A stretch of 64,000 nt of DNA, taken from the NCBI RefSeq assembly GCF_022559585.1, contig NZ_CP087114.1, positions 2,426,501 through 2,490,500 on the forward strand, written 5' to 3'. Source of the stretch: Bartonella machadoae. Lineage in GTDB: Bacteria > Pseudomonadota > Alphaproteobacteria > Rhizobiales > Rhizobiaceae. The notes under the pieces are model-generated. The model was not told the DNA's origin. It ran no database searches and worked only from the letters and a program-made list of their open reading frames with translations. Shown here one piece after another: positions 1 to 64,000 of the stretch (position 1 is its first letter; each line of letters begins with the position of its first letter). Position numbers and translations under genes: made by a program.

Positions 1-1
1 T

Positions 2-1570
2 GAAATTATCTCTGCTCTTCTCAAAGCACCTGTTGATCTTTTATGGTTTGGCGGCATTGGGACTTACATCCGTGCAACAACAGAACCGGATGCACAAGTA
101 GGCGATCGTGCAAATGATGCACTCCGCATTACTGGTGAACAAGTTCGTGCAAAAGTTATTGGCGAGGGCGCTAATCTTGGTGTCACACAACGCGGCCGTA
201 TTGAATATGTCTTAAATGGCGGACGGTGTAATACAGACGCTATTGATAACTCCGCAGGTGTTAATTGTTCAGATGTTGAAGTCAATATCAAAATTGTTCT
301 AGCATCAGCCCTTCGTGCAAAAACGCTGACCCGTGAAGCACGCAATGAACTCTTGAAAAAAATGACCCCCCAAGTTGAACAATTAGTCTTACGCAACAAT
401 TATTTACAATCACTTGCTCTTTCTCTAGCTGAAAGCCAAAGCGTTGCGGATTTGCCTTATCAAATACGTTTTATGCATGATTTGGAACAGAAGAAACTTC
501 TCGATCGCAAAGTTGAAATTCTCCCTGATGAACAAATTTTGCGGCAAAGAATAACACAAGGTCAAGGACTAATCCGTCCAGAACTTGCGGTCATTTTAGC
601 ATATGCGAAACTAACTCTTAAAGAAGAAATCGCTCATAGTGCCATTGTTGAGGAAAGTTATTTTGACAAAATCTTATTGCACTATTTCCCAACACAAATT
701 CAGACAAGTTTTGAAAAAGAAATCATTAATCACCAATTGCGTCGTCATATTATTGCAACCCTCATTGCCAACGATATTGTGAATCGTGGAGGACCTACTT
801 TTGTGAGTCGACTCCAAGATGCCACTGAACAAAAAATTGAAAATATCATTCGTGTTTTCGTCGCATTGTGTGATGGCTTTGCAATACCCCAATTGTCTGA
901 TCAAATTGATAAGCTTGACAATAAAATACCAGGTCTTGTCCAAAACAAATTTTATGCAGCCATTTCATCAATGCTTTTTGAAACAACGAATTGGGGCTTG
1001 CGCAATATGGATCTCTCGACCCCATTAGAAGAACTTGTAAAAACGATAAAACAAGCGCGTACTGTTCTTGAAGAACTGCTAACACATTCCAATGATAAAG
1101 ATATCAATCAAAAAATCAAAGAAAAAACAACACATTATAGTGAAGAAGGTGCACCAAAGACTTTAGCAAAGCAATTAGCTCTCTTGGATGCAGCTCCCAT
1201 AATTTGCGACATTTCTTTGATTGCCAAACAAAGCAATAGCGACCTTATTAAAACAGCAGAGATCTATTTCTCACTTGCGCAAATCATTCGTATAAATCGC
1301 ATTAATGAAGCAAGTCGAACAATTCCTGTCGTTGATTATTATGATAGTATGGTCTTAAGCCAAACTAAAGAAAATATTGCCGAAAGTTTACGCAAAATTG
1401 TTCTGAAAATCCTAAAAAATTATGGAACAAAAGAGAATCCTTTTGCAGCTTGGAGTAAAACAAAAGAAGATCAAATTCATAACGTCACAAACCGCATTGG
1501 TGCCCTCATTGAAAATGATCTCAACATTTCTCGTTTTACCTTCGCAGCAGGTATGATTGCACAACTTTAA
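2..1570 (+). CDS. NAD-specific glutamate dehydrogenase, large type, C-terminal part
   Basis: The reading frame is open from base 2 and ends at TAA 1568-1570, so the 5' part lies outside the window and about 522 residues of a protein that is usually ~1,500-1,600 residues are visible. The first visible residues include WFGGIGTY, a conserved stretch of the large bacterial NAD-GDH family, followed by the nucleotide-binding part (GEGANLGVTQRGR) and the helical C-terminal domain. Family knowledge: it oxidatively deaminates glutamate to 2-oxoglutarate with NAD+ in the cytoplasm, feeding amino-acid carbon into the TCA cycle. The first in-frame ATG in the window (353) is internal and not the start. 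No frameshift is seen in the visible part. Confidence 0.93.
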   Translation, partial: EIISALLKAPVDLLWFGGIGTYIRATTEPDAQVGDRANDALRITGEQVRAKVIGEGANLGVTQRGRIEYVLNGGRCNTDAIDNSAGVNCSDVEVNIKIVLASALRAKTLTREARNELLKKMTPQVEQLVLRNNYLQSLALSLAESQSVADLPYQIRFMHDLEQKKLLDRKVEILPDEQILRQRITQGQGLIRPELAVILAYAKLTLKEEIAHSAIVEESYFDKILLHYFPTQIQTSFEKEIINHQLRRHIIATLIANDIVNRGGPTFVSRLQDATEQKIENIIRVFVALCDGFAIPQLSDQIDKLDNKIPGLVQNKFYAAISSMLFETTNWGLRNMDLSTPLEELVKTIKQARTVLEELLTHSNDKDINQKIKEKTTHYSEEGAPKTLAKQLALLDAAPIICDISLIAKQSNSDLIKTAEIYFSLAQIIRINRINEASRTIPVVDYYDSMVLSQTKENIAESLRKIVLKILKNYGTKENPFAAWSKTKEDQIHNVTNRIGALIENDLNISRFTFAAGMIAQL

Positions 1571-1703
1571 AGCATACCGGTCAGATTTAAAGCAATGCAA
1601 GACATCAAAGTTTTAAAAATTTTCACTTTGTTGTCTTGTTATTGTCTTGTCCATAAGAAGTAAAAGGAGAGAGAGAGTTTGCCATCTGCGCTTTTAATTT
1701 AAA

Positions 1704-2015
1704 CAATGCATTGATTTATAAAGATAATTCATCGTTTTGCATGTTGAAAGAGCTCCCCGCATGCCCCCGCATATTGTAAGATTCTCTCATCTTAAATAAT
1801 CTCATTTTGAATCAATCAAAACCATCCCCTTACACATCACAAGTGGAATTATCGTGTGGATAAAAAAACTCTCAAGAAAGGAGTAAAAATGCCTCTTATG
1901 AATCGTCTCAATACCAAGGGTTGTCGCAACATTGGGGGACGGTAAAAAATATGATGGGGGCAGCTTGTACTTTCATAAGGGTAAAGATGGTAGTGCTCAA
2001 TGGCTTTATCGTTAA
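1704..2015 (+). repeat. Integrase-gene remnant A (promoter region plus first codons)
   Basis: This is a copy of the upstream region and first ~60 codons of a P4-type integrase gene: an AT-rich segment (TTGATTTATAAAGATAATT), a conserved block around AATCGTCTCAATACCAAGG at 1899 and the AAAGATGG..GCTCAATGG (KDG-AQW) stretch at about 1983-2002. The copy stops abruptly near 2015, where it meets remnant B in the opposite orientation. It forms a ~300-bp inverted repeat with about 2460-2775. The reading frame is broken by a stop and a frameshift, so no protein is expected. Confidence 0.75.
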
Positions 2016-2775
2016 ACAAAGCACTTAAAACATACCTTATCCCCATAGCAAAATTACCCCAATGCTGCAGCATGTTTGAAACAAATATTAAGGCGGTTCA
2101 GTGCTTTTTAGCTGTCCCAACTTTTGTATGCCAAATCGGTGCAAGCGTATTGCGTATATCAGTTTGGGTAATCTCTAAAATGAGTAGACATCCTAATTTT
2201 GGGAAGAATACAAAGACATAAAGGTGAAAACCAATCTCCAGCCTTTCCATCTCCTTTTAATTCAGCTTTACGGCTTTCAAAAGCATCCAAAGCAATATCT
2301 TTAAATAATGCAGATTACGCATTGCCTCACGCTTTTGTTTCTCATACTCTTTAATCGAGTCACAACCCTCATGCAAAACAGAACACTATTGTCTTGCCAA
2401 TTCACGCGCTTTTTTTAAGAAACATTTCTTAAAGCCCATAAGTTTATCTCACAACGGCGCCCGTGAATGGTATAGTGTAAAAGCCATTGATCACCACCAT
2501 CTTTACACTTATGAAAGTACAAGCTGCCCCCATCATACTCTTTACCGTCCCCCAATGTTGCGACAACCCTTGGTATTGAGACGATTCATAAGAGGCATTT
2601 TTACTCCTTTCTTGAGAGTTTTTTTATCCACACGATAATTCCACTTGTGATGTGCAAGGAAATGGTTTTGATTGATTCAACATAAGCATGTTTGGAATAA
2701 GAGAATCTTACAATATTCGAGGACCTCATTCGACATGCAAAACGATTATTATCTTTATAAATCAATATGTTGTAC
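2016..2775 (-). pseudogene. Degenerate P4-type tyrosine integrase B, N-terminal and middle part
   Basis: Read on the minus strand from 2775 to 2016, the three frames together give the usual order of a P4-like integrase: the DNA-binding start (around 2500-2610), then LHEGCDSIKEYEKQKREA-like residues (about 2340-2390), and ITQTDIRNTLAPIWHTK (about 2130-2180), ending in the FKHAAALG helix near 2050. The catalytic domain is missing, and several frameshifts and stops interrupt it. Family knowledge: such integrases insert genomic islands into 3' ends of genes or tRNAs. Here only the scar is left. Remnant A is fused to its broken end in inverted orientation. Confidence 0.75.
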
Positions 2776-2836
2776 TATCATAAAATTGCCCTATGGTAGA
2801 ATCGATTGTGCAACATAAAAAGAGTAGAGTTTAGAC

Positions 2837-3224
2837 TTAAAGTGGTGCAAGACGACCGAGTTTTAAAAAACCTAATTTTGCCCATCCATGGGTAATCTTC
2901 AAGGGCAAAATGGGGTAGCCATCGGGACTTTTAGGCATCACGCTCAAAACAAAAAATAAAGCTTGCAGATTATTAGCTTGCTCAGGAAACAAGCGTTGCA
3001 GAGTGGTAAGAAGCTCCATATGCTTCACAAAAACAAGATCAAATTTTGCGGTCAAATAGCCTTCATCATCAAAGGAAAAAGGTCCACTGATACGCAGGAA
3101 ACCACCTGTATGAAAAACCAATTCACCATGCTTTAAAACACCACTTTTCCCATACAAACACCGCTTCTAACTACCTCTCTCATTTTCAAACAAATGAGAG
3201 ACATCATTGAAAATCTACTTTAAA
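2837..3224 (-). pseudogene. Duplicated 3' end of the DUF2125 gene
   Basis: The segment 2790-3224 repeats 3246-3680 at an offset of about 456 bp with few differences. It carries the last ~107 codons of the neighbouring DUF2125 gene, including its stop codon and ~45 bp of downstream sequence. An open frame of 106 codons (2837-3157) survives, but it has no signal peptide or membrane anchor, and further upstream similarity to the parent ends near 3224. It is therefore a partial tandem duplication rather than an independent gene. It lies directly next to integrase remnant B. Confidence 0.85.
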
Positions 3225-3292
3225 GAAACTTAAAATAACTTTGTCCTTATGGTAAGATTGATTGTGCAACACAAAAAGAGCGTACCTTAGAT

Positions 3293-4452
3293 TTAAAGTG
3301 GTGCAAGACGACCGAGTTTTAAAAAACCTAATTTTGCCCATCCATGGGTAATCTTCAAGGGCAGAATGGGGTAGCCATCGGGACTTTTAGGCATCACGCT
3401 CAAAACAAAAAATAAAGCTTGCAGATTATTAGCTTGCTCAGGAAACAAGCGTTGCAGAGTGGTAAGAAGCTCCATATGCTTCACAAAAACAAGATCAAAT
3501 TTTGCTGTCAAATAGCCTTCATCATCAAAAGAGAAAGGTCCACTGATACGCAGGAGACCACCTGTATGAAAAACCAATTCACCACGCTTTAAAACACCAC
3601 TTTTCCCATACAAATACTGTTTCCAACTGTTTGCCCCATTTTCAAACGAATGAGAGACATCATTGAAAGTCCATTTTAAATTGCCATCAATTTTTGGGAA
3701 ATCAACAAAGTAAGGTGCAAAAAACAGAGAAGAGTCAAAATCATCGACAATAAGGTGCCCTGATAAATGATTCTTCTCGTTTTTCAGATCAAGTCGCAAA
3801 AATTCTGCCGTTATTTTTTGCGACCTATTCTCTTGATCTAACGAAGGTGCAATCACATCCACAGCATCTTTCAAGAATGCTTTATCCCTAATATTTTCTT
3901 GTGCTTCCTTTTTGTTTTTTGTTTGTGATCCAAATTTTTCTGGAAATTTCTGATCCTTAAAAGAAGAAGCAATGGTAGAAACCTCAAGCCCTTCAGCCAT
4001 CAGTTTAAATGTCTTCGCTGTTTTCCAATAAGGTTCTGTTTCAATCATTAAATTGCGCCATTGCAACGCAATAGGCATTTTTCCAGAGAAAACAAGGGAT
4101 GCCGGAGAAGAAACATGAAACTCTACAAAACGAGATGTATAAATTGGTGCACCAACCATCAAACGCGCAGTTGATAAGGAAAGCTTGTGCAAAGGCCAAG
4201 AAAACTGGAATTGATCACAAGAAACACCAATACGTAACGGATAACCATTCTTACTGAGATGTTTGCATACAATCGTTATATCACGAGCAGAAGCTCTTGC
4301 GAGGAGATCAGAAACACGGTCTTCTATTTTACGTGAAAAAAAAACCAAAGTGCACTATAAACGCATATCACAACAAGACAAAACAGCCCACAAAGCAAAT
4401 AACGCAAAGAAAGGCTTTTTCGTATTGATGTCAATTGAGAGATTATAGACAC
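3293..4452 (-). CDS. DUF2125-family membrane-anchored protein, frameshifted at a 9-T run
   Basis: Two overlapping minus-strand frames make one DUF2125-like protein. The first starts at GTG 4452, with AAGGAAAG eight bases upstream, and encodes an N-terminal membrane segment (YLLCGLFCLVVICVYSALWFF). The second (from about 4345 to 3293) encodes the rest, starting SRKIEDRV. They are joined at a run of nine T (plus-strand A 4336-4344); ten T would restore a single frame. Family knowledge: DUF2125 proteins are ~330-380-residue, envelope-directed proteins of unknown function in Rhizobiales. As written, the anchor frame ends in a stop at 4324. The frameshift may be a real mutation, a phase-variable tract, a site of transcriptional slippage, or a sequencing error. 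Confidence 0.8.
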
Positions 4453-4496
4453 AATGATAACTTTCCTTATCTTCGATGAACAAAATTCTTTAACGT

Positions 4497-5243
4497 TCAC
4501 GCACAAACGCTGGGTACACAAAAAATCTGTTGTAACGCATTTTCAAACCATTTACTCAAAGCCTGATCATAAATTAAACGACCTTTCAAATGCGCAGAAG
4601 CAGGTTGGGCACCTTTTTCGGTCAATTTATGTGCTGAACGCACCACCAAGCGTCGCATCATAGCACGGGTGAATTCGGCATGGAATTGCAAACCCCATGC
4701 ATTATCTCCATAACGAAAAGCCTGTGTAGGATATGTATGACCTGTTGCCAACAGTGCAGCCTCTTTAGGTAAGTCATAAATACCTTCATCATGAAAATGG
4801 TAGACCATTTCTGGCCAATTCATTAACGCCTTGCCTTGTGAGGTTGCTTCCAGCGGGTACCAGCCAACTTCCACAACTCCATCACTTCTTGTGCCAACAC
4901 GTCCCCCTAGATTTCGCGCTAACATTTGTGCTCCAAGGCAAATTCCCAAAAAAGGCTTATTTTCTTTCAAAGATAAGGAAATCCAATCAATTTCCTTGCC
5001 AATATAAGCTTCCTCGTCATTGACACTCATCGGTCCCCCCAAAATAACCACACCAGCATAATGCTTCAATGTATCGGGAAGTTTTTGTCCTAAAATAGGG
5101 CGATAAATATCAAGAACAAAACCATTTTGTTGCAAAAATTTTCCCAAACGACCAGTATATGTAGACCGACGATGCGTCACCACCGCAATTCTTGGTCTGC
5201 ATTTTTTTTGCTTTTCACTAAAACACCTTTGATGTAAAAACAT
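4497..5243 (-). CDS. Class I glutamine amidotransferase (GMP-synthase-like domain protein)
   Basis: A 248-residue protein with the class I glutaminase fold: an oxyanion strand GVVILGGPMSVNDEEAYIG, the nucleophile elbow GICLGAQML (catalytic Cys), and the His-x-Glu pair in WGLQFHAEF. It has the length of stand-alone GATase1 proteins annotated as GMP-synthase-like amidotransferases. Family knowledge: it should hydrolyse glutamine and pass ammonia to a partner or act on a gamma-glutamyl substrate; the true acceptor is unknown. It lies 44 bp upstream of the DUF2125 gene on the same strand, so the two may be co-transcribed. Confidence 0.88.
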   Translation of the reverse strand: MFLHQRCFSEKQKKCRPRIAVVTHRRSTYTGRLGKFLQQNGFVLDIYRPILGQKLPDTLKHYAGVVILGGPMSVNDEEAYIGKEIDWISLSLKENKPFLGICLGAQMLARNLGGRVGTRSDGVVEVGWYPLEATSQGKALMNWPEMVYHFHDEGIYDLPKEAALLATGHTYPTQAFRYGDNAWGLQFHAEFTRAMMRRLVVRSAHKLTEKGAQPASAHLKGRLIYDQALSKWFENALQQIFCVPSVCA

Positions 5244-5338
5244 TTTTTAATCAATCATTTCCGCAACCAAGTCACTTTTCATTTTTTAAAAACAAGAAAA
5301 TAATTTTTGCGAACAATCCGCACTCCAACTTTCTTTAT

Positions 5339-6907
5339 TTAAAATAAACGAAATTTCTTTCTTGACAAAAATGCCTCCTCTTCCTCTGTTTTAACTCCTG
5401 GATCATCAACATTTAAGTGGGTTTGACTCAATGCCGTAAGATCTTGATCTTTTGTATCTTGTTTCTGTAGCGGTGCATGATATACAGGAGAGCTCTCTAC
5501 GGGAGATGACTCTTCAAGCATATTATTTTCCACTTCAGCACTTATTCCCATCATATCTGCTTTATCTTGATCCTGCTTTTCCAACACACTTTTGGTCGCC
5601 TCCAATGTGTAGGGAACCATACGAGGAGGCGCTTTCCATTCAAAGCAGCCAAGACGCCCACTAATTGGAGAAACAACCGACCAAGAAGGGAAAATAGCTC
5701 CATCACACATCCATACCGGATCACGTTCCGCACGAAGTGCCAAAGAAAGCCATTGACGCACGGCACCCTGATTATTTCCCTGAGCCTCTTCGATATCCGC
5801 CAACAATAAATAAACACTTTCGCGCGGATGATAGCGTAGTGCTTTTTCAGCCTGCTCTCTTGCTAATACTGTCTCACCAGCATCCAACGCAGCTTTAGCA
5901 ATAAGGAAAGCCGCTTCGAATGTCTCTTTATTATAAGAAGCAAGTGCTTTAGCCCTCTTCAATCGCCCAACAGCCCCTTCTTCTTTTTCAAGATAAAGCA
6001 CTGCCAAATCAGGATGAGGTTCTTTCTGCCAAGCTGTAATAATCATTTTATCCGCTTTACGTGTTTCATTGAGTTTATAAAGAATATCAGCAGCAACAAC
6101 CGTTATAGGCACAAAATCAGGCAATAATTTATGCGCTTTTAAAATAGCTCCCCGTGCTTGCGCAGGATGTGTTTCAAACAGATGAAGCGCTTTCCCACAT
6201 AACAACAAAGCTTGTGTATGTTGACGTTCCGCAGTTGAACGAATCGCGCGTGGCAAGGCTTTTTGTGCACGTTCAAAAACAGTAAGTGCCTTATCCCATT
6301 TGCCCTCAACACTCAACCGCTCAAGCACAGCCTGATTTGCCCATAAAAGTGTTGGTGATAAAGCCAATGCTTCTTCTGCATATTGTTGTGCTGCTTCATA
6401 AGCTTTGCTTTTTAGAGCTTCACGAAACAAACCGTAAAGCCCCGCCAATTGTGTTGGTGCTTCTTTTCTCATCTCCTCATAAAGATTGATGGCAGGAACA
6501 GAGTCATTTTGCAAAGAGAGAATTTGAGCTTGTAAGAGTTTTACCAGCGGTTCCTGTTTATCAGCAAAATATTTGCTAACACGTGCCTCCATTTGTTGTG
6601 CCAAAACACCATCGCCAGCAAAAACAGCAAGGATTCCCTGTGAAAGAGCTTGATAACCACGCTTTTTACGACGTTGATAAAAATAATGAGAGAGAGCATG
6701 AGGTACAGAAAAAAGGGCAGATAAAAGCCACCATAAAAGCGCTAAAACCCCAAGCAATAAAATAAATGCGCACAAAAGCGTTAACAATGAGACAGAAAAC
6801 CGAAAGTGCAAAAATGTTATAACCAAAACACTATTGTGATTAGCAACCCATCCAAAAGCTAGACCGATCAAACAGACAACAAAACTGTAAATAAAAACAC
6901 GTATCAT
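5339..6907 (-). CDS. hemY: HemY-family TPR membrane protein
   Basis: A 522-residue protein with two N-terminal membrane helices (about residues 5-25 and 38-65), a basic stretch (QRRKKRGY) and a long helical TPR-type region, then an acidic, low-complexity tail. This matches the HemY_N/TPR family, which is usually co-transcribed with heme-synthesis genes and whose role is not settled (it is not protoporphyrinogen oxidase). It follows the mitofilin-like gene by 11 bp, so the two form an operon. The hemC and hemD genes normally found upstream in this cluster are absent here. Confidence 0.9.
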   Translation of the reverse strand: MIRVFIYSFVVCLIGLAFGWVANHNSVLVITFLHFRFSVSLLTLLCAFILLLGVLALLWWLLSALFSVPHALSHYFYQRRKKRGYQALSQGILAVFAGDGVLAQQMEARVSKYFADKQEPLVKLLQAQILSLQNDSVPAINLYEEMRKEAPTQLAGLYGLFREALKSKAYEAAQQYAEEALALSPTLLWANQAVLERLSVEGKWDKALTVFERAQKALPRAIRSTAERQHTQALLLCGKALHLFETHPAQARGAILKAHKLLPDFVPITVVAADILYKLNETRKADKMIITAWQKEPHPDLAVLYLEKEEGAVGRLKRAKALASYNKETFEAAFLIAKAALDAGETVLAREQAEKALRYHPRESVYLLLADIEEAQGNNQGAVRQWLSLALRAERDPVWMCDGAIFPSWSVVSPISGRLGCFEWKAPPRMVPYTLEATKSVLEKQDQDKADMMGISAEVENNMLEESSPVESSPVYHAPLQKQDTKDQDLTALSQTHLNVDDPGVKTEEEEAFLSRKKFRLF

Positions 6908-6918
6908 CTTGCGCCTAT

Positions 6919-8106
6919 TTACCTCTTCGTTGCCTTGACAGATCCCTGCTGTGCAGAGAATAGCAACTTCTGAAGCAGCTGATGAATAGCAATATGCCTT
7001 TCAAGTTGATGAACAAAATCCATAGAAACATCTTTTGCATTTTGAGGCAATGTTTGCCATTCGCTCAAAGCCTTTTCGTAATCACCCGCTTGAATAGCAA
7101 CTTCCATTCGTGCCGCAATCGCCTCTAGCGTCATACCTTCGATATTCCCAATTGGCCGTGCAACAACCAAACCTTTTATCCATGCCCAAATCCGTTTAGA
7201 AAAAGCAGCATCTGATGCAACACTATTCTGCATACGAACGATTGCATCGGCAACTCTAGCAAATTCATCTGAAAGTTGCGCTGAATTTGGAAGTCCTCTC
7301 TCTGCTGTTTTTTGCAACAAATCAAATCCATCCATTGAAGGCGCTAATTGCTGTAATGTTTTCAGTTCGTTGATATAAGATCCTCCGCGCTCTATAGCAT
7401 TTTTTAGCGAACTGATTGCAATAAACAGCGCAGTACTCACCTCTTGTTTTTCACTATCTTGAGCAGCAATCCCTTCCTGCACAGTTTCTAACTGTTGCTT
7501 TAAGAGAGCAAGAGCGGTTGCATTGCTTTGCCCAACGGACAAAGCCTTGTCCATATTTTTTGATATATCAACTAAAGTCTGTACAGACTCTTCTAGACCT
7601 CTCACTTTTTCTTCTAAACCAATGAAAGCTTTTTTGCTTTCTTGTTGCAAGTCTTCATCACCTTGAATTGTTTCAACCTGTTGCGATGAAAAAGAAGAAA
7701 AATCTGTTTTTAAAGTATCAATTTCTTGAACCACACGCCCCAATCGTTCTATCGTTTCTTCCCCTTGACTTTTTGCGATTTCAGCAATTTGCAAAGCCTT
7801 TTTGTCTCCAGCATCATTTTCTACAAAAGAAAGAGGCAGCACACGTGCCCATTGAAGCCCTATGAAAAGACCTAAAGCAATAAAACCACCTAAAATTCCT
7901 GAAAGGAACAAACACAGCCAAGAGAGATGAGATATGGATTGAGACGGCATGTTTTTTATGTTCTGTTTCTCTTGTGCGTCAAATTCTACAGAATTTTGTG
8001 TTCTCTTTTCTTCATCATGGCTTACAGCTTCATGTTCAACCACCGGTTTTTTACGACGCGTAGCAGTATAATGTGTTTTCGCTTTTGGTTTTGAAGAATC
8101 TACCAT
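6919..8106 (-). CDS. Mitofilin/Mic60-like inner-membrane protein (COG4223)
   Basis: About 395 residues: a charged cytoplasmic N-terminus, one membrane helix (about residues 60-85, LFLSGILGGFIALGLFIGL), a coiled-coil central region rich in Gln and Glu, and a conserved C-terminal part (LEAIAARMEVAIQAGDYEKAL) typical of alphaproteobacterial mitofilin-like proteins. Family knowledge: these are relatives of mitochondrial Mic60 and shape or anchor the inner membrane; in many alphaproteobacteria the gene sits between hemD and hemY. I chose ATG 8106 because the frame upstream has only a TTG at 8187 and the added residues are not family-like. It is the first gene of the hemY operon in this window. Confidence 0.82.
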   Translation of the reverse strand: MVDSSKPKAKTHYTATRRKKPVVEHEAVSHDEEKRTQNSVEFDAQEKQNIKNMPSQSISHLSWLCLFLSGILGGFIALGLFIGLQWARVLPLSFVENDAGDKKALQIAEIAKSQGEETIERLGRVVQEIDTLKTDFSSFSSQQVETIQGDEDLQQESKKAFIGLEEKVRGLEESVQTLVDISKNMDKALSVGQSNATALALLKQQLETVQEGIAAQDSEKQEVSTALFIAISSLKNAIERGGSYINELKTLQQLAPSMDGFDLLQKTAERGLPNSAQLSDEFARVADAIVRMQNSVASDAAFSKRIWAWIKGLVVARPIGNIEGMTLEAIAARMEVAIQAGDYEKALSEWQTLPQNAKDVSMDFVHQLERHIAIHQLLQKLLFSAQQGSVKATKR

Positions 8107-8487
8107 CTTATTTACTTTTTGTGCACATTTTTTTACAATTGTAAAAGAATAAAATGAAAAAAGTTTTAAAAATAAAGCTTTTCTCAAATATCATAGCTTG
8201 TTTCATAACATTTTTACAACAAATATAACTTTATAGAAATTTTTAATACCGTATCTTTATCATAAACATCTCCAATGATATACTTTAATAAACAGCGTTA
8301 AAAAACATCATCATTTTATACTCAACAATAGAACCTCATTTTTAATGAACATGAACTCCTATATTCAAAGAAAACATTCCAAAGCATTTTTCATGAGAAC
8401 TCTTAACATCAAGAGAAATTCTTTGCATCTTTGCTTATCCGTGGTAGGCACACAATAAAGAATCTTCAACACAAGGTTTTGTCTAAA
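8107..8487. promoter_or_regulatory. Divergent intergenic region between mitofilin-like gene and tsaD
   Basis: About 380 bp of AT-rich sequence without a supportable gene. It must hold the promoters for the leftward mitofilin/hemY operon and for the rightward tsaD. In related alphaproteobacteria hemC and hemD fill this place; I could not recognise any remnant of them in either strand. No clear operator or hairpin is visible. Confidence 0.5.
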
Positions 8488-9582
8488 ATGCGTCTGTTAG
8501 GAATAGAAACAAGTTGTGATGAAACTGCCGCTGCTGTTGTTGAACAAGACAATGAAGGAAACAGCAAAATTCTTTCCAATATTGTTTGGAGTCAAATTGA
8601 TCATCATGCCCCTTACGGGGGTGTTGTTCCTGAAATTGCCGCCCGCGCTCATGTTGAAATTCTCGATAGTTTAATTCTACGAGCGCTAACAGAAGCAAAC
8701 ATAACATTAAGTGATATCGACGCTATTGCCGCCACCAGTGGACCGGGTTTAATAGGAGGACTTTTAGTAGGCGTTACGACGGCAAAAGCGCTTTCTCTTG
8801 CTACAGGAAAACCTTTTATTGCCGTAAATCATCTGGAAGGTCATGCCTTAACAGCCGTACTCACACATAATGTCTCTTTTCCCTATTTATTGTTGCTGGT
8901 CTCCGGTGGTCATACACAAACAATTCTTGTCCACGAAGTAGGCAATTACCAACGTTTAGGAACCACCATTGATGATGCCTTAGGGGAAGCTTTTGATAAA
9001 ACAGCAAAACTCTTAGGTCTTCCTTACCCTGGTGGTCCAGCACTTGAAAAAGCTGCTTTATTGGGTGATAAAAATCGTATTCCTCTTCCACGCCCTTTAA
9101 AAGGTGAAAAACGGCTAGATTTTTCCTTTTCAGGTCTCAAAACGGCTGTTCGCCAAGCAGCAACAGCCATGGCTCCCCTGACAGAAAGTGATGTAGCTGA
9201 CATTGCAGCAAGCTTTCAAGCCGCAGTAACTGATACCGTGCATGATCGCGTTCATTTAGCTTTGCAACATTTTACCCACCAATATCCCCTCTCTCGTAAT
9301 AAAGGGCATCATCCTCCTGCTTTAGTGGTCGCAGGCGGAGTTGCTGCTAATCAAGCCATTCGATTGACATTGCAAGAGCTCGCTTATCAACATGGATTTG
9401 AATTTATAGCTCCACCTCTTTCCTTGTGTACCGATAATGCAGCAATGATTGCTTTTGTTGGTGCACAAAAACTCGCACGGGGCGAAACAAGCCCCCTTGA
9501 TCTTGCCCCCCGCTCACGCTGGCCATTGGATGAAAAATCCACCCCCCTCATTGGAATGGGACGTCGTGGAACAAAAGCATAA
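8488..9582 (+). CDS. tsaD: tRNA threonylcarbamoyladenosine synthase subunit TsaD
   Basis: The protein starts [18 protein letters not shown], the hallmark N-terminus of TsaD/Gcp, and carries the metal-binding HLEGH motif, SGGHTQ, the [10 protein letters not shown] stretch and the C-terminal [12 protein letters not shown] and CTDNAAM motifs. Length is about 364 residues, normal for the family. Family knowledge: with TsaB and TsaE it transfers the threonylcarbamoyl group to A37 of ANN-decoding tRNAs; it is essential in many bacteria. The open frame extends to 8431, but ATG 8488 fits the conserved N-terminus and has AAGG 12 bases upstream. Confidence 0.96.
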
Positions 9583-10049
9583 CAAAATGAATGCTTATGC
9601 TATCTAAAAAACGCACGATGAAGCACCATAGTAGAACAGCTTATTATTCATGATTCCTATAGACTTTTCTCTTCCTAGAAGCTGTTTTCTTATACCATTT
9701 TTAAACATGACTTTGAGATGCAATACAATCATAGTCTTGTTTTTTAGATCCAAGTAAAAAATGACAAAATCTTTTATGTTCACCGTTTCACTTTAAATTT
9801 ATTCTTTGACACACACATCTTGTCTTATAACAGTAAACCAAAGACAAAACATCCCATGCAATCTATGCAAACAGGCAGGCTGTATGACATATCACGTCAC
9901 CGCAATTATATTCTCTCTCAAAAAAGAAGAAAGAAGCCAATATTGTACATTCTTTACCTCATTTTAAAAATCATACAGAATGGTACATTTATAAATGCAT
10001 GGTAAAATACTATCTTGTGCAATATCAATAATCTAAAAAAGGAGATTTC
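9583..10049. other. Intergenic region without recognisable gene
   Basis: 467 bp of AT-rich DNA. A 61-codon open frame at 9820-10005 has no ribosome binding site and no recognisable features. gpsA often lies between tsaD and the EVE gene in related genomes; I see no trace of it here. The sequence just before 10050 contains AAAAAAGGAGATTTC, the ribosome binding site of the EVE gene. Confidence 0.5.
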
Positions 10050-10469
10050 ATGGCTTATTGGCTTTTTAAATCTGAACCTCATAAATGGTCATGGGAGATG
10101 CAGAAGCAAAAAGGCACGCATGGTGAACAATGGGATGGCGTGCGTAATTATCAAGCCCGCAACAATATGCGCGCCATGAAATTGGGCGATAAAGGCTTTT
10201 TTTATCATTCTAATAAAGGACTAGAAATTGTAGGTATTGTAGAAATATGTGCTGAAGCACATCCTGATTCCACCACCTCTGATCCACGCTGGGAATGTGT
10301 AGATATTCGTGCACTCTGCGATATGCCAACACCTGTTTCATTAAAACAAATTAAAGCGAATCCAAAACTGAACAATATGGTACTCGTCAACGTCTCTCGC
10401 TTATCAGTACAACCCGTGACAGAAGATGAATGGAAAGAAGTCTGTTTGATGGGCAATCTTAAACAATAA
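10050..10469 (+). CDS. EVE domain-containing protein (PUA-like)
   Basis: A 139-residue protein that is almost wholly one EVE domain: MAYWLFKSEP at the start, W(E/D)GVRNYQARN and GFFYHSN in the middle, and the DPRWECVDI stretch. It is of normal length for the family. Family knowledge: EVE domains have a PUA-like fold and bind modified bases (for example 5-methylcytosine) in DNA or RNA; stand-alone bacterial members have no settled function. The start is set by ATG 10050 with AAGGAG six to eight bases upstream. It appears to be a single-gene unit. Confidence 0.93.
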   Translation: MAYWLFKSEPHKWSWEMQKQKGTHGEQWDGVRNYQARNNMRAMKLGDKGFFYHSNKGLEIVGIVEICAEAHPDSTTSDPRWECVDIRALCDMPTPVSLKQIKANPKLNNMVLVNVSRLSVQPVTEDEWKEVCLMGNLKQ

Positions 10470-11086
10470 ATTGATTTATAATGATAATTATACTTTTGTA
10501 ACTTAAATGAGAGCCCTAAACAGAATAGTATTCTTTATTCTCATCCCATCTTATAATGAATTAATAACGATTGCTTGTTTTTCATCACAAGCAAGATTAA
10601 TAGTGGATGACCGTTTAAATAAAAACGCCCACTGTTTTCATGAACCATTTCACCACAAGAACAATATAAGCAACGTTAAAATTCAGCAAAATGAATGATG
10701 GTGATCACTTATACATTACAGAAGGAACAAGGGTTGTACCCGATGAATTTTATATTACATTCTTCACAAAAGTCACCGTGAGATAGAATGAAAAACCACG
10801 AGAATGACTTTTTAAGAAAGGCTTTCATCTTAAGACTATCATTTCTGTCTGTGAACAAACATGCCGGTCAAAGATAACCCCTATCACAGCCGATAGGCAC
10901 AATATATCTTTACTCTAGGCATGTAAGTTTTGCCTGCTCAATAAAGAATAAGGGCACTCTCTCTTTATTTTTCACTCTATAATATTCTGTTTCACAACCA
11001 AAACAATTTCATAAAATTCATCTTTACAATACATCATTTCCCCATTGTTATCATGAGCAAAACACACAAAACAGCTACAATTATCA
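10470..11086. other. Intergenic region with a faint integrase-upstream repeat
   Basis: About 600 bp with no supportable gene. Directly behind the EVE stop, TTGATTTATAATGATAATTA (10473-10492) resembles the upstream segment found at the start of the integrase remnants elsewhere in this window, but the following sequence does not continue the similarity. The rest is AT-rich and carries only short open frames without ribosome binding sites. Confidence 0.4.
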
Positions 11087-11830
11087 ACGCGTTGATTTAT
11101 AGTGATAATTTATCGTTTTGCATGTTGAATACCTCCCCGAATATTGTAAGATTTTCTCATCTCAAATCCTCTTATATTGAATCAATCAGAACCATGTTCC
11201 TACACGTCACAAGTGGGGCTGGTATGTGGGTAAAAAACTCTAAAAAAAGGAATAAAACGCTTCTTATGAATCGTCTCAATACCAAGAGCTGTCGCAACAT
11301 TGGGAGACGGTAAAGAGAATAATGGTGCCGGCTTTCTTCTTTGATAAGCGTAAAGATGGTAGTACTCAATGGATTTACCAGTATACTATTCACGAGCGGT
11401 GGTGTGAAATGAGCTTGGGTGCTCTTTAAAAGATGTCTTTTAAAACAAGCCCGTGAATGTGCAACACAATGGTATTGTGTTTTGCATGAAGGGTGTGATT
11501 TCATTAAAGAACGTAACAAACAAAAGCGCTAAGCAACGCGTAATCTCCATTGTTTCAAAAATATTGCTTTAATGTTTTTGAAAGCAGCAAAGCTGAATTA
11601 AGGGATAGTGGTAAAAATGGATTTTGGTTTTCTCTTTTATAACTTCATATTCTTCCTAAATTAGGCTGTATGTCTCTTTCAGAGATTACTCAAACAAAGT
11701 TATTGCTGCTATTTGGTATAGAAAGCTAGGATAGTCTATAAAGCACACACTCGTTTCAATTATTATCTTCAATATGTTGTTGCATTGGAATTGGGTGTTG
11801 ATTTAAAGGTAACAGAAAAAGCACGCGTGC
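11087..11830 (+). pseudogene. Degenerate P4-type integrase C, 5' two thirds
   Basis: This begins with the shared AT-rich upstream segment (TTGATTTATAGTGATAATTT at 11092), then the ATG-proximal block (AATCGTCTCAATACCAAGAG), the KDG-AQW stretch near 11351-11375, HEGCDFIKERNKQKR near 11480-11530, the SEITQT stretch near 11680 and the helix VALELGVDLKVTEKARVL (about 11773-11832). Stops and frameshifts occur throughout. The reading breaks at 11830, where inverted remnant D intervenes, and the gene appears to resume at about 12190. Family knowledge: P4-type integrases drive island insertion; this copy is dead. Confidence 0.75.
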
Positions 11831-12183
11831 TCTTTAAAAAAATATTTCTTAAAGAGCACGCAAGCCCTTTTCGCGATGGCGCCCGTGGATGGTATACTAG
11901 TAAATTCATTGAGTACCACCATCTTTACGTGTATAAAGAAGAAAACCGACATCATCATACTCTTTACCAGTTCCCAATGTTTCAACAATTCTTGTGTGGA
12001 AACGATTGAAGCATTTTTACCCTTTTCTTTTCGTGTCTTTACCCGCACGCAAACTCAGCTTATGACTATCAAATAAATGATTTTAATTGATTCAAAATGA
12101 AATGATTTAAGATGAGAAAATCTTACAATATTTGGGGTTATGATACAAGTTGAAAAATATAATTTATCTTTATAAATCAATAT
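11831..12183 (-). repeat. Integrase-gene remnant D, inverted inside copy C
   Basis: A minus-strand copy of the integrase upstream segment and first ~70 codons, ending at the LRN-(V/I)-(S/F)-LK stretch. It sits between the two parts of integrase C. The junction at 11816-11861 is itself symmetrical, with GCGTGCTCTTTAA facing TTAAAGAGCACGC, which suggests that short inverted homology guided the rearrangement. It contains no intact frame. Confidence 0.7.
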
Positions 12184-12189
12184 GTTATT

Positions 12190-12463
12190 ATTAGATAAAC
12201 AACGTTATAAAACTATAATTATAAAACTATAAATAGAGCGGCAATGGCTTGGAAAAAAATATCGGATTTTTCTTAAACACTTTGTAAAACAACAACGATT
12301 TCACAACTGACCTAGCGTTTGTTTATTCTTATAGATGTTCACACAAATCCTTTGCGTCATATCCATAAAGATCAGATTGAAGATGATCTATGGAACATCC
12401 CTGCTGAGAATAGGAAGTTTGGATTGATGGTGGTTGATTTGAAGACCTTGGAAGTTCTATAAA
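12190..12463 (+). pseudogene. Degenerate P4-type integrase C, catalytic-domain fragment
   Basis: Across frames this reads LLDKQRYKT near 12193, TLCKTTTISQL near 12278 and then, in one open stretch, NPLRHIHKDQIEDDLWNIPA (about 12348-12410) ending at TAA 12461-12463. The last part is the region that follows the catalytic Arg in P4-type integrases (usually R-x-x-E/P-x-R..W..IP.E). It continues the order broken off at 11830 and supports one ancestral integrase gene later split by remnant D. The distal catalytic residues are absent. Confidence 0.6.
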
Positions 12464-12797
12464 GTAAATTCTTTGTTTATAAAATTTATTTTTTTTAAAT
12501 AAAATAGCGCTTTTTGAGAGAAAAAAATGACATGCACCGGTTATTTCTTATTTGTAAGCGGTGAATTGACAAGCTTTAGGGCTTGATGTTACGTGTTTTA
12601 TCTCTCTTTTTCATATTTCCTAGGTAAAAAATAATCTGTTGGTGGTTGATGTGGGTCATTATTGGAGATGCGTGACTTTTATTATCTATTTTCTCGTAGC
12701 TTGTGTTTTTTTAATGTTTGATACATAAATCTTGAATAAACAGTAGAGACAAATTTTTGTTTTGTTGCTGTTTTTAAAGAATTTTTAAAGGAAAAAG
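12464..12797. promoter_or_regulatory. Upstream region of prephenate dehydrogenase gene
   Basis: 334 bp of AT-rich sequence without a gene. It ends in AAAGGAAAAAG directly before ATG 12798, a good ribosome binding site. No clear operator, attenuator or hairpin could be recognised. Confidence 0.4.
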
Positions 12798-13730
12798 ATG
12801 CTCCAAAGTCAATTTGAAAAAATAGCACTTATTGGGATTGGTCTTATTGGCTCTTCTTTAGCAAGGGTGATTAAAAAGAAAAATCTTGCAGATTGTATTT
12901 CTATTGCAACACGTCGTCAAGAAACCCTGAATAGAGCGCGTGAATTAGAACTTGGAGATTTTTATACAACGGATAATGCCAAAGCTGTTGAAGGAGCAGA
13001 TTTAGTGATTGTTTCTGTACCCGTTGGTGCAAGTGCGGAGGTAGCAAAAAACATTCGTGATCATTTAAAAACTGGGGCGATTGTGAGTGATGTTGGTTCT
13101 ACAAAAGCGTTGGTCATTGCAGAAATGGCACCTTTATTACCAAAATCCGTTCATTTTATTCCTGGTCATCCAATTGCGGGAACAGAATATTCAGGACCAG
13201 ATGCTGGTTTTGCTGACTTGTTTATGAATCGATGGTGTATTTTAACGCCTTTTGCTGACAGTGATGCTGTGGCTGTTGCGCAATTGACAGCGTTTTGGGA
13301 AGCTTGTGGTGCGCGTGTTGAAACAATGGATGCTAAACATCATGATCTTGTTTTGGCTATTGTTTCGCATTTACCGCATTTAATTGCTTATAATACGGTT
13401 GGGACAGCGAGTGATTTAGAAAAAGTGACAAATTCTGAAGTGATTGCTTATTCTGCTTCGGGTTTTCGTGATTTTACGCGTTTGGCTTCTTCTGATCCGG
13501 TTATGTGGCGCGATATTTGTTTGCATAATAAGGATGCTATTTTAGAAATGTTGAGCCGTTTTAGTGAAGGGCTTGCTTCTTTGGAACGGGCAATCCATTT
13601 GGGAGATGGTGAGACGCTGTTTAACTTTTTTACACGTACCCGTGCCGTGCGCCGTAATATTATTGAAGCGGGACAGGAAATTGATGCTCCTGATTTTGGA
13701 CGCCAAAGCGTTTCTAAAAAAGATGCGTAA
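12798..13730 (+). CDS. Prephenate/arogenate dehydrogenase family protein
   Basis: A 310-residue protein with an N-terminal Rossmann fold (IALIGIGLIGSSLARVI, a GxGxxG-type NAD(P) site), the V-S-V-P-V-G loop, DVGSTK, and the active-site stretch HPIAGTEYSGPDAGF (catalytic His), followed by the helical dimerisation domain with SHLPHLIAY. Family knowledge: it catalyses the oxidative decarboxylation of prephenate or arogenate on the way to tyrosine (TyrA/TyrC type). The length is normal. Start ATG 12798 has AAAGGAAA just upstream. No ACT domain is present, so feedback control by such a domain is unlikely. Confidence 0.93.
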   Translation: MLQSQFEKIALIGIGLIGSSLARVIKKKNLADCISIATRRQETLNRARELELGDFYTTDNAKAVEGADLVIVSVPVGASAEVAKNIRDHLKTGAIVSDVGSTKALVIAEMAPLLPKSVHFIPGHPIAGTEYSGPDAGFADLFMNRWCILTPFADSDAVAVAQLTAFWEACGARVETMDAKHHDLVLAIVSHLPHLIAYNTVGTASDLEKVTNSEVIAYSASGFRDFTRLASSDPVMWRDICLHNKDAILEMLSRFSEGLASLERAIHLGDGETLFNFFTRTRAVRRNIIEAGQEIDAPDFGRQSVSKKDA

Positions 13731-14164
13731 AGAAATTTTTATTAAATTTGTAGGTTTCTTTTAGAAATCTCTGTTCTCTGAAGGTGTGAATTACCATAAA
13801 GAACAAAGGGAATTTGGGGATAGAGATGATCAGTGTTCAAAAAGTTTTATGAAGGTAAGATTATTCTTTGGAGCATTTGTAGATGTAAAAAACTCACGAA
13901 ACTTCAGAGAAATTCCTCACATTGGGTGATTGGTGTGTTTTGGAAAATTAATGTTTTTACACTCATTTAAAAGGTTATTTCTCGATAATCTTGTGTTTGC
14001 ATTTGTTTGCTTTCTGGCTGTCGTTGGTCTATTTTGAAATAAAAAGATTATTGGGTCTCTTCTTTAAATTTGTATCTCAGATTTCTTGTCTATTGGGATA
14101 TATCATTTGTTTTATCGATAATCTCAAGGATTGTAGTAACAATCGGCAACATCATTCTTTTTGC
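13731..14164. other. Intergenic sequence, no gene seen
   Basis: About 430 bp of AT-rich DNA following the prephenate dehydrogenase gene. No open frame with a ribosome binding site, no hairpin followed by a T run, and no similarity to the other repeats of the window was recognised, apart from the start of integrase remnant E at its end. Confidence 0.4.
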
Positions 14165-14385
14165 TAATCCCTATGTTATCAACCCTTGCATTAAAGACGA
14201 TTCATAGCGCATTTTTACGCCTTTCTTTAGCGTTTTTACCCATATTCCAACTTTGCTTACAACATGTAGGTGGGTGATGTTACTTGTTTCAAATGGGAGA
14301 ATTGAACATGAAAGAATCTTACAATATTCGAGCGTTTAATCCAATATGCAAAGTGATAAATTATTATAAATCAATATATTAGTGT
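14165..14385 (-). repeat. Integrase-gene remnant E
   Basis: A minus-strand copy of the integrase upstream segment: from 14385 leftwards it has TTGATTTATAATAATTTATC, the AGATTCTTTC/TTGTAAGATTC block, and the conserved start block with GAATCGTC near 14195. It is the most decayed copy; similarity fades out beyond about 14120. It lies upstream of the yihY gene and may now supply some of that region's sequence, but no promoter can be assigned. Confidence 0.6.
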
Positions 14386-14567
14386 ATAGGCATTTTCAGT
14401 TCTTCATGCGTAAAATTTGCTCGTTTGTGTTTTTGAGTTTTAGTACGTAGTGAGGCTTGACGGCATTAATCATTACCATTTATAGTGAAAGGGGTTTTTT
14501 AAATCTTGATGATTTTTGTAAAACTTAGGACGATGAAGAAGAGAGTGTTACCCGAAAGTATCGAGAT

Positions 14568-15422
14568 TTGTTAAAAAATATCTTTTGGTATAGTTATCGT
14601 ATTCTTGTTAATGCAGTAAGCCATTATTGGCGTGATAATGGGAGTGCTTTCGCTAGTCATATCGCGCTTTCAGGGCTTTTAGCATTTTTTCCTTTTTTCA
14701 TTTTTGGAACATCTCTTGCGAGTTTTATCGGAGCTTTTACCTATACACCACAAAAAATCAAAGCTTTGGTGCAGTTATTACCAGATGTTATTGCAGAGCC
14801 TTTATCTAAGGAAATTATCAATGTTTTAACTGTTCAGCGGGGAGGAGTCTTGACGATTTCTGTCATGGGGGCGGCTTATTTTGCTTCGAATGGGATAGAG
14901 GCATTACGTACTGCTTTGAATAAAGCTTATCGTGTTGTTGATCGGCGTAGTTTGTTGTTTTGTCGTTTTCAGAGTTTGTTTTTTGTGATCCTTGGAGCTG
15001 TTGGCTTGGTTGTGATCAGCTTTTTGTTGATTTTAACACCTCTGTTGATCAAGATTATGCACAATCATCCTTTTTTTATGACTGAATATATTGGGGCTAT
15101 TCGTTTATGGCGTTACATAATCGCAGCAGTTGTTTTATTCGCAAGTCTTTTGATTGTTCATAAATGGCTACCAGCAGAACGACGCAAATTTACAGATATT
15201 CTCCCAGGAATCGTGGTGACAATGTTTGTGTGGTTTGTCGCTTCTATTGCTTTTGCACAATATTTGACAATGTTTGATTATATTTCTACCTATGCTGGGT
15301 TAGCATCTATTATGGTTGCTATTATTTTCCTTTATATATTAAGCGCAATTTTTATTTTAGGCGCTGAAATAAATGCGGCGGTCATGTTTTATCGCAGAAA
15401 TTTGCAACATTTAGATGAATGA
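14568..15422 (+). CDS. YihY/BrkB-family inner-membrane protein
   Basis: A 284-residue protein with about six hydrophobic helices and the YihY/BrkB pattern: SHYWRDNGSAFASHIALSG near the start, LLAFFPFFIFGTSLASFIG, a conserved Gly-rich region near NGIEALRTALNKAYRV, and a C-terminal helix LYILSAIFILGAEINAA. Family knowledge: these membrane proteins were once called ribonuclease BN, which is wrong; the function is unknown. The start is uncertain: the frame has no ATG, so TTG 14568 is used, but the frame is open back to 14529. An ATG at 14533 lies in another frame, so a small frameshift near the start is possible. It lies 12 bp before the UPF0178 gene. Confidence 0.85.
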   Translation: MLKNIFWYSYRILVNAVSHYWRDNGSAFASHIALSGLLAFFPFFIFGTSLASFIGAFTYTPQKIKALVQLLPDVIAEPLSKEIINVLTVQRGGVLTISVMGAAYFASNGIEALRTALNKAYRVVDRRSLLFCRFQSLFFVILGAVGLVVISFLLILTPLLIKIMHNHPFFMTEYIGAIRLWRYIIAAVVLFASLLIVHKWLPAERRKFTDILPGIVVTMFVWFVASIAFAQYLTMFDYISTYAGLASIMVAIIFLYILSAIFILGAEINAAVMFYRRNLQHLDE

Positions 15423-15434
15423 AAGAACTTATTA

Positions 15435-15929
15435 TTGCGTGAAAATCAAGATATCAATAGCTTGGTAAAGCCTGCTATTACTTTGTTAATTGATGCCGAT
15501 GCTTGTCCTGTAAAAGACGAAGTTTATCGTGTGATGAATCGTTATCAGCTTAAAACCTTTGTGGTGGCAAATCGTTTCTTATCCCTTCCGGATGAAGCAC
15601 TTGTTGAAAGAGTGGTTGTTGCTGGTGAACTCGATGGTGCCGATGATTGGATTGTAGAACACGTGCATGAGGCGAGTATTGTTATTACCAGTGATATTCC
15701 TTTAGCCGCTCGGGTTGTACAAGCTGGAGGTGCTTGTCTTTCGCCAACGGGGCGTATTTTTGATGTAAGTTCAATTGGTCAGGCTTTGGCAATGCGCAAC
15801 TTGATGGAAGATTTGCGAGGACAGGGCAATATGATAGGGGGGCCGCGTCCTTTTTGTCGCAAAGATCGTTCTGCTTTTTTATCCGCACTGGATCTCCTTA
15901 TACAGCGTTTAAAAAGGCGTGGTTATTAG
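15435..15929 (+). CDS. YaiI/YqxD (UPF0178) family protein
   Basis: A 164-residue protein with the UPF0178/DUF188 signature: TLLIDADACPVKDEVYRV at the N-terminus, FVVANRFL, a D-G-ADDWI stretch, VITSDIPLAARVV and LSPTGRIF. Family knowledge: it has a PIN-like nuclease fold; its biological role is unknown. The frame opens right after the yihY stop (15420-15422), so TTG 15435 is the first usable start; no ATG is available. Close spacing suggests translation coupled to yihY. Confidence 0.88.
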   Translation: MRENQDINSLVKPAITLLIDADACPVKDEVYRVMNRYQLKTFVVANRFLSLPDEALVERVVVAGELDGADDWIVEHVHEASIVITSDIPLAARVVQAGGACLSPTGRIFDVSSIGQALAMRNLMEDLRGQGNMIGGPRPFCRKDRSAFLSALDLLIQRLKRRGY

Positions 15930-15930
15930 T

Positions 15931-16635
15931 TTATAATGCTTCTTTTATGACAGCTTTTATAAGGGTTTTGGCATCGTTATTTGCCCATGGAGCTGCGCCA
16001 TTGAAGGAAGCAATAAGATGCCCCTTTTTATCAATGAGAAATGTAATGGGTAATCCTAAAGCGAGCCCTTGTTTTCTAACATTGTTGAAAATATCCATTG
16101 TTTCATCACGATAGTATAACAAATTCTCAGCATGAACATCTTGTAAAAATTGTTGAATTTTTTCAGGAGAAGTCGTTTTATCGATATTAATAGCCATGAC
16201 ATCAAAATTTTCTCCAGCCAATTCACGTTTTAATTGTGCCAATTCTGGCATTTCTGTGCGGCAAGGTGCACACCAACTTGCCCATAGATTGACCAATATT
16301 GGTTTTCCGGTAAATTCACTGAGTTTATGGTTGTTTCCTTGAATATCTTTGAAAGAGAGTTGTGTCATATCTAATGGCGTATCAGCAAATCGTATGTGCG
16401 TAAAAAATCCTTTTGCTGCTTTTTGGATCGCTCTCATTTTTTCTTCTTGTTCTTTTTGGAATTTTGCGGTCTTTTCTCCTGATATAAAATTGGTAAAAGA
16501 GAACTCTCTCTTGTCAGAGGGGCTTTTTAGTGCGTATAAACTGATAGCAGCTAAGATTATGACAGCAAAAAAGGATGTGATGAAAAGCCTCTTTTTATTC
16601 TTTTTGTTTTGGTTGGTAAAATTTTGAGGAATCAT
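15931..16635 (-). CDS. tlpA: TlpA-family thiol:disulfide oxidoreductase
   Basis: A 234-residue membrane-anchored thioredoxin-like protein. A basic N-terminus is followed by one membrane helix (about residues 17-36), and the TlpA/redoxin domain carries the active site WASWCAPCRTEMPEL (Cys-x-x-Cys) and a cis-Pro loop (GLALGLPITFLID). Family knowledge: periplasmic TlpA keeps cysteines reduced, especially for cytochrome c oxidase assembly. The gene is divergent from argH with only 32 bp between the start codons, an arrangement seen in other Rhizobiales. It ends one base after the UPF0178 gene, tail to tail. Confidence 0.92.
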   Translation of the reverse strand: MIPQNFTNQNKKNKKRLFITSFFAVIILAAISLYALKSPSDKREFSFTNFISGEKTAKFQKEQEEKMRAIQKAAKGFFTHIRFADTPLDMTQLSFKDIQGNNHKLSEFTGKPILVNLWASWCAPCRTEMPELAQLKRELAGENFDVMAINIDKTTSPEKIQQFLQDVHAENLLYYRDETMDIFNNVRKQGLALGLPITFLIDKKGHLIASFNGAAPWANNDAKTLIKAVIKEAL

Positions 16636-16667
16636 GATCTTTATCCTTTTTATGGGTGTTTTAGAAT

Positions 16668-18068
16668 ATGGCAGATGAAAAATTAACGAACCAGATGTGG
16701 GGTGGCCGTTTTATAGCAGGACCGGCTGCAATTATGGAAGAAATTAATGCCTCTATTGATTTTGATCAAAAACTTTATCGGCAAGATATTGAAGGTTCAC
16801 TTGCTCATGCTGCAATGTTAGCGCAAACAAAGATTATTTCACAAGCGGATTATGAAAAAATTGTTCATGGTTTAAAACTTATTCGTCAAGAAATCGAGGA
16901 AGGAAAATTTCTTTTTTCACGAAAGCTGGAAGATATTCATATGAATATTGAAGCGCGATTGGGAGAATTGATTGGCTCTGTGGCAGGACGTTTGCATACG
17001 GCGCGTTCCCGCAATGATCAAGTGGCTGTTGATTTTCGTTTGTGGGTGCGTGATGCCTCACAGAGAATCATGCAAGCTTTAAAAAGATTGATAGAGCAAT
17101 TGCTTGTTCGAGCAGAACAACATGTTGAAACCTTTATGCCAGGTTTTACGCATTTACAATCAGCGCAGCCTGTAACATTTGGTCATTATATGATGGCGTA
17201 TGTTGAAATGTTTGGTCGAGATTTGTCACGAATGCGTGATGCAGTTGAACGAATGAATGAATCGCCTTTAGGAGCTGCGGCTTTGGCGGGAACAAGCTTT
17301 CCAATTGATCGTTTTATGACAGCAGAAACATTGGGCTTTCGAGAACCAACGCGCAATTCGATTGATAGTGTTTCGGATCGTGATTTTGCACTGGAATTTT
17401 TAAGCGTTGGTGCGCTTTGTGCAATGCATCTTTCCCGCTTAGCGGAAGAAATAGTTCTGTGGTCCAGTGCACAATTTCATTTTATTCGTTTATCGGATGC
17501 TTTTTCAACGGGTTCGTCTATTATGCCACAAAAGAGAAATCCCGATGCTGCGGAACTTGTGCGTGCTAAAAGTGGGCGGTTGAATGGTGCATTGATGGGG
17601 CTCTTAACAGTGATGAAAGGGTTGCCGCTTGCTTATTCAAAAGATATGCAAGAAGACAAGGAATATGTGTTTGATGGAGCTTTGAGCTTAGAATTATCAT
17701 TGCTAGCAATGATAGGGATTGTTGGTGATTTGCAAGTCAATAAAGAAGCTATGAAACAAGCTGCTGGTGCTGGTTATGCTACCGCAACTGATTTTGCTGA
17801 TTGGCTGGTGCGTGAGTTAGGGCTTCCTTTTCGTGAAGCACACCATATTACCGGGTGTGCTGTAGCTTTGGCGGAAAAAAAACAATGTGATTTGAATGAG
17901 TTATCGTTGAGTGAACTCCAAACGATTTGTCCAGAGATTCATGCAACGCTTTTTGAGGTTTTAACAGTTGAAAAATCAGTGAAAAGCCGTAAAAGTTTTG
18001 GTGGTACCGCGCCTTCAGAAGTGCTTGATCAGATTTCTTATTGGAAAAAACGCCTTGTAACTGCCTGA
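16668..18068 (+). CDS. argH: Argininosuccinate lyase
   Basis: A 466-residue protein of the fumarase/aspartase superfamily with the signature [12 protein letters not shown], the N-terminal MWGGRF motif and the HTARSRNDQ active-site stretch. Family knowledge: it splits argininosuccinate into arginine and fumarate, the last step of arginine synthesis. Length and motifs are complete. The start ATG 16668 is the one expected for [15 protein letters not shown]. It begins the argH-lptM-lysA group. Confidence 0.97.
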
Positions 18069-18118
18069 ATGGTTGGTTTGTAAATCCAAAAAATAACGAG
18101 AGGGAGAGAAAAAGGCGT

Positions 18119-18298
18119 ATGAAAACCGTTTTGAAGAATTTAACAATTGTTCTGTTGGGGAGTGTTGTTATTGTTGGATGTGGGCGTAAAGGGGCGTTAG
18201 AGTTGCCTCCTTCAGAAGTGGTGGATTCTTCGCAAGGAGCATCCGTTCCGCAAAACAAAGCAAATGAGCCTTTTATTCTCGACCGATTGATACAATAG
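18119..18298 (+). CDS. lptM: Small LptM/YifL-like lipoprotein
   Basis: A 59-residue lipoprotein with a signal peptide ending in the lipobox VVIVGCGRKGALELPP, the conserved LptM (YifL) pattern in which the acylated Cys is followed by G-x-K-G-x-L-x-L-P. Family knowledge: LptM helps the LptD/LptE translocon mature in the outer membrane. ATG 18119 is chosen because a lipoprotein signal starts there and GAGAGG-like sequence precedes it; the longer open frame from 18041 overlaps argH and is not likely. It lies between argH and lysA, a common order in alphaproteobacteria. Confidence 0.88.
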   Translation: MKTVLKNLTIVLLGSVVIVGCGRKGALELPPSEVVDSSQGASVPQNKANEPFILDRLIQ

Positions 18299-18306
18299 AG
18301 GTTTTT

Positions 18307-19581
18307 ATGCATTTTTTTTCTTATCAGCACGATGTGCTGCATGCTGAAGGTGTTTCGCTTTTGCAACTTGCACAGGAGGTTGGAACACCTTTTTATTGTT
18401 ATTCAGCAAATGCACTCATGACACATTTTAGAGACTATCAGGATGCATTTCGGGATATGCCAAGTTTGATTGCTTATGCGGTTAAAGCAAATTCTAATCA
18501 AGCGGTTTTACAACTCTTGGCGAATAATGGAGCGGGAGCTGATGTCGTCTCAGAGGGAGAATTACGGCGTGTGCTTGCTGTTGGTATTCCTGCTCATCGC
18601 ATTGTCTATTCTGGTGTTGGTAAAAAAGTTGAAGAGATAGATTTTGCTCTTGCGCAGGATATTTATTGTTTTAACGTTGAATCAGAGCCAGAACTTGAAC
18701 AATTATCGGCACGGGCTGTAGCCCTTGCAAAGAAAGCACGTATTTCTTTGCGTATTAATCCAGATGTGGATGCTAAGACTCATAAGAAAATTACAACAGG
18801 AAAATCTGAGAATAAGTTTGGTATTCCTCTATCGTTGGCATGGGATGCCTATAAAAGGGCTGCACAATTGCCTGGTCTTCATGTTTGTGGTGTTGATCTT
18901 CATATTGGTAGCCAAATTTGTGACTTAAAGCCCTTTGAAGATGCATTTATAATTGCCGCAGATTTTGTACGTCAATTATGGAATGAGGGTTATGCAATAA
19001 CCCATGTTGATATTGGTGGGGGGCTTGGTATTTCTTATGGTTGCGAGCAGCAGTCAGTACCAACTCCTGTTGATTATGCACAACTGGTAAAGAAACATAT
19101 CGCACCTTTAGGAATCAATATTATCCTAGAGCCGGGGCGCAGTATCGTTGGTAATGCCGGTCTCTTGGTGACATCTGTTGTGTATTTAAAAAAGGGCGAA
19201 GGACGGAATTTTGTTATTGTTGATGCGGCTATGAATGATTTTATGCGCCCAACACTTTATGATGCATGGCAGAATGTTATACCAGTGCAAAAAGCACCAA
19301 GGGATGCTCCGTTGATCAATGCAGATATTGTTGGTCCTGTTTGTGAAACTGGTGATTATTTAGCATTAAATCGCTCTATACCGGCTTTCGCAGCGGGTGA
19401 TGTTTTAGCGATTACTGGAGCGGGTGCTTATGGTGCGGTGATGGCAAGTACCTATAATAGTCGACTTTTGGTGCCAGAAGTTCTTGTCCAGGATATGCGG
19501 TATGCAATTATTCGTCCACGTCTTGATTATGCCCAATTGATAGGTTGTGATCATATTCCAGATTGGATTGAAGCTTGTTAA
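18307..19581 (+). CDS. lysA: Diaminopimelate decarboxylase
   Basis: A 424-residue PLP enzyme of fold type III: the PLP lysine lies in YAVKANSNQAV, followed by the HIGSQI and DIGGGLGISY phosphate-binding loops, EPGRSIVG, and the C-terminal substrate motif GPVCETGDYLA. Family knowledge: it decarboxylates meso-diaminopimelate to lysine and is the last step of lysine synthesis. The gene begins eight bases after the lptM stop, so it belongs to the same transcript. The protein appears intact. Confidence 0.97.
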   Translation: MHFFSYQHDVLHAEGVSLLQLAQEVGTPFYCYSANALMTHFRDYQDAFRDMPSLIAYAVKANSNQAVLQLLANNGAGADVVSEGELRRVLAVGIPAHRIVYSGVGKKVEEIDFALAQDIYCFNVESEPELEQLSARAVALAKKARISLRINPDVDAKTHKKITTGKSENKFGIPLSLAWDAYKRAAQLPGLHVCGVDLHIGSQICDLKPFEDAFIIAADFVRQLWNEGYAITHVDIGGGLGISYGCEQQSVPTPVDYAQLVKKHIAPLGINIILEPGRSIVGNAGLLVTSVVYLKKGEGRNFVIVDAAMNDFMRPTLYDAWQNVIPVQKAPRDAPLINADIVGPVCETGDYLALNRSIPAFAAGDVLAITGAGAYGAVMASTYNSRLLVPEVLVQDMRYAIIRPRLDYAQLIGCDHIPDWIEAC

Positions 19582-19908
19582 GGATTATTGGTCTTATTTT
19601 TACTAAACTTTAATGAAAAAATTGATTGTCTGGAAATTGTTTTATGGAGAATTTCTCTGTAATGTCGTTTCTCATGGATTTTAGTTTTCTTTTGCATCAG
19701 CTAAGTGTAAAACTATAAAGTTGAATGGGGTATTCAGGGTAAGATTTGCTGGGTTATCCTATGAAATGAGTCACATAAATGGTCAGAGAGTAAAGCCTAT
19801 TTGAGAGGAAATAATCTGGTTACGAATGAATGGGGGATGGGAATCTTCGCCTTTTAAGACGAAGAAGAGATCAAGATCTCAATTCACCGCTGCAAAAGGG
19901 GACAATAC
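19582..19908. promoter_or_regulatory. Upstream region of the DUF4175 gene
   Basis: 327 bp without a gene. AAAAGGGG at 19896-19903 stands seven bases before TTG 19909, a likely ribosome binding site. A short inverted pair around CGCCTTTTAAGACG/GAAGAAG (about 19849-19868) is visible but is too imperfect to call a regulator. Confidence 0.4.
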
Positions 19909-22356
19909 TTGTCTATGAGAAATGAAAACATCAAAAGTTTTGCAAGAATAAAGCTTTTGTGTGTGCGCATTTTTATGTGGTTTATCCTCTTCTTTGAACG
20001 AATATGGGTGCGGTTGTTGCCGTTTTTTCTCGTTCTTAGTCTCTTTTGTTCGCTTAGTTGGTTGGGTATTTTTGCCATTCTAGGTTATTGGCCACATGTG
20101 CTCTTACTTGGGCTTATGTTGTTTTTGGCTGTGGGGAGTTTATTTTTTCTTATTCGTTTTCGCTTTCCTACAATGCGGGACGTTGATCAGCATCTTGAAC
20201 GCATAAACGACCTCATAAATCAACCTTTAAGCGCCCAAACAGATCGTTTATGTTCTGAGAATGATGAAGATTTGACTGTACTTGTTTGGCGTGAACATCA
20301 ACGCCGCATGGCAAAACAGTTATACCATTTAAAAACCGGATTTATCGACCTCAAAAGTGGGGTTTATGATCCTTTGGCTTTGAGGACTATATGTATTCTC
20401 CTTTGTGTGTGTGCTTTTAGTTTTTCTTTTGGTTCATTAGGAGGGCGTTTGGCAGATGCATTCGATTTACGTCCTGTGATCGATGAAACATCAATGCGGA
20501 TTGATGCTTGGATAACACCCCCTGCTTATACCAATGTTCCCCCTCTTTATTTGACAAAAGATAACAAGACACAGTTTGCTGTTCCTGAAGGGAGTGGTTT
20601 GGTTGTCCGTGTTGTCAATGGTGCTGGCGTTACAGTAAAAGCAAGTTCTAAAGAAAATGCACGAGAAATTTCGTTTACGAAGAAAAATGAAAAGGGTGCT
20701 TCGCATGATCCAATCGTTCATTTTGAAACACGGTTAGAGCGTTCAATCAATCTCGTGGTGTCATCGCGGCATAAAAAACAACAATGGGATTTGCAAGTGA
20801 TTAAAAATCAGCCTCCAACAATTTGTTGGGTGGAAAAACCAGGGCGAATTTTAACGGGTTCGTTGGAACTTCTCTATGAAGTCAATGATGATTATGGCGT
20901 GACAAAAGCTTTTGTTGAAATAGAACCTTTTTTAAATCCGCATAAAAGGACGTCTTCTCTTTATAAGGCACCTGAAATAAAACTCCTCCTGCCCCGTGGG
21001 GGAAAGGGTAAAATGCGCACAGTGCAAGATGTATCAGGGCATCCTTGGGCTGGTTTAGAAGTTAAAATTACTTTGGTAGCAGAAGATGGGGCGGGGCAGA
21101 AAGGGCGCAGTAAAACTTTTGTGATGACACTCCCACAGCGTGTTTTTTCGAGTCCTGTTGCGCGTGCAGTGATTGAATTGCGTCGTATGTTGGTTTTGGA
21201 TGCTGCTAAAAAAGAGCGTGTTCTTGATATGCTTGCTGCTTTGCTGGTGCGTCCAAAAGAGGGATTGCAAAATCTCACACATTTTCTTGTTCTACAGAGT
21301 GCGTGGACAAGGCTTTCTATGGCAGAAACAGAAGATGATTTGCGTGATGTTATCGCGTATTTATGGCAGATTGCTTCGGGAATTGAAGGAAATCAGCTCG
21401 ACTCTGTGCAAAAAAATCTCAAACAAGCGCAAGCGGCTTTGCGTGATGCTCTTCGTTATGGTGCTCCAGCGGCAGAAATTGAACGGCTGATGGCAGATTT
21501 ACGACAAGCTATGGATAATTATATTCACGCTTTAGCCGAAAATGCACAAGATAAGAGTAAGTCTGACAATAACAATCTTAGTCCTCCCACTCTTTCAGAA
21601 GATTCATTAGAAAAAAAGCTGAATTTAATTGAGGAAATGGCCAAGATGGGCTCTTCTTTAGCAGCTGAACAGTTGTTGGCAGAAGTCGAACAAACGCTTG
21701 ATCATTTGCAAGTGCAAAAAGGCAATCAAAGTGGAGGACAAGATCAGAACCAATCTGCAAGGATGAAAGAAAAAATGGATCAATTGGGAGATTTGATGCG
21801 TCGTCAGCAAGAAATCCTCAATGAAACACATCAATTAGAAAAGCAACAACAACGTGGAGAAACTGTTCCTGAACAACAAAGACAATCTTTAAAAAAACGT
21901 CAAGCTGAATTGCAATCTGAATTATCAATGTTAGAAAAAGAATTATCAACACAAGGGTTTGCGTCGAATGATGCATTCAAAAAAGCAGAAGAAAAAATGA
22001 ACTTCGCAGAAGATGCTCTTGATCATGGTAACAATCAAATGTCTATGCAAAATCAATCAGATGCTTTAGAAGCTTTGCGGCAAGGTGCACAAAGTGTTTT
22101 GGAAAAAATGCGTGAAAAGCTTAAAGAAACTGGGGGAAGTCAAAATGCTGTTCGTGGTCGTGAAGATCCATTAGGGCGTTCAATTTCTTCAGAAACAGAC
22201 ACAGACCAAGAAGGGCAAGAAGGCGCAAGACTACCACAAGAAAATGATCAAATGCGTGCACGGCAGATTTTAGAGGAAATTCGCAAACGTCTGAGTAAAG
22301 AGCATATTCTAGAAGCAGAGAAAAGCTATCTTGAAAGGCTTCTTCATTTTAATTAA
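19909..22356 (+). CDS. DUF4175 (TIGR02302-type) membrane protein
   Basis: A large protein of about 815 residues with two or three membrane helices near the N-terminus (roughly residues 35-55, 58-85 and 155-175), a periplasm-type central domain, and a long Gln/Glu-rich coiled-coil tail (residues ~560-760) ending in an EEIRKRL..YLERLL stretch. This fits the TIGR02302/DUF4175 family, which is found beside lysA in Rhizobiales; its function is unknown. Either TTG 19909 or ATG 19915 can be the start; the AAAAGGGG signal is better spaced for TTG. Confidence 0.88.
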   Translation: MSMRNENIKSFARIKLLCVRIFMWFILFFERIWVRLLPFFLVLSLFCSLSWLGIFAILGYWPHVLLLGLMLFLAVGSLFFLIRFRFPTMRDVDQHLERINDLINQPLSAQTDRLCSENDEDLTVLVWREHQRRMAKQLYHLKTGFIDLKSGVYDPLALRTICILLCVCAFSFSFGSLGGRLADAFDLRPVIDETSMRIDAWITPPAYTNVPPLYLTKDNKTQFAVPEGSGLVVRVVNGAGVTVKASSKENAREISFTKKNEKGASHDPIVHFETRLERSINLVVSSRHKKQQWDLQVIKNQPPTICWVEKPGRILTGSLELLYEVNDDYGVTKAFVEIEPFLNPHKRTSSLYKAPEIKLLLPRGGKGKMRTVQDVSGHPWAGLEVKITLVAEDGAGQKGRSKTFVMTLPQRVFSSPVARAVIELRRMLVLDAAKKERVLDMLAALLVRPKEGLQNLTHFLVLQSAWTRLSMAETEDDLRDVIAYLWQIASGIEGNQLDSVQKNLKQAQAALRDALRYGAPAAEIERLMADLRQAMDNYIHALAENAQDKSKSDNNNLSPPTLSEDSLEKKLNLIEEMAKMGSSLAAEQLLAEVEQTLDHLQVQKGNQSGGQDQNQSARMKEKMDQLGDLMRRQQEILNETHQLEKQQQRGETVPEQQRQSLKKRQAELQSELSMLEKELSTQGFASNDAFKKAEEKMNFAEDALDHGNNQMSMQNQSDALEALRQGAQSVLEKMREKLKETGGSQNAVRGREDPLGRSISSETDTDQEGQEGARLPQENDQMRARQILEEIRKRLSKEHILEAEKSYLERLLHFN

Positions 22357-22622
22357 TGATTCCCCTTCTCATGGATGTCAAAGGACCAATGTGAAAAAGC
22401 GTATTGGAAGCTTTTTAGAATCTAAAGTTTGAAGAAAGAATATAATAAGAGCACTTTTTCGTGAAGTGATTATGAGAAATATTCTGTGCTGTTGTTATTA
22501 TTTGGGTTTAAAATATGAAATATTAAAATTTTTACCATTGCGGAGAAAAGGCAAAAGTCCATATAAGTGGGGTATATGTAAGCGCCTGTTAGGTTTAAAG
22601 TTTTTCTATACGGTATGTTAAG

Positions 22623-23387
22623 TTGGATATAATCACACTGAGAGATTTTTACGATTCTGCCCTTGGACTGCGTGTACAAAGGACGTTGTGTGAGCAATTA
22701 AATTTATGGTGGCCTGATCTTATTGATAAACGGGTGATGGGTTTAGGCTATGCGCTTCCTTATCTTTCCGTATTGTGTTCACGCGCCCAGCAATGTTTTG
22801 CCTTTATGCCGGCTGCTCAGGGTGTTTCACCTTGGCCTTGTGCTGATAAGGTCGCTACAGCACTTGTTTTTGAAGAAGATTTACCGCTTCCTGATGCTTC
22901 GGTGGATTGTGTTTTATTGGTACATGCTCTGGAATATACAGAGAATTCACTTGAAACGTTGAATGAAATATGGCGCGTTTTAGTTCCCAATGGTAGTCTG
23001 ATTGTTATTGTTCCTCATCGCCCTGGTTTTTGGGCACGCAATGCTTCCACACCTTTTGGTTATGGTGAACCCTATAGTCGGCAACAAATCGCTCGTTTGT
23101 TTGAAAAAACAAATTTTATTTCTGGACCAGTGCAAGAAGTTGTCCATTATATGCCTTCTTTAGGACGTACCTCACGATTGTTCTCATTTTTTTATGAGCC
23201 CTTTGCACGTTATCTTTTGCCTTATTTCGGAGGTCTCTTGATGTGTCAGGCACAAAAACGTGTTTATCAAGGACTGCTTGTAAAGCGCCGTCAATCGCGG
23301 CGGGTTTTTATTCCTGCGTTATCACCACAAGCCTATGAGAGTTCTTCTCACGTTGTTGCCAATTCCCTCTCACAATCGCATCTGTGA
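22623..23387 (+). CDS. Class I SAM-dependent methyltransferase
   Basis: A 254-residue methyltransferase-like protein. The glycine motif is VMGLGYALPYL (SAM loop, less glycine-rich than usual); a D-A-S-V-DCVLLVHALEY segment forms the acidic and post-II motifs, and NEIWRVLVPNGSLIVIVPHRPGFW is the typical motif III. It matches the small rhizobial methyltransferase family beside the glyoxalase genes. The substrate is unknown. TTG 22623 is the first usable start in this frame; an ATG at 22615 lies in another frame, so the true start is unsure. Part of this gene is duplicated at 24193-24376. Confidence 0.82.
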   Translation: MDIITLRDFYDSALGLRVQRTLCEQLNLWWPDLIDKRVMGLGYALPYLSVLCSRAQQCFAFMPAAQGVSPWPCADKVATALVFEEDLPLPDASVDCVLLVHALEYTENSLETLNEIWRVLVPNGSLIVIVPHRPGFWARNASTPFGYGEPYSRQQIARLFEKTNFISGPVQEVVHYMPSLGRTSRLFSFFYEPFARYLLPYFGGLLMCQAQKRVYQGLLVKRRQSRRVFIPALSPQAYESSSHVVANSLSQSHL

Positions 23388-23440
23388 AGAGATTCAAGAT
23401 CCATTGGGCATAACCTTTGCTTATAAGATAAACTATAACT

Positions 23441-24056
23441 TATTGATTTATAATGATAATTTATCATTTTGCACGCTGAATACCCCCCACGAATATTGTA
23501 AGATTTTCTCATCTCAAATCCTCTTATATTGAACCAATCATAATCATTTATTTGCGCGTTATAAGCAGAGCTGGTATGTGGGTAAAAAACTCTCAAGAAA
23601 GGCGAAAAATGCCTCTCATCAATCGTCTCAATACCAAGGGCTGTCGCACCATTGGGGGCCGGTAAAGAGTATGATGGTGCCGGCTTGCACCTTCACAAGC
23701 ATAAAGATGGTGATGCTCAATGGCTTTTACGCTATACCATCCATGGGTGCCGTCGTGAAATAGACTTCTATACTTTAAGAAATGTTTCTTTAAAGCAAGC
23801 TCGCGATTGTGCAACCCAATAGCATTCTGCTTTATATGAGGGTCGTAATCCCATTAAAGAACGTGAGAAACAAAAGCGTGAGGCAATATGTAATCTCCAT
23901 TATTTAAAAGATATTGCTCTCTATACTTTTGAAACTCGTAAAGCTGAATTAAAAGGAGATGATAAAAATGGTGAGTGGTTTTCGTCTTTAAAACTTCATA
24001 TTCTCCCTAAATTAGGCTGTTTACCGGTTTCAGAGATTACGCAAACTGATAGAGAA
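23441..24056 (+). pseudogene. Degenerate P4-type integrase F, 5' half
   Basis: This is the clearest integrase remnant. The upstream segment contains a perfect 17-bp palindrome (AATGATAATTTATCATT, 23452-23468) that resembles a Fur-type box. The coding part reads, with one frameshift near 23650 and one TAG, GLHLHKHKDGDAQWLLRY (about 23680-23735), SLKQARDCATQ, EGRNPIKEREKQKREA, NLHYLKDIALYTFETRKAEL and LPKLGCLPVSEITQTD (to about 24050). The catalytic domain is absent. The downstream DNA goes directly into a duplicated piece of the methyltransferase gene. Confidence 0.8.
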
Positions 24057-24192
24057 CCGGCACTCCCATTTTCTCCGTTCGCTTAATATCACGATTGTTA
24101 TTATCTTATATTGAGAGAGTTTTTGGGAGGCATAAGTGCGCTTTTGCTAAATGGTTATCCCTCCACGAATCCTCTTTGTGATGGGTAAGAAA

Positions 24193-24376
24193 AATCGCCC
24201 TGTTCTTGGGCACACAATGCTTGTACTGCTTTTGGTTATGGACAATATCTTATAGGTGGCAACAAATCGTTCGTTTGTTTGAAAAAACAAATTTTATTTC
24301 TGGGTACGTGAAAGCAACTGTTCATTATATACCTTTTTCAGGACGCATCTCACGATTATTCTTATTTTTTATAAGT
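24193..24376 (+). pseudogene. Duplicated internal fragment of the methyltransferase gene
   Basis: The segment repeats positions 23017-23200 of the methyltransferase gene at about 80% identity by eye, including GTTTGTTTGAAAAAACAAA and TTTTATTTCTGG. It lacks the start and the end of the gene, and its frame contains stops. Together with integrase remnant F, which separates it from the parent gene, it marks an old duplication event. It is not expected to encode anything. Confidence 0.8.
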
Positions 24377-24568
24377 AACTGATTTTACTCATTCATAATC
24401 AGATGGATTGGAAAGAGGGAATTTTACTCTATTTCAGACTGTCGTTAAAGTTATAAATCATGAATGATCTTTATAAATCAGCATAGTGTATTTTTTTCGT
24501 GTTGTTGTGTTTCAGAGAAAGGGAAGAGAAGAAAAATTGCTTTTGAAGCAATCAATGTTAGAGAAGAT

Positions 24569-25252
24569 TTAAAGATTTAAGCGATAGCCATTTTGATCGG
24601 TAATAAGAATTTTTGCATGAGAAGGGTCTTTTTCAATTTTTTGTCGCAAACGATAGATGTGGGTTTCTAAGGTATGAGTGACAACATCTTTATTGTAACC
24701 CCAAATTTGTTCTAACAGTGTTTCACGACTGACAATTTTATCATTGGTGGAATAGAGGTATTGAAGAATTGCCGCTTCTTTTTCTGTGAGGTGCATTTTT
24801 TTATTGCATTGATCAATAAGAAGTCTTTGTCTAGGTTTAAAGCTATAGGGACCAATGGAAAAAACTGCATCATTATTTTGCTCATATTGACGCAATTGGG
24901 CACGGATTCGTGCCAATAACACCGCAAAACGAAAGGGTTTTGTTACATAGTCATTGGCGCCTGTTTCAAGATCTAAAAGAGTATCGCAATTTGTATCATG
25001 ATTTGTGATCATAATAATGGGCGCACGAAAGCCTTGGGCACGTAATTTTTTAACAGCTTTGCAGCCATCAAAATCAGACAATTCAATTCCTAAAATAACG
25101 AGATCAATATTTTTCTCTTGGGTTATTGTTATTCCTGCTTCAGCTGTTTTTGTTGGCAGTACTTCAAATTCTTGATGCATTTGTAATTGTTCTACCAAAA
25201 TAGGGCGCAAATCATCATCATCTTCAATGATTAAAAGGGTATAATGGTCCAT
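24569..25252 (-). CDS. cenR: OmpR/PhoB-type response regulator (CenR-like) lacking the phosphoacceptor Asp
   Basis: A 227-residue protein: a receiver domain (residues 1-118) and a winged-helix DNA-binding domain (about 130-227, with TEKEAAILQYLY and THTLETHIYRLRQKIE). The sequence follows alphaproteobacterial CenR closely (GANDYVTKPFRFAVLLARIRAQ). The acidic pocket (EDDDD), the Thr in MITNHD and the Lys in TKPF are kept, but the phosphoacceptor position in DLVILGIELSD is Gly55 (codon GGA, 25088-25090) where the family has Asp (VILDVGLPD). Family knowledge: CenR controls envelope genes and is essential in some relatives. Here it may act without phosphorylation. It stands alone; no histidine kinase lies next to it. 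Confidence 0.85.
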   Translation of the reverse strand: MDHYTLLIIEDDDDLRPILVEQLQMHQEFEVLPTKTAEAGITITQEKNIDLVILGIELSDFDGCKAVKKLRAQGFRAPIIMITNHDTNCDTLLDLETGANDYVTKPFRFAVLLARIRAQLRQYEQNNDAVFSIGPYSFKPRQRLLIDQCNKKMHLTEKEAAILQYLYSTNDKIVSRETLLEQIWGYNKDVVTHTLETHIYRLRQKIEKDPSHAKILITDQNGYRLNL

Positions 25253-25510
25253 TTTTTTCCTTATAAAGATAAAATATGTTGATGCATCAATTGGTTGAGA
25301 GTAGTTTCATGAAAAATGTGTTTTCATGCAAGAAAAATTAAAAAAGTAAACCTCTAAAAAACAAAATTTTGCTTCTTCTATGGTCATTTGCCAAAATTTT
25401 TCCAAAAAATGAAGAATTACGCGTGAGGTAATGTATAGATTGTTTTCGATATTTCTACAGAAACTATTATTGTTCTTTTTACTCTTTTCTCTGCATTATA
25501 AGAGGGATGC

Positions 25511-25882
25511 TGTGCCGTCAATTCACGCGCTTGCTTTAATAGAAACATCTCTTAAAGCACACTCAAGCCCATTTCACGCTATCGCCCGTGAATGGCATAG
25601 CGTAAAAGCCTCTGAGCACCACCATTCTTCACGCTTATGAAGGTATAAGTCGGTTCCCCTTATACTCTTTGCCGGCTCCCAATGTTGCAACAATCCTTGC
25701 GTGAAGACGATTGAAACATTTTTATTCCTTTCTTCTCGTGTTTTTACCCACATGCCAACCCACTTGTGATATGCAAAAAAAAATGGTTTTGATTGTTTCA
25801 ATATAAGTAGGATGGAAATGAGAAAACCTTTCGAGACTCTCATTCAATATATAAAACAGTAAATTATTATAAATCAATATCT
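25511..25882 (-). repeat. Integrase-gene remnant G
   Basis: A minus-strand copy of the integrase upstream segment (TTGATTTATAATAATTTACT from 25877 leftwards), the ATG-proximal block and the first coding part up to a KQARELT-like stretch near 25515. An open frame of 89 codons (25574-25843) crosses it, but it mixes frames of the ancestral gene and is not a credible protein. Similarity ends near 25505. It lies between the CenR-like gene and holA. Confidence 0.65.
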
Positions 25883-25890
25883 TATATGTT

Positions 25891-26931
25891 TTAAGCAGCT
25901 TTTTGACGCCGCGCAGTAATTGTAAGTCCCAGTAAAATTTGACGAACGATCGCTTCGCTCAAAAGCGGATTTTTACGACTTTCTAAAACAGCACTTTGAA
26001 TTCTTTCCATTGCATAGGAAATATGTTCTAATTTCCAATATCTTAAAGCCTGTTCAACAATTTTTTTCCGTTGAAAAAAAATGGGAGGGCGAGCTTGAGA
26101 AATCGCTATAGAAGGAGATTTTCCTTCAACCTCAACTTGATAACGTAACAATTGCAATTGTTGAAAATGCCTTTGTGCCGTACTTAAAATAAGAAAAACT
26201 GTGCTCTGCACTGTTGCATGTCTGCTAAAATGAGTCTCAAAACCTGTTATATCACCCAATAAAAGAGCATCAATCACGTCATCAAGAGAAAGAGCACTGA
26301 CATCACTCACAACAGCTTTGACATCCTCGAGAGTGATATGAATATTCGAAGCGTAAAGACAAAGCTTTTCTAACTCACTTCGTGATACAAGACGATCACC
26401 TCCCAAACTTTCGTGCAACCACTTACGTGCATCCAAAGAAAGGGTCTTCTTAAAATGGCCCAAAACCTCATCAATCAGTCCATCAAGAGCGCGAACATCA
26501 TCTGCAAAACAGGGCAAAGCCATTGCTTTTTCTGCCGTTTCAACGGCATTACGCAATCCTGTTCCTTTTTTCAAATCCCCTGCCTCAATGAGAATAAAAC
26601 TTTTCTCTGGTGGTTCGTCAATTAAACGCTTCAAAGCTGTCAGAAAACCTTTTTGATTAGCACCGTTAGAGATCCATATTAAACGATCTCCTCCAAAAAG
26701 TGATAAAGTACGTGCTTCATTTTCCAAACGGGGAGGGTCTTTATCAATTTCAGTTGCATCCAAACGAATCGTTGAAAATGGATCTTCTATAGCTATCTTT
26801 GTAAGCTTAGCAAAACGCTGCGCACGTTCACAAACAAGACCTCGATCTGGTCCATAAATGAGAACAATAGGAAAAGAGCGTGAAAAACGCGTTAGAAAAT
26901 GATCGACTTCATGCGCTTTTTTCTGAGCCAA
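25891..26931 (-). CDS. holA: DNA polymerase III subunit delta
   Basis: A 346-residue protein with the HolA pattern: PIVLIYGPDRGLVCERA near the start, the FGGDRLIWI stretch, a lysine-rich helical lid region, LGGDRLVSRSELEKLCLYA (residues ~185-205) and the C-terminal collar domain ending in a short basic tail. Family knowledge: delta opens the beta sliding clamp as part of the clamp loader; it is essential. It starts four bases after the stop of the ABC ATPase gene, so it may be transcribed with the importer operon even though the functions are unrelated. Confidence 0.92.
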   Translation of the reverse strand: MAQKKAHEVDHFLTRFSRSFPIVLIYGPDRGLVCERAQRFAKLTKIAIEDPFSTIRLDATEIDKDPPRLENEARTLSLFGGDRLIWISNGANQKGFLTALKRLIDEPPEKSFILIEAGDLKKGTGLRNAVETAEKAMALPCFADDVRALDGLIDEVLGHFKKTLSLDARKWLHESLGGDRLVSRSELEKLCLYASNIHITLEDVKAVVSDVSALSLDDVIDALLLGDITGFETHFSRHATVQSTVFLILSTAQRHFQQLQLLRYQVEVEGKSPSIAISQARPPIFFQRKKIVEQALRYWKLEHISYAMERIQSAVLESRKNPLLSEAIVRQILLGLTITARRQKAA

Positions 26932-26935
26932 AATA

Positions 26936-27730
26936 TTAATCCATTAAAAGTTCATCATCATCGAGAGCTTCACCACGAACTTTTTGAAACATACCGATAA
27001 GATCGCTTACATCCAACCCCTTACGTTCCTCTTGACGCACATCCAAAATCACTTTTCCCCCATGCAACATCAATGTACGATCTCCATGATCAAGGGCCTG
27101 GCGCATAGAATGTGTTACCATAATAGTTGTTAATTTTTTCTCTTCAACAATTTTTTCGGTCAACCGCATGACAAAATCAGCCATTCCAGGATCTAATGCT
27201 GAAGTATGTTCATCAAGCAATAAAACATCTGCATGGGCTAAAGTGGCCATCACAAGACAAACGGCTTGCCGTTGTCCCCCTGACAAACTATCCATAGGAT
27301 TATGAATATATGTCTCAAGCCCAATGCCTAATTGGGCAATTTCATCACGAAAAAACTGCCGTTTTTTATAATTCAACGCTGAACGCAAACCTCGACGCTT
27401 CCCGCGCATAGCAGCAAGAGCCAAATTTTCTTCAATGGTTAAAGAACCGCAACTACCCATTAATGAATCTTGGAAAACACAAGCAATCCTGTCTGCTCGC
27501 TCACTGACTGATTGCCTAGAAACATTTTGCCCATTGATAAGCACTTTCCCCTCTGTAGGGGGAATGGCACCCGCTAACACGCTTAGCAAAGTTGATTTAC
27601 CAGCACCATTCGAACCAATAATTGTAACAAAACTCCCTCGATCAATTTTGAGATTAATGTCAATGAGGGCTTGTTTTTCCAAAGGCGTTTTTGGTTTAAA
27701 TGTGACTCCGACATGAGAAAACTCAATCAT
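26936..27730 (-). CDS. ABC transporter ATP-binding protein
   Basis: A 264-residue ABC ATPase with Walker A (GSNGAGKST), Q-loop (CVFQDSL), signature LSGGQRQAV and Walker B (ADVLLLDEHTSALDP), then the switch His (TMVTHS). It starts at ATG 27730 (MIEFSHVGV) rather than at the longer open frame from 27775, which overlaps the permease gene. Overlap with the permease stop is eight bases, showing translational coupling. It pairs with the permease and substrate-binding protein upstream as one importer. Confidence 0.92.
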   Translation of the reverse strand: MIEFSHVGVTFKPKTPLEKQALIDINLKIDRGSFVTIIGSNGAGKSTLLSVLAGAIPPTEGKVLINGQNVSRQSVSERADRIACVFQDSLMGSCGSLTIEENLALAAMRGKRRGLRSALNYKKRQFFRDEIAQLGIGLETYIHNPMDSLSGGQRQAVCLVMATLAHADVLLLDEHTSALDPGMADFVMRLTEKIVEEKKLTTIMVTHSMRQALDHGDRTLMLHGGKVILDVRQEERKGLDVSDLIGMFQKVRGEALDDDELLMD

Positions 27731-28628
27731 GTTTAAGTTTCCCCCAATAACGTGGTATAATGAGAGCTGAAGCAACTAACAGCGCGGTAATCAATTGAAG
27801 ATCGGTCGACGTATCAACACCAATCGCGTTTGCTTCAAAAGCAAACTGCACTGCAACACGGTAAAGAACAGATCCAACAATACAACTGATGATAATCCAC
27901 AAAATATTACGCGTACGAAAAAGAGTTTCACCAATAATAACCGCAGCTAAACCGAAAACAATCGTCCCAGCGCCCCCAGTAATATCAGTAGCAATTGCGG
28001 TTTGAATATAAAGGGAACCTCCAAGCGCAACGCATGCATTTGAAAGCCCCATACCAAAATAAATCAATGCAGATCTGTGAACTCCTTGTGCCGTAGCCAT
28101 ACGTGGATTGGTGCCCATTGCTCTCATAGCAAGACCTATTTCGCTTTCTAAAAAGCGCCAAAGAAAAAATGCCACAATCAGTAAGACTGAACCAATAAAA
28201 AGAGGACGCACAAAAATATCAGGAAACCCCCATAGACCATAGAAAGGAGTTAAAACAGTATCAGAAAGAGCCAAATTAACATTGGAGCCTCCCATAATAC
28301 CCATGATACGAAGATTAACCGTATAAAGCGCTGACATTGTTAAAATTGAAGCCAAAAGATTTAAAATACCAAAATGTAAATTCAGCAACGCTGTCAACAA
28401 ACCAGCCATCATACCCGCACAAAAAGCGCATGCCATAGCCGCCCATGCATTGAAGCCCAAAAGAATCAAAACACCACAGACACATGACCCGAGAAGAAAC
28501 GATCCATCAACAGTTAAATCAGGAAAATCTAAGACGCGGAATGAGAGGTAAACTCCAATTGCAACAAACGCATAAATAAGACCTAACTCTACAGCACCAG
28601 AAAGCGCAAATATATTCATCCAAAACAT
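27723..28628 (-). CDS. ABC transporter permease (COG4120 type)
   Basis: A 301-residue integral membrane protein with about eight to nine hydrophobic helices and the branched-chain amino-acid permease family fold; key stretches are VYLSFRVLDFPDLTVDGSF near the N-terminus and AMGTNPRMATAQGV as the cytoplasmic coupling loop. It belongs to the uncharacterised importer type that goes with COG2984 binding proteins. The start is ATG 28628 or ATG 28619. It works with the ATPase and binding protein; the substrate is not given by the sequence. Confidence 0.9.
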   Translation of the reverse strand: MFWMNIFALSGAVELGLIYAFVAIGVYLSFRVLDFPDLTVDGSFLLGSCVCGVLILLGFNAWAAMACAFCAGMMAGLLTALLNLHFGILNLLASILTMSALYTVNLRIMGIMGGSNVNLALSDTVLTPFYGLWGFPDIFVRPLFIGSVLLIVAFFLWRFLESEIGLAMRAMGTNPRMATAQGVHRSALIYFGMGLSNACVALGGSLYIQTAIATDITGGAGTIVFGLAAVIIGETLFRTRNILWIIISCIVGSVLYRVAVQFAFEANAIGVDTSTDLQLITALLVASALIIPRYWGKLKHD

Positions 28629-28682
28629 TCCCCATAAAAACTTAATACACGTTTACCGTATCAACATCACATTAATGGAGAC

Positions 28683-29660
28683 CTATTGAAGAATTTTTGT
28701 TGCGCGTTCAATAACTGTTTGCGGGATAACAATACCAGCTTTTTTAGCTGCTTTCATATCAATACGGATATCATTATTAGCCGCTAGCACAACATCAATA
28801 TCGCCAGGTTTTTCACCCTTTAAAATACGCACAGCCAACTTCCCAGCATCAACCCCTACATCATAGAAATTGACACCTTGGGTCATAAAAGGTCCACGTC
28901 CTATAGAATTATAGTCGACAGAGAATACAGGAATATTTGCTTCCTGAGCAACTTTTACTGCTCCTTCTAAAGAAGACAAGATTGTATTATCAGCAGGAAT
29001 AAAAATAATATCGACCTTACCAATTAAGGCACGTGTTGCCGCTTGAACATCAGAAAGCTTAGGTGCAGAAGAAGGAACAACTTCGATTCCCACTTTAATG
29101 GCTTCTTCTTTTAACGTCTTAAGTGTTGACACGGAGTTTGCTTCAGAAGCATTATAAAGATAACCAAGTTTTTTCAAATTGGGTTTTACTTCCCGCAAAA
29201 GATTAAGACTTCCCGCAATATCTATACGATCAGAAGTCCCTGTTACATTACCACCAGGCTTGATAAGGGAAGGGACTACTTTTGCTCCAACAGGATCAGA
29301 AATTGCAGCAAAAACAATAGGAATTGTCTTTGTTGCCGCAGACATTGTTTGCGCTGAAGGCGTCGTAATCGCTACAATAACATCAGGTTTATCACCAACA
29401 AATTTACGTGCAATTTGCGTTGCTGTAGAAATATTACCCTGTGCGGATAAGAAAGTGAGTTCAAAATTTTCACCCTGCTTATAGCCACTTTCCGCCAAAG
29501 CATCTTCCACTCCTTTGCGCACAGCATCCGCAGCAGGGTGCGACATAATTTGTGTAATTGCCACTTTAACATGTTTAGTATGATCATCTGCTTTTGCAAA
29601 ACCATTTATGATAAAAACAGCTGCAACCACTATCCACAATATATTTATTTTTTTAAACAT
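28683..29660 (-). CDS. ABC transporter substrate-binding protein (COG2984/TrpX type)
   Basis: A 325-residue periplasmic binding protein with a signal peptide (INILWIVVAAVFIINGFAKA, cleavage after about residue 24) and a two-lobe fold of the ABC_sub_bind family (VAITQIMSHPAADAVRKGV, PDVIVAITTPSAQTM, IPIVFAAISDPVGA). Relatives are TrpX-like proteins that bind tryptophan or tyrosine in some Gram-positive species; the ligand here is unknown. It is the first gene of the importer operon (binding protein, permease, ATPase) and has a 54-bp gap to the permease. Confidence 0.9.
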   Translation of the reverse strand: MFKKINILWIVVAAVFIINGFAKADDHTKHVKVAITQIMSHPAADAVRKGVEDALAESGYKQGENFELTFLSAQGNISTATQIARKFVGDKPDVIVAITTPSAQTMSAATKTIPIVFAAISDPVGAKVVPSLIKPGGNVTGTSDRIDIAGSLNLLREVKPNLKKLGYLYNASEANSVSTLKTLKEEAIKVGIEVVPSSAPKLSDVQAATRALIGKVDIIFIPADNTILSSLEGAVKVAQEANIPVFSVDYNSIGRGPFMTQGVNFYDVGVDAGKLAVRILKGEKPGDIDVVLAANNDIRIDMKAAKKAGIVIPQTVIERATKILQ

Positions 29661-29853
29661 TCTACTCCGCCCCTCTTGTGCAATAATTAAGGAGGGACAA
29701 TCTATTAAAAAATACTATTTAAATCAATCTTTATTTTCATTTTTGAAACACTTACAAAATAAATCAAACTAAAATGTTATTTTTTTGTTGCAATTCGCTA
29801 AAGCCTAAGCCATACAAGCGGTATCTGAAGCAAAATATGTTTCGAATCGGTGA

Positions 29854-29928
29854 GCGGGTGTAGCTCAGGGGTAGAGCACAACCTTGCCAAGGTTGGGGTC
29901 GTGGGTTCGAATCCCATCGCCCGCTCCA
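29854..29928 (+). tRNA. tRNA-Gly (anticodon GCC), CCA encoded
   Basis: The sequence folds as a clover leaf: acceptor stem GCGGGTG pairing with CGCCCGC, D-arm with AGCTCAGGGGTAGAGC, anticodon stem CAACC/GGTTG around loop TTGCCAA (anticodon GCC), T-arm GTGGG-TTCGAAT-CCCAT, discriminator T and encoded CCA at 29926-29928. It reads GGC/GGU glycine codons. The prophage begins 16 bp downstream, outside the tRNA. Confidence 0.97.
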
Positions 29929-29944
29929 TAGATCGTAAAGAAGT

Positions 29945-30022
29945 TGTAGCTTGTGTAGCTTGCCACTGTGTAGCTTGCCTGTAGCTTGCCACTAGGTTTT
30001 GCATAATTTGACACCAGGTTTT
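29945..30022. repeat. Candidate phage terminus with TGTAGCTTG transposase-site repeats
   Basis: TGTAGCTTG occurs at 29945, 29954, 29969 and 29980, three times extended to TGTAGCTTGCC and twice to TGTAGCTTGCCAC. A second pair, AGGTTTTGCA, follows at 29994 and 30013. The first copy begins with TG, the terminal dinucleotide of Mu-family elements, 16 bp after the tRNA. The five bases before it, GAAGT (29940-29944), would be one copy of the target duplication. Inference: these are the transposase-binding sites of the phage's right end. The matching end is outside the window. Confidence 0.7.
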
Positions 30023-30384
30023 GCAGCAATTCATTTTTTTTCACAGAGTTTTTAAGCGGTTCTCAGAGAAGCTTTAAGAGGTGTTTAGAACCGCTTTCAT
30101 GAGTCTTATTTTGCTCTGCCCAGAATCACAATTTAAGATGATACATCTCTTCCAATAATCCCATTATTTGACATCTAAAATCTGTAAAACATGCATGCAG
30201 AGACCAACAAATTTTGTATCATTTGCATCATATTTTGTAAAAATGACCTCCTTTTCAAAGGATTTTCATTTTTTCAAAGGGCTCTCAAAGGGTCTTCAAA
30301 GGTCATTTATTGCCTCTTTTAGGGGAATTGAATAATCGTTTTTTCCTATCCCAAGCATATTACTAAAAAGAGAAAAAGCATTTG
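30023..30384. other. Terminal non-coding region of prophage with two inverted repeats
   Basis: No gene was found. AAGCGGTTCT (30054-30063) faces AGAACCGCTT (30087-30096), and AAATGACCT (30241-30249) faces AGGTCATTT (30300-30308). Inside the second pair the hexamer CAAAGG occurs four times. The hairpins could end the late transcript coming from gene D, but neither is followed by a clear T run on the minus strand. Confidence 0.45.
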
Positions 30385-30702
30385 AGCAATTCGGTCAACT
30401 TGACCCAATTGCTAATCTTCACGCACTTGGTACAACTTGTACCAATTTCTTCAAATGCCTATCATCATCAATCAAAAGGTCAAGTTGACCCTTTGATTTT
30501 TTATCCCCTTCACACTTTAATATATTGTGATTTGAAAATGCATTATCGCTTCTCTGAGCAATAGGGGCAACTTGCACCTATTGCATGATAACAAACAATT
30601 CGGTCAACTTGACCCTATTTCTCATCAGCAAACCAAAGTGCAATGTTTACACTTTGATTCACATGCGCATCACCGATCAAAGGATAAACTTTACTTTTTG
30701 AT
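30385..30702. repeat. Cluster of seven related palindromes (family P)
   Basis: Seven odd-length palindromes share a central AA(C/G)TT core or a degenerate form of it: centred at 30399 (core GGTCAACTTGACC, arms AGCAATT/AATTGCT), 30436 (perfect TTGGTACAACTTGTACCAA), 30484 (ATCAAA..TTTGAT around GGTCAAGTTGACC), 30571 (GCAATAGG..CCTATTGC), 30608 (GGTCAACTTGACC), 30645 (CAAAGTG..CACTTTG, degenerate) and 30689 (ATCAAAGG..TTTTTGAT, degenerate). Three of the six spacings are exactly 37 bp. Closely related palindromes occur inside the ParB-like gene at 63551-63787 and I found none elsewhere in the window. Role unknown; protein-binding sites are the simplest idea. Confidence 0.85.
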
Positions 30703-30711
30703 TTTCTCATT

Positions 30712-31719
30712 CTAGTAGCTACCCTCTTCCCATGGCTGTTTTCCCTTCTCTGGTGCCTCTAAGGTGATTTCTGTGGTATAGCCGCTTTGTTTCTCATAGC
30801 GGTGGGTCACGGTTGCGGCTTTCCATGGACCATTGATTTGCTCACGGAACCCTTGCAAAAGGAGAGGTTGATCGGCCATGATTTCTGGACGCCCTTCTAA
30901 AACCAAAGAACCACTGCCCATGCTACGGCACAGCCGGTCTGATTCTGATGCGGCAGCAGCTAAAGCTTCCTCTCTGCAAGGATAGCAACCACGCAAACGC
31001 CGTGTGGGACCTTTGAGGTTTGTGCGATATTTGACAGATAGCTGTTTACCTTGCGAGCGATCAAAGTACGTTGATTCAACGCTGCCATATTGGGTGCGTG
31101 GCTCGAGGGTAAATTCCCAACTGGAACAATCATGCTTGGCAAGAGTGAGGGGCGGTAAATTGTTGCCGCTTAAAAATAAAAATTTATTGTCTTTGATTAA
31201 AAAACGTGCCTGCATACGCTCTGCAAGGCGGGTTAAAAAATCAATTGTCGATTGATCAGTGCGCACCACATAAGGCAAGGTTTTGCTATAAAATTCTTGG
31301 TCGACTTTGGCTTGATAACCATGGCGCTTGGCTAAGCTTTCAACAATCTCACCAATGGTTTTATTGTCAAAATGCTCACTTGCTTGTTCTTTGAGTTCGC
31401 CACGCATTGAAGCGCTTTTGCCGCAAAGGTGTAAAACCTCTCCATCACTGCCCCCGATACTGACAACAGATTCAACAACAAAACGCCCCATAACCGCACT
31501 GATGCTGTCCTGATAACCAAACAGCACCTGCAAGGTGCTGTTCTTTTGTGGAACCTCTAAATCATTGTCCCTATCATCAAACTCCGCTTCAAAACGATCG
31601 GCTTCATTGCCGGCATGATCGGTAATGGTGGCGCTAAGAAGACGCTGGTAAAAAACCTCATGGACGGGTTTGTCTCCAACCTTAACCTCGATAAAAGGAT
31701 ATGTCCGCCTTAATCCCAT
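30712..31719 (-). CDS. Tail protein D (P2 gpD/late control D family)
   Basis: A 335-residue protein of the phage late control gene D family: YPFIEVKVGDKPVHEVFY at the start, the AEFDDRDNDLEVP and VLFGYQD stretches, and DQSTIDFLTRLAERMQARF in the middle. Family knowledge: it is the tail-hub protein that links the spike (V) to the tube, comparable to T4 gp27. ATG 31719 overlaps the X gene by ten bases. It is the last gene of the late operon; downstream lies the palindrome cluster. Confidence 0.9.
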   Translation of the reverse strand: MGLRRTYPFIEVKVGDKPVHEVFYQRLLSATITDHAGNEADRFEAEFDDRDNDLEVPQKNSTLQVLFGYQDSISAVMGRFVVESVVSIGGSDGEVLHLCGKSASMRGELKEQASEHFDNKTIGEIVESLAKRHGYQAKVDQEFYSKTLPYVVRTDQSTIDFLTRLAERMQARFLIKDNKFLFLSGNNLPPLTLAKHDCSSWEFTLEPRTQYGSVESTYFDRSQGKQLSVKYRTNLKGPTRRLRGCYPCREEALAAAASESDRLCRSMGSGSLVLEGRPEIMADQPLLLQGFREQINGPWKAATVTHRYEKQSGYTTEITLEAPEKGKQPWEEGSY

Positions 31720-31964
31720 AACCGCTTCACTCTGCTTTGAGGAGGAACAAAGACAAATTCAGGCAAAGTGATCTCTAAACCCCGTGGCAAAACAGCACCA
31801 TATTGGGCAATCCCTGGATTGGCTCTCAAGGTGGCTTCTAAATAGCCCTCTAAGAATCCAGCCTGTTGACGGTCTCCCAACACCGCCATGGCATGTTGAA
31901 AGCAAATCAGATCGAGGCTCATATCTTCTAACTCTACAACAACGTGCTTTGCTGGTAGCTTCAT
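31710..31964 (-). CDS. Tail protein X
   Basis: An 84-residue protein matching P2 gpX: DLICFQHAMAVLGDRQQAGFLEGYLEATLRANPGIAQYGAVLPRGLEITLPE, that is, a LysM-like fold with the conserved N-P-x-L/I-A and P-x-G-x-x-I-x-L-P pattern. Family knowledge: it is a small hub-associated protein of contractile tails. ATG 31964 overlaps the stop of the U gene in ATGA, and its own end overlaps D, so translation is coupled through U-X-D. Confidence 0.88.
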   Translation of the reverse strand: MKLPAKHVVVELEDMSLDLICFQHAMAVLGDRQQAGFLEGYLEATLRANPGIAQYGAVLPRGLEITLPEFVFVPPQSRVKRLWD

Positions 31965-32407
31965 AGCTGTTGTCCCTCTTGGAAATATCCTTGTGGTTTG
32001 CCCCCATCAAAAAAGGGCAACAGACTGATGGAATAACGGATACGCTGCGATTGACCAGAGCGACTGATATAATCGTGGTCTTTCGTGATGGAGGTAATCA
32101 CCACGGGACCATGGAATATGGCACTATAACTCATATCATTGACCCAACGAAGCATCTGCACCGGTTTTGCTGCTCGTATGGTCATGGTGAGTGCATCAAT
32201 GGCTATACGATCACCAAACTCTTCTGGAAACCACACGCCATGGATGGTTTTGGCATCATTGCCATAGCCGGTAAATTGCAAGCTGGGGGCTTTGCCAAAA
32301 CGCTCCATAGACACCCATGAGGCGGAGAACTCTTCTTCAAAGGATTGGAAATTCAGCCAATCGACATAAAATTGATGCGGACCTAGCATCATCAAAGGAT
32401 CTTTCAT
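31961..32407 (-). CDS. Tail terminator-like protein U (P2 gpU family)
   Basis: 148 residues from ATG 32407, which has GGGAGGAGGAAA directly upstream; the longer open frame to 32488 overlaps the tape measure gene and is not needed. The protein shows the gpU pattern MMLGPHQFYVDWLNFQSF, RFGKAPSLQFTGYGNDAKTI and GVWFPEEFGD. Family knowledge: gpU is a tail-tip/tail-completion protein of P2-like tails. It begins the U-X-D group after the tape measure gene. Confidence 0.88.
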   Translation of the reverse strand: MKDPLMMLGPHQFYVDWLNFQSFEEEFSASWVSMERFGKAPSLQFTGYGNDAKTIHGVWFPEEFGDRIAIDALTMTIRAAKPVQMLRWVNDMSYSAIFHGPVVITSITKDHDYISRSGQSQRIRYSISLLPFFDGGKPQGYFQEGQQL

Positions 32408-32438
32408 TTTCCTCCTCCCCTCATTGTTTTCCCTCCCC

Positions 32439-34787
32439 TTATTCTGTGCCGCCATGCAAGGCATTGGCTTTTGCCCGTTGGAGGGCATGACTTACCGCAC
32501 GGCCGGTAGCAAGAGGATCACGCGCCCCATTGACATGCACGGTGACATTTTGATGGTGATAAACGGATGCGCTCTGCTTGCTTTTGTCCGTTGCCTGCGT
32601 TGTCACAGGGCTGGTTTGCGGGTGACCGGCAAATTGTACAATCGGCTGCAAAGCTGTTTTGCCACCAAGCCAACTGGGCAAATGAAACATGTTGGAGATA
32701 TCAATCGAACCAATCCATCCTTTGATGCGACCGGATAAGGATTTAAAAAAATCAGCCAACTTTGTGATGGAGGACATAAAGCCATCGACAATCCCATTGG
32801 CAAGATCTTCTCCAGCCTGTTCCATACCCGCCTTGGCTTCTTCTGAGAGCTTTTCGCGAGCAAAAAAACTGCTCAACCAGCTCCAAAAGCTGGAGAGACT
32901 TTGCTTAAAACCCTCCCAGACATTACCAAACCATTGGGATATAGCGACAAGCCCCTGTTTGAACTTTTGCCAAGCTTGAGAAAAGTCAAAAGCAGCAGAA
33001 AGGGTATTTTTCCACTTGGTGATGGTTGCGGTATCAGCACCAAAAAAGCGCATGACAGCTTCAAAGATACGGCCAAAAGCGTGGACCAGCCCGCGAGCAA
33101 AACCTTTGACAAAAGAAGAAAACCGGTCCCAATATTTCCACAAGGCAAAACAAGCAGCCATGATCACTGCAACAACAGCGGCAATGAGCGCCCCTATCGG
33201 GGAAAAAACAGCACCAACAACAGAGGCAATGCCTGCGGCTACCACCTCTATCACTGTGCCAACCCAACCAAAAGCAGCAGCAAATGCACTGCCTGAAACC
33301 ATAAGCCCGCGAAAGCCTGCCACCAACAAAGTCATGGGTCGCAAGAGACGAAGCGTGCTCCCACCAAGAGTTGCCGCCATAATTCCCAAAGAGCGCCCTG
33401 AAGCGATTAAGCTGCGCCAACTTGTTTTAAGCGCACGACTAAGCGTTCCAAGCTTAACAAAAGAAGTCATGAGTTGAAGAAGCCCAAGGCGTGTGCCAGC
33501 CATGGTAAAGCGCAACACCCGCAGAGCAATATTAAAAGCCATAAGGGTGCTAATGGTTTTGACAATCGCACTGGTTAAGGCGGGATGGGCATTGGCCCAT
33601 GCCATCAAGCCATTGATAAAATTGCCAACACTTTCCATCAAACTGTTAACATGGGGCAACAACACGTTGCCAATGGTAATGCCCAAAGCCACGATGCGGT
33701 TTTGCAAAAGTTCAAATTGCCGGATGGCACCAGTTGCTTGTTTATCCGCTTCTTGCTCTACGGAGCCTTTAAAAACTTTGGGGTCTTTAACAAATTCGAG
33801 CGCTTGGCTTAACAATTCTGGATTGCCAACCAATTTGGCAAAGTCACCGGTAAAATCGCGCCCAGCAATGGCAATCAGGGAACGCATACCCTGTTCGGAT
33901 TTGGCTAAAACATCAAAAAAGCGCACTAACGTGCCGGTTGCATCTTTGTCGATGTCTTGGAGAAACTTTTGCCGTGACAGCCCAATATTGACAAAAGCAT
34001 CTTCAATATGTTTGCCCCCTGCCTGAATACGCGAACTCATGGCATTAAAACCACGCGCCGCACTCTCAGGGACAATCCCCGCAGAAATCATCGCGGTACC
34101 AAAAGCAGCCGTTTCACGGGCAGTGAGCTTAAACATGGTGGCAGCACCGGTGGCACGATTGGTAAAATCAGACACTTCACTGGCTTTAGCCGCCATATGG
34201 TTGGAGAGATGGTTGATGGCATCGCCTAACTCTTCAATGCCTGTCTGATTGAGTTTGAAGACATTGCGCAATTTGGCAAAGCGTTCACCAATCTGGTCCC
34301 CCGTCATATCAAAAGCCACAGCCGCTTTGGCAGCGTAAAGACTAAAAGCTTCGAGATCTTGCTCGCCAATCCCCGCTTGGCTGGCACTGGTCATCAGTTC
34401 CAAAACCTCACGTGCAGCAAGCGGGATTTTGGTTGAGGTCTCAAGAGCAAAGCGGCGCAATTCCTTTAAGCGATGCAGAGGCGCATCAAGAACCTTTTCC
34501 AAGCCCTTCATCGATTGATCAAATTGCATGGCCTTATAGAGGGGGGCAATCAAGGTTGCGGTTTGGGCAATTGCCCCCACCATGCGCCCTCGCGCTTGGA
34601 TAAAAGCCATTTCAGCATTCTTGGTTGCATCCTCAAGATGTTGAGGATCAAACCAATTTTTAAAGTGTTGTCGTGTCTTGTTTTGCAAATGGGCAACATC
34701 GGCACTAAAGGCTTGCAAATCGCGCTTGGCAGAGGCTATCCCTTCTTGCAGATGATTGACAAAACGCACAACAAGGGAAACATCCAT
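32439..34787 (-). CDS. Tail tape measure protein
   Basis: A 782-residue protein of the TP901-type tape measure family: a helical N-terminus, the conserved region RFALETSTKIPLAAREVLELMTSASQAGI (about residues 125-155), a block rich in Ala and Gly with hydrophobic helices (about residues 500-560), and a charged C-terminal part. Family knowledge: its length sets tail length and it guides DNA entry. ATG 34787 has AGGAG five bases upstream and follows the end of the E' frame by eight bases, the classic position of a tape measure behind a frameshifted chaperone gene. Confidence 0.93.
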   Translation of the reverse strand: MDVSLVVRFVNHLQEGIASAKRDLQAFSADVAHLQNKTRQHFKNWFDPQHLEDATKNAEMAFIQARGRMVGAIAQTATLIAPLYKAMQFDQSMKGLEKVLDAPLHRLKELRRFALETSTKIPLAAREVLELMTSASQAGIGEQDLEAFSLYAAKAAVAFDMTGDQIGERFAKLRNVFKLNQTGIEELGDAINHLSNHMAAKASEVSDFTNRATGAATMFKLTARETAAFGTAMISAGIVPESAARGFNAMSSRIQAGGKHIEDAFVNIGLSRQKFLQDIDKDATGTLVRFFDVLAKSEQGMRSLIAIAGRDFTGDFAKLVGNPELLSQALEFVKDPKVFKGSVEQEADKQATGAIRQFELLQNRIVALGITIGNVLLPHVNSLMESVGNFINGLMAWANAHPALTSAIVKTISTLMAFNIALRVLRFTMAGTRLGLLQLMTSFVKLGTLSRALKTSWRSLIASGRSLGIMAATLGGSTLRLLRPMTLLVAGFRGLMVSGSAFAAAFGWVGTVIEVVAAGIASVVGAVFSPIGALIAAVVAVIMAACFALWKYWDRFSSFVKGFARGLVHAFGRIFEAVMRFFGADTATITKWKNTLSAAFDFSQAWQKFKQGLVAISQWFGNVWEGFKQSLSSFWSWLSSFFAREKLSEEAKAGMEQAGEDLANGIVDGFMSSITKLADFFKSLSGRIKGWIGSIDISNMFHLPSWLGGKTALQPIVQFAGHPQTSPVTTQATDKSKQSASVYHHQNVTVHVNGARDPLATGRAVSHALQRAKANALHGGTE

Positions 34788-34795
34788 AACAGCTC

Positions 34796-35331
34796 CTATT
34801 CCAACATCTGCTGTTCATATTCTTGGGATTTCAAGCGTGCTAATTCATTGCGATAAAAAATGACATCCAGCCAATCCATCTGGTTGATCTCTAAAGCCGA
34901 CCAACGAAAATGAAGCGCTAATTCGGCTCCAAATTGTCCAGCATAAGGGATTGGCGTCCCATAAAAAAAGCAAAAAAAGCCTTCAAGATTGCCATCATAT
35001 CAACAGTATCAATCCGATCAATCAGTTCAACCGTTTCATGGGACATATCCGCCAAAAGCGCTGTAATGCCTTCTGTCGCCTCATTGGTGAATAAAACTTG
35101 CGAAAGCTTGACAAGCAGAACATCATTGGAGAGCGTTTTCTGCTTGCCAATTTCTGGAGCCAGCAATTGTGTCAATTGCGGTCCTATCAGCACTGCCAAT
35201 TGCTTGGCATGTTTGAAGGTGGGGCGATAAAAGGTTAATTTATTGCGTGTTGCTTGCTTACCATCACTGTCTGATATAAGCAGCGGCACTTGCAATTCCA
35301 CAGCAATGCTTGTTTGTAAATTTGTCATCAT
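34796..35331 (-). CDS. E-E' fusion made by -1 ribosomal frameshift
   Basis: The E frame contains two T-TTT-TTT heptamers (gct ttt ttt). After a -1 slip at the second, reading passes the E stop and goes on through YGTPIPYAGQFGAELALHF and RWSALEINQMDWLDVIF to TAG at 34796-34798. The extension begins 9 to 20 codons before the E stop and adds about 40 residues. Family knowledge: P2 E/E' and lambda G/GT use the same -1 device, and the longer protein loads the tape measure. The E' end is eight bases before the tape measure start. The frameshift itself is inference from frame and slip sites. Confidence 0.75.
34918..35331 (-). CDS. Tail assembly chaperone E
   Basis: A 137-residue protein related to P2 gpE-type tail assembly chaperones: RNKLTFYRPTFKHAKQLAVLIG, then an acidic and hydrophobic helical part, ending QSLMLDNLEPN. 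Two ATG codons (35331 and 35328) follow AGGAAACT. Two T7 runs occur near the 3' end (plus-strand A7 at about 34972-34978 and 34981-34987) and serve as slip sites for the E' extension. The gene lies between the tube and the tape measure genes as expected. Confidence 0.88.
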   Translation of the reverse strand: MMTNLQTSIAVELQVPLLISDSDGKQATRNKLTFYRPTFKHAKQLAVLIGPQLTQLLAPEIGKQKTLSNDVLLVKLSQVLFTNEATEGITALLADMSHETVELIDRIDTVDMMAILKAFFAFFMGRQSLMLDNLEPN

Positions 35332-35337
35332 AGTTTC

Positions 35338-35856
35338 CTATAAATTGAGGATAGAGCGCCTGCGCCCACCAATATCCTGCCCATTGCGCACAAGCCAACC
35401 GCCCCGTTTAAACGAAAAGCGATGCAAAACAGCACCATCCCAATATTCGCTATAGTCCCAAATATTCTTAATCTCACAATCATAGCCCGTTGCTTTTCCA
35501 GCAGTAAGCCCTTCGCTATCGACTTTGACCAAGCGCCCTGTGACATCAATGGAATGTTCATGCTCGCGCCCATCTTCTTCAGACACAACATGTTTTTTGC
35601 CAGTAAATTTATGACGAAGACCAGGGGGACCAGCAAAGATACCAATGACTTCGGGGGTGTGGCTGCGGATCTTCATTTGCAAGCTTAAAGCTTTCACACC
35701 AAGACCGCTCACATCAATTTGCATATCAGAACCGCCCGGTTGATAGGTTTCGGTGAGTTCTTCTAAGGTGGGCAGTTTCAGCGTTTCAAGATCAAGATGA
35801 AGATTGACATCATCATCAACAATCAGGGTAAAACCGCGAACAATCCGTAAAGTCAT
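35338..35856 (-). CDS. Major tail tube protein (P2 FII-like)
   Basis: A 172-residue protein matching the P2 FII tube family: IVDDDVNLHLDLETLKLPTLEELTETYQPGGSDMQIDV at the start and the beta-rich middle with GLGVKALSLQMKIRSHTP. Family knowledge: it polymerises into the inner tail tube. ATG 35856 has AAGGAG upstream and overlaps the sheath stop (ATGA). It stands directly behind the sheath gene, as in P2 and BcepMu-type tails. Confidence 0.92.
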   Translation of the reverse strand: MTLRIVRGFTLIVDDDVNLHLDLETLKLPTLEELTETYQPGGSDMQIDVSGLGVKALSLQMKIRSHTPEVIGIFAGPPGLRHKFTGKKHVVSEEDGREHEHSIDVTGRLVKVDSEGLTAGKATGYDCEIKNIWDYSEYWDGAVLHRFSFKRGGWLVRNGQDIGGRRRSILNL

Positions 35857-37142
35857 GCTGCACTCCTTGCTGCTTTGCGATAGCTCTCTAGCGTATCGCC
35901 AAATTGATAGGTCATTTTCTTTTGGATGTCTTCAGCCAATCGGTCAAAATAAGCGCCATTGCGCCGGCTCCCAAAACTTAAATCTTCGAGAGGAGGCACT
36001 TCTTCGGCATCAAATTCAACCCGCAGCTTGCCCAATTGCAAAGTGCTATTGGAATTCAAATCACGATCAAACCAAACACGTCCACCAAGCAGGGCACCAC
36101 GAGCAATCATATCATCAAGAAACTGCGTGAGAGAGCGGGTAATGGCAATGACATGTTGACCGGTCAAATTCTCATCATTGGCAAAAGGGCGGAAACTATT
36201 GATGATGGTCTTTTCCAGTGCTGCACGGGTGCGCACCACATTGACAAAGCGCCAAAGCGGATCAGAAGATGTGGTATGATTGCCCCATAAAATCCGTCCA
36301 TTGGCAGCCATTTGACCTTGCGCATTTTGGCTAAGCCGTGCCGGAATAAAGGTAGCAATATCGGCTTGGTTAAGACGATTTGCCTCATGATCGATTTCGC
36401 CATCAAAATAGCTAATGGGGCGCGCTGTGCCTAAAATGCCGTGCACATCTTGGTTTGAAGGCGACCAAAAAACACCCCCCTTTTGCTTATCGCGTTTGAT
36501 AAACATCGCTGCGGCAAAGGGACTTGCCGGTTTAATACAATAACCACCCTCACCGTTTGCCACCCGCACGAAGGGGTCAATCAAATAACAAAAGCGTGAG
36601 GAAAAATCGGCGCGATAAACAAGGCTTTCTTCGGTGTTTTTGCCCCCTGTGTCAAAAACCGCAATCGCTTGCAGCTTTTCGGCAACCTGTTCAAGTGCGT
36701 CAGCCACGGGGTTCTTAGCATTGTCAAGGCGCCCTGCACTATAAGCTGGTGCCAATAAAATCCCAGGTTCAACCCCTAAATGCCCACGCGCATGGGTCAA
36801 AGCATGAACACCAGTTAAGGCAGCATTGGACCCTACCATTTCGGCTTGTGTTTCAGAAATTGTCGCCTTTTCCTCTACCCGCACAAGGACAATTTTGGCC
36901 TCAACCCCTTGCGCGCGCACAGCATGAATCACATCAAGAGCTGTGCCTCTTTGCCCCAGCTTTTGGATTTTCTCTGTTTCATGGGTAAAGATCAGAACAG
37001 GTTCGTTTACCGGATAAATTTGTCCATCAGCATCAGGGGCTGTAACAACCGCGCCAATCGCCGTCTGATCAAATGTTGCCAACGGCCTAGAGCTTTCACC
37101 AGCCTCAACAATGCGGATACCATGATTAAATTCTGTTGCCAT
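35853..37142 (-). CDS. Contractile tail sheath protein
   Basis: About 429 residues from ATG 37142 (MATEFNHGIRIVEAG) with GGAGCGCAAG upstream. The family pattern is clear: AVVTAPDADGQIYPVNEPVLIF, LGVEPGILLAPAYS, ISYFDGEIDHEANRLNQADIATFI and the C-terminal DDMIARGALLGGRVWFDRDLN. Family knowledge: it forms the contractile outer sheath of P2-like tails. The open frame up to 37214 would cross the putative late promoter at 37192-37215, which supports the shorter form. It is the first gene of the tail operon from that promoter. Confidence 0.93.
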   Translation of the reverse strand: MATEFNHGIRIVEAGESSRPLATFDQTAIGAVVTAPDADGQIYPVNEPVLIFTHETEKIQKLGQRGTALDVIHAVRAQGVEAKIVLVRVEEKATISETQAEMVGSNAALTGVHALTHARGHLGVEPGILLAPAYSAGRLDNAKNPVADALEQVAEKLQAIAVFDTGGKNTEESLVYRADFSSRFCYLIDPFVRVANGEGGYCIKPASPFAAAMFIKRDKQKGGVFWSPSNQDVHGILGTARPISYFDGEIDHEANRLNQADIATFIPARLSQNAQGQMAANGRILWGNHTTSSDPLWRFVNVVRTRAALEKTIINSFRPFANDENLTGQHVIAITRSLTQFLDDMIARGALLGGRVWFDRDLNSNSTLQLGKLRVEFDAEEVPPLEDLSFGSRRNGAYFDRLAEDIQKKMTYQFGDTLESYRKAARSAA

Positions 37143-37191
37143 CTTGCGCTCCAAATCAATAAAGCAACAATAACAACAAGGATCAAACCGC

Positions 37192-37215
37192 ATAAGACTG
37201 ACACTGTCAGTCAAA
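37192..37215 (-). promoter_or_regulatory. Putative Mor/C-type late promoter of the sheath operon
   Basis: The minus strand holds TTTGACTGACAGTGTCAG followed by TCTTAT, a dyad with GACTGACA and TGTCAGTC around a central base. Identical or nearly identical dyads stand upstream of the endolysin (57124-57147) and protease (49236-49259) genes. Distance to the sheath ATG is 50 bp. The TTAT behind the dyad could be part of the -10 region. In Mu, Mor and C activate promoters through such dyads. Confidence 0.75.
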
Positions 37216-37379
37216 AAATCCCTTTAAAAAGGTTTTGAAACCCCTTTGAGAAAGACTTTAAAAGAAAATGATACAACTTAAGCTATCACACAATAAGCTT
37301 GCGTCAAACCATTCGATTATTTTTGATACAAGAGCGTGCGTCCAACAATGTTGGTTATAATCTATTCTCAACAATTATA

Positions 37380-37628
37380 CTAAACTTGTTCATCTTTCTC
37401 TTGTGGTTCTTTCATAGATTCTACCGATGCGTCTGTCTTAGCCTTTTCAGAAGACAAAGAATTGTTTTCTTCATCAATAATGGGAGGAGAGAACACCCCA
37501 TCTTTATAAGTCCAACCAATTTGCGCTTCGCTTGAGGGGATCGCCTCACCATCAAAGGCATGAACATAATTTTCTGAGGCAACGATAATATTTGTTACCA
37601 CACCCTTTTCAACAACTGCATATTCCAT
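37380..37628 (-). CDS. Small tail-fibre-associated protein
   Basis: An 82-residue acidic protein: a short ordered N-terminus (MEYAVVEKGVVTNIIVASENY, PSSEAQIGWTYKDGVFSPP) typical of tail-fibre assembly or fibre-tip proteins, and a hydrophilic tail. TATAGGAG stands before ATG 37628. It follows the polyglycine fibre gene by nine bases, so it is probably its chaperone or cap. No firm family assignment. Confidence 0.7.
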   Translation of the reverse strand: MEYAVVEKGVVTNIIVASENYVHAFDGEAIPSSEAQIGWTYKDGVFSPPIIDEENNSLSSEKAKTDASVESMKEPQEKDEQV

Positions 37629-37637
37629 AAAAAACTC

Positions 37638-39008
37638 CTATATAAAAAATCTAAACAAGATTGCTCCGTCGCCACCGTCACCGCCAATTTTACTGCCATC
37701 TTTTCCACGAAAATATCCACCGCCACCGCCACCACCGTTAGCTCCGTAATCACCACCATTACCTCCCCCGTTATTGCCACCATAACCGCCTTTGCCATTC
37801 TTTTTGCCACCGCCGCCGCCACCGCCGCCGCCATAAATACTGTTTCCACCATTGTCGCCATTGATATCGGAGTTGTTGCCGCCTGCACCACCTAATCCAC
37901 CAGAAAAAATAAAACTTTCATTTTTCATAGCCGCATCGCTTTTTTTCCAAGTGCCACCGCCTATACCGCCTAACCCGCCTTTGCCACCATTGCCGAGAGA
38001 GCCATAGGCATTATAATAGCCACCAGGGGTGTTGTCATTGCCACCACCATAACCACCACCACCAGCACAAATAATTCCTTTAATAATTGTGTATCCACCA
38101 TGATTTCCGTTGCTTCTGCCACCTTTTCCTCCCCTACCAATTTGAACTGTTTTCGCTTTTTTTAGATCGGCTCCCTTAATTTTAACACGTGCATATTGAG
38201 CACCTCCACCACCACCTCCACCGTTATTATTATTTCCACCATCACCTCCGCCGCCTCCACCGCCACCCCAAGCACATACTTCAATTTCTGTGTTATCGGT
38301 CATACCTTCAGGAAACGGGATAGTGCCGCTTTCTGTCATGAGGATTTCGACAGGTTTTTTGTTCAATGAAGCCACCAATTTATCTATTTCACTTTTCGTA
38401 TAAACAGCTTCACCATCAACTTTGAGTGGTCCTTTGAGCTTGCTTCCCGTTGCAGTTAAACTTGTCACAACTCTACCATTTTGGATGAGGTTCAAGGACG
38501 AGTTTCCCGAAAGCTCTAAGCTATCACCAATGGTGACTTTGCTGGTAAACTTATTGTAATTTTGCCATTCATTGGCTTGCGCTAAGCGCCCATAGCTTGT
38601 CAGATCTTCATTAATCTTAGCTCTAAACGCATCAAGACCGACAATATCTTCAATTTTGTGTTGGTGCGCTCCAAGAAGGGAGACAGCACTGCCAAAGGTA
38701 AAATGATTGTTGCTTGCTTTATAGAGAACATAATTGTTAGCAGCGTCCTTAGCGCCCTCGATATCGCCCAAATCGGTTAAAGTGAAGGTTTTATCTGCTG
38801 CCATTTTGCCTTTGAGGGCTGCTTCAAGATCTGTAACATCCCCTATGCTATGCGTGTGTTTTGCAGGGGCTTTTTCATCTAGCTTTTCCTCAACTTCCAT
38901 GATGGCTTGATCAATTTTTGTCAAGTTCTCACGCAAAATAGGGAATTCAGAACTGATAAAACGCCCTTCTTTAGGCAATTCCATTGCAAGCTTTTTGCTT
39001 TTTGTCAT
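37638..39008 (-). CDS. Tail fibre protein with polyglycine-rich tip domain
   Basis: About 456 residues. ATG 39008 is preferred over 39014 because GGAG is well spaced from it. The N-terminal half has a coiled, fibre-like pattern (KIDQAIMEVEEKLDEKA, DVTDLEAALKGK); from about residue 240 the protein turns into a glycine-rich domain with many G runs and Asn/Asp spacers (e.g. AWGGGGGGGGDGGNNNNGG). Family knowledge: such domains form polyglycine-II sandwiches in phage adhesins (e.g. S16 gp38) and carry the receptor-binding loops. It would decide host range. The GGN-rich DNA is prone to slippage, so copy-number changes are likely. Confidence 0.85.
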   Translation of the reverse strand: MTKSKKLAMELPKEGRFISSEFPILRENLTKIDQAIMEVEEKLDEKAPAKHTHSIGDVTDLEAALKGKMAADKTFTLTDLGDIEGAKDAANNYVLYKASNNHFTFGSAVSLLGAHQHKIEDIVGLDAFRAKINEDLTSYGRLAQANEWQNYNKFTSKVTIGDSLELSGNSSLNLIQNGRVVTSLTATGSKLKGPLKVDGEAVYTKSEIDKLVASLNKKPVEILMTESGTIPFPEGMTDNTEIEVCAWGGGGGGGGDGGNNNNGGGGGGGAQYARVKIKGADLKKAKTVQIGRGGKGGRSNGNHGGYTIIKGIICAGGGGYGGGNDNTPGGYYNAYGSLGNGGKGGLGGIGGGTWKKSDAAMKNESFIFSGGLGGAGGNNSDINGDNGGNSIYGGGGGGGGGKKNGKGGYGGNNGGGNGGDYGANGGGGGGGYFRGKDGSKIGGDGGDGAILFRFFI

Positions 39009-39075
39009 TTCCATTCTCCAAATTTTCCAAATCTCTCAAGCAGTCTAAAATCCCATCTCTCAAAGCGAAGGGGCA

Positions 39076-42000
39076 TCACAAGATGCCAGCACCAAAATCA
39101 CGCAGCATTGACCGTGCGCAAGGTCCACCGGTTAGCGTGAGTTTCAAGCGCGCTTGCTTTGCTGTTTGGTCGTGACTGACAAATTTTCGCTCTGTCCAAA
39201 GGGGTTCCGTAAGCTGTTCTGTTTCCTCTAAGGTGAGGGGGGTAAAAGCACCATCATCCAGTTGCATCTCGAGGGTGAATGTGGAGCCGCCTGGTAAAAA
39301 GGTCTTGATATAGCTGGTCAATCTTGCCTTCTCACCAAAGGCAAAAGCACGGGTGACATAGGTTGCTGTGTTATGGATCTTGCCGGCAATCAACTGAATG
39401 GGAGCAAACAGAACCGGTGAGAGTTTCTCCGTGCCTTTAAGAATAGCACGTAATCGAACTGTTTCACTGATATATTCGGTAAGACTGAGCAATTGAAAGG
39501 GTAAGAGTTGATAAATTGTGCCGTTGTTTCTTTCAATTTCAAAGATCACCGAACAATCACTAGAAGGCAATTCAACCGCGCTACGGATTTGTAAATCAGA
39601 ACAGTCAACAAGATCAAATGTGCCAAGATCTATGGTTTTTGTTGTTTGTCTGTAGCGAGCTGCCAAGACACGAAAAGCCAAAGCCTCATCTTGATGGGCA
39701 CTCCATGTTTGCGCATTGACAGAGGAAAAACGAGGACCGGTCACATAAGGGTGGCTTGAGACAAATCTTTGCTGTTCTTCATCAAAATCGCCAAGCTTTG
39801 CCAAAGAGAGAGAATGATCACTATCATCGGTTTTAATGACAAAAGCCGTTAAGCGGTCATTGGGCACGAGGAGTGGGACAGCATAGCGTGCCTGTGCCCA
39901 TCCGGTTTTTGCCCCCTTCATGGAATAAAAACTTTGTGCTTGGATATTGGCGGTGGGATAGCCGTTTTCGGTTGTGACCAAATCAATCACCAGATCATGA
40001 TTGGGATTGCCAATTTTGCAAAGATGAAAGTCAATACCGGTGATTTGCCGTGTTTCTTCTGGTGTAAAGACTTGCGCTTGCGGGTCCACTTGCGTCCAGA
40101 TCTTGACTGTTGTGGTGTGCCGCATCACTTTCACATCAATAACACCTTGCCCGGTAAAGAGACCGGTTGCAAGGGTTCCCCCTTTGCCTCGTGCTACAAC
40201 ATTTTTTGTACCAGAAGGAATATTTTCAGGGATCTTGAAACTGCCTTCCAAAATGCCAGTGCTATTGGCAGCAAGGCGGTTTGCTGGCAAAACATTCACA
40301 CCATCAAAGGTGAGAGTGTCTAAAATTTCCCCCTTGCCAAAACCTTCAATTTTAAAGCCAAGGGTAATTTGTCTTAAGAAATCGATTTGTTCTTGATGCG
40401 TATTGATGAGATCATCACGCACTTCTGTGTTACGGATAGTTCTCCCACGGTTCCATCCCATGTTCAGTTGATTGGTGACACTTGAGAGCCAATCGGTACG
40501 CTGCTCGTGCCAAAAGTCTGTTGCGGGTGTGAGGGTTACTGTACCAGGTAGGGGAGCAAAGTTTTGATAGGGGTTGATTTTTTCGCAAGCTGTTGTCAAT
40601 TCTTGGGCAATGATCACTTCATTGGTCCAGTCAAGGGTGACAGGAGCCTTTAAGGGGGCGGTATAAAAGGTTGGATCAATAGCCAGCTGTAAAATGCCAT
40701 TGCCGACAGCTCCTGTTTGCGTGAACCCTTCATCACGATAACTGTCATCAAGAAACGGGTCAGCAAACATGCCTTTTTTGGCAACGGGCTCTTTAGAGTC
40801 AACATTGCTTTTAATGCGCTCTAATTGCATCAAGCGGTCAAGGGAAAGCACCCGTTGAAAATAACGCCACATCTCATCATAGGGGGCAACACGCGTGCCA
40901 TCATTGACCACAAGCGGCGTATCCAGCCAACTGTTGGTGATGGTGGCAAGGGAGAGGACATCCTCAGGGACACTGGGTGCCATCGGTTGATCTGCCGAAA
41001 TCCCCTTGATATAAACCACACTGCCGCCTGTATTAAGCCCGATACGGTCAATACGGGGCAATTTGTAGGTGTAACTGACAATGATATCCCCCCCTTGCGC
41101 ACCCCCTGAGACCGTGATTTCCTGTGCCGTGACCTTATCGGCGGTCACTTGTGCACGATAGCGATAGGTTACCGTGTAACTGCTGCCAGGACGCGGTTCA
41201 TCTCCCACCGGTGCCCAGTCAATAGTATCACCGGTCTTCTTAAAATCTGTTCCTTCTTTGAATTCCTTGTTGCCTTGTGTGACTTTGAGAAAAGAGGTGA
41301 TGCTTTTATCGGGAACACCATCACGCCCAGCAACGACCGCACCGCGGGTGACCGTCACGGTTTTTTCTTTTGTCAACAAAAGAGAGTGGATATCGGCAAT
41401 GGGGGCATAATAGCTTTTAAAGGTAAAGCTTGTTTTGCCTTTTTGAGGGGCAAAAACATGGGTTTCACTAGGCACAACGCTTGTCGAAAACTCTTCTCTC
41501 TCTTCATGGCGCAAAGCAGCAAGGCGCTTGCGCTTAAAGCCATTGATATTGGCTTCCCCTTCTTGAATGCTAAACACTTGGCAACCATTGTTTGGTCCAA
41601 GAGCCGTCACCCGGCATCCACTCACGATATAATGACCATGGGCACGGTCATAAGTCGCAATGGCTTGCATGGCGGGTTCAAGCAATGAGGGGGACTTTTG
41701 ATCAATCAAAATGCCATCTTGTAAGATATAAACAGGAAAGAACGTGCCTTGCTGCCCATCCTCTTTTAAGGCCCAAACAAGCTTTGCTGTTTCGCGTGCC
41801 GCACCGGGCTCTCCTTGTGCCAAGGTGCCGGGAACTTGCCCCAACAGCTCTGGATCATCCTCATGGGTAATCCATGTTTTTTGCAACTTTACACCGATTT
41901 CAAGACGGCCAACCATAGAAACGGCATTCAGAACCGCTTCTGAGACCGGAAAGATATCGCCTGCGATATAGATCTTGCCTTCTGTTAAAGTAACGGTCTT

Positions 42001-42219
42001 CGCGTTTTTATTGACAAAGGCATCGGCCCGTTCAACACGGTCTCCCTCTTTGGCAACCAAACGCCCCAAACGGTTATGGCGCCCCCTGATGATGGTTTGC
42101 ATCTCATTGAGTTCACCACTTTGGATAAAGGGACGTTGCCCATAAAAGACAACGCTTTGTTGTTCGTCTTTGCCGCAAGATCTGTCAATTGCAAAGGGTA
42201 AACCACTTTCATGCTTCAT
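39076..42219 (-). CDS. Large DUF4815 tail/baseplate protein
   Basis: A 1,047-residue protein. The N-terminal part contains the DUF4815 pattern (FYGQRPFIQSGELNEMQTII, RADAFVNKNAKTVTLTEGKIYIAGD). The remainder is beta-rich with repeated T/V strands, ending MLRDFGAGIL. Family knowledge: DUF4815 proteins lie next to tail-fibre genes in Mu-like and P2-like phages and are taken as baseplate wedge or fibre-network proteins; the exact role is open. ATG 42219 has GAGG seven bases upstream. It stands between tail protein I and the fibre. Confidence 0.85.
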   Translation of the reverse strand: MKHESGLPFAIDRSCGKDEQQSVVFYGQRPFIQSGELNEMQTIIRGRHNRLGRLVAKEGDRVERADAFVNKNAKTVTLTEGKIYIAGDIFPVSEAVLNAVSMVGRLEIGVKLQKTWITHEDDPELLGQVPGTLAQGEPGAARETAKLVWALKEDGQQGTFFPVYILQDGILIDQKSPSLLEPAMQAIATYDRAHGHYIVSGCRVTALGPNNGCQVFSIQEGEANINGFKRKRLAALRHEEREEFSTSVVPSETHVFAPQKGKTSFTFKSYYAPIADIHSLLLTKEKTVTVTRGAVVAGRDGVPDKSITSFLKVTQGNKEFKEGTDFKKTGDTIDWAPVGDEPRPGSSYTVTYRYRAQVTADKVTAQEITVSGGAQGGDIIVSYTYKLPRIDRIGLNTGGSVVYIKGISADQPMAPSVPEDVLSLATITNSWLDTPLVVNDGTRVAPYDEMWRYFQRVLSLDRLMQLERIKSNVDSKEPVAKKGMFADPFLDDSYRDEGFTQTGAVGNGILQLAIDPTFYTAPLKAPVTLDWTNEVIIAQELTTACEKINPYQNFAPLPGTVTLTPATDFWHEQRTDWLSSVTNQLNMGWNRGRTIRNTEVRDDLINTHQEQIDFLRQITLGFKIEGFGKGEILDTLTFDGVNVLPANRLAANSTGILEGSFKIPENIPSGTKNVVARGKGGTLATGLFTGQGVIDVKVMRHTTTVKIWTQVDPQAQVFTPEETRQITGIDFHLCKIGNPNHDLVIDLVTTENGYPTANIQAQSFYSMKGAKTGWAQARYAVPLLVPNDRLTAFVIKTDDSDHSLSLAKLGDFDEEQQRFVSSHPYVTGPRFSSVNAQTWSAHQDEALAFRVLAARYRQTTKTIDLGTFDLVDCSDLQIRSAVELPSSDCSVIFEIERNNGTIYQLLPFQLLSLTEYISETVRLRAILKGTEKLSPVLFAPIQLIAGKIHNTATYVTRAFAFGEKARLTSYIKTFLPGGSTFTLEMQLDDGAFTPLTLEETEQLTEPLWTERKFVSHDQTAKQARLKLTLTGGPCARSMLRDFGAGIL

Positions 42220-42220
42220 G

Positions 42221-43327
42221 TTAAAACCTCAATAAAATCTTGAATTGCTCGCGAACATCACCGCGCAAAGGAATAGTAACGGGCGTTTTGATGATCTCCA
42301 CCCCGCCAATCAGTTCATTGCACTCACACCAAAGTCTGCCCAAAGGGATATGTTGTTTGGGGGTCGCATGAACCAAAACAGCAAAAGAAGCAGCTTGTTT
42401 TCCATCAACATTTTGAAAATCCGTGCGTGCTGCAATAAGAAGGGCGGTGCCCCTCGAGGAGGGTTGATAACAATCGCCCAAATGGTGATAAACACCCGCC
42501 AAATTCTGTTCTACTGGCTGGACAATGTTGCATCTGCGATACCCAATCACATCATCCTCACTGTCTCTTAACACGAGATAAAGGGTACGGTTATAAAACC
42601 ATTCTGCCATCAGCATATCGCGTTGATGCTTTTTAACAGAACACCAAGGGAAATTTGCCATATCCCATGGATAATCAATTTGGTCGAAACTTAATTCCCC
42701 GTCCCCGTCATCCATCCAATTGCCAATCAACAGTCCTTCTTCTTTTGTCAGCCTGTGCGTAATTTCTGTTATGCGCCCAAAGGAAAACAGTGTGTTCCCC
42801 GCTGTTAAGCGCACACCACTTTCATATTCCAACAGGCACGCATCAAGGCGTGACATATTACCTTCCAGTGTTTGCACGTCATAACCATTGACACCGCGGC
42901 GAAAATCAGAGCGCAAACTTTTGGAAAGCTCTGTGATGGCTTCAATGGCTTCAAGAGCACTTTGTTCAGGCAATTGATCAAAGTAAAGTTGAAAGGAATT
43001 CCACCACGCACGCCCTGACCATGCTGGTGTAAAGCGTGCTGTAATCTGAAGCCATGAAAGCCCTCTATCAATAGCCGCTAAAGAACCACGCAAACGCTGC
43101 CATTGGAGCCCTTGGTCAATCAGATCATAAGGATTAGAAAAATATGGGCTTAATTCTTGTAAACCATATTCGTCGATCAAGTAAGGCAACCACGAAGGGG
43201 GACGGGTGATAAATTTCGCGCGGGGGATTTCTTCGAGAGTATTTTTGACCTGCGGATCAAATGCCATTGCTTCGGCTAAACAGCGTTCAAAAAAGCTTGA
43301 ATTTTGCGGTAAAAGTGAGGAAATCAT
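42221..43327 (-). CDS. Tail protein I (P2 gpI family)
   Basis: 368 residues from ATG 43327, which overlaps the J stop in TGATG; the TTG three bases upstream is less likely. The N-terminal half matches P2 gpI (LPYLIDEYGLQELSPYFSN, QWQRLRGSLAAIDRGLSWL), while the C-terminal half is longer than usual (typical gpI is about 180-210 residues) and probably carries an extra domain. Family knowledge: gpI is a baseplate wedge component that works with J and W. Confidence 0.85.
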   Translation of the reverse strand: MISSLLPQNSSFFERCLAEAMAFDPQVKNTLEEIPRAKFITRPPSWLPYLIDEYGLQELSPYFSNPYDLIDQGLQWQRLRGSLAAIDRGLSWLQITARFTPAWSGRAWWNSFQLYFDQLPEQSALEAIEAITELSKSLRSDFRRGVNGYDVQTLEGNMSRLDACLLEYESGVRLTAGNTLFSFGRITEITHRLTKEEGLLIGNWMDDGDGELSFDQIDYPWDMANFPWCSVKKHQRDMLMAEWFYNRTLYLVLRDSEDDVIGYRRCNIVQPVEQNLAGVYHHLGDCYQPSSRGTALLIAARTDFQNVDGKQAASFAVLVHATPKQHIPLGRLWCECNELIGGVEIIKTPVTIPLRGDVREQFKILLRF

Positions 43328-44178
43328 CAATAAGCATGCCCCCGTTTAGACAAGACAATCTCCCCTAAAGCCACCGCCTCATCAGGCGCGACCACAATAT
43401 CTGTTAAGGGCTGTGTTAAAATCACATGGTGGACACCTTCAACCATCAAGCGGCTTAGTATCCAACTTAAAGACAGATCACGCCCAAGCCTTTGCGCGCG
43501 TGCCCATTCCGTTTGCAAATTGTTCACGGCCTTTTCCAAAACAAAGGGACCTTCATTGGGCAACAACCAGAGATCAGCATGCACATCGATAATCCGCTGT
43601 ACAGCACTTTTTACAAGGATATGATCATTGGTCATTTTAACCTGTTTTTCATCAAGAGCTGCTTGTACCTTGGCAATCAAAGCCTCATCGGCAATACCAG
43701 AAGGGCTATCGCTAAAAAGCGCAACATGAATAAGCGGGCTTTTTCCCACACGATAAACAAAAGCATCCTTGACACGGATATCGCTTGAGAGGGCAAAATA
43801 TTGATAACGTGGGACTGTGCCACCCGTGGAGTGCCCTTGTCTATTCAAACGAATACGGCGACGATAGCGTTCATCATCCTCATCCAAAAGGCGGGTAACC
43901 CCATGAAAATCCCCCAAATGGTCTAAACTTGTCCCACGCGCAAAAGCAAGGAGATTATCCCGCGCAACCTCATTTGCCCGCTGGCGCAACAGCAGTTCTT
44001 CATAAGCGGCTGCTTGCAATTGAATAACCACGGGATCATAAGCCGTCTTTTCCACATTATAAGGGATATTCTGTGCGGCAAAAAGCTTGGTTAAACGGGT
44101 GATTTTTTGCTCTAAAATGGCCTCAACAGAAAGTTCTTCAAGAATTTGTGGGAGGGGCAATTGCTCAAATTCTGTCAT
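43327..44178 (-). CDS. Baseplate wedge protein J
   Basis: 283 residues of the baseplate J family: RANEVARDNLLAFARGTSLDHLG (the most conserved block), RRRIRLNRQGHSTGGT, VALFSDSPSG and the C-terminal AVALGEIVLSKRG. ATG 44178 is preferred (GAGG six bases before), although GTG 44181 is also in frame. It overlaps the W gene by 14 bases. It is part of the V-W-J-I baseplate operon. Confidence 0.92.
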   Translation of the reverse strand: MTEFEQLPLPQILEELSVEAILEQKITRLTKLFAAQNIPYNVEKTAYDPVVIQLQAAAYEELLLRQRANEVARDNLLAFARGTSLDHLGDFHGVTRLLDEDDERYRRRIRLNRQGHSTGGTVPRYQYFALSSDIRVKDAFVYRVGKSPLIHVALFSDSPSGIADEALIAKVQAALDEKQVKMTNDHILVKSAVQRIIDVHADLWLLPNEGPFVLEKAVNNLQTEWARAQRLGRDLSLSWILSRLMVEGVHHVILTQPLTDIVVAPDEAVALGEIVLSKRGHAY

Positions 44179-44551
44179 CACCCACCTCTAAATCGAAACT
44201 TATCGGCTCCTTATGTGACCAATCCCCCAAATGCCCATCGGGATAAAACACACCTGTGAGAACAAAGTGGAATGTTCCCTCCCGCGTTGCTTTTATCAGA
44301 TCAATCTTTTGCAACGAAAATCCAGGCTCTCCACATTCTGGATCATTTAAAGCTTGTACAATTGCTTGATAAAGCTGCAATATTGTCGCAGGATCAGCAT
44401 TGGCATCTTGGAAAGCTCCAACATCACACCCATAATGACGCCGCAAAACCCGTGTGCCAATTTTTGTTGTCAAACATTTACGAAGGGACTGACAGCAGTG
44501 CGCCCAACCATATAACAGAGAGCCATCCTTTTCGTTTACTCCACAGCGCAT
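44165..44551 (-). CDS. Baseplate protein W (GPW/gp25 family)
   Basis: A 128-residue protein with the GPW/gp25 signature: CLTTKIGTRVLRRHYGCDVG (R-x-x-x-x-x-G), a helix ILQLYQAIVQALNDPE and FSLQKIDLI. Family knowledge: it is a core baseplate component like T4 gp25. It lies between the 60-residue small gene and J. The start ATG 44551 has AAGGTG nine bases upstream. Confidence 0.88.
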   Translation of the reverse strand: MRCGVNEKDGSLLYGWAHCCQSLRKCLTTKIGTRVLRRHYGCDVGAFQDANADPATILQLYQAIVQALNDPECGEPGFSLQKIDLIKATREGTFHFVLTGVFYPDGHLGDWSHKEPISFDLEVGDDRI

Positions 44552-44554
44552 GCT

Positions 44555-44737
44555 TTAAGCACCTTTCGCTGCCTTTGTTGAAGAAACGACAGATGTTTGT
44601 TTCTCAGCAATCTGACCAAGCAGCAATGGGTATTTTGCCGCCTCATCGCTTAAACAAATTTCTTCACCTTTTCCCGGTGAACGATTGCCTGCCACAAAAT
44701 CCGCATTGGTTAAAATGACATAAGTTTTTTCACGCAT
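44555..44737 (-). CDS. Small protein between V and W
   Basis: A 60-residue protein (MREKTYVILTNADFVAGN.., ending KAAKGA) with a good ribosome binding site, AAAGGAG followed by ATG at a seven-base gap. It sits in a fixed place between the spike gene V and W, where Mu-like tails often have a short unassigned gene. No known domain was recognised. Low complexity is absent, and the codon pattern fits its neighbours, so it is probably real. Confidence 0.7.
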   Translation of the reverse strand: MREKTYVILTNADFVAGNRSPGKGEEICLSDEAAKYPLLLGQIAEKQTSVVSSTKAAKGA

Positions 44738-44748
44738 GATAAACTCCT

Positions 44749-45342
44749 TTAAAGAGGACTAGAGGTTGTAGAGGGACCAATTTTGACCCCACCATGTTTG
44801 TGGTCTGCTCCAACAGATGTTTGATTATGGTACAAATCTTCTGCTTGAATCTGTACGCTTTCATTGAGCGCAACACGGGTTTCCTGATGACAAAGCAGCA
44901 AACCTTTTTCACTCAAATGGATTTGATTTTCCCCATGGGAGAGGATAAGTCCCTCTTTTGTAATACGCAAAGCGCCACCGGCATAACAGAGCGCTAACTC
45001 TTGGTGTTGATGTGCGGGATTTGGCGCTTCCTCACTATAGCTATCACGAACCACCAAAGAAGCCGAACCTATTTCCCCATGGGGATTAAACAACCGCACC
45101 GGATCACCAACATTTAAAGGCATATTGCTCGAAACAGCCCCTGCTGCTTCTTGTGCTTGCAACCAAGGCGATAACACCGCCTGCCCCTTTTCTCCCTGTG
45201 AGAAGACTTGCACCCGCACCCTATGACCATCAACTTCTGCAACCCGCCCAATCATGTGCTGGTTGGCAAGACAGAGTTCAAGCTTATCCAACCGTTTCAT
45301 AATTTGCCGAAAGGTCGCAGCAATGAGATGGGCATCATTCAT
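44749..45342 (-). CDS. Baseplate spike protein V (P2 gpV family)
   Basis: 197 residues: an OB-fold start (IGRVAEVDGHRVRVQVF), LSPWLQAQEAAG, GDPVRLFNPHGE, then a beta-helical stem with repeats of the L-x-x-S/C-H type, and the tip motif DHKHGGV (His-x-His, the iron-binding tip found in gpV-like spikes). Family knowledge: it is the membrane-piercing central spike. ATG 45342 overlaps the preceding stop (TGATG). Length is normal. Confidence 0.9.
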   Translation of the reverse strand: MNDAHLIAATFRQIMKRLDKLELCLANQHMIGRVAEVDGHRVRVQVFSQGEKGQAVLSPWLQAQEAAGAVSSNMPLNVGDPVRLFNPHGEIGSASLVVRDSYSEEAPNPAHQHQELALCYAGGALRITKEGLILSHGENQIHLSEKGLLLCHQETRVALNESVQIQAEDLYHNQTSVGADHKHGGVKIGPSTTSSPL

Positions 45343-45863
45343 CACACGCCCTCATCTTCCAAACAGATTAAACCCTTTTTAAGCTGCTTACTCTCATAAC
45401 AAAAAATATCGTGACCCAAATGATATAAATCTTGGTGCCATTCAACCACGCTTATTGCCACACCGCGTTGCTTAATCGCCGCGGAGATAACCGGTTCAAT
45501 CTGCACTTCACGGGGCGCACCCAAATGCGTTAACCCCCACAATTGCCCGCTATGACAAAGCACCGCAATGGCTTCAGCCAAAAGCCAACTGTGAACATCA
45601 CGTTCTTTTCCTGTGGTGACAATAAAAGCACCCAAATGAAGATCAGCACTCTGCTGCCCATTGGAGACAGAAGTCAAACGGCTTTCTAACACCGCAACAC
45701 GAATTGCTGGTGCAACCAGCATTTGGGTTTCAAGTTCTTCTAGATTAAAACGCCCAAATTGGCTCTCGCAATCACGCACATCAGGCAAAGCGCTTTTAAG
45801 GCTCTTTATAACCGCTTCACGAAGCGCATTGATACGCCCCATCTGCTTCATCCTTTGACTCAT
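45342..45863 (-). CDS. DUF1834-like tail protein (gp37-type)
   Basis: 173 residues from ATG 45863; the open frame from 45884 is less likely because ATGA overlaps the upstream stop here. The pattern REAVIKSLKSALPDVRDCESQFGRF, MLVAPAIRVAVLES and AIAVLCHSGQLWGL fits the Mu gp37/DUF1834 group of head-tail or tail proteins. The exact function is unknown. It is placed between the completion protein and the spike gene. Confidence 0.78.
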   Translation of the reverse strand: MSQRMKQMGRINALREAVIKSLKSALPDVRDCESQFGRFNLEELETQMLVAPAIRVAVLESRLTSVSNGQQSADLHLGAFIVTTGKERDVHSWLLAEAIAVLCHSGQLWGLTHLGAPREVQIEPVISAAIKQRGVAISVVEWHQDLYHLGHDIFCYESKQLKKGLICLEDEGV

Positions 45864-46354
45864 GAAAAGGTCCTTTCCAACCAATCCTCTGCTGCTTTGA
45901 CAATTTCCACTTTATTGCGCTCTGAAAGCCCTAAATAAGGGCGTGCTGGCATCGTTACTTGGTGGACACAAACAAAGCGCTGTGCTTTGCTGCTGTTAAG
46001 AAAAAAGCGAAGGGTGCTGCCATTTTTAGGGCGGATAACCCCACCCAATTGGTGAATACGGGCATAAACCAAACCACTGCCAATGATGACCTTTTCTGGG
46101 GATGCCACCATATCAATAGAGCGTGACAATGCTCCGCTGGCATAAAGAATGGAGGTGCGGGCGTAATTGTTTTGCCACTTCTCTCCTTGAGGAGAGGTTT
46201 TTTCACTTTGAATCCGCCGCCTCGTGCTCTCTTGCAACAGACGCCCCACCCCTTGCGCTAAAGTTCCCATCGAACTATCAGCGCCTTTTTGCAAAAAAGA
46301 CAGAGCCGCTTCAAGCCCCATTTCTTTAATTTCAATAGGGGTGGAAATGCTCAT
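45860..46354 (-). CDS. Virion morphogenesis / tail completion protein (gpG/gpS-like)
   Basis: A 164-residue protein with the phage virion morphogenesis pattern: GRLLQESTRRRIQSEKTSPQGEKW near residues 40-60, a SGALSRSIDM stretch, IIGSGLVYARIHQLGG and the C-terminal PARPYLGLSE. Family knowledge: homologues of Mu gpG/P2 gpS finish the head-tail connector or tail. It starts one base after the gp36-like gene stop and overlaps the next gene in ATGA. Confidence 0.87.
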   Translation of the reverse strand: MSISTPIEIKEMGLEAALSFLQKGADSSMGTLAQGVGRLLQESTRRRIQSEKTSPQGEKWQNNYARTSILYASGALSRSIDMVASPEKVIIGSGLVYARIHQLGGVIRPKNGSTLRFFLNSSKAQRFVCVHQVTMPARPYLGLSERNKVEIVKAAEDWLERTFS

Positions 46355-46355
46355 T

Positions 46356-46778
46356 TTACCGCCCCATCAAACGTGGTTTTGCGTGAAAAAAAGCACCATC
46401 ACGCACCGGCCCATCTTCACTCATAATTTTTGGTTCATCTAAACCTAAACCCGCTTTGCCCTCCGCAATGCGTTTGAGAAGATCAATCGCCTGTTTGTGA
46501 CGATCTTCAATAGTGGTGGTAAGAGCCGTATGGCGGATGGCTAAATTATAAACAGCAATATTGACACAAATCATGCCCAACGCTGTTGGCTGTCCGGCAA
46601 TCGGGACGCAGTAGCGATGAGACAGATGGGCATCAATCTCACCACTTGCTTGTTCTAGCGCACGAAAAATTGCTTGATCAGAGAGTGCTTTGTCTGGATT
46701 TTCGCCAATCCCGCACAAATCATCCAAGAAATCGTCACCCCAGAGCTCTTCAATCAAGGTTTTATTTGCATAAGCCAT
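46356..46778 (-). CDS. DUF1320 head protein (Mu gp36-like)
   Basis: A 140-residue protein with the gp36 pattern: MAYANKTLIEELWGDD, ALEQASGEIDAHLSHRYCVP and HKQAIDLLKRIAEGKAGLG. Family knowledge: it is a head-tail adaptor protein of Mu-like phages. It follows the major capsid gene by 14 bases. Length and spacing are ordinary. Confidence 0.88.
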   Translation of the reverse strand: MAYANKTLIEELWGDDFLDDLCGIGENPDKALSDQAIFRALEQASGEIDAHLSHRYCVPIAGQPTALGMICVNIAVYNLAIRHTALTTTIEDRHKQAIDLLKRIAEGKAGLGLDEPKIMSEDGPVRDGAFFHAKPRLMGR

Positions 46779-46792
46779 CGAGACTCTTTTCC

Positions 46793-47758
46793 TCAGACAA
46801 CCTCTTGCAGCAAAACACCAGCATCTTTGGCTGCCACCAATTCACACACCCGTTCACCCACACGCACCCGTTTACCACCCGATAAACCGATATCTGGATC
46901 AGAGATCACCCCAGACAAACGCTCTCCCAATTGGGCGCTAAAGCCCCAACTAATCACCGAACCATCCGCCTGTTGTTTGGTGGGATCAATATAAAGCAGT
47001 GCTATCTTATTGCCCCAAACCCGCGCCAATTGTGCTGCGCGCCCTTTGCGTGCCAAATTCACTTGCGATTCACCAATGAGTAAACGCTCAGGGTGTATTT
47101 CCATCAGATCGGCAAATTGCGCCTTGGTGACAAAACCATCCGCAGTGCCACCCCCTTTAACAGCTTTGATAATTTTGGGATGGCGTTTGAGTTTTGACCA
47201 AACGACTTTACCCATAACAATGGTGTTTGGCGTATAGACAAGGCTTTTATCCATTGCCTCATCTAAAGTAGCATAAGGATCTGATTTGTCGTAATCGCTA
47301 AACTTATTCTCGCCCTTAAGATCAATCACCCGCTCTGGAGCATAATTTTCACGCGCTTGTACAAAGGCTGCAACACGCACTTCACGCCCCAATTCCAGCA
47401 AATTGGCAAGACCCTCCACAGCTGTCTTTTCGGGGTTATAACGAGAGCGTTTTTCTGCCCGTGCCCTTGCCGCTGCTTCAATATCCGAATTGGGAATGAG
47501 ATCATCAAGCCCATAATCTTTGACACTGGCTTCCCGTTCAAAGGCCGAAAATTCTATCACATTCGGGCGTCCTTTGCGGCCAACCTCAAGTTCAGGAACG
47601 GTAAAATTTTCCGCTAAGGGAAATTCACTATATTTAAACACCTCGCTTAAAACAGAAACACGGGGCAAAACTTTGTCGCCAATAAGAGAACCTGCTGGAT
47701 TGCGATAACCAATAGCAATAGCGGTAAGTGTTGGATCAATGGGAAAAGGTCTGTTCAT
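46793..47758 (-). CDS. Major capsid protein
   Basis: A 321-residue protein (IDPTLTAIAIGYRNPAGSLIGDKVLP at the start, YTPNTIVMGKVVWSKLKRHP and WGNKIALLYIDP towards the end), typical of the major capsid proteins that follow a small decoration gene in BcepMu-like genomes, with an HK97-like size. GAGG stands before ATG 47758. It follows the decoration gene by 12 bases. Family knowledge: it assembles the procapsid with the scaffold encoded by the protease gene. Confidence 0.88.
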   Translation of the reverse strand: MNRPFPIDPTLTAIAIGYRNPAGSLIGDKVLPRVSVLSEVFKYSEFPLAENFTVPELEVGRKGRPNVIEFSAFEREASVKDYGLDDLIPNSDIEAAARARAEKRSRYNPEKTAVEGLANLLELGREVRVAAFVQARENYAPERVIDLKGENKFSDYDKSDPYATLDEAMDKSLVYTPNTIVMGKVVWSKLKRHPKIIKAVKGGGTADGFVTKAQFADLMEIHPERLLIGESQVNLARKGRAAQLARVWGNKIALLYIDPTKQQADGSVISWGFSAQLGERLSGVISDPDIGLSGGKRVRVGERVCELVAAKDAGVLLQEVV

Positions 47759-47770
47759 TTTAAGCCTCGA

Positions 47771-48112
47771 CTAATTTATTTTAAAAGAAATAACATCACC
47801 AGCAGAACCATCACTCATGGCAAGTCCAATCGTGCGATCTGTTCCTTCAGCCTTTATGGCGCGCCCCTTAGCATCGGAGGTCAAAAAATCACCAAAGGAA
47901 ACATTGCCTCCACAAACCACTTCGCCCCAACCACATTGGCCAATATCAACCATCTCACCAGCCTTTGCGCTCAAAGACCCTGCAGTCCCTAATAGTTTAT
48001 CTGTCTTACCAGAAGCGGTGACCACACATCCCTCACCGCGTGCTGCAACAATGCAATAAGGCGAAATCTCATCACCGGCGCGAAAAGATTTAATCAAAAT
48101 CATTGTACTCAT
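47771..48112 (-). CDS. Capsid decoration-type protein (DUF2190-like)
   Basis: 113 residues from ATG 48112, in ATGA overlap with the protease stop; the open frame up to 48136 is not needed. A beta-rich protein with SFRAGDEISPYCIV, GDFLTSDAKGRAI and TIGLAMSDGSAGDVISFKI, the usual pattern of small head decoration proteins of the DUF2190 type. Position between the scaffold and capsid genes supports the assignment. Confidence 0.78.
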   Translation of the reverse strand: MSTMILIKSFRAGDEISPYCIVAARGEGCVVTASGKTDKLLGTAGSLSAKAGEMVDIGQCGWGEVVCGGNVSFGDFLTSDAKGRAIKAEGTDRTIGLAMSDGSAGDVISFKIN

Positions 48113-48588
48113 AACTGGCGCTCCTTTTGTTCGCAAACAGTGTCAACCGCTTGGCTAATGGTGATAAAGTGCCCTTTTTGCGCTTGTTCTTGTTGATAAT
48201 GGCGTGCCGCAACAGCAACATCTTCTGGTGCAAGATTTTGTTCTTGTCTCAGAAAAGAGCGCTCTAAAGGACTTGTTGAAGCAAGAGTGGGCAACTTCTC
48301 AAGCAAACTTCTAAAATGCTCCATGCCCCCTTCAAGGCTACACAGTGCCCGATATTCCTCACGCGCAGCTGGCAAAATTTTGCCCTCTTCAATAGCTTTA
48401 TCTAAAAGCCTCTCAATCGCATCATTTTTTTGCTCTGCCTGTAAAAGAGACAATTGATCGCGTGCCTCTGTTAATTGGGCATTCAATTCCACACGTTCCT
48501 TTTCGCGTGCCGCAACAGCGGCTAAAATTTCATCAAGCCGCACATCTTTTGAAAGCGAGAGTGCGCTAGCAATGGCTGTCAAATCCAT
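48109..48588 (-). CDS. Internal scaffold protein Z (nested in protease gene)
   Basis: ATG 48588 in the protease frame has GGAGAAAGAT directly upstream and begins MDLTAIASALSL, the first residues of the helical scaffold part. In Mu the Z scaffold is made from an internal start in gene I. The same layout is seen here, giving a ~159-residue protein. It is inferred from the ribosome binding site and family knowledge. Confidence 0.7.
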   Translation of the reverse strand: MDLTAIASALSLSKDVRLDEILAAVAAREKERVELNAQLTEARDQLSLLQAEQKNDAIERLLDKAIEEGKILPAAREEYRALCSLEGGMEHFRSLLEKLPTLASTSPLERSFLRQEQNLAPEDVAVAARHYQQEQAQKGHFITISQAVDTVCEQKERQL

Positions 48589-49179
48589 ATCTTTCTCCAC
48601 ATCAGTTGTTAAAGGGGGGTCTAAAGGCTGTTGACTGCTTAAAGCCGTCATGACAAGGGCTGGACGATTGACCAAACCAGCACCAGCTAACTGCAAAATT
48701 TCACCTTTCTTAGAATGGCGAAATTCAGGCGAAAGATAGCGATATTCGCGGGCAATAATTTTTTTGGCTGCCACCTCAGTCCACTTAACCCGTCCCCAAA
48801 TCGCACCATCCCGCTCTGCTAATTCTTCAATCCAACCACTAGCCGGTGCTTCTAAACCTTTTTGTGCACGGTGATGTTGCCCATGCTCATAATCAATCAC
48901 AAGCGGTCCTTTATTTCCCTCAAAAGCTTTTAAAATCCTTTGCGGGTTATAATGCCATTCCCGCCCATCACGCGCTTTCACATTGGGTGCTTTGGGTAAA
49001 ATCTCTACCCACTCAGGCGCTTGTTTGCCTGTCATGTTTTCACATAAATTGTCTTCACAGAGATTGTCTTGGCACAAAACCTCTGGGCAAAGATCAATCA
49101 ATGCGGTATGAACTGCCCCATCATGAAATGTCCCAGCATGCCCATCCTCTTGATCTTCGTGAAATTCCTGTTCCATCAT
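48109..49179 (-). CDS. Phage protease I (prohead protease)
   Basis: A 356-residue protein. The protease part has PLVIDYEHG (the catalytic His region), APASGWIEEL, YRYLSPEF and LVNRPALVMTAL, as in Mu gpI. The C-terminal third is a helical scaffold (REKERVELNAQLTEARDQL). Near the N-terminus (residues ~36-48) there is an unusual Cys-x-Asp-Asn-Leu repeat. Family knowledge: protease cleaves scaffold in procapsids. A start for the scaffold alone lies inside at 48588. The putative late promoter lies 57 bp upstream. Confidence 0.9.
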   Translation of the reverse strand: MMEQEFHEDQEDGHAGTFHDGAVHTALIDLCPEVLCQDNLCEDNLCENMTGKQAPEWVEILPKAPNVKARDGREWHYNPQRILKAFEGNKGPLVIDYEHGQHHRAQKGLEAPASGWIEELAERDGAIWGRVKWTEVAAKKIIAREYRYLSPEFRHSKKGEILQLAGAGLVNRPALVMTALSSQQPLDPPLTTDVEKDMDLTAIASALSLSKDVRLDEILAAVAAREKERVELNAQLTEARDQLSLLQAEQKNDAIERLLDKAIEEGKILPAAREEYRALCSLEGGMEHFRSLLEKLPTLASTSPLERSFLRQEQNLAPEDVAVAARHYQQEQAQKGHFITISQAVDTVCEQKERQL

Positions 49180-49235
49180 TGCCTATTGCTTTACAGTTGT
49201 CATTGGCAATAGAATGCACGAAACCCATCCACGCT

Positions 49236-49259
49236 ATAAGTCTGACACTGTCAGTCAAA
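49236..49259 (-). promoter_or_regulatory. Putative Mor/C-type late promoter of the protease/head operon
   Basis: The minus strand has TTTGACTGACAGTGTCAG followed by ACTTATAG, nearly identical to the sites at 37192-37215 and 57124-57147. Spacing to the protease ATG (49179) is 57 bp. It corresponds in position to Mu PI. Confidence 0.75.
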
Positions 49260-49414
49260 AGAGCGTATTTTTAAAAGCACTTTAAAAGCGCCCTTTTCCC
49301 CACTTCTCCCTGATGAGAGAAAAGTCTCTTCCAAACACTCTTATAAAATCGTTTTCAAAGGCACTTCAAAGGCGATAGAGCGCCGTTATAAGTTTTAAGG
49401 TACAAATTATCGTC

Positions 49415-49567
49415 TTATACCAAAAAGCCTTTCTCAAGCCGTTTTTTTTTAAAGATTGCTTTTCTGCTTAAAAAGACTATAGTTTTAAACTGAAGGTGTG
49501 AGCCAGTTTTGCCAGGACGGCTTTGCCGGATCTGCGAGGAGTTGACCGCCCTCCATGCCTTCTTCAT
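49415..49567 (-). CDS. Small ORF in tandem repeat unit 1
   Basis: A 50-codon frame beginning MKKAWRAVNSSQIRQSRPGK; upstream is AAAGGAGAAGGGG at suitable distance. The first 19 residues are repeated in the ORFs of units 2 and 3, while the C-termini differ. No domain is recognised. It may be a leader peptide, a small phage protein or chance coding inside a repeat; evidence is the ribosome binding site and the preserved start. Confidence 0.4.
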   Translation of the reverse strand: MKKAWRAVNSSQIRQSRPGKTGSHLQFKTIVFLSRKAIFKKKRLEKGFLV

Positions 49568-49586
49568 TTTTCTTACCCCTTCTCCT

Positions 49587-49769
49587 TTAAGACCACAGGA
49601 ATTTCTTTCCGTTGTTTTCCCTACAACAACCCTCTCTCAAACCGTTTTTTAAAAGATTGCTTTTCTGTTCAAAAAGACTATAGTTTATAAACTGAAGGTG
49701 TGAGCCAGTTATACCAGGACGGCTTTGCCGGATCTGCGAGGAGTTGACCGCCCTCCACGCCTTCTTCAT
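49587..49769 (-). CDS. Small ORF in tandem repeat unit 2
   Basis: A 60-codon frame from ATG 49769 (or GTG 49778) starting MKKAWRAVNSSQIRQSRPG. Here the GGAG of the ribosome binding site is lost and only AAGGGGTG remains, so translation is less sure than in units 1 and 3. No domain recognised. Confidence 0.35.
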   Translation of the reverse strand: MKKAWRAVNSSQIRQSRPGITGSHLQFINYSLFEQKSNLLKNGLREGCCRENNGKKFLWS

Positions 49770-49850
49770 TTTTCTCACCCCTTTTTTTCTAAACCAGCAT
49801 GGAATTTCTTTCCGTTGTTTTCCCTACAACAACCTCTCTCAAACCGTTTT

Positions 49851-49970
49851 TTAAAAGATTGCTTTTCTGTTCAAAAAGACTATACTTTTAAAGCGAAGGT
49901 GTGAGCCAGTTATGCCAGGGCGGCTTTGCCGGATCTGCGAGGAGTTGACCGCCCTCCACGCCTTCTTCAT
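49851..49970 (-). CDS. Small ORF in tandem repeat unit 3
   Basis: A 39-codon frame from ATG 49970 starting MKKAWRAVNSSQIRQSRPG, with AAAGGAGAAGGGGTGAG upstream and an in-frame GTG nine bases before. A shorter C-terminus than in units 1 and 2. No domain recognised. Confidence 0.38.
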   Translation of the reverse strand: MKKAWRAVNSSQIRQSRPGITGSHLRFKSIVFLNRKAIF

Positions 49971-50022
49971 TTTTCTCACCCCTTCTCCTTTAAGACCACA
50001 GGAATTTCTTCTTGTTATTTCT

Positions 50023-51228
50023 CTACAACAATCTCTCGCCCTTTTTTTCGGCAGCATTTAATAAACGTTGAATTTCTCTAAAGCTCTTTTTATGCATAGA
50101 GATAAGCCACCACTCTTGTTTGCTAGCTACCCATTTGACCGCAAACCGCCACCATGCTCCCTCATTTTCACCTAAAAACACAACGCTCTGTGCATCTTTT
50201 CGCCTGATGATACCATGGGGGCGGATGAGGGTTTGAATGGCACCACGAAAATCATCCAAAGTCAGATCACGGGCTTGATGCTCCAACAAAATATGCTTCA
50301 CACTGTCTGAAGAGAGGCGGACAAGGGAACTGTCCGTTGCAAAAACTTCACACACCTTGCTTGTCATCGGGGCAATGGGAAGAAATCCACGCGGCAAACG
50401 CTCTTCAAACATTGCTTGCAAAAGTGGAGAACCAACAATATCTTCAATGGCAATGCGCTTGCGCTCTTCCGGCATCCCAGAAATTTTATCACTCAAGAAA
50501 CGGCTTAAGTTTTGTGCCCGCTGTTTTCCAGGGTTAGAGTTCCAACCAGGATCAATTCCTTTTGGGATCTTTTCAACTTTCCCTGTCCGTTTATTGTGCC
50601 AAACCTTCTGTTCCACTTGGAATGGGGCTGCATCCTCTTCATAGCCTAAATTTTCTGCTTCATAACGGCTCACCTGTCGCACACTGCATTTACACCGCCA
50701 ACCATTGGGCGGATAAAGCCAATCCCAAACTGGGTCATCAACCGGTGCTGTAAAACCTACCCAACTTTCATGTTCTAAACGTTTGTGCTCTGAACTGGAC
50801 AAAGCATAGGTCAGATAAGGCAAAAACTCTTTATTATTTTGCGTACGCTCCCACTCACCTGCCGCATGCGCACTCATGGTATTGGCCCAATAGACCGTTT
50901 CTAAACGCCGTGGGCTGCCCAACTGTACAACGCTCTTCTCACCGCTTTGTGGATCAAGGACACTCTTCCTCCCCCACCAGCCTTTTTCCTGTAAAAGCGG
51001 CATCAGATTTTTTTGAAAATCCTGAAAGGGAAGTCGATTTTTTATCGCCTCTCCAACCGCTCGCTTAAAATCATCTAAAATATCATAGCCAACCGATTTT
51101 GCCACCGTAAAGGAAAAAGCATGTTCCTCTGGTGCTATATCACGCCAATCAAAGCTTGGAACAACAGCCTTGGCGGCAAAATAACGTGTGACCTCTTTGG
51201 GAGCTGTTTTGAAAAGTTCCTCATCCAT
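50023..51228 (-). CDS. Head morphogenesis protein F with C-terminal nuclease-like domain
   Basis: 401 residues from ATG 51228. Residues ~25-200 are the Mu F (phage head morphogenesis) domain: VGYDILDDFKRAVGEAI, VYWANTMSAHAAGEW, YPPNGWRCKCSVRQVS. The C-terminal ~95 residues (from RLSSDSVKHILLEH to SFREIQRLLNAA) resemble the phage Barnase-EndoU-ColicinE5/D-RelE-like (PBECR) nuclease domains that are fused to such minor capsid proteins. Family knowledge: F-type proteins are injected or placed at the portal; a nuclease tail may act in the host cell. The portal gene overlaps its start by eight bases. Confidence 0.87.
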   Translation of the reverse strand: MDEELFKTAPKEVTRYFAAKAVVPSFDWRDIAPEEHAFSFTVAKSVGYDILDDFKRAVGEAIKNRLPFQDFQKNLMPLLQEKGWWGRKSVLDPQSGEKSVVQLGSPRRLETVYWANTMSAHAAGEWERTQNNKEFLPYLTYALSSSEHKRLEHESWVGFTAPVDDPVWDWLYPPNGWRCKCSVRQVSRYEAENLGYEEDAAPFQVEQKVWHNKRTGKVEKIPKGIDPGWNSNPGKQRAQNLSRFLSDKISGMPEERKRIAIEDIVGSPLLQAMFEERLPRGFLPIAPMTSKVCEVFATDSSLVRLSSDSVKHILLEHQARDLTLDDFRGAIQTLIRPHGIIRRKDAQSVVFLGENEGAWWRFAVKWVASKQEWWLISMHKKSFREIQRLLNAAEKKGERLL

Positions 51229-52825
51229 GATGCCCAAGCCCTCGTGCAATCATTTGCACCTTTGCCAAGCGTGCGGCTAACGCATGATGATCCATTTGAC
51301 CTAGCAATTCATCTAAACCTTTGAGGATATCCTCATAACTTTTTGCTTGTTCAACAAGCTTTTTAAAGGGCTTTAAAAGGGGTTCTAAATCCTCTTCCCA
51401 GTCGCTTAAAGCCTCTTCAGAAAGCTGGTCCAATTCATCGTGATGATCTCCACCCTGCTCTCCTCCACTCTTGTGCTCTCTTGTTAGAGAAACATCAAAA
51501 GACCCACCACAATCGGCACAAACACTTGTCCCTTTGCTTTCCTCACCGCCCTCTTGTCTTGCCTCATCACCGATAACATGATCAGGAGACTTTAAAATAT
51601 CTTCCTCTTTTGTTGGTTGCGAAAAACCAATCTTATTGCGCACTTCTTGCGCACCAACATGCAACCCCAAAGGCACAAGTTTTGCCAATGCATCACTCAA
51701 AGCCTTAATATCTTCATTTTCAGAGATTGGCCAATAGACAAGCGGGTAGTGCTCTTGACGACCGAAATTAATATCAACAAACGGCACAATCAAATCACGA
51801 TTAGCAGTAAGCGCCAATTGGCGTGCATCAGCTCTGGCAATATCATGGCGGACATTTTCATGAATACGCGCTTGCGAAAAAGACGAACCATCATCCGTTG
51901 TCATGGTTTGCCCTAAAACACCCTTAGAAATCTGCCGATCTAAATATTCCGCTTTCGCAGCAAAAACAGCATTGCCACTGCCCCCCGCTGCTTCAATAAA
52001 TTCAATCTCCATTTCTTTAGGAATGATCGCTGCCGCATCACTGGATAAATCACGCACAGCCTGAATAAGCACCCGCCGCTCCTCATGGGAAGAGCTCGCT
52101 CCATATTTTCCCAAACGCAACGGCATGCCGTAAATTTCTAAAAAGGCCATCCAATCCTTTAAGGTATAAGACTTAAAAAGGAAAGCCCAAGCCGCAAGCC
52201 TCGCAAGCCCTGTCCGGATTGGCAAACCGCTTTTAAGCTTTGGTCGATGAATGGAAAATTTATAAGCAGGCAATTCGCTACCATCTTGAGAGCCATCTTC
52301 TTCTTTTAAACGCAAATGAAAACCATCCCGTCTATCCAATTGGAAAAACCGCTGATCACGCCATTTCCACGCAACAGGCCACCATGCTGTGGCACTTTTG
52401 TCCCACAAGGTTTCAACAACCGCATAACCCTTGCCCAAAGCATCTAATAAATCCGTCACATAATCATCAACAAAAGTTGGTGCCCTAATCACTTCGTAAA
52501 CAGCATCGGCAATTTTTTTGTCCAAAGCACTCTCACTTGCGGCAATCACTCCAGGTTCCACCCCTGTCAGAGCATTTTTACGCATGCCAAGCACAGCACG
52601 ATAATGCAAATCACGCTCTTCCATTTCATCAGCAAGCTGGAAAAATTGTTCTGGAGTGCCTTGCGCTGCCTGTTGCAAAATATCAGCAAGTTGCAAAGGT
52701 GTCAGACCACTGACAAGGGTTTGTGACCAAACATCACGAACCCCACCAATCGTTGGTGCCGCAACTTCACGCTCCAACCCTTTGACTTTAAGCGCCCTAC
52801 CCCATTGGTCGACAAGTTTTACCAT
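51221..52825 (-). CDS. Portal protein (DUF935, Mu gp29-like)
   Basis: A 534-residue protein of the DUF935 family: LTPLQLADILQQAAQGTPEQFFQLADEMEERDLHY, the RKNALTGV stretch, GYAVVETLWD, RTGLARLAAWAFLFKSYTLKDWMAFLEIYGMPLRLGKY and DSGSSFSQAR-like residues. The C-terminal region has an acidic, His-rich linker and a CADCGG pair. Family knowledge: it forms the dodecameric portal ring. It overlaps F at its end and follows the large terminase by 12 bases. Confidence 0.92.
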   Translation of the reverse strand: MVKLVDQWGRALKVKGLEREVAAPTIGGVRDVWSQTLVSGLTPLQLADILQQAAQGTPEQFFQLADEMEERDLHYRAVLGMRKNALTGVEPGVIAASESALDKKIADAVYEVIRAPTFVDDYVTDLLDALGKGYAVVETLWDKSATAWWPVAWKWRDQRFFQLDRRDGFHLRLKEEDGSQDGSELPAYKFSIHRPKLKSGLPIRTGLARLAAWAFLFKSYTLKDWMAFLEIYGMPLRLGKYGASSSHEERRVLIQAVRDLSSDAAAIIPKEMEIEFIEAAGGSGNAVFAAKAEYLDRQISKGVLGQTMTTDDGSSFSQARIHENVRHDIARADARQLALTANRDLIVPFVDINFGRQEHYPLVYWPISENEDIKALSDALAKLVPLGLHVGAQEVRNKIGFSQPTKEEDILKSPDHVIGDEARQEGGEESKGTSVCADCGGSFDVSLTREHKSGGEQGGDHHDELDQLSEEALSDWEEDLEPLLKPFKKLVEQAKSYEDILKGLDELLGQMDHHALAARLAKVQMIARGLGHHG

Positions 52826-52837
52826 TTCACAATTCCC

Positions 52838-54460
52838 TCAATAAATCTTTGACCGCATTGTTGAAAAAAAGGGGGTTGAAAAAAGCGGATTTTCCTCAAA
52901 ACCATCAACAGCACGAACAGGTGTATAGTCGTAAATCTCAGGGGTTTGACGGCTAGCAAAATAAGCCAAAGCACAAGCAATAGCGCTATCACCATGGCGC
53001 ATAAAACCATCACTGCCTTTAAAACGATGATTATCAGGAATTTTCACAATGCCATTCACATAAGCAAGGGCTTGATGATCAGCAACAATGTCACAATCGC
53101 GCGGCAAAACAATAGAGCCATCCCCAAAAGCTTCTAAGTAAGCAGGCATTTCTTTGCCATACCAACTTTGCGATAATTGCACTTCCTTTACACAAGCCCC
53201 ATAACGTTGTGCCGCTTTTTCCGCTAAATAAGCCCCATTGCCCCGTGCATCCAAAGCGCCCCCCAACAAACGCGGCAAACCACTCACCACATAAAATAAA
53301 ATCTCTCTTTGTTGATCAAAGGGTGTATTGCGCAACTCCACCATAAACCGGACACGGCGCACCAGATCTTGCCCAATTTCTAAAACCACAATCGAGGTTG
53401 CATCCCCAGATCTGGCAAAATCAACTCCAAAAACATGTTGGCGCCGCCGATCAAGCCCCGCATGAAGAGGCTTTAAGTGCCCATCACACCAGTTAAGCGC
53501 CGCAACACTTCGTTGATAATCCGATTGATTTTTAAAAGCATCCACACAAGCAAAACGCAACACCGCAATATCAGGTGCACAACAATTTTCAATCTGTAAG
53601 CGCGTTAAAGCGGCCCCTTCTTGATCTGCTGGGATAGCATCCAATTCTTGCCGCATCGCAGAAAAACGCACCCCATAAGACGCACGAATCTGCTGCTCCC
53701 ATTGTTGCTCCGCCCTTGCACTCCACACCTCCCCCTTCATGGCACAAACCCGTTTAAACAAACCATTTTTAACCGCCTCAACAAAGGGGTAACAATGCAC
53801 AGAAAAAGGAACCTTCCCCGCCCTTGCCTCACGGATCAATTCATTGAAAGGGTTTAATACGCCATTATGCGTGGAAATCACACGGATCTTACCACCCCAA
53901 ATCAACAAAGCATTGACCGCATCCAAAACAGCCCGCACATCTTGATGAAAAGCCGCCTCATCAACCACCACAATCCCCTGCAGCCCGCGAATATTTTCAG
54001 GGCGGCTCGAAAGCGCTTCAATACGAAAACCAGAAGCAAAACGCACACGGTAAGCAGAAATATATTTTGTCGAGCCATCCGCCTTTTGATCAGAAAATAA
54101 AAATTCCTCCACATCGCCACTATTGCTGGTAATAGCCCTTGCAAAATTGCTCACATAGCCAATAAATTCCCGTCCCTTTTCTTTGCTATCGCCAATGTAA
54201 AAAACATTATCACCACCCGCTTCTCGCTTAGCCGCAGCAATCAATGTATCATCTAAAGCTTCAGCAAAAGTAATGCCGGTGCGCCGCCCCTTTTCAACCA
54301 GTTTTAACGGTGATTTATCTTCAATCCATGCCCGTTGATGTGCCATCAAAACACCATCCGCTAAAGGATCTTGCTCTTTTGGAAAAACACTTGCCTTCCA
54401 AACATCACAACCGCTTTGATGATCAGCATGTTTTTCTATAAAAGAGCACCTTTCAGCCAT
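52838..54460 (-). CDS. Large terminase subunit (Mu gp28-like)
   Basis: A 540-residue protein with the terminase pattern: an ATPase part with KLVEKGRRTGITFAEALDD (Walker A-like) and GIVVVDEAAF (Walker B), and a nuclease part with VFGVDFARSGDAT (first metal Asp), LGGALDARGNG and the C-terminal HGDSAIACALAY. Family knowledge: it packages phage DNA by the headful mechanism, with flanking host DNA in Mu. The start overlaps the small subunit by eight bases. Confidence 0.92.
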   Translation of the reverse strand: MAERCSFIEKHADHQSGCDVWKASVFPKEQDPLADGVLMAHQRAWIEDKSPLKLVEKGRRTGITFAEALDDTLIAAAKREAGGDNVFYIGDSKEKGREFIGYVSNFARAITSNSGDVEEFLFSDQKADGSTKYISAYRVRFASGFRIEALSSRPENIRGLQGIVVVDEAAFHQDVRAVLDAVNALLIWGGKIRVISTHNGVLNPFNELIREARAGKVPFSVHCYPFVEAVKNGLFKRVCAMKGEVWSARAEQQWEQQIRASYGVRFSAMRQELDAIPADQEGAALTRLQIENCCAPDIAVLRFACVDAFKNQSDYQRSVAALNWCDGHLKPLHAGLDRRRQHVFGVDFARSGDATSIVVLEIGQDLVRRVRFMVELRNTPFDQQREILFYVVSGLPRLLGGALDARGNGAYLAEKAAQRYGACVKEVQLSQSWYGKEMPAYLEAFGDGSIVLPRDCDIVADHQALAYVNGIVKIPDNHRFKGSDGFMRHGDSAIACALAYFASRQTPEIYDYTPVRAVDGFEENPLFSTPFFSTMRSKIY

Positions 54461-55034
54461 GTTTTATCCCCAACACTTGCGCACGAATGGCCCGCGCTGT
54501 CTCCTTGGAAAGTCCCGCCGCTGCCGCTGCCGCATCAACCGCTTTGCTCGCTTGGGTCGCAAAATCTTTCTCAAGCTTTTGCCGTCTGGTGGTCGACAAA
54601 TGTTCCGCAGCCAACACACCCTTTAGTGCATTTGCCAACTCTTGTGCCGCTTTTGGTGAAAGGTTTTTCCCACTGCTTAATGTAGAAAAAATAAGCTCTT
54701 TAATCGCCGCTGCCGTCAACAGCGTAATATTGTCACAAGCTTTAGCATCAAAGCGCTGTGAAAGGCTTGCCGCTATTTCCCTTGTCTGTTCTAGGCGCCG
54801 TGACATCACAGCCAAACGCAAAGAATAACGATTAAAACTGGAAAAAGAAGGGATCGAAAAACTTAATCCCGTTTCCTTTTGCAAAGCCTTTAAAGCCGCT
54901 TTAAAATCACTATAAATAGCCATTTGTGTTTTCTCACGCCCATTTAAAGCCTCAGCAGCCGCAGCAATAATCTGATCACAAGCTTGCGGCAATAAATCAA
55001 TCGCCGTTAAGCGTCCACGCCCGACCTTGCGCAT
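54453..55034 (-). CDS. Small terminase subunit (DUF3486, Mu gp27-like)
   Basis: A 193-residue protein of the DUF3486 family: a basic N-terminus (GRGRLTAIDLLPQA), an HTH-like part (YSDFKAALKALQKETGLSFSIPSFSSFNRYSLRLA) and an Ala-rich helical C-terminus. Family knowledge: it is the DNA-recognition part of the terminase. It overlaps the gp26-like gene by 38 bases and the large subunit by eight. Confidence 0.88.
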   Translation of the reverse strand: MRKVGRGRLTAIDLLPQACDQIIAAAAEALNGREKTQMAIYSDFKAALKALQKETGLSFSIPSFSSFNRYSLRLAVMSRRLEQTREIAASLSQRFDAKACDNITLLTAAAIKELIFSTLSSGKNLSPKAAQELANALKGVLAAEHLSTTRRQKLEKDFATQASKAVDAAAAAAGLSKETARAIRAQVLGIKHG

Positions 55035-55353
55035 CCTTCACCTCATATTTTATTGATGTGCGTTTGGGTCGTTTAATCCCTTCAATAGGAAAACTCCGGT
55101 CTAAATGACGCGCCCCCCGTTCTGTTAACGCCGCAAGCAAAACCGAACCCACCTGTTTTAATGTGACAGCACCCTGATCTTCCATCCATGCCAATTCATT
55201 ATGCACAAAATCCCGATCGCGTCTGATACCATAGCTGTATAAAAGCCTCTCAATCATCGCACTCGACAAAGTCTCACTGCGCTCACAAAAAAGCCCTTTT
55301 AAAATAATCAACCGCGCTTCTTCACGGATGATCTTATCCATATCTGCTTTCAT
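54997..55353 (-). CDS. Mu gp26-like protein
   Basis: A 118-residue protein with a winged-helix-like pattern (ARLIILKGLFCERSETLSSAMIERLLYSYGI, ELAWMEDQGAVTLKQVG). Such proteins stand between the DUF2730 and small terminase genes in Mu-like phages and are termed gp26; function unknown. Overlap ATGA with the preceding gene shows coupling. Confidence 0.78.
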   Translation of the reverse strand: MKADMDKIIREEARLIILKGLFCERSETLSSAMIERLLYSYGIRRDRDFVHNELAWMEDQGAVTLKQVGSVLLAALTERGARHLDRSFPIEGIKRPKRTSIKYEVKDAQGRAWTLNGD

Positions 55354-55664
55354 TTTTTGGCATTCTCCAGTAAAAACTCTTGCAAACGCTCTCCAATCGC
55401 CGCCACCGGTTGCAACTGCGCAGAAAGTGTATTGAGACGCCCATTCAACCGTTCCATATTCACTTCCAATCGTTGCAGTCCGTCACGATCAGGCAAAAAA
55501 TCCATCTCCGTTTCTAACTTTTGCACACGCTCCTTAAGCAGTACGAGATCTTTCAACATTTCTCGCGCACCAGAAGAAAAATAGGCTTTCAAAACACCAC
55601 AAATTGCAACAATCGACAGCAGTAAAGACAACCAGCCATTGGCAACACTAATATCCAAATTCAC
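55350..55664 (-). CDS. DUF2730-family protein (Mu gp25-like)
   Basis: A 104-residue protein with an N-terminal membrane helix (GWLSLLLSIVAICGVLKAYF) and a coiled-coil (LKERVQKLETEMDFLPDRDGLQRLEV), the DUF2730 pattern of Mu-like phages. The start is GTG 55664, overlapping the Rz1 stop (GTGA). Its role is unknown; position within the lysis-to-packaging transition suggests a membrane or accessory lysis role. Confidence 0.83.
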   Translation of the reverse strand: MNLDISVANGWLSLLLSIVAICGVLKAYFSSGAREMLKDLVLLKERVQKLETEMDFLPDRDGLQRLEVNMERLNGRLNTLSAQLQPVAAIGERLQEFLLENAKK

Positions 55665-55945
55665 TTCAATTCCCCCTCCCTCTTGGCTAAAACCGCTCTC
55701 ACAGCAGCAGCACGACGCTGTTCACAGATCAATAAAGCCGCACGGTCACGCCCCCAATAATGCACCACTTCTCGTGTGTTCAAAGCACGCTCTGGAAGAA
55801 AAAGCGGGCGAGAACACGCAACTTGGGCTAAAGGCGGCAATGTAACCGATAAAAACCGATAAGAAAGATTATCCACCGGCTTGCTTGTTGAGCAACCGCA
55901 CACGTTCAAGCTCAATACCACAGCCAGTAACCGGCAAAGTCCCAT
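55661..55945 (-). CDS. Rz1-like outer-membrane spanin (lipoprotein)
   Basis: A 94-residue lipoprotein from ATG 55945, with GGAGG six bases upstream. The signal ends in the lipobox LSLNVCGC, and the mature part is Pro- and Arg-rich. It begins inside the Rz gene in another frame and passes its end, the classic overlapping Rz/Rz1 layout. Family knowledge: the o-spanin joins the i-spanin to fuse the membranes at lysis. The longer frame from 55987 has no signal-like start. Confidence 0.8.
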   Translation of the reverse strand: MGLCRLLAVVLSLNVCGCSTSKPVDNLSYRFLSVTLPPLAQVACSRPLFLPERALNTREVVHYWGRDRAALLICEQRRAAAVRAVLAKREGELK

Positions 55946-56207
55946 TTGCTGCCTCCATTTTTGTAAGCTTTTGTTCCAAAGCTGCAATCATCCTTTGCGC
56001 ACGACTTTCAGCAACATCTGCTGCTTGCCTTTGCCGCTCTTTCTCAAGCTGTGCGCGTGCCGAAATCTTGGCAATTTCCAATTGCCAATACAAATCACGC
56101 GCTTTTACCGCTTTGAAAACTTGCGCTTTCATAAAGCCAAATTCCACCAACAGCACACTTGCCAAAAAAACCATCCCAAAAGACAATTTTGAAAGAGGGC
56201 TAAACAT
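55869..56207 (-). CDS. Rz-like inner-membrane spanin
   Basis: 112 residues from ATG 56207: an N-terminal membrane helix (KLSFGMVFLASVLLVEFGF) followed by a long charged helix (AQLEKERQRQAADVAESRAQRMIAALEQKLTKM) and a short Cys-containing tail. This is the usual i-spanin build. It overlaps the holin candidate by eight bases and contains the Rz1 start. The longer open frame to 56390 overlaps the holin gene and is rejected. Confidence 0.8.
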   Translation of the reverse strand: MFSPLSKLSFGMVFLASVLLVEFGFMKAQVFKAVKARDLYWQLEIAKISARAQLEKERQRQAADVAESRAQRMIAALEQKLTKMEAANGTLPVTGCGIELERVRLLNKQAGG

Positions 56208-56487
56208 TGCGTTTATCCCCCAATTGCATGGACATAATCCTCTTTTGTTTTTGGCTCTTGCCCCTGTTATCATGCTTCCTATTGGAAAAATCCAATGAAC
56301 CAAAGCCGCGGTGCACACCCAAATTGCCAACGATAATCGCCACCATTGAGGGAATAGAAATGCCCGCCAAATCAACAATGCGCTCCACACCTAACAAACC
56401 ACCAAAAACAAGCAAAAAAACAACCCCCCAAGCAAACCAAAAAGACCACCATAAATAGAGCCTCGAACCACGATAAGATGGCTTCAT
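56200..56487 (-). CDS. Holin candidate
   Basis: A 95-residue protein from ATG 56487 (ATGA overlap with the endolysin stop). Two hydrophobic helices (LWWSFWFAWGVVFLLVFGGLL and IPSMVAIIVGNLGVH) are followed by a very basic hydrophilic tail (SNRKHDNRGKSQKQKR), as in many class II-type holins. No family was recognised by motif; the call is from membrane pattern and place between endolysin and spanins. Confidence 0.65.
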   Translation of the reverse strand: MKPSYRGSRLYLWWSFWFAWGVVFLLVFGGLLGVERIVDLAGISIPSMVAIIVGNLGVHRGFGSLDFSNRKHDNRGKSQKQKRIMSMQLGDKRNV

Positions 56488-57065
56488 AGCTTCGCCTCGC
56501 AAAAAAGCCCCAAAAGCTTTTTAGCGCGATTCAGATAGGTCAAGCGTTGCACAAGCCCGTTCTTTCCTCCATTAATCGCCTTGGTGATCCTGAGACAATC
56601 ATCTTGATCTGCTAACCTATTCAAACCTTTCATCTGCCAAAACCAAATGGCCGACCAAAGCGCTGCTGGAAACCTTTCCACCATTTCTGGAAAAGCTTCA
56701 TAATCAACAGCCTGTTCATTGATCGAACACCAAAACTGCGTAAAACGTTGATAATTCTTGCGCCCTGTTAATTGGATCAAACCGCGCCCCTTAAAGCGCA
56801 CTCCATCCCCTGGCTTAACATTGCCTAAATCTTTGCGCCCCTCATAAGCACGCCCAGAAGCATATTCACACACCGTAAAAAAACCATCACTTTCATGCGC
56901 ACATTGGCTTAGAAAATGCGCAATACGCAAGGGTGTTGTCAGTGCAGCATAAGACAAAGCTTCAGGCAATGCCCGTGCCATTTCCACAATAATAAAATCT
57001 TGGCGCGCATGATGCGCCAATTTAGGAGCAAGCTTATGAAGAAAAGAACTGTCTATCGAAACCAT
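56484..57065 (-). CDS. Endolysin (glycoside hydrolase family 19 type)
   Basis: 193 residues from ATG 57065 (MVSIDSSFLHKLAP); ATG 57080 is an alternative. The GH19 pattern is clear: LRIAHFLSQCAHESDGF (catalytic Glu), YASGRAYEGRKDLGN, GVRFKGRGLIQLTGRKNYQRF and INGGKNGL near the end. Family knowledge: it cleaves the glycan of peptidoglycan. It leads the lysis operon behind the putative late promoter at 57124-57147. It has no signal peptide, so it needs a holin. Confidence 0.9.
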   Translation of the reverse strand: MVSIDSSFLHKLAPKLAHHARQDFIIVEMARALPEALSYAALTTPLRIAHFLSQCAHESDGFFTVCEYASGRAYEGRKDLGNVKPGDGVRFKGRGLIQLTGRKNYQRFTQFWCSINEQAVDYEAFPEMVERFPAALWSAIWFWQMKGLNRLADQDDCLRITKAINGGKNGLVQRLTYLNRAKKLLGLFCEAKL

Positions 57066-57123
57066 AACAAAACACCGCATGCATAAAATTCATGCGCAGT
57101 TTATTGGATTTCTAATCGCAAAA

Positions 57124-57147
57124 ATAAGTCTGACACTGTCAGTCAAA
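57124..57147 (-). promoter_or_regulatory. Putative Mor/C-type late promoter of the lysis operon
   Basis: The minus strand has TTTGACTGACAGTGTCAG followed by ACTTATTT, the same dyad as at 37192-37215 and 49236-49259. It lies between the stop of the Mor gene (57164) and the endolysin gene, 44-59 bp before the latter's start. It corresponds to Mu Plys. Confidence 0.78.
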
Positions 57148-57163
57148 CAATTTCAAGACTCAA

Positions 57164-57562
57164 TTAAAGTTCTGGAAATAAGAGACCTTGGGGTTCTTGC
57201 AAAGAAATTTTCTTCTTCAAGCGATAAGCTGTACGCACATGCATACCAGAAACAGCAGCCGCAGCATCGGCAGACCAGCCTTTTTGCAAGGCTTCTATCA
57301 TTTTTTGCCGCCGTTCAGCATCTTTGCCAAGGGGGATCAGAAGGCGCACACCAGAACCATTAAAACAAAAATGCTTGATCAGTTGCTCTGTTTCTTCAAG
57401 CCCTACAATTTCAACCAACCAATCAGCATTTTCAAGGCGCCCAGGAAGATAAACCTGTCGCCCTCCAAAAGCCCGCATCATATTCCATGCCGCCTCATTG
57501 CCAGCAACAGCGGCTATTTCACGCAATAATGCAGGAAAATCGCTATAAGCTTCCTCTTGCAC
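57164..57562 (-). CDS. mor: Mor-type transcription activator
   Basis: A 132-residue protein of the Mor/C family: VYLPGRLEN (dimerisation strand region), LIKHFCFNGSGVRLLIPLGK and the HTH GWSADAAAAVSGMHVRTAYRLKKK. Family knowledge: Mor binds a dyad near -40 and activates middle or late promoters. Start is GTG 57562. Mu has separate Mor and C; only one is seen here, so it may drive the late operons directly. Three identical dyads are found in front of the late operons. Confidence 0.88.
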   Translation of the reverse strand: MQEEAYSDFPALLREIAAVAGNEAAWNMMRAFGGRQVYLPGRLENADWLVEIVGLEETEQLIKHFCFNGSGVRLLIPLGKDAERRQKMIEALQKGWSADAAAAVSGMHVRTAYRLKKKISLQEPQGLLFPEL

Positions 57563-57568
57563 GCTCGC

Positions 57569-58201
57569 TTATCCCCCATAATCTTTCCTCCCGCGAATTT
57601 TCCGCCCCCAAACATTCATCACTTGCCTCAAAGCAAAAACATCCATCTCGTCCAACCCCTTACCACTCACAGCCATAACACCTTGATGAAAAGCCTCAAG
57701 GTCAAAGGACCCACGGGGATGCAAACGCTTCCATTGGGCACGCAAAATCAAATATCCCAGTAGTTTTTGCCCCAGTCGTTTCTGTAAAGAATCTTGAATC
57801 TTTTTCCCTTTCCAGTCAACCCCGCCCTCACGCTGCAACCAATTTTTTAACGCCTCAATAGCTTTGGCCGCATCATCTCCATCCCGTAAAAAACGAATAT
57901 GATCAATCCCCGTTTGCCGTTTGACAAAGGCAAGCAATGCCTTATCTGAACGATCACGGATAATGCCAAGATTCCATCCCGCAATCCATAAAGCCTGAAG
58001 CTTTTTAGCATATTTGCCCTCTAACCGTTTTCTATCTTCCTGAAAACCGAACGCTTTCATCTCATCAACAACAAGACGCTGTTCTAAAACAGTTAAATCT
58101 TTTGCCGATTGCTTGCCTGTTAAGCGAAAAAGCAGGGCGCGATAGGTCTCATCATCAAGACCTAACGCACGTTTGCCCATATGAAGAACAGCCAAAGACA
58201 T
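57569..58201 (-). CDS. gemA: GemA-like regulator (DUF1018, Mu gp16)
   Basis: A 210-residue protein of the DUF1018 family: MSLAVLHMGKRALGLDDETYRALLFRLTGK, LWIAGWNLGIIRDRSDKALLAFVKRQTGI and MNVWGRKIRG. Family knowledge: GemA modulates host gene expression and DNA supercoiling in Mu. GGAGG stands seven bases before ATG 58201. It lies just upstream of Mor, six bases away. Confidence 0.88.
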   Translation of the reverse strand: MSLAVLHMGKRALGLDDETYRALLFRLTGKQSAKDLTVLEQRLVVDEMKAFGFQEDRKRLEGKYAKKLQALWIAGWNLGIIRDRSDKALLAFVKRQTGIDHIRFLRDGDDAAKAIEALKNWLQREGGVDWKGKKIQDSLQKRLGQKLLGYLILRAQWKRLHPRGSFDLEAFHQGVMAVSGKGLDEMDVFALRQVMNVWGRKIRGRKDYGG

Positions 58202-58213
58202 GGGACCGCCTCC

Positions 58214-58837
58214 TCACGTCTTTGCCAAATCAATCGTGACAGGATGCCAAGGATGCTCCAAACTCTCCCGTTCATAAAAACGCACATATTCCTTACTGGT
58301 CGTCACACGGATCGCTTCACGAATTGCACGCATAGCTTCCTGCCAGCGAGGGTCATCAATATCCAAACGCAACAACATAAAGATTTCGCCACGATTAACT
58401 TTCCCTTCTTTATCGGTATTAAAAGCACGCGTAATAATAGCGCGGATTTCAGGACGCGCATCCGCAGACCACTCATTTAAACATTCATCAAGAAGGCTTT
58501 TGGCTATTTGCAATTGCGGACCAAAATCAAAGCTCTCTTGCACTTGCACCCGAATGCGTTGCAAACCATCAAAACTCTGGTAAGTACAATTGCCCTTTTT
58601 GCCGCGCCGCTCCACACCATATTCTTGCGCAAGCAAACTATCAAAGGCACTCAAATCCGCAATCGTATGATTGTTAAAACGCGCAACCCTTGCCGATAAT
58701 TCTTTGGCAAAGCCCATAATTTTACGCACCGTTTCATCTTCTAATAAATCCGCAGGACGGATCAGATTGACCGGCACCAAAGCCCCTTTCGCATCCTTCA
58801 TATAATGCGTGCCTTCAAGCTCAATTCGTTGATTCAT
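58214..58837 (-). CDS. DUF3164 family protein
   Basis: 207 residues from ATG 58837, with GGAGG upstream; the longer frame to 58888 overlaps the upstream gene. Pattern RIELEGTHYMKDAKGALVPVNLI, FDSLLAQEYGVERRGKKGNCTYQSFDGL and ECLNEWSADARPEIRAIITRAF is the DUF3164 signature. These proteins are common in the early operon of Mu-like phages; function unknown. Confidence 0.86.
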   Translation of the reverse strand: MNQRIELEGTHYMKDAKGALVPVNLIRPADLLEDETVRKIMGFAKELSARVARFNNHTIADLSAFDSLLAQEYGVERRGKKGNCTYQSFDGLQRIRVQVQESFDFGPQLQIAKSLLDECLNEWSADARPEIRAIITRAFNTDKEGKVNRGEIFMLLRLDIDDPRWQEAMRAIREAIRVTTSKEYVRFYERESLEHPWHPVTIDLAKT

Positions 58838-59099
58838 CACAAAAATCCTCCTTGTTTTTTTGCAAACGGCGAAACGGTATAACTTCACCTGATTGCGGCT
58901 GATACCCCGCTTTTATTTGCCAACGATACCGACAAAGTTCATGACCCAAAATGTGGTTATAGCGCGCCAAACGACGCAAATAATCATTCAATTCTCGAAC
59001 ATCTTTCGCACTCAAAAAAATGCCTTCCAACTCATGCTTTAACAAAGCAGAACGCATGGCAACCAAACATTCGCCGACCATATAGGGATTGCGTTTCAT
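58821..59099 (-). CDS. Small early phage protein
   Basis: A 92-residue protein (MKRNPYMVGECLVAMRSAL.., VRELNDYLRRLARYNHILGHEL, ending in an acidic tail). GGAGG precedes ATG 59099. Similar small helical proteins lie in this place in BcepMu-type phages, but I do not recognise a named family. It overlaps its neighbours at both ends, so it belongs to the early operon. Confidence 0.7.
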   Translation of the reverse strand: MKRNPYMVGECLVAMRSALLKHELEGIFLSAKDVRELNDYLRRLARYNHILGHELCRYRWQIKAGYQPQSGEVIPFRRLQKNKEDFCDESTN

Positions 59100-59398
59100 G
59101 ACTTGCCTCCTCCAAAATCTATAGGAATAACTGTACCTGTCTCACCAATTGTTTTTGTCTCATCTCCTGCCTCATCCCTCTTTGAAGAAGGATTTTGGCA
59201 ACGGGCAAAAGAGTCCACCACTTGGTTTTCTAAAACCGCTTCTGCTTCGCTTAGACGGTGAATACTCAATTCCAATTCAAGCGATAACGCCAAATCAACA
59301 CAAAGTTTAATCTGGTCGCCAATCTCAAAACCACGTTGATAATCGTCATAAAGACCAACAAGCGTATTGGATAATTCTTTATCGCATAAAGGGATCAT
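59096..59398 (-). CDS. Small early phage protein
   Basis: A 100-residue protein (CDKELSNTLVGLYDDYQRGFEIG.., ELELSIHRLSEAEAVLENQ). ATGA overlaps with gene B upstream and with the next gene downstream. Helical, acidic, with a Gly-rich end; no known domain recognised. Confidence 0.7.
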   Translation of the reverse strand: MIPLCDKELSNTLVGLYDDYQRGFEIGDQIKLCVDLALSLELELSIHRLSEAEAVLENQVVDSFARCQNPSSKRDEAGDETKTIGETGTVIPIDFGGGKS

Positions 59399-60423
59399 GC
59401 CAATTCCTCCACATCACGGTTTTTCCAAGCCGCTTTGACATGTTTAAGCGTGACCTCACACCCATCACCAAGGGCTGCCATGCGTGCCAGCATCATGGTT
59501 TTGTCAATTTGCCGCAAAGCGCCAGCCTTTAAACCAATCCCTGTCAGAAACTTAATCGCCCCAGCATCTTCAATCCCCCAATCATGGATACGAGCGGCAA
59601 TATCTTCACTATAGGGCTTACGGCGCTTCAAATGCATCGCCAAACGGCTTTTAATTTGCGCATAAGAAGGACCATTTTGACGGTGAACCAAACGTCCAGA
59701 AATCTCATCATTGCCAACCAAAGCCAAACCCGTGCCATTGACATCAACAAAATGGCGCAATTGATTAATCGCCTCATCCGTTAAATTTTGCGCCTCATCA
59801 ACAATCAGTAACGTCCCACCACCTACCCGCTCTAACCTCTTGCCAATAGCGCGTGTTAAGCGGGTGGGATTATATTCCACCACTTCCAATTCTGCTGCCA
59901 TATCATTCAAAATACCATGAACACTGCGCGTATGCGGACTTGCTGTCACTAAATAAACATGCGGGCGCGTCGCACGATAATGGCGGCATGTTTCTGTCTT
60001 GCCACTGCCCGCATCAAGCGTAATCATCACCATATCACCCGTGCTTTGTGCCAGTGTTAAAGTGTCAATGATTTCCTGCGCAATACGATTCCTCTGAAAA
60101 GCCGGCTTTTCAGGAATACGCTCCAAAAGTTCATCCACCTCCTTTAAAGCCTCCACCCACTGTTGAACTTTTGTATTCTGCTTACCCAATTGCCCCGCAT
60201 AACTGCCCGCATACCATTGCGAAAATGTTCCATCCGGCATGCCAATGCGCCGCGCAACTTCCGCCTTCGTCCAATCATGCATTTTTGCGATAGCTCTCAC
60301 CGAATCCACAAGTGCATTCCATAAGGCAATATCATCACTGTTGCGGTTTGCTGCTGTTTCGGGCTGGATTTTTGGTCGCGCCCAAGGATTTTTCTCAACT
60401 GTTGCATTGATCGCGTATTTCAT
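59395..60423 (-). CDS. Transposition ATPase B (MuB-like)
   Basis: A 342-residue protein: an N-terminal HTH (MHDWTKAEVARRIGMPDGTFSQWY) and an AAA ATPase with Walker A DAGSGKTE (the first Gly of the usual GxxGxGK is Asp), Walker B GGTLLIVDEAQN, and a sensor stretch TGLALVGNDEI. Family knowledge: MuB binds target DNA and stimulates transposase A. The start ATG 60423 has GAGGGG upstream. A 309-bp gap separates it from gene A, so it may have its own promoter. Confidence 0.9.
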   Translation of the reverse strand: MKYAINATVEKNPWARPKIQPETAANRNSDDIALWNALVDSVRAIAKMHDWTKAEVARRIGMPDGTFSQWYAGSYAGQLGKQNTKVQQWVEALKEVDELLERIPEKPAFQRNRIAQEIIDTLTLAQSTGDMVMITLDAGSGKTETCRHYRATRPHVYLVTASPHTRSVHGILNDMAAELEVVEYNPTRLTRAIGKRLERVGGGTLLIVDEAQNLTDEAINQLRHFVDVNGTGLALVGNDEISGRLVHRQNGPSYAQIKSRLAMHLKRRKPYSEDIAARIHDWGIEDAGAIKFLTGIGLKAGALRQIDKTMMLARMAALGDGCEVTLKHVKAAWKNRDVEELA

Positions 60424-60732
60424 CTATAATCCCCTCTTGTATTGATTTTAGACTATTGAATGGGTAGGGTTGCAAACCTACCCATTTTGTTTAACCTAAA
60501 GCCGTACGCGATACTCAACCGGCTCCCGACAATCTCCCCCCTGCACCTTTTCACTCAAAAGGGAAACTTAAATCACTCCATACTCCTCACCCAATCAGGC
60601 AAAGACGCATAAAAATTGGATTGTATTGATTTAGAAATTGAAATGGATAAGACTTCTCCCCCCTTTCTCTGTTCATTCTTCAACCCCGCACATGGACCTC
60701 AACCAGTCCCCTAAAATCCCCCTCTCCTTTTC
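60424..60732. promoter_or_regulatory. Gap between transposase A and ATPase B
   Basis: 309 bp without a gene. It holds a perfect 10-bp inverted repeat, AATGGGTAGG (60459-60468) facing CCTACCCATT (60477-60486), around an eight-base loop, and AT-rich stretches with TTGATTT. It may contain a promoter for gene B or a transcript-end hairpin; its loop GTTGCAAA is not followed by T residues on the minus strand. Confidence 0.5.
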
Positions 60733-62727
60733 CTATTGCTTAGGAAACTTTATCACTTCACGCCCCCCATCACAGACAGAAAGCCGTCTTAAAGCCTTGT
60801 GAAGATGTTGGCTAAATTCTTCTTCTTCCAAAGCCTCATCCTCCTTTGCTGTCAAAGCCAAATTCCCCCTATTAGCCAAATTCCCCACATTGTTTGCAAC
60901 CAATCGTGTAACCTTTGCTTTGATCGCAGATTTGCGTTTTAACTCTTTGCCCTTTTTCTCAAGGCACCCATAAACATCAGCCAATTGATCAGGGGCAAGT
61001 TTGGCTGCCAACTGCTTTTCGGCTTTCACAGCCTTCACATATTCTTTACGCAAACGCCCATTCAAACGCGCCGCCTGCTGATCGTAAAAACCCACATCAC
61101 ATAGACAAGATGCCATGCAAATAAACCGATTGTTCAAATCATAAACCCGCAAATCCTGATGCAAATCATCCGGATCAAAGCGCACAATCACCTTCTGTCC
61201 CGCATATTCGTTCAACGCACGCGCCCAGTAACGATTGCCATAAAAATGGATCTCACCCGTGCCCTTTTGCGCCCGAAGCGCTTGTGAAGTCAAAAGCCAT
61301 AAAGCCCGTTGCGCCGCTGTTGCTTGCCGAACAATCGTCCCATCGGCTTTTAAACTCTCAGCAAAGGTCACATCAAAACTGCGCCCCGCACAATTAACCG
61401 CCTTGCGCCCCGTTTGCTCATTATGCGCCATAATCTGCGCGCCAACATGGGCTTTAAATTCTTCAAATCCAATCGCACGCTTACCATAATCCTCAGGCTT
61501 GGCATCCGGCTTATTGCCCGTATAAGCCCCCGCACAAAAAGGATGTTTCGAAATCCCTTCCGCCAAATCACGCCATGCCCGTTCAATCGGTTTCGATTGC
61601 CCACTATAAGGCGTCGTCCATTGCAATTGCACACCCAAACTCGTCAAAAGTCCTTGCGGATCATCCGGCTTAATCTTAAAGCGAAAACGGTTTTGCACAC
61701 CCCCAGAAATCCATTTGCTGGTAAAGGCGCGCCCATTATCCAAAGTCATGCGCTCCGGTATCCCATAGGCTTCAACCATATCACCAATCACCAAACGAAC
61801 GATTTCCCAGCTTTCAACATCCGATAGGCGCCACGATAAAATCTTCCCCGAATAAAGATCTTGTATAGCTATCAAATAAAGCCGCACAGGCTTCTCCGCC
61901 CAAGGCACAGTCACAAAAACATCCAGCTTGTGCCCATCCATATTCACCGCTTGCAAAGCATGCAGGCTCGAGCGATCACGCCGTTGTGCTGGATAAAGCT
62001 TTTTTGCCTTTTCTTCTCCCTCACGCGCCAACACCACAGCCGCCTTGGAAACTTCTTTATGAAAACGCCGCCGCAAAGCCCGCTCCGAAGGAAGTGGTTC
62101 CCAACCCTTTTCTCGTGCAATCACAACCATCCGCCGATAACACGCCGAAAAAGCCGGTTTAGAGGGACGTAAATAATCCGAACAGAGAACCTCCCAAGCC
62201 TCCTCATGACAAGGCGCAAATTGTGAAAAATTCTCCTCACCATAACAAGGCGCTAAAGCCGCAAGCCAATCAGGGCGTTCATAACCTTCCACCCTTTGCC
62301 ACCAATGAAACAGTGACCGACAACTGATACCAAAATGAACCCCCGTCCGTACCGCCGCATCATGCACGCCAAGACCTCCATGGAGTAAATCATCCATAAA
62401 ACAAAGTGCCTTCAAACGCTCTTCACAGCGCCTTTTATGCTCCTTTGAAAGCCCCTCATAACGCGCCCAAAGGTCTTCTTTTTGCCCACGACTCTCCCCC
62501 GAAACACACCCCGCACCAGAGCGCACCAACAAAGCCGCCCGCGCCTCCTCCGGCAATAACGAGAGATGATACTCCCAAACCGGCTTGGTCTTACCTAATG
62601 TTTGGCGAAACAATTGTTTATTCAAACGCCATTTTTTAAGCGCAAAATTATTGAGACCAATTTTTGTCTTCGGCAACCCTGGCAAAGCCGCTTCAGCCAA
62701 TTCAGCAATACTAAACCATTCCTTCAT
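60733..62727 (-). CDS. Transposase A (MuA-type DDE transposase)
   Basis: A 664-residue protein. The N-terminus has a Mu-type DNA-binding domain (EWFSIAELAEAALPGLPKTKIGL); the catalytic core has D264 (MDGHKLDVFV), D330 (MTLDNGRAFTS) and E382 (SKPIERAWRDL), which matches the MuA DDE spacing. The C-terminal part is Ala/Lys-rich, as in BcepMu-type transposases. Family knowledge: it joins the phage ends to target DNA with 5-bp duplication. It overlaps the accessory gene upstream by four bases (ATGA). The protein seems intact. Confidence 0.95.
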   Translation of the reverse strand: MKEWFSIAELAEAALPGLPKTKIGLNNFALKKWRLNKQLFRQTLGKTKPVWEYHLSLLPEEARAALLVRSGAGCVSGESRGQKEDLWARYEGLSKEHKRRCEERLKALCFMDDLLHGGLGVHDAAVRTGVHFGISCRSLFHWWQRVEGYERPDWLAALAPCYGEENFSQFAPCHEEAWEVLCSDYLRPSKPAFSACYRRMVVIAREKGWEPLPSERALRRRFHKEVSKAAVVLAREGEEKAKKLYPAQRRDRSSLHALQAVNMDGHKLDVFVTVPWAEKPVRLYLIAIQDLYSGKILSWRLSDVESWEIVRLVIGDMVEAYGIPERMTLDNGRAFTSKWISGGVQNRFRFKIKPDDPQGLLTSLGVQLQWTTPYSGQSKPIERAWRDLAEGISKHPFCAGAYTGNKPDAKPEDYGKRAIGFEEFKAHVGAQIMAHNEQTGRKAVNCAGRSFDVTFAESLKADGTIVRQATAAQRALWLLTSQALRAQKGTGEIHFYGNRYWARALNEYAGQKVIVRFDPDDLHQDLRVYDLNNRFICMASCLCDVGFYDQQAARLNGRLRKEYVKAVKAEKQLAAKLAPDQLADVYGCLEKKGKELKRKSAIKAKVTRLVANNVGNLANRGNLALTAKEDEALEEEEFSQHLHKALRRLSVCDGGREVIKFPKQ

Positions 62728-63185
62728 GGCTGCCCCCGTCTAATTCTCACAGGGGTCGCACGCATAACCTTTAACCGTGCCGCAATCTCTCGCTGTTCTT
62801 GCTGGAGCCTTGCAATCTCTGCCAAGCGCGCTTCATCCCCTTGCAACAACAACAAACCATCTTCACGCACCACCTCATCCCAGAGCCAAAAAGCTTCTGT
62901 CGCCCGCACAAAGGCCTTAAAACGCGGTAGAGAAATATCCACCTGCTTACTCTCAGCAACATAAGCATCCAAACTCGCCTTACTCAAACAACCAATGCCC
63001 AAATAATGCGCCATACGTTCCGCAACCACGCTGCGTTCAAACCGGCATTCGCGTAAAGCCCGTGCCATGGCGCGCTTCATGTGTGAGCGAAACCGCTCCA
63101 AATCAATCTGCGCAACCGGTTCGCGGCAAGGAAAAACCGGCTGTTGAAAAAAATCAAGCTGCCCGCAACCATGCATCTTCATCAT
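62724..63185 (-). CDS. Early accessory protein of Mu-like phage
   Basis: 153 residues from ATG 63185 (ATGA overlap with the ParB-like stop). The middle part (RFRSHMKRAMARALREC..RSVVAERMAHYLGI.. LSKASLDAYVAE) is the conserved pattern of a small early protein found between a ParB-like gene and transposase in BcepMu-like phages. Function unknown. Confidence 0.78.
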   Translation of the reverse strand: MMKMHGCGQLDFFQQPVFPCREPVAQIDLERFRSHMKRAMARALRECRFERSVVAERMAHYLGIGCLSKASLDAYVAESKQVDISLPRFKAFVRATEAFWLWDEVVREDGLLLLQGDEARLAEIARLQQEQREIAARLKVMRATPVRIRRGQP

Positions 63186-64000
63186 TGCACCTCCACCGCT
63201 TGCTTTTCTAAATAGGCGCAAAAACGCGCCCGCGTTTGCTCATTCGCCCTTTGCCACACCCCCAATAATTGGGCAAAAATCCGTTCCTGTTCATTAATTT
63301 GCGGGGGCGTATTAATCCCATTGACCAAATCAAAAGCCCGTCGCAAATCCCCCTCAACCTGTTGAAACGCAACCGCCACTCTCCGCTGTGCCAACGGCTC
63401 CATCTTTGCCAATTTTAACAATTGTGCCTGATTATCCGCCAAGGCGGTCCCACGCAAAACCGACCGCAATTCCGGCTGTAAATGCTGCGCAATCTTTGTT
63501 AAATAATGTACTGCGCGTTTCGATAAACCAATGCGGTCCGCCACATGTTTAGCAAAAGGGTAAACTTTACCCAATTGCTCTTCATCATGCAATTGTGCAA
63601 ACTTTGCACTATTGCTACTCCTTTGAGCAATTCGGTCAACTTGACCGAATTCCTCCAAAGACCCATCATTTGGCAAAGGTGCAACTTGCACCTTTGCTAC
63701 TTCGTCCCCTTCACGGGCGATTTCATTGTCATTTGAAGAGGCATTATCACTGATTTGAGCAATAGGGTAAACTTTACCCAATTGCTCTTTTTTGCTTTTA
63801 TGCTGGTTACTACCGTCCCCACCACGTTGAATCTCCCCATACTTCTTCTCCCACAATTCACGGTAGGTCTGGACAAACAAAGCACGGTCAATAACAGATA
63901 ATTCATTACGAAACAGATTTTCCGCAACCTCTAATAGTGCAGCATTCTCCTTATCCGCTTGCACAACAACCGCATCAATTTCGCCAAAACCCAAAAGCGC
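63182..64000 (-). CDS. ParB-like early protein, partial, with palindrome-encoded repeats
   Basis: At least 272 residues; the frame is open to the window edge. LGFGEIDAVVVQADKENAALLEVAENL and RNELSVIDRALFVQTYRELWEKKYG match the ParB/Spo0J N-terminal domain, and RIGLSKRAVHYLTKIAQHL the HTH. Between them the linker is about 100 residues, longer than usual, and contains EQLGKVYPIAQ, AKVQVAPLPND, EEFGQVDRIAQ and EEQLGKVYPFAK. These four peptides are encoded by four palindromes (63551-63787) of the same family as at 30385-30702. Function in Mu-like phages unknown. Confidence 0.8.
   Translation of the reverse strand, partial: ALLGFGEIDAVVVQADKENAALLEVAENLFRNELSVIDRALFVQTYRELWEKKYGEIQRGGDGSNQHKSKKEQLGKVYPIAQISDNASSNDNEIAREGDEVAKVQVAPLPNDGSLEEFGQVDRIAQRSSNSAKFAQLHDEEQLGKVYPFAKHVADRIGLSKRAVHYLTKIAQHLQPELRSVLRGTALADNQAQLLKLAKMEPLAQRRVAVAFQQVEGDLRRAFDLVNGINTPPQINEQERIFAQLLGVWQRANEQTRARFCAYLEKQAVEVQ
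63551..63787. repeat. Four in-frame palindromes (family P) within the ParB-like gene
   Basis: Centred at 63565 (AGCAAAAGGGTAAA..), 63640 (perfect AATTCGGTCAA/TTGACCGAATT), 63685 (perfect GCAAAGGTGCAA/TTGCACCTTTGC) and 63772 (GAGCAATAGGGTAAA..), with arm lengths of 11-15 bp and a single central C. They use the same cores as the terminal cluster and stay in the same reading frame. Imperfect matches are mostly single mismatches. Confidence 0.85.

Follow-up and report, generated by a model that had tools for sequence, protein, structure and literature searches.

A palindrome inside the ParB-like gene of alphaproteobacterial Mu-like phages keeps its place and diversifies with the recognition helix of the encoded protein

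A Mu-like prophage and its palindromes

The window (the whole stretch of 64,000 nucleotides of Bartonella machadoae DNA analysed here) contains a prophage that runs from 29980 to a point beyond the window, C1:2492724 (66224 in window numbering), a length of 36,245 bp. Its ends read TGTAG... and ...CTACA, and genes for MuA and MuB are present, identifying it as a Mu-like transposable phage with TG...CA ends. Palindromes occur inside its ParB-like gene, in the linker between the N-terminal domain and the helix-turn-helix (HTH), and again behind the last tail gene. In the list below, each linker palindrome is followed by the HTH type that it fits under the code described further on, a type being named by the protein residues at positions +63, +66 and +67.

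29980..29992, no strand: right end of the prophage, TGTAGCTTGCCAC
30385..30702, no strand: right-end array of seven palindromes behind the last tail gene, non-coding and partly decayed
59395..60423, minus strand: MuB-like transposition protein
60733..62727, minus strand: MuA-like transposase, in the early gene group shared with the ParB-like gene
62724..63221, minus strand: small DNA-binding regulator adjoining the ParB-like gene (phrog_2345, transcriptional regulator, E 5.8e-49)
63182..64000, continuing to 64204 outside the window, minus strand: ParB-like gene, the last 272 of its 340 codons within the window
63500..63523, minus strand: start of the recognition helix, SKRAVHYL, with the predicted specificity residues R+63 (63515-63517), H+66 (63506-63508) and Y+67 (63503-63505)
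63551..63579: linker palindrome 1, nearest the HTH, half-site TTTACCC, fitting type E63 K66 L67 and not the protein's own type
63589..63615: linker palindrome 2, half-site TTTGCAC, predicted own site of the window's protein (R63 H66 Y67)
63629..63651: linker palindrome 3, half-site TTGACCG, fitting type E63 R66 R67
63673..63697: linker palindrome 4, half-site TTGCACC, fitting type D63 K66 R67
63757..63787: linker palindrome 5, half-site TTTACCC, fitting type E63 K66 L67
C1:2492724, beyond the window: left end of the prophage, CTACA

The ParB-like protein contains a ParB_N domain (PF02195, E 6.7e-13, 48.9 bits against a cut-off of 26.3, full protein) and matches phrog_3264 (E 3.4e-103). A predicted model, Foldseek and a profile alignment through the HTH place a ParB-type HTH after the N-domain in a ParB-like fold, and the closest solved structures by both sequence and fold are Noc, ParB and KorB (KorB 8qa8, 8qa9). 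Residues G60, H62, R63 and E94, N95, R98 are invariant in 37 sequences and align with GERR and ENIQR of chromosomal ParB, which we take to be its two CTP-binding boxes. The 2.71-Mb genome holds four copies of the gene, three encoding identical proteins and the fourth a protein 88% identical to these.

An earlier note on this DNA had described four palindromes within the ParB-like coding sequence; they are indeed in frame at 63551-63787, but there are five of them. All are odd, with an AA[C/G]TT centre and one unpaired centre base; taken literally, the pattern GGTNAACTTNACC of that note matches only three of the five, and the family is wider, including, for example, GGTGCAACTTGCACC and GTGCAAACTTTGCAC. 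The seven related palindromes reported at 30385-30702 were found again, near the right end of the phage as proposed, although about 0.4-0.7 kb inside it, the extreme terminus being 29980. Some 200 bp of this array are 69% identical to linker DNA, spacers included; on the simplest reading, the array derives from a copy of the linker that has since become non-coding and has partly decayed.

The whole-genome motif count that the note had called for indicates that the palindromes are not scattered at random across the host genome: the literal pattern gave 17 strand hits against two for a reversed control pattern, and 16 of these fall within the four gene copies or two right-end arrays, the remaining one being the non-palindromic GGTGAACTTTACC at 679916. 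A covariance model of the palindrome family, searched against the whole genome with 150 of 1226 first-look candidates scored, returned 58 strand hits at E ≤ 1, all 58 in the four ParB-like genes or the two arrays, and the statement that the window holds no further copies therefore holds.

Several features of the surrounding prophages were recorded alongside. Just outside the left prophage end, 155 bp (C1:2492725-2492879) are 94% identical to the right-end interior (window 30148-30302), and the prophage therefore seems to be seated in the remnant of a phage of the same kind. At C1:1294276 (L014) the left end of the 1296k prophage abuts the right-end sequence of another copy, so that two Mu-like prophages appear nested or in tandem there. 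Two prophages that are 99.8% identical over 5.2 kb carry a repressor-like gene (L009:5196-5765 and L011:7646-8176) that differs in its first part and is the same in its second, which looks like the swap of an immunity module. Three further copies (C1:991661-994580, 1328724-1331636 and 1291395-1294276) are without an array, and in them the tail gene is separated from the right end by ~1.5 kb of different DNA; this stretch is a variable cargo site. Two even palindromes, one of 28 bp between the MuA and MuB genes (window 60459-60486) and one of 20 bp inside MuB (60094-60113), are present in all four copies of the left part of the prophage that were examined and fall outside the ParB-site family. 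In RcapMu (L274), a perfect 23-bp palindrome at 3160-3182, TTCTCTGTTTACTAAACAGAGAA, located between the repressor gene and its neighbour, resembles an operator for another regulator.

The linker palindrome and the recognition helix across the family

A palindrome occupies this position, each time with a different sequence, in the ParB-like genes of POA1180, StopSmel, Aussie, RcapMu and a Pannonibacter plasmid prophage. Collection scans of genomes and of viral contigs each supplied 80 loci, the best of 102 relatives in the first and of 160 in the second, and a search of viral contigs with the window's single protein found no relative. From 173 starting loci (L078-L090, L113-L272), eight were dropped in which no open frame contained the conserved motif R[NR][ED]LSxxDRA (L084-L089, L250, L272), leaving 165. 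These provided 119 distinct non-Bartonella linkers for a test of centre position and 116 for a test against shuffles, Bartonella being filtered differently in the two. Codons +28 to +52 after the motif were scored.

A palindrome score of at least 7 was reached by 97 of 116 linkers, compared with 7.5% of synonymous-codon shuffles, 4.8% of windows taken elsewhere in these genes and none of 13 chromosomal parB genes (own shuffles 5.8%; the motif was present in 13 of 22 such control loci). At a score of at least 9 the count was 74 of 116, against 1.4% of shuffles and 0.1% of other windows. As the shuffles preserve both protein sequence and codon usage, the signal resides in the DNA. Under a stricter score, the palindrome centre fell at codon +35 to +38 in 59 of 73 linkers. 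Most of the 19 linkers scoring below 7 contain an imperfect palindrome by eye, and none was seen in the linker of phage vB_RhkS_P1. As read from the DNA of these genes, in alphaproteobacterial Mu-like phages the ParB-like gene next to the transposase gene is shown to hold a palindrome of ~23-33 bp in the codons between ParB_N and HTH, constant in position while diversifying in sequence.

Among 102 odd-centred sites, selected by palindrome score, 91-100% are paired at each of positions ±2 to ±7 and ±9 to ±11, while ±1 (65%) and ±8 (70%) are loose; mismatches occupy 24 of 918 cells, and only four of them would be G-U on the mRNA strand. This pattern of pairs, with so few G-U mismatches, resembles that of a site bound through both its halves by a dimer more than that of an RNA stem. 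In four Acetobacteraceae prophages (L182, L187, L189, L176) the in-gene palindrome is even, with centre CAAGCTTG, as though the half-sites had moved one base pair further apart, and its base at +3 still follows R67.

How far the palindromes differ from one another was set against how far the parts of the proteins differ. When each of six parts of the ParB-like protein was considered with the rest removed, a relation to the inner bases of the palindrome (±2 to 7) was left for one part alone, the recognition half of the HTH (n = 95, partial r 0.351, p 0.005 from 199 permutations). The pre-linker, as near as the HTH, showed no tie (r 0.046, p 0.12), nor did ParB_N, the C-domain, the downstream regulator or MuA (n = 64 phages with a readable downstream gene and MuA), and for lack of covariation the downstream regulator and MuA were rejected as readers of the palindrome. 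The outer bases (±9 to 11) follow the scaffold helix (partial r 0.177) and the part after the HTH (0.133), with no tie to the recognition half (partial r -0.035, p 0.83). By single column, the strongest associations were at +67, +66 and +63 (r 0.38, 0.37 and 0.33), exceeding even the linker columns that the palindrome itself encodes. In the predicted model these are residues 165, 164 and 161 of a helix spanning 160-172, and in an hhalign profile alignment they correspond to 178, 177 and 174 of Caulobacter ParB (numbering from PMC7383237). In ParB and Noc, a few residues at the HTH set specificity, the switch residues named in Jalal et al. 2020 (PMC7383237) being 173, 179, 184 and 201; the phage positions are not among them. 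Comparison of the sequences thus shows that palindrome diversification follows three residues on what is predicted to be one face of the recognition helix of the same protein.

To express this as a code, the 102 odd-centred linkers with a score of at least 6 were collapsed to 88 distinct helix-site pairs, and the right arm was read. All 59 pairs with arginine at +67 have G at +3, which is seen in none of the 29 pairs with another residue there. At +66, lysine goes with C at +6 (38/39; others 7/49), glutamate or glutamine with G (26/28; others 1/60) and phenylalanine with A (10/10; others 6/78). Residue +63 is linked to base +4, aspartate going with C (4/4; others 0/84), alanine, serine, asparagine, glutamate or proline with A (22/27; others 1/61) and arginine with G (34/45; others 12/43); it is a weaker predictor, serine occurring with A in 12 arms and with G in 10. 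Fisher values for these associations are post hoc, since the residue groups were chosen after inspection of the residue-base table.

Shared descent was addressed on a tree built without linker and HTH, on which R67 and G+3 each change 23 times; all 15 supported pairs of independent changes run in the same direction (p 6e-5). Median p values for independent changes were 0.004 for K66, 0.002 for E/Q66 and 0.004 for R63, and for F66 there were too few pairs (5; p 0.06). Fourteen linkers had been left out of the code, 13 of them with a readable helix, and these rows agreed with it at +3 in 13 of 13 (all R67), at +4 in 10 of 11 and at +6 in 10 of 10. Among six further phage records, inspected by eye, four have a linker palindrome and fit every rule (+3 4/4, +4 4/4, +6 3/3); the other two are vB_RhkS_P1, with no palindrome, and the Microcystis record, which encodes a different protein. 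Given this covariation of the site with helix residues of the protein encoded around it, the ParB-like protein very probably binds the palindrome inside its own gene.

Site collections in Bartonella linkers and right-end arrays

ParB-like relatives were found in 30 of 71 Bartonella genomes (E ≤ 1e-10). Most of their linkers hold one to five palindromes, in which few inner cores are freely combined with few outer arms, and linker length varies by whole cassettes; the palindrome stretch (residues 126-185) is predicted to be disordered, with pLDDT <50. The Bartonella proteins are much alike, yet their helices vary at +63, +66 and +67. When rules derived outside Bartonella were applied, a site of the type predicted from the gene's own HTH was present in 32 of 34 typed genes (5000 shuffles gave a mean of 17.8 and a maximum of 26). 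With types fitted partly on Bartonella itself, 37 genes could be read, 36 typed and 34 found with their own site (shuffled mean 17.0, maximum 29), some of the genes counted being near-identical (L039/L041, L066/L067). L058 is without its predicted own site, and in L057 no own site was found.

The remaining linker sites in Bartonella fit other HTH types. For the window's protein, 63589-63615 is predicted to be the sole linker palindrome fitting its own HTH, the other four fitting the HTH types of other phages, and its right-end array contains the own type (the R63 H66 Y67 site) as one imperfect copy only. The suggestion in the earlier note that the protein binds the palindromes thus gains from the residue-by-residue covariation of HTH and in-gene palindrome, but it is too broad, as the protein is not predicted to read all of them.

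Among the matches listed genus-wide, 15 further loci have a right-end array behind the tail gene, with three to nine sites each. These include six Bartonella genomes in which no ParB-like gene was found at E ≤ 1e-10 (G007, G016, G017, G020, G033, G039); a seventh genome in which no such gene was found, G008, has single hits only. The earlier note would have given up its reading if related ParB-like proteins lacked the palindromes and phage termini carried them regardless of the protein. The former is contradicted by the family at large, while the arrays in these six genomes are an instance of the latter. In 11 arrays with at least three perfect sites, the 59 perfect sites comprise 52 within-array distinct types (shuffled mean 41.2, maximum 49), a count inflated by the shared ancestry of the arrays. 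In Bartonella, a site cassette would have been duplicated repeatedly and rearranged inside the linker, with a further copy at the right end of the phage; site collections for several HTH types would be the outcome.

Readings of the arrangement and known systems

The explanation that we consider likely overall is a parS-like site within the gene, read by the gene's own ParB-like protein. The protein would bind this site as a dimer, and the site would be a parS-like element built into coding sequence; lying inside the gene, it would stay together with its reader through recombination. As neighbours, HTH and linker might have been swapped as a single unit, although no tie was seen for the pre-linker, which is just as near. 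By homology, the N-domain would make a CTP-dependent clamp for which the in-gene site is the loading point, and the clamp would act on the early genes (ParB-like gene, small regulator, MuA and MuB), either repressing them or marking phage DNA, perhaps in cooperation with the adjacent small regulator. In analogy to a known plasmid regulator, this role would resemble KorB rather than ParABS partition; loading at the protein's own gene, with action on the early operon, is the role that we prefer, at about even odds, and we rank it above partition.

Like the phage palindromes, the operator of KorB is odd, with a C/G centre. On plasmid RK2, KorB forms a CTP clamp that loads at the operator and slides, reaching promoters at distances of up to 1.5 kb; repression comes about when KorA locks the clamp (PMC11790492). 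The phage protein shares with it the ParB family, a fold match (8qa8/8qa9) and, as proposed here, the role of a CTP clamp regulator. The two differ in that KorB has several operators near promoters and works with KorA, whereas the non-Bartonella phages have one close site, in the gene: in four complete phages, several operators near promoters were not found, the inner 15 bases having no second copy at ≤1 mismatch (POA1180 has one with two mismatches, at 35623), and second copies within family loci occurred in 10 of 97 loci against 9 of 97 for the control.

Partition, in which the in-gene palindrome serves the ParB-like protein as a true centromere for segregating a form of the phage by way of a host ParA, would also account for the ParB_N domain, the ParB-like fold and the parS-like palindromes. 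To our knowledge, an integrated Mu-like phage has no obvious need for it. All genome hits to PF13614, the one ParA-type family searched, lie outside C1:2456480-2492724 and none in the prophage, and no gene in four phage records, where many genes are hypothetical, is named ParA. A site within a parB gene does have a precedent in parS-359 of Bacillus subtilis, located within the parB coding sequence (PMC4442127); going by that account, parS-359 is of the common parS type, whereas the phage site keeps its linker place family-wide and changes sequence with the HTH, and the 13 chromosomal parB controls, unlike the phage family, are without a linker palindrome. We consider partition unlikely. Far less probable still are two further readings. 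Rickettsia palindromic elements are palindromic DNA translated in frame within genes, and a mobile element of that kind, tolerated in the linker, was the alternative raised in the earlier note; repeated in-frame palindromes, the free combination of cores and arms in Bartonella and linker lengths that change by whole cassettes are in keeping with it. We rejected it, as insertion in many unrelated genes was not seen: every covariance-model hit among the candidates scored is in a ParB-like gene or an array, none having been found in the other genes of the genome, and across the family the palindrome occupies a single codon position and tracks one HTH through its recognition helix. An RNA hairpin in the mRNA, kept for translation control or RNA processing, is suggested by the fact that each palindrome lies within the transcript and is also an RNA stem, but it does not predict the tie to the recognition helix, and it was rejected on the loose pairs at ±1 and ±8, in sites that were chosen by palindrome score, and on the scarcity of G-U mismatches.

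A further possibility, which we put forward tentatively, adds to the in-gene site read by its own protein and does not exclude it: the extra linker sites and right-end arrays of Bartonella may serve the ParB-like proteins of other prophages, which would thereby be borrowed, sensed or titrated. Linkers that hold both own and foreign site types, the diversity of perfect types within arrays and the arrays in genomes where no ParB-like gene was found at E ≤ 1e-10 all point this way, although the relatedness of the arrays inflates the type count, foreign sites could be leftovers of HTH replacement, and the genomes concerned may have lost the gene or be incomplete. A precedent is SGI1, which carries parS-like sites of IncC plasmids (PMC10954446). 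Like the Bartonella arrays, SGI1 is thus an element with sites for the ParB of another element; its sites were shown to function by experiment, whereas the role of the Bartonella arrays is inferred from sequence, and in these several site types stand side by side.

In general design, the phage system is a ParB-type protein with a palindromic site, placed in a way that is undescribed in the literature searched. ParB/parS and Noc/NBS share with it ParB_N and HTH domains, a palindromic site and a few specificity residues at the HTH (PMC7383237). The phage sites differ from theirs in being mostly odd-centred, in lying in linker codons of their reader's own gene and in forming many types, and the Bartonella proteins in the long linker between ParB_N and HTH. 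As far as we searched, three features are apparently new: the site keeps one position in the linker between the domains, it diversifies together with three residues of the helix, and Bartonella has panels of sites. No report of this arrangement was found in the literature searched, judged mostly from titles and the starts of abstracts, nor any account of a role for the ParB-like genes of transposable phages.

These genes now gain a predicted binding site. About a hundred related genes, each very probably a linked reader and site, resemble a natural code book of target choice, and the 88 helix-site pairs yield a near-deterministic recognition code for the ParB-family HTH, whose specificity has been approached with ParB, Noc and laboratory libraries (PMC7383237). 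The splitting of protein-DNA specificity into many mutually blind groups becomes directly testable, and the Bartonella arrays suggest a contest between prophages that is played with binding sites. With somewhat less than even confidence, we propose that a hard-wired specificity cassette lets these phages drift into dozens of mutually blind pairs of ParB and site, similar to immunity or incompatibility groups, while Bartonella phages would assemble panels of their rivals' sites at the right end to borrow, sense or titrate the rival ParB-like proteins.
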